From: Candidatus Desantisbacteria bacterium CG1_02_49_89
Lineage (GTDB): Bacteria; Desantisbacteria; UBA1551
Length of the DNA: 8,741 bases
Assembly (NCBI GenBank): GCA_001871075.1
Contig: MNUP01000062.1
Span: 1 to 8,741 of the forward strand
Direction: 5' to 3'
Shown: piece after piece, positions 1 to 8,741 of the stretch
Position numbering within the stretch: the first letter of the stretch is position 1
Layout of the letters: each line of letters begins with the position of its first letter
Translations under genes and position numbers: made by a program
Notes under the pieces: generated by a model
Told to the model about the DNA's origin: nothing
Seen by the model: only the letters and a program-made list of their open reading frames with translations
Database searches by the model: none

Positions 1-114
1 AGAACCTGGAAGGTAGGTCGATTTCCGGAGCAAGAAGTAACCGTGTGTCTTATCCCCAACAAAAAGATTATTGTGTTAAAAGATGAGCAGAAAATCGGGG
101 AATATCATTTATGA
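1..114 (+). CDS. C-terminal end of an unidentified protein (cut by window edge)
   Basis: The frame starting at base 1 is open for 37 codons and ends at TGA 112-114. The translated tail alternates charged and beta-branched residues (it contains EVTVCLIPNKKIIVLKD and ends KIGEYHL), which suggests a small beta-rich C-terminal domain. I do not recognise the family. A transposase or integrase C-terminal beta domain is one possibility, because a 13-bp inverted repeat begins 2 nt after the stop, but this is a guess. An open frame this short can also occur by chance; codon composition and the terminator-like hairpin just downstream favour a real gene end. Confidence 0.5.
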   Translation, partial: RTWKVGRFPEQEVTVCLIPNKKIIVLKDEQKIGEYHL

Positions 115-115
115 G

Positions 116-151
116 AAAGTATACTTTTAAGGTTCCCAAAAGTATACTTTT
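116..151. repeat. Paired GTATAC palindromes forming a 13-bp inverted repeat
   Basis: AAAGTATACTTT (116-127) and AAAAGTATACTTTT (138-151) are each perfect palindromes, with centres 23 bp apart. Because each unit is self-complementary, the pair is both a direct repeat and a perfect inverted repeat: 116-128 pairs with 138-150 around the 9-nt loop AAGGTTCCC. It could be a double operator (about two helical turns apart, centred roughly 75 and 97 bp upstream of the expected start of the next transcript), a hairpin at the end of the upstream gene, or a mobile-element end. The sequence alone does not decide. Confidence 0.7.
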
Positions 152-152
152 G

Positions 153-180
153 AATGTTGCGGAACATTTTTTCCTTTTTT
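153..180 (+). terminator. Candidate intrinsic terminator of the upstream gene
   Basis: AATGTT (153-158) and AACATT (163-168) form a 6-bp stem around GCGG, followed by TTTT, CC and TTTTTT. The stem is AT-rich and weak, but the U-tract and its position after the stop at 114 and before the promoter at 183 fit a terminator. Confidence 0.45.
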
Positions 181-182
181 CC

Positions 183-211
183 TTGACAAAATCCTGTTTT
201 AATGCTATAAT
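183..211 (+). promoter_or_regulatory. Extended -10 sigma70-type promoter for the HD-GYP gene
   Basis: A perfect -35 TTGACA (183-188) and a perfect -10 TATAAT (206-211) are separated by 17 bp. TG at 203-204 gives an extended -10 (TGnTATAAT). Transcription would start near 218, leaving a leader of about 70 nt before the ATG at 290. Confidence 0.85.
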
Positions 212-225
212 ATATCTCACGTTTC

Positions 226-244
226 TTATATATAGCATATATAA
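226..244 (+). promoter_or_regulatory. 8+3+8 palindrome just downstream of the promoter
   Basis: TTATATAT (226-233), spacer AGC, ATATATAA (237-244) is a perfect inverted repeat at about +8 to +26 of the predicted transcript. It could be a repressor operator in the initially transcribed region or an mRNA 5' hairpin. It is AT-only, so chance cannot be excluded. Confidence 0.4.
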
Positions 245-253
245 CAACTAAAA

Positions 254-279
254 AGAGGAAGGCTGGCATTACCTGCCAT
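254..279 (+). promoter_or_regulatory. Distant ribosome-binding site with a bridging hairpin
   Basis: The only strong Shine-Dalgarno sequence before the HD-GYP gene is AGAGGAAGG (254-262), 27 nt from the ATG at 290, which is too far for normal initiation. Between them TGGCA (264-268) and TGCCA (274-278) pair around TTACC. Folding this out leaves about 12 nt between site and start. In frame upstream there is no ATG, GTG or TTG before the stop at 242, so the start cannot move back except to a rare CTG or ATA. Confidence 0.5.
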
Positions 280-289
280 AATACTACAT

Positions 290-1426
290 ATGAAGAAAGC
301 CAATAAACAAACTGAAGAAGAACTCGGACAGCTTACTCTGTTCTGTAAAATAGCGTCTACCATTGCCTCAACCCTTGAGATCGAGAAGGTGCTTGGCCTT
401 ATAACCAGGAGCGTCTGCCAGTTGATAAACACCCAGGCGTGCACCCTCAGGCTTATAAACGAAGAAGGGAACGAGCTCACGCTCGTTTCATCCCACGGCC
501 TGAGCCTCGAATACCAGAAAAAGGGCCCGGTCATGATAGGCGAGGGCATTGCCGGCTGCGTGCTAAAGACGGGGAAACCCGAAGCAGTGCTGGACGTGCT
601 CAAAGACCCAAGGTATAAAACGAAGAATTTCGCGAAAAAAGCCAGCCTGAGATCACTTCTGTGCGTGCCTCTTGTTACGAAGGAAAGGACCATAGGCGTG
701 ATAAGCACCTACACGACCAGGCGGCACAGTTTCAGCGAGAAAGAACAGAAAATACTCAGCCTTTTCGCAAGCGAAGCGGCCATAGCGATAGAGAACGCGA
801 GGCTGATGAACAAGATAAAGGAAGCGTACCTGAACACCCTCAGGTCCCTTGGCGCCATAGTCGACGCGTTCGACTGGCACACAGAGCGGCATTCCGAGAA
901 CGTAAGGAACTACTCGATCGCGATCGGAAGAGAAATGGGGCTGGAACCGGATGATCTCAAAGCGATAGAATATGCGGCATACATACACGACATAGGGAAG
1001 GTCGGTATCGACCTGAATATAATAAGGAAACCCGACAAGCTCAACGAGGAAGAGTGGAGGCAGATAATAAAACACCCTCTGCTCGGAGCTAATATAGCCG
1101 AAAGGATGGAAGTCCTGGACAACCTTGTGCCGCTCGTCCTGCACCACCACGAAAGGTTCGACGGCAAGGGCTACCCGGACGGCCTTAAGAGCGAGGGCAT
1201 CCCGATAGGCGCCAGGATACTGGCGGTAGCGGATTCATACGAGGCGATGACCGCGGACAGGCCTTACAGGAAGGCGCTCTCAAAAGAATCCGCGGTTTTA
1301 GAAATAAAAAAGAATTCCGGCATACAGTTCGATCCAAAGGTCGTAGGCGCATTTTTAAAAACGGTAAAGAATTTCAGCAAGCGCGGGTCCGAAGGACAAG
1401 AAATAACGGACCCGCAAAAACCCTGA
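290..1426 (+). CDS. GAF domain HD-GYP protein, probable cyclic-di-GMP phosphodiesterase
   Basis: This 378-residue protein has no signal peptide or membrane segment and should be cytoplasmic. Residues about 15-170 form a GAF sensor domain ending in the usual [15 protein letters not shown] helix. A short linker helix leads into an HD-GYP domain (about 180-365). Visible catalytic features are HTERHSE (197-203), YIHDIGK (231-237, the HD pair H233-D234), H262, HHHER (285-289), the GYP signature 294-296, and ADSYEAM with D315 followed by RPYR (324-327). Known HD-GYP enzymes use these His/Asp residues to bind two or three metals and hydrolyse cyclic-di-GMP. H197 seems to sit where trinuclear enzymes have Glu, so a binuclear site is more likely (inference). 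The GAF ligand is unknown. No GGDEF or EAL domain is present. The gene has its own promoter, and the cold-shock gene follows after 34 nt, probably on the same transcript. Confidence 0.93.
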
Positions 1427-1435
1427 AAAAGGGTT
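1383..1435 (+). other. Two hairpins at the HD-GYP/csp junction
   Basis: GCGGGTCC (1383-1390) pairs perfectly with GGACCCGC (1408-1415), still inside the HD-GYP coding region. AACCCT (1419-1424) then pairs with AGGGTT (1430-1435) across the stop codon. Neither is followed by a T-run, so they do not look like terminators. They may mark mRNA processing or stability control between the two genes. Confidence 0.5.
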
Positions 1436-1460
1436 AATAGAACAAGGAGGTAGCAGTAGA

Positions 1461-1670
1461 ATGGCTAAAGCAACAGGTAAGGTGAAGTGGTTCAATGAGA
1501 AGAAAGGTTATGGTTTCATTGAGCGCGATGACGGTAGTGGAGATGTGTTCGTGCATTACTCAGCGATACAGGGCGAAGGTTTTAAGAACCTGTCTGAGGG
1601 CCAGAAGGTCGAGTTCGACGTAACGGACAGCGATAAGGGACCGCAGGCCAGCAATGTCGTTAAAATTTAG
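1461..1670 (+). CDS. CspA-type cold-shock domain protein
   Basis: The product has 69 residues, the standard size of a single cold-shock domain. The two RNA-binding motifs are intact: RNP1 KGYGFIE (15-21) and RNP2 VFVHYSAI (29-36), preceded by the conserved [11 protein letters not shown] strand. Family members bind single-stranded RNA or DNA, melt secondary structure and act as RNA chaperones and transcription antiterminators in the cytoplasm. A strong Shine-Dalgarno AAGGAGG (1444-1450) lies 10 nt before the ATG. Frequent GGT glycine codons differ from the GGC-leaning neighbours and suggest high expression. There is no room for the long separate 5' leader of classic cspA: the preceding stop is 34 nt upstream, so it is co-transcribed with the HD-GYP gene or driven from a promoter inside it. 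Whether it is cold-induced cannot be told. Confidence 0.97.
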
Positions 1671-1709
1671 TGTTCGTATGTGAAAGAAACTGAATTTGAA
1701 AACGACGCT

Positions 1710-1772
1710 CCGGATAGCATCCGGGGTTTTGAAACCCCTCCCCCCTAAAAAGGGGAGGGGTTTTTATTTTTT
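1710..1772 (+). terminator. Strong intrinsic terminator with overlapping alternative hairpins
   Basis: AAACCCCTCCCC (1732-1743) pairs perfectly with GGGGAGGGGTTT (1752-1763) over an 8-nt loop, and the T-rich tract 1761-1772 follows: a textbook terminator for csp. Just upstream, CCGGAT (1710-1715) pairs with ATCCGG (1719-1724). GGGGTTT (1723-1729) can instead pair with AAACCCC (1732-1738), which would break both the first hairpin and the terminator stem. This is attenuator-like geometry. Confidence 0.88.
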
Positions 1773-1774
1773 AA

Positions 1775-1804
1775 CACAGATTTGCACTGATATTCACAGA
1801 TAAT
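1775..1804 (+). repeat. 10-bp tandem repeat, three units (CACNGATNNN family)
   Basis: Three consecutive 10-bp units: CACAGATTTG, CACTGATATT, CACAGATAAT. The same family recurs inverted at 1852-1871 and as two units at 4941-4960, always between genes. Confidence 0.7.
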
Positions 1805-1851
1805 AATTTAATTAATTTGGGTAGTTTGAGGATCTACAACTGGCCGCAGTG

Positions 1852-1871
1852 CTAATCAGTGGAAATCAGTG
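1852..1871 (-). repeat. 10-bp repeat, two inverted units
   Basis: On the minus strand this reads CACTGATTTC then CACTGATTAG, the same family as 1775-1804 but facing it. The space between (1805-1851) is AT-rich and shows no gene or other site I can support. Confidence 0.65.
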
Positions 1872-1888
1872 TCAAAATATCTTTTTTC

Positions 1889-1916
1889 TTGACATATGGT
1901 TGTTTTATGGTATAAT
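1889..1916 (+). promoter_or_regulatory. Extended -10 sigma70-type promoter for the MarR-type gene
   Basis: TTGACA (1889-1894) and TATAAT (1911-1916) are both perfect, spaced 16 bp, with TG at 1908-1909 giving an extended -10. Transcription should start near 1923, downstream of the ATG-like codons at 1849-1900, which sets the translation start at 1963. Confidence 0.85.
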
Positions 1917-1931
1917 AGTTGCAAATAGAAA

Positions 1932-1945
1932 ATATTGCAAAATAT
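1932..1945 (+). promoter_or_regulatory. Candidate autoregulatory operator
   Basis: ATATT-GCAA-AATAT is an inverted repeat about 15 nt after the -10 hexamer, a usual place for MarR-family autorepression. Only 5-bp AT arms support it. Confidence 0.35.
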
Positions 1946-1962
1946 GCATAAAAGAGGCAAAA

Positions 1963-2421
1963 ATGAACGATGATATAGAAGAACTGGTTAACAGGGTGGA
2001 AGCGGTTGACATGGAAATGAACGAGAGAAAGCTGCTTTCCCATTACAAAATACCTGAGGAGGTTGTTGAAACAGACCTCTCTATGAAGCAGTTGATGATC
2101 CTTCTTTCGCTTTCCATAAGCGACAATTCCACCATGGGTGAGCTGAGCGAGAAACTCGCCATGAATTTGTCGACGCTGACAAGGGCGGTTGACAGGCTTG
2201 TGGAGGAAACGTTTGCCATAAGGCAGAACGACCCTGGTGACCGCAGGATCGTGCGGGTGAGCCTTTCTTCAAAAGCCAAAACCGTGATGGACAAGATAAA
2301 AAAGCAGAGAAGGGAACTCGTTGCTTCTTTTATGAAAGGGCTCTCGCCCGAAGACAGGATAAAGTTCGTCAGTATGTTTGAAAACCTTATAAGATTGCTG
2401 TCCGGCTCCAAGAACAAATAA
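1963..2421 (+). CDS. MarR-family transcriptional regulator
   Basis: This 152-residue winged-helix protein has the usual MarR length. Residues about 40-105 hold the DNA-binding core: STMGELSEKLAMNLSTLTRA (56-75, helix-turn-helix), then a recognition/linker stretch, and the wing with DPGDRR (90-95) followed by a VSLSSKA strand-helix. The long N- and C-terminal helices (about 1-30 and 105-148) would form the dimer interface. MarR proteins bind palindromes as dimers and release DNA on binding small, often hydrophobic or phenolic ligands. I start at ATG 1963 (AGAGG at 1953-1957) rather than the longer frame from 1849, because the promoter TATAAT lies at 1911-1916 and the extra residues do not resemble the family. 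The RND transporter gene starts 105 nt downstream and is the likely target. The ligand is unknown. Confidence 0.9.
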   Translation: MNDDIEELVNRVEAVDMEMNERKLLSHYKIPEEVVETDLSMKQLMILLSLSISDNSTMGELSEKLAMNLSTLTRAVDRLVEETFAIRQNDPGDRRIVRVSLSSKAKTVMDKIKKQRRELVASFMKGLSPEDRIKFVSMFENLIRLLSGSKNK

Positions 2422-2427
2422 CTTCGT

Positions 2428-2446
2428 TGTTTTCATAATGAAAACA
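2428..2446 (+). promoter_or_regulatory. Perfect 19-bp palindrome between the regulator and transporter genes
   Basis: TGTTTTCAT-A-ATGAAAACA is a perfect 9+1+9 inverted repeat 7 nt after the regulator stop. Size and position fit a MarR dimer operator. As RNA it could also be a weak hairpin, but no T-run follows. A clear promoter between it and 2527 was not found. Confidence 0.45.
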
Positions 2447-2484
2447 TTAAAAAGGAACTTATTTTTAATATTAAACTCCTTCAT

Positions 2485-2512
2485 TCATAATTCATAACTC
2501 ATAATTCATAAT
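2485..2512 (+). repeat. 7-bp tandem repeat, four units
   Basis: Four consecutive units TCATAAT, TCATAAC, TCATAAT, TCATAAT end 14 nt before the RND start codon, right against its Shine-Dalgarno sequence. Confidence 0.7.
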
Positions 2513-2526
2513 TGAAAGGAAGACCT

Positions 2527-4788
2527 ATGCTTAAGAAACTCGCGAAGGCAGTGCTGAAATACCCCGTGGTGTTCCTGGTCATAATAATAGCAATAACCGT
2601 ATTTTTTCTGCAGTTCTTCCCCCGCCTGCGCATCAATTCGGACATCACCACGATGCTTCCGAGTAATTCAAAAGCCGTGGAGACAGAAAAAGAGATCGGT
2701 GAACGGTTCGGCGGCGCCAACTTCGTGATCGCGATGGTGGAAAGCGATGACATTTTTAACTCCAGGACCCTGCGCAAGATAGATGCCGTTTCCGCGGAAT
2801 TCAAAGACCTTGCGGACGTTTCCGAGATCCTGGGCATAACCAGGATGGACGAGATAAAAGGCACGGAAATGGGCCTTGAGGTTAAACCCATAAGGGAAAA
2901 ACTGCCGCAGACAAAAGCTGAAATAGAATCTTTCCGAAGGTACCTGCTCGGGGACAAAAGGTACAGGGGCATATTCGTTTCGCCTGACAGCAAATACACG
3001 GTAGTGATAACCAGGCTGTCGAGCGCCGCGAATGAATCCGAGGTCGCTGAGTCCCTGGAAAAGATAATCGCGAAATACCAGGGACCGGAAAAAATATACC
3101 TTTTAGGCCCGCCTTTTATCACGAGGACCTTGCAGGGTTACCTTATCAAGGACCTTAGGATACTCCTGCCCGTAGCGGCAGGTCTAATCGTGCTGGTGCT
3201 ATACTTCAGTTTCGGAACTCTCCCGGGCGTGCTGCTGCCTCTCCTCACAGTAGGGCTAAGCACCATATGGACAATGGGGCTTATAGGATGGCTCAACGAA
3301 CCACTTACATTGATAACCACGATCCTTCCTGTGATACTTTTCAGCGTTGGCACCGCTTACGCCCTGCACATCATAGCAAGGTATGACGAGGAGATAATAA
3401 ACGGACTTGAGAAAAAAGAAGCTCTTGAAAAAGCGATCTCAAGCACAGGAGTGCCCGTGTTCCTCGCCGCGATAACCACCGTATTCGGTTTTGTTTCAAA
3501 CCTGTTCACAAGCCTGCGCCCGATAAAGGTATTCGGGCTTGCTTCAGCGTTCGGAGTGGTGATCTCATTCCTGCTCGCGCTCATTTTCGTGCCCGTTATC
3601 CTGCTATGGTTCCCAAAACCCAGGATCAGGGAAAAAACCGGGAAGACCGAAGAAAGCAGGATAATGGCGGGATTCCTGAAAGCGCTTTCCGGAATAGTTG
3701 CCAGGCGCAAAACCGCCATCGTAATAGTAATGATGTTACTAATGGCATTCATGGCAAGCGCTATACCGCGCATTACGACCGAGAGTAATTTCGTTCAGTA
3801 TTTCAAGAAAGGGAGCGGCATAAGGACCGCGCACGATATTATGGACGAGCGTTTCGGCGGCACGTTCGGTTTCGACATTGTGATAAAAGGGGACATCCTT
3901 GACCCGGCTGTGATGGGTCAGATAGAAAAGTTCGGGCAGGCGCTGGGAGGCATAGAGAACGTGAACTACCCCCAGTCCATAGCCGACGTCCTGAAGGACG
4001 CCAATAAGGCGCTCAACGAAGGTGACCCGAAATACGAGGTACTGCCGCAGACAAGGGAAGCCGCTGCCCAGATAATGCTTCTGATGTCAATGTCCAGCTC
4101 TTCATTCCTGAACAATCTGATAACCGCGGATTACAGGGAAGCCCATATAACCGCAAGGGTTTCCAGCGTGCGCACCAAACTTCTTAAAAAAGCGATAAAG
4201 CAGGTCCAGGAAGCAGCGGCAAAGTGTTTCGAGCCCGGGACAGAGGTTGTAGTGAGCGGCACGCCCCTGATAATAGACGAGGTCCAGAAGCTCCTTATCT
4301 CCAACCAGTTCTCAAGCCTGATAGCCGCTTTTATAAGCGTTATCCTCATCATCACACTAATATACCGCACACCCACAAGCGGCGCATTCGCCAGCATGCC
4401 GATATTCCTGACGGTTATAATGATACTTGGCATAATGGGGTGGCTGGGTATTCCGCTTGACATGGCTAACACGATGTGCGGCAGCATAGCGGTAGGCATA
4501 GGCATTGATTATTCCTGCCATTTCTTCGCCAGATACAAGGAGGAACGCAAGAAAGGCGCCACCCGCAGCCAGGGAGTCGAATCCGCGATAAGGTCAGTGG
4601 GCGCGCCTATCTTCTACAACGCGATAGCGGTCGGCCTGGGATTCCTGGTCCTGATGTTCTCGTCATTTGACATGCTGGGCATGTTCGGCAAGCTCATAGC
4701 CATCGCTATGCTCTTCTCTTCCCTTGGAGCGTTTACCGTGCTGCCGGTCCTGATACTCATAAAGGGAAAGGTGAAGGGGGAGATCTAA
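2527..4788 (+). CDS. MMPL/RND-superfamily transporter (COG1033-like)
   Basis: This 753-residue inner-membrane protein has the internal duplication of RND transporters. There is a first membrane segment at 13-31, a periplasmic loop (about 32-210), five more segments (about 211-361), a cytoplasmic link, a segment at 396-413, a second periplasmic loop (about 414-594) and five final segments (about 595-746), twelve in all. Each periplasmic half starts with a matching ERFGG motif (59-63 and 441-445). In the second half GIGIDYSCHFFARYKEE (657-673) carries D661, the expected proton-relay Asp. The matching site of the first half (SVGTAYALHIIARYDEE, 273-289) has A277 instead. MMPL-type relatives (HpnN, MmpL) move lipids or other hydrophobic molecules by proton motive force. 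I choose ATG 2527 because AGGA (2517-2520) sits 6 nt before it; the in-frame TTG at 2512 would overlap that site. The substrate is unknown; lipid is an inference. Confidence 0.9.
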   Translation: MLKKLAKAVLKYPVVFLVIIIAITVFFLQFFPRLRINSDITTMLPSNSKAVETEKEIGERFGGANFVIAMVESDDIFNSRTLRKIDAVSAEFKDLADVSEILGITRMDEIKGTEMGLEVKPIREKLPQTKAEIESFRRYLLGDKRYRGIFVSPDSKYTVVITRLSSAANESEVAESLEKIIAKYQGPEKIYLLGPPFITRTLQGYLIKDLRILLPVAAGLIVLVLYFSFGTLPGVLLPLLTVGLSTIWTMGLIGWLNEPLTLITTILPVILFSVGTAYALHIIARYDEEIINGLEKKEALEKAISSTGVPVFLAAITTVFGFVSNLFTSLRPIKVFGLASAFGVVISFLLALIFVPVILLWFPKPRIREKTGKTEESRIMAGFLKALSGIVARRKTAIVIVMMLLMAFMASAIPRITTESNFVQYFKKGSGIRTAHDIMDERFGGTFGFDIVIKGDILDPAVMGQIEKFGQALGGIENVNYPQSIADVLKDANKALNEGDPKYEVLPQTREAAAQIMLLMSMSSSSFLNNLITADYREAHITARVSSVRTKLLKKAIKQVQEAAAKCFEPGTEVVVSGTPLIIDEVQKLLISNQFSSLIAAFISVILIITLIYRTPTSGAFASMPIFLTVIMILGIMGWLGIPLDMANTMCGSIAVGIGIDYSCHFFARYKEERKKGATRSQGVESAIRSVGAPIFYNAIAVGLGFLVLMFSSFDMLGMFGKLIAIAMLFSSLGAFTVLPVLILIKGKVKGEI

Positions 4789-4800
4789 CTCCTTAAAACA

Positions 4801-4842
4801 TTGCAAAAGTTAAATTGCAAATTGCAAAATGTAAAAGTTAAA
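4801..4842 (+). repeat. Degenerate TTGCAAA / GTAAAAGTTAAA repeat
   Basis: TTGCAAA occurs at 4801, 4815 and 4822. The words AAAAGTTAAA recur near 4805 and 4833. It is a low-complexity direct repeat just after the RND stop codon. Confidence 0.6.
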
Positions 4843-4861
4843 ACTTTCCACGAAAGCACTC

Positions 4862-4891
4862 CGCCCGTCTTTCAGCGGGCGAGACTTCGCC
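4862..4891. repeat. GC-rich double-hairpin element, copy 1
   Basis: CGCCCG (4862-4867) pairs with CGGGCG (4876-4881). The same 3' arm can instead pair onward: GGCGA (4878-4882) with TCGCC (4887-4891). The element stands out from its AT-rich surroundings and matches copy 2 at 5051-5083. Confidence 0.65.
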
Positions 4892-4940
4892 AACCTAAAA
4901 GGATGGGCGAGGAAACCACGAAAACACGAAAAAATTCAGC

Positions 4941-4960
4941 CACGGATTTCCACGGATTTT
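4941..4960 (+). repeat. 10-bp repeat, two units
   Basis: CACGGATTTC then CACGGATTTT, the same CACNGATTT family as 1775-1804 and 1852-1871, joined directly to the 9-bp repeat that follows. Confidence 0.7.
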
Positions 4961-5005
4961 AACTCTGTAAACTGTGTAAACTATATAAACTCTGTAAACT
5001 TATTT
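4961..5005 (+). repeat. 9-bp tandem repeat, five units
   Basis: Units AACTCTGTA, AACTGTGTA, AACTATATA, AACTCTGTA and a decayed AACTTATTT lie head to tail without gaps. Confidence 0.75.
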
Positions 5006-5050
5006 ACTCTGACACCTTGGCACTGTTTAAAATGTGGACTGTCGACCGCC

Positions 5051-5083
5051 CGCCCTGCGCAAAGGCAGGGCGAGGTCTCGCCC
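5051..5083. repeat. GC-rich double-hairpin element, copy 2
   Basis: CGCCCTGC (5051-5058) pairs perfectly with GCAGGGCG (5065-5072). Alternatively GGGCGAG (5068-5074) pairs with CTCGCCC (5077-5083). The order of arms is the same as in copy 1, with different loop bases, so paired arms appear conserved while loops vary. Confidence 0.7.
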
Positions 5084-5133
5084 GATCTTAATCGTGGCGG
5101 ATGGACTGTGGACTATATTAAATTGGAGGGAAC

Positions 5134-5871
5134 ATGAAAAAAATATATATTGCTATTCTTCTGGCAGGATTATTGATGGCAGGCACAGCGGGTTTTTCAA
5201 GCGCGATGACCGCGGACGAGGTGCTGGATAAAATGGACCAGACCATGGAGCACAGTAACCAGGTAGCGGTGCTGTCCATGACCCTGACTGACAAAAAAGG
5301 AATAGTCCAGAACAGAGAGATAAAGATGTTCCAAAAAGAAGGCGGGAAAAGGCTGATAAAGTTCCTTAAGCCCGCTGACGTTAAAGGCACGGGATTCCTG
5401 TCGCTTCCGGGGGATGAAATGTATATATATATGCCTGCGCTGGGCAAGGTCAGGCGCATAGCGTCCCACGTGAAGAACCAGTCGTTCATGGGCACGGATT
5501 TTTCCTACGATGATATGGGCGGTGAGCAATACAGCGGGAGCAGTAAGACGACATCCTTTACCGAAGAAGGCGGGAAGTACCTGATAGAGGTTACCGCGGC
5601 AAAAAAAGACGCAACCTATTCAAGGCTTAAGTTAATTATAGACAAAAACACCTTTATCGCGGATAAGATAGAATTTTTTGACAAGGCAGGAAGGCCGTTC
5701 AAGACAATGACGAACTCAAACGTGGAAAAGATAGGTGACTCCTGGGTATCTAAAGAGATCAAGATGGTAAACGTCCAGGAAGGCCACACCACAGTGCTTA
5801 AAATGACCGATATAAGCTTTGACTCCGAACTGAGCGACGATATTTTCACCCAGCGCAACCTGCAGAAATAA
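5134..5871 (+). CDS. LolA-like periplasmic protein (outer membrane lipoprotein-sorting protein family)
   Basis: This 245-residue protein begins with a Sec signal peptide (MKK, hydrophobic 5-20, probable cleavage after SSA at 24). The mature part matches the LolA-like family often encoded next to MMPL/RND transporters (Pfam PF17131 from memory). Supporting stretches are TADEVLDKMDQTM (26-38), FLKPADVKGTGFLSLP (77-92), YIYMPALGKVRRIA (97-110), SFMGTDFSYDDM (117-128) and a C-terminal ISFDSELSDDIFT (227-239). LolA folds are half-barrels with a hydrophobic cavity that shields acyl chains in the periplasm. This one would be the carrier or partner of the RND pump encoded upstream (inference). A clear GGAGGG (5125-5130) sits 3 nt before the ATG. 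It is not the housekeeping LolA: the paired motifs and genomic neighbour differ. Confidence 0.88.
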   Translation: MKKIYIAILLAGLLMAGTAGFSSAMTADEVLDKMDQTMEHSNQVAVLSMTLTDKKGIVQNREIKMFQKEGGKRLIKFLKPADVKGTGFLSLPGDEMYIYMPALGKVRRIASHVKNQSFMGTDFSYDDMGGEQYSGSSKTTSFTEEGGKYLIEVTAAKKDATYSRLKLIIDKNTFIADKIEFFDKAGRPFKTMTNSNVEKIGDSWVSKEIKMVNVQEGHTTVLKMTDISFDSELSDDIFTQRNLQK

Positions 5872-5957
5872 CTAAGAACAGTCATTTGTCACGAGTTTAA
5901 AACCAAAAAGTATTTATCAGTGCTGCAGGATCATTAAAAGGAAATACGGAGGGAGAA

Positions 5958-7190
5958 ATGCCTAAACTCGATCCTGCCGGATGGTTCGCTAAAATCGGAT
6001 TTATAACATGCCTCCTTATAACATGTATTATAGCTTCCTTCATTTTCGACAGGAAAGAATACTCGGTGACCGATGTGTATGAAGTCGGGCCGGGTAAACC
6101 TTATTTTAATATACAGTCAGCGGTCAATGCTTTAATTGAGACACAATGGGGTATGCCCTTTGATACCGAGAAGAAGATCAAGATATATGCCAAACAGGGC
6201 GAGGGATATGACGCCTGTTATAATGAAGCAATAACCATATGGGGATTAAAGCCCACGCAAGACCACAGGCTTATTATAGAGGGCGATGGAAACCTGGCAA
6301 TGATCGCCTCTTCGCAGGATATAAAGTATATTAAAATGCTCCCTGTTAAAGTCTATCCCGGCGCGGCATTCACAGTTAAAAGCCCGTTCGTTACCATAAG
6401 GAAACTGCGGATAGGGGGCAATGGGTACCCCGTGCATTGCATTGAGGATAAAGGCATATATGTCAGCGAGAAAGGATTTGTGATAGAGGACTGCACCTGG
6501 TATAAGACACATCACTCGCAGGTCTATCTTGCCAGGGGGGCTAACAGCGCGGTAATAAACAGGAACACTTTTTGCCTTTCAGGCACATCCGCCGTTGAAA
6601 TCGAACCAGGTGTCAACAACTGCCTGATATGCAATAATACAATGGTCGGGATGCAGCACGGAATAATCTGCAGGGGGAAAAACCATCGCATATACAATAA
6701 TACCATCGTAAAGAGCAGCAAATATGTGGCCGGTTCATGCATATATTTTCCCGAAACCACCTGCGGCAATATAGATATAAAAAATAATATATTTGTCGCG
6801 GATTATCCGAGTTCCTGTTTCAGTTCAAACGGGCTGCCCGCAGGCATAAGTTCCGACAATAACCTTTTCTTTTCCTTTTTAACATCATTTATATACGATG
6901 ACTGCACCAAGGACCCAAAAGACCGCGTGAAATTGACCGGATGGAAGAAGATCTCGGGTCAGGACACAAATTCGCTTTACGGCGATCCGATATTCTTTTT
7001 TTTCAACGGTTATAAGTGGATACCCCCGTACGGCGACTCTCCGCCATTTTATATTAATACTGACCTGCGCCTGCGCGAAGGTTCGGCGGCAATAGGCAGG
7101 GGAAAAGTGCTATCCGGCATATTTGATACGGATATTCTCGGTAAAAAAAGGAAAAACCTTTGGGACATAGGGGCTTATGCGCGGCAATAA
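5958..7190 (+). CDS. Membrane-anchored right-handed parallel beta-helix protein
   Basis: The product has 410 residues. Residues about 12-30 form one hydrophobic segment without a good cleavage site, so a signal anchor with the rest in the periplasm is likely. Segment YEVGPGKPYFNIQSAVNALI (41-60) is the usual entry to pectate-lyase-like beta-helices. The middle (about 130-310) repeats short strands separated by Asn-rich turns (INRNTF, ICNNTMVG, IYNNTIV, IKNNIFV, SDNNLFF), the asparagine ladder of PbH1 repeats. The end (GSAAIGRG ... DIGAYARQ) is the common closing motif of these proteins. The fold often binds or cleaves polysaccharides, but I cannot name catalytic residues. GGAGGGAG (5948-5955) precedes the ATG. 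It looks more AT-rich than its neighbours and separates the two LolA-like genes, so a later insertion is possible. Confidence 0.82.
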   Translation: MPKLDPAGWFAKIGFITCLLITCIIASFIFDRKEYSVTDVYEVGPGKPYFNIQSAVNALIETQWGMPFDTEKKIKIYAKQGEGYDACYNEAITIWGLKPTQDHRLIIEGDGNLAMIASSQDIKYIKMLPVKVYPGAAFTVKSPFVTIRKLRIGGNGYPVHCIEDKGIYVSEKGFVIEDCTWYKTHHSQVYLARGANSAVINRNTFCLSGTSAVEIEPGVNNCLICNNTMVGMQHGIICRGKNHRIYNNTIVKSSKYVAGSCIYFPETTCGNIDIKNNIFVADYPSSCFSSNGLPAGISSDNNLFFSFLTSFIYDDCTKDPKDRVKLTGWKKISGQDTNSLYGDPIFFFFNGYKWIPPYGDSPPFYINTDLRLREGSAAIGRGKVLSGIFDTDILGKKRKNLWDIGAYARQ

Positions 7191-7209
7191 CGATAATAAA
7201 AGTTTTTAG

Positions 7210-7236
7210 CAGGGACCTGGCAGGAACCTAAACTAC
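7210..7236 (+). repeat. Shared leader motif, copy 1
   Basis: CAGGGACCTGGCAGGAACC followed by TAAACTAC aligns with 7982-8010. It lies 109 nt before the next start codon, against 118 nt for copy 2. Confidence 0.5.
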
Positions 7237-7271
7237 CCATACTTTTTAGCTTTTTAAGTTCTCTTAAGCCT

Positions 7272-7298
7272 GCCCGCCAATCTTGGTGGAGGGTTCCC
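7272..7298. repeat. Possible degenerate third copy of the GC-rich hairpin element
   Basis: GCCCGCC-AATCTT-GGTGG followed by AGGGTTCCC resembles the arm order of copies at 4862 and 5051 but pairs imperfectly. GGG-TT-CCC forms the short second hairpin. Confidence 0.35.
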
Positions 7299-7318
7299 TG
7301 TAAAAAAGGCATTGAATC

Positions 7319-7962
7319 ATGAAAATTACCCTGATTGTTTTTGCTGTATTGGGGTGGTGCGCGGCTGCGCTTGGGCAGGACGCCGGAACCATCATCGCCG
7401 GAGCCAGGCAGAAATACGAAAAGGTGAGCAGTTATTGCTGTTTGATGGAAATACGCGAGGTCCGGGGCCCAAAAACTGAAGACAGGCTGATGAAGTATTA
7501 TTTCAAAAAGCCCTGTACCATCAGGATAGAGTCCTTGAGGGAAAAGACGCCGGAGGCGTGGCGCTTTACAGGGACCGTTTCGTATGGGGGAGGCAGAGCG
7601 GCATACTAAGCGCTTTCAGGATGAAGTTCAAATACACCGACAGGATGGTCGCTTCCGCCAGGGGCGCGACTATGGACCAGTCAGGCTGGGGTTATATGCT
7701 TGGCCAGATCGAAGGCTTGTCTAAGAAAGGAAGCGGGTTATCCGTATCGGAAGTTACCGGAAAATATTCCTGCTGGGTACTCAGCGATCTGCGGCAGGAA
7801 ACAGGTTCTTCAGGCGAGAAATTCTACATAGACAAGGAAACCGGCGTGGTATCAAGGCACGAAACCTTTGAGGACGGGATCCTTGTAAGCAGGGGCATAT
7901 ACAGGGAGTTTATTATAAACGGCAGTTTTGACCCAGCGCTTTTTGACGAAAAAAGATTTTAA
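7319..7962 (+). pseudogene. Second LolA-like periplasmic protein, interrupted by a 1-nt frameshift
   Basis: Two overlapping frames make one protein. The first (7319-7609) has a signal peptide (hydrophobic 4-18, cleavage near ALG-Q) and runs in family register to IRIE (residue 71, codon 7529-7531), then turns to unrelated sequence ending at 7609. The second frame continues from 7531 as VLEGKDAGGVALYRDRFVWG and runs to the stop at 7960-7962. Joining them with one restored base (for example GAGGTC in place of GAGTC at 7529-7533) gives 214 residues that read as a LolA/DUF1571-like lipoprotein-carrier fold: KYEKVSSYCCLMEIRE, YYFKKPCTIRIE-VLEGKD, FYIDKETGVVSRHE, FDPALFDEKRF. As it stands the gene is broken, unless this is a sequencing error or ribosomal frameshifting rescues it. 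The RBS is weak (AAAAGG 7304-7309). It probably serves the same envelope pathway as its neighbours. Confidence 0.75.
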
Positions 7963-7981
7963 ACAGCAAAATGATTATTTA

Positions 7982-8010
7982 CAGGGATCTTCGAGCGGGA
8001 TTTAAACTAC
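7982..8010 (+). repeat. Shared leader motif, copy 2
   Basis: CAGGGATCT ... GCGGGATTTAAACTAC matches the motif at 7210-7236, at nearly the same distance from the following start codon. It leads directly into the structured region 8007-8067. Confidence 0.5.
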
Positions 8011-8067
8011 TTCTTTTGGAGTAGACCCTTTAGGGTCGTATAATAACGGGCCTAAATGCCCTACTCC
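8007..8067 (+). promoter_or_regulatory. Switch-like structured leader of the beta-barrel gene
   Basis: GGAGTAG (8018-8024) can pair with CTACTTC just upstream (8007-8013, tetraloop TTTT, one G-U) or perfectly with CTACTCC downstream (8061-8067). The second pairing closes a three-way junction holding GACCC-TTTA-GGGTC (8024-8037) and GGGC-CTAAAT-GCCC (8048-8061), with the bases shared at 8024 and 8061 going to one stem or the other. It matches no riboswitch class I know. Confidence 0.5.
8016..8044 (+). promoter_or_regulatory. Possible promoter inside the barrel-gene leader
   Basis: TATAAT (8039-8044) is a perfect -10, with a poor -35 TTGGAG (8016-8021) 17 bp upstream. If used, transcription would start near 8051 and the leader fold would not be made, so this competes with the structured-leader reading. 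Confidence 0.35.
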
Positions 8068-8099
8068 TTGTAGCATATTTTATAGAAAGGGAGAAAAAG

Positions 8100-8741
8100 A
8101 TGAAAAAAATAATTGCAGTTGTGGTTTTGGGCCTGCTTGCGGCGGGAAGCGCGCACGCCCTGGATATAAACGGGTTCCTGAAAACGGACTGGCGGGTCAA
8201 GGCTGACAGCACTGCCGCGCTCACCTGGAACGAAAACGTGGTTAACCTGAAACTGAAATCCGCGGTCGCTTCAGGAGCAAGCGGGTTCGCGGAACTGGAA
8301 CTGAAAAACACCGGGTTCCCAACAGCAGGTAACCTGAACGATCTGAGCCTTTACGATAAATCTAAGGCAGCGCCCTGGACGCTTGAGCTTAAGGAAGGAT
8401 ACGTGGATATCTCGAACCTTTTTGTCGAAGGCTTTGACCTGCGCGCGGGAAAACAGCGCATCACCTGGGGCACAGCGGACAGGTTCAACCCCACGGATAA
8501 CCTGAATCCGCTTGACCTTTCTGACCTGACTGATTTCGGAAGGCGGGTCGCGAACACTTCGCTGAAAGCCACGTATTACATAGGTAATTTCTACGCGCAG
8601 GGTGTTTTCATCCCGGTGTTCACGCCTGGTGTCCTGCCCGCAAATTGGATGTCAATGTACCCGATGCCCTTGATGGCGGGTGTCACAATCAGAAATATGG
8701 ATTTAACAGTTACGATGCCTGAAGACAGACTCGAAAGCTCA
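8100..8741 (+). CDS. Outer-membrane beta-barrel protein, DUF1302-like (3' end beyond window)
   Basis: An open frame from ATG 8100 runs to the window edge (214 codons, no stop). AAAGGGAG (8086-8093) precedes it by 6 nt. Residues 1-20 are a clear Sec signal peptide (MKKIIAVVVLGLLAAGSAHA). The mature part alternates hydrophobic and polar residues as in transmembrane beta-strands. Segment ELKEGYVDI ... FDLRAGKQRITWGTADRFNP (about 96-131) followed by TDNLNPLDLSDLTDF (132-146) is the hallmark of DUF1302/alginate-export-like barrels, where a 'GKQxxxWG' strand precedes an 'NPxD' loop. Its place after the RND and LolA-like genes suggests the outer-membrane part of the same export or lipid-transfer route (inference). 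The C-terminal strands, including the terminal aromatic residue used for barrel assembly, are not visible. Confidence 0.82.
   Translation, partial: MKKIIAVVVLGLLAAGSAHALDINGFLKTDWRVKADSTAALTWNENVVNLKLKSAVASGASGFAELELKNTGFPTAGNLNDLSLYDKSKAAPWTLELKEGYVDISNLFVEGFDLRAGKQRITWGTADRFNPTDNLNPLDLSDLTDFGRRVANTSLKATYYIGNFYAQGVFIPVFTPGVLPANWMSMYPMPLMAGVTIRNMDLTVTMPEDRLESS

Follow-up and report, generated by a model that had tools for sequence, protein, structure and literature searches.

A putative three-part exporter of pump, LolA-type carrier and outer-membrane barrel in a Desantisbacteria genome

Introduction

Does a row of genes on one contig of a groundwater bacterium encode a path by which a hydrophobic molecule could cross the cell envelope? 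The contig belongs to a 2.48-Mb genome of 150 contigs from a little-known phylum (Desantisbacteria); its whole stretch of 8741 bases is called the window below. A sequence-only reading had proposed that an MMPL pump, two LolA-like carriers, a beta-helix protein, and an outer-membrane barrel under a MarR regulator form such a path. That observation is largely right, with three corrections: the second carrier gene is broken, and neither the beta-helix gene nor the MarR gene is found in the nearest relative, Candidatus Desantisbacteria bacterium CG1_02_38_46, whose array lies on contig L042 (the genome set used represents the phylum by two genomes only). The cassette is interpreted here as a trans-envelope exporter with three parts, whose cargo would be a lipid or a hydrophobic small molecule, a reading to which somewhat better than an even chance is given.

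Organization of the window

The left end of the window encodes a GAF/HD-GYP protein and then a cold-shock protein with a strong terminator (1731-1764). Downstream of this terminator is a σ70-type promoter, TTGACA-16-TATAAT (1889..1916, + strand), assigned solely on its 12 of 12 consensus matches. Just past the promoter are two imperfect palindromes centered on TTGCAA (1916-1927 and 1932-1943), which, from their sequence, may be the operator of the MarR protein. There follow on the + strand the genes for MarR, the MMPL pump, a PF17131 LolA_like protein, a beta-helix protein, a second LolA-fold protein, and the start of a DUF1302-like barrel. Thus, the gene families previously placed on one strand are all there, except that the second carrier gene is not intact. 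No RNA elements were found in the window, and a + strand scan of the gaps bears out the earlier statement that no convincing intrinsic terminator separates the cassette genes. However, dispersed intergenic repeats occupy the gaps between the MMPL and LolA_like genes (4795..5114), between the beta-helix and second carrier genes (7244..7308), and between the second carrier and barrel genes (7968..8053); repeats of these three gaps recur at about 55 further places in the same genome. Because of them, joint transcription of all window genes is only putative, a point counted against export. The cassette is also devoid of any metabolic gene, which is counted in the same way.

The MarR-family regulator (152 residues; 1963..2421, + strand) matches PF01047 with an E value of 9.5e-12 and 45 bits against a cut-off of 24.6. 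Its homologue was not found in the nearest relative's genome in a search run without a positive control, and the regulators beside distant pumps are of the TetR family at five loci and of the ArsR family at a sixth. For these reasons, MarR was rejected as a fixed part of the cassette. The right-handed beta-helix protein (410 residues with an N-terminal hydrophobic segment; 5958..7190, + strand; PF13229, 27.9 versus 25.9 bits) has no counterpart in the relative's array, nor did the relative's genome give a match, again in a search without a positive control. A five-gene unit was therefore rejected, and the beta-helix gene is probably an insertion outside the core. The idea that these two proteins are components of the system is not upheld, since neither was found in the nearest relative.

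The pump

The pump is an MMPL/HAE3 RND inner-membrane transporter of 753 residues (2527..4788, + strand) with MMPL domains matching PF03176 (E = 3.8e-60; 204 bits versus a cut-off of 20.5). Its best NCBIfam match is TIGR00921/HAE3, which covers residues 11-744 with 323.6 bits and does not reach the curated cut-off of 351.9; the protein is therefore termed HAE3-like and is not assigned to HAE3 at the curated level. In TM10 the pump carries the motif GIGIDY (GxGxDY) at residues 657-662, and Asp661 is conserved, being Asp in 10 of 10 alignment rows that cover the site. This Asp is the candidate proton-relay residue, and its conservation is counted in favor of a proton-driven exporter. The motif alignment also indicates that TM4 lacks the usual MMPL Asp, as it does in most aligned relatives, and this is counted against a proton-driven exporter.

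The LolA-type carriers

The first carrier is a periplasmic LolA_like protein of 245 residues (5134..5871, + strand) with a signal peptide read from its sequence. It clearly belongs to PF17131 (E = 4.7e-56; 189.8 bits versus a gathering score of 30). The score for DUF1329 (PF07044, the AmeB family) lies under the cut-off (21.1 versus 23.1 bits), making PF17131 by far the better fit. Structures have been solved for the relatives 9TP6, 3BK5, and 4Z48, with profile E values from 1e-67 (9TP6) to 4e-21. LolA lipoprotein carriers proper have a conserved Arg in the β2-β3 loop and transfer their cargo to LolB. 9TP6 shows LolA3 of Porphyromonas gingivalis, solved by crystallography, with what its authors describe as a hydrophobic groove; LolA3 lacks the LolA Arg and the LolB Leu, and LolB binding is very weak (PMC13103446). 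This groove agrees, at the level of the family, with the hydrophobic cavity that had been expected of the LolA-like proteins. Since LolA3 has a groove yet barely binds LolB, the first carrier is a LolA-fold protein for which lipoprotein carriage is only putative.

These properties bear on one alternative, in which the PF17131 protein is a chaperone that delivers a lipoprotein or an outer-membrane protein, possibly the barrel, with the RND pump as the source of energy. The family name and its GO terms speak of lipoprotein sorting, the fold is that of LolA, ABC-linked relatives resemble LolCDE, and Borrelia BBJ23-29 has been proposed as such a system (PMC13078400). However, no lipoprotein gene is seen in the cassette, the known cargoes of MMPL pumps are lipids and siderophores rather than proteins, and the features of LolA3 described above argue the other way, so that this alternative is considered unlikely.

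Export of a small molecule or lipid would have formerly included a second carrier, whose DUF1571-related gene (7319..7962, + strand) is interrupted. Two overlapping frames, 7319-7609 and 7558-7962, match successive stretches of what is one protein in the nearest relative; a single base has been lost near position 7531. The relative's own copy contains one TGA (L042:8915-8917) where the window has Trp. Recoding of this TGA was rejected because the adjoining genes there end in TGA, indicating an ordinary stop; a selenocysteine reading was set aside, given the Trp in the window and Lys or Arg in homologues. Over the 135 codons beyond the lesions, window and relative differ at 67% of third positions versus 35% of first and second positions (pS 0.81, pN 0.36). 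As constraint persists past the lesions, the breaks are either young or sequence errors.

The second carrier has intact homologues in other phyla, and one of these genes is oriented divergently to an MMPL gene. Two homologues (L131 and L132) pass DUF1571 (PF07608) with 34.4 and 28.6 bits versus 27; the relative's protein, read through the TGA, has no Pfam match and so does not reach the PF07608 gathering score. Its predicted structure (pLDDT 84.9) has a LolA/RseB/LppX-type fold, the best structural match being a Bacteroides LolA (Z 16.2, rmsd 2.8 over 167 residues), and it also matches LppX and LprG of mycobacteria. Hence, a LolA fold holds for both proposed carriers, for the second by way of the relative's model, but the second is not intact. 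It is a local variation on the cassette, at present broken in both genomes, and this is counted against export.

The state of this gene raises the possibility that the cassette as a whole is decaying in this genome, a former transport operon with a dead second carrier into which the beta-helix gene and the repeats have been inserted. The one-base loss in the window, the TGA in the relative, and the insertions are what such decay would leave. Nevertheless, the pump, the first carrier, and the barrel keep conserved open frames in which third codon positions have changed far more often than the first two, and the second carrier is itself still constrained past its lesions. Decay is accordingly given little credence, about as much as a chaperone function.

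The barrel

The gene for the third part of the proposed exporter is cut, since the window is the whole contig and ends inside it. The 214 N-terminal residues of this DUF1302-like barrel (8100..8741, + strand; PF06980, E = 8.5e-6) score 25.5 against the PF06980 cut-off of 23.2; the relative's full protein of 432 residues, 59% identical to the window's part and encoded at L042:7177-8475, scores 20.1, below the cut-off. A predicted structure of the relative's barrel (pLDDT 82) matches OprD, MOMP, and AlgE with Z scores of 20-22 and an rmsd of 3.7-4.9 over about 300-340 residues, and FadL, TolC, and Omp85 are absent among the best structural matches listed. The model suggests that the barrel is an OprD/MOMP/AlgE-type channel.

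Uptake of a hydrophobic compound, admitted by the barrel and brought by the carrier to the RND protein, would suit the resemblance of the model to substrate-specific OprD-type uptake channels and the alkane transport proposed for Thalassolituus TOL_3187, which rises with an adjoining porin on a long-chain alkane (PMC6304351), but the exporter AlgE scores as high as OprD, characterized RND pumps are exporters, and deletion of AmeABCD, a comparable system, raises dye influx (PMC6394551), which together make uptake the least probable of the alternatives.

Conservation of the core order

In the nearest relative, four genes are tightly packed: pump, first carrier, second carrier, and barrel, the two carrier genes being 1 bp apart. 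A survey of 58 genomes of other families yielded strong PF17131 matches at 58 places in 29 distant genomes (59 in the count made for the barrel). An MMPL match lies within 3 kb at 24 of the 58 places; in all 24 it is on the same strand, and in 21 the PF17131 gene is downstream of the pump. With the barrel profile, a barrel is within 3 kb at 32 of 59 places, 30 of them directly downstream on the same strand. Both pump and barrel are near the PF17131 gene at 21 of 59 places, in 16 genomes, where less than one such pair is expected by chance (a rough estimate from the few MMPL matches per 2-3 Mb genome). The core order of pump, PF17131 protein, and barrel is therefore far above chance. The conserved neighborhood that had been predicted thus exists as this core across many unrelated families; the five-gene order is not kept in the nearest relative.

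Existing records contain similar arrangements. A Prevotella nigrescens record is annotated ABC-ABC-MMPL-'lipoprotein-sorting protein'-DUF1302, and plasmids of Pseudoalteromonas and Thalassospira carry MMPL-LolA and LolA-MMPL-hypothetical, respectively. Genes for a patatin, a phasin, and a YegS (lipid) kinase lie near the cassettes of two surveyed genomes (G002 and G007); these neighbors hint at a lipid cargo.

ABC-linked loci

A second type of engine is found beside the same carrier. Twenty PF17131 loci without an MMPL match were inspected. Eight of them encode FtsX/MacB-type permeases, two or three each; an ABC-type ATPase accompanies most of these (Pfam confirms it at locus L125), and most also have a barrel. 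The ABC-linked PF17131 proteins form one tree group with modest support (80/80). Because they group together, one engine change suffices, and repeated engine swapping was rejected. The known members of the MacB/LolCDE-type ABC class act outward. An RND or an ABC engine beside the same carrier-barrel pair fits a carrier that accepts cargo extracted from the membrane and favors outward transport. Many PF17131-barrel pairs have no recognized adjoining engine, which is counted against export.

Relation to known systems

Four families make up AmeABCD of Castellaniella defragrans, whose deletion reduces the tolerance to monoterpenes and increases the net influx of dye: the pump is of the HAE3 type, AmeB is a LolA-superfamily protein of DUF1329, the outer-membrane protein is of DUF1302, and AmeC is of COG4447 (PMC6394551). 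In Betaproteobacteria, these four also occur in aromatic regulons (PMC6449761). The window shares with AmeABCD the combination of an HAE3-like/COG1033 pump, a LolA-superfamily periplasmic protein, and a DUF1302-like protein. The AmeABCD cassette has no HlyD adaptor or TolC; in the window and in L042, no ORF was recognized as the HlyD-type adaptor or the TolC-type factor of a classical RND pump. It differs in that its carrier is of PF17131 rather than DUF1329 (PF07044), in its second LolA-fold gene and MarR, and in gene order. The window and L042 also have no ORF recognized as AmeC (COG4447), both arrays being cut by contig ends. In the Prevotella nigrescens operon, pump, PF17131 carrier, and DUF1302 barrel have the identical order, but two ABC genes precede the pump and no second carrier is seen. 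The layout as such is not new: it is already present in AmeABCD (PMC6394551) and in the annotated Prevotella operon.

Related operons respond to iron and to alkanes. In P. gingivalis and P. intermedia, iron limitation strongly raises the expression of operons that combine genes for TetR, ABC, MMPL, and lipoprotein-sorting proteins (PMC10434189). TOL_3187 of Thalassolituus, an MMPL protein fused to a LolA-like domain, lies beside the porin with which it is induced (PMC6304351). In view of AmeABCD and the systems of Prevotella, Thalassolituus, and the iron-limited species, the layout is of a known but little-studied kind.

In mycobacteria, an MMPL pump works with a LolA-fold lipid carrier (MmpL7-LppX, LprG). 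The LppX and LprG carriers are lipoproteins, and no barrel of the OprD/AlgE-like type is known to be part of the system. MmpL7 and LppX have been named in PDIM export (PMC11539658). No sequence similarity was found between the mycobacterial carriers and those of the window; the likeness is that of the second carrier's model. Borrelia BBJ23-29, a LolCDE-LolA/MacB-like ABC system, also combines an inner-membrane extractor, a LolA-type carrier, and an outer-membrane barrel, but its engine is an ABC transporter and its barrel an Omp85 protein, unlike the RND pump and OprD-like barrel of the window (PMC13078400).

Proposed mechanism

In the export that is favored here, the MMPL/HAE3 pump would extract the molecule from the inner membrane, driven by the proton gradient. 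The PF17131 LolA-type protein would make contact with the pump, take the molecule into its groove, and carry it through the periplasm to the OprD/AlgE-like barrel, which would receive it and pass it on into the outer membrane or out through it. Another carrier step may formerly have come from the second LolA-fold gene, of which the sequenced copies are now interrupted. The MarR protein would probably act as the operon's repressor, to be released by a ligand that might be the cargo.

More broadly, there may be a cross-phylum, largely uncharacterized class of trans-envelope exporters that have a soluble LolA-type shuttle and an OprD/AlgE-like barrel in place of the adaptor and TolC. RND pumps or MacB/LolCDE-type ABC transporters would drive them, and they would mainly export endogenous outer-membrane lipids. 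This generalization is offered tentatively, with somewhat less than an even chance of being correct.

Significance

The cassette in the window adds a remote phylum to a known layout and varies it locally by a second carrier gene. By what route lipids and hydrophobic products pass the periplasm is an open question in most phyla, and a pump, a carrier, and a channel that are kept together in distant bacteria provide a defined set of partners for testing. The window places this cassette in a phylum without cultures; since cassettes are also present in culturable Bacteroidota and Pseudomonadota, the question is open to experiments on organisms that grow in culture.

Interruption of the second LolA-like carrier

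Carrier 2, the second LolA-fold gene, is interrupted in both Desantisbacteria genomes (7319-7962 in the window; 8915-8917 in L042, the locus of the relative CG1_02_38_46). The lesions are different single changes in the two genomes, lying at most about 20 codons apart, and constraint persists downstream of the break. Three intergenic gaps of the window cassette hold repeats of a dispersed type (4795-5114, 7244-7308, and 7968-8053), to which about 55 more matches, with identities of 77-100%, are present genome-wide.

Neighbors of the carriers in other genomes

In many distant genomes, PF17131 carriers are adjoined by MacB/LolCDE-type ABC transporters (loci L110, L118, and L121-L126), and a barrel is present at most of these loci. 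Patatin phospholipases and a phasin neighbor the cassettes at L113, L115, and L045, as do two kinases, one a YegS-type lipid kinase and the other an ABC1/UbiB kinase. An MMPL-LolA pair is found on a 24-kb Pseudoalteromonas plasmid (L137), where gamma-mobile-trio recombinase genes adjoin it. At locus L112 (4731-9587), an apparent EmrB/EmrA/TolC-like set, judged from sequence, lies upstream of the PF17131 gene. At locus L117 (5340-10146), PF17131 and a barrel adjoin an SDR and an MlaD protein, together with a large protein of ABC type; here the PF17131/barrel locus is possibly mixed with an MCE lipid system.
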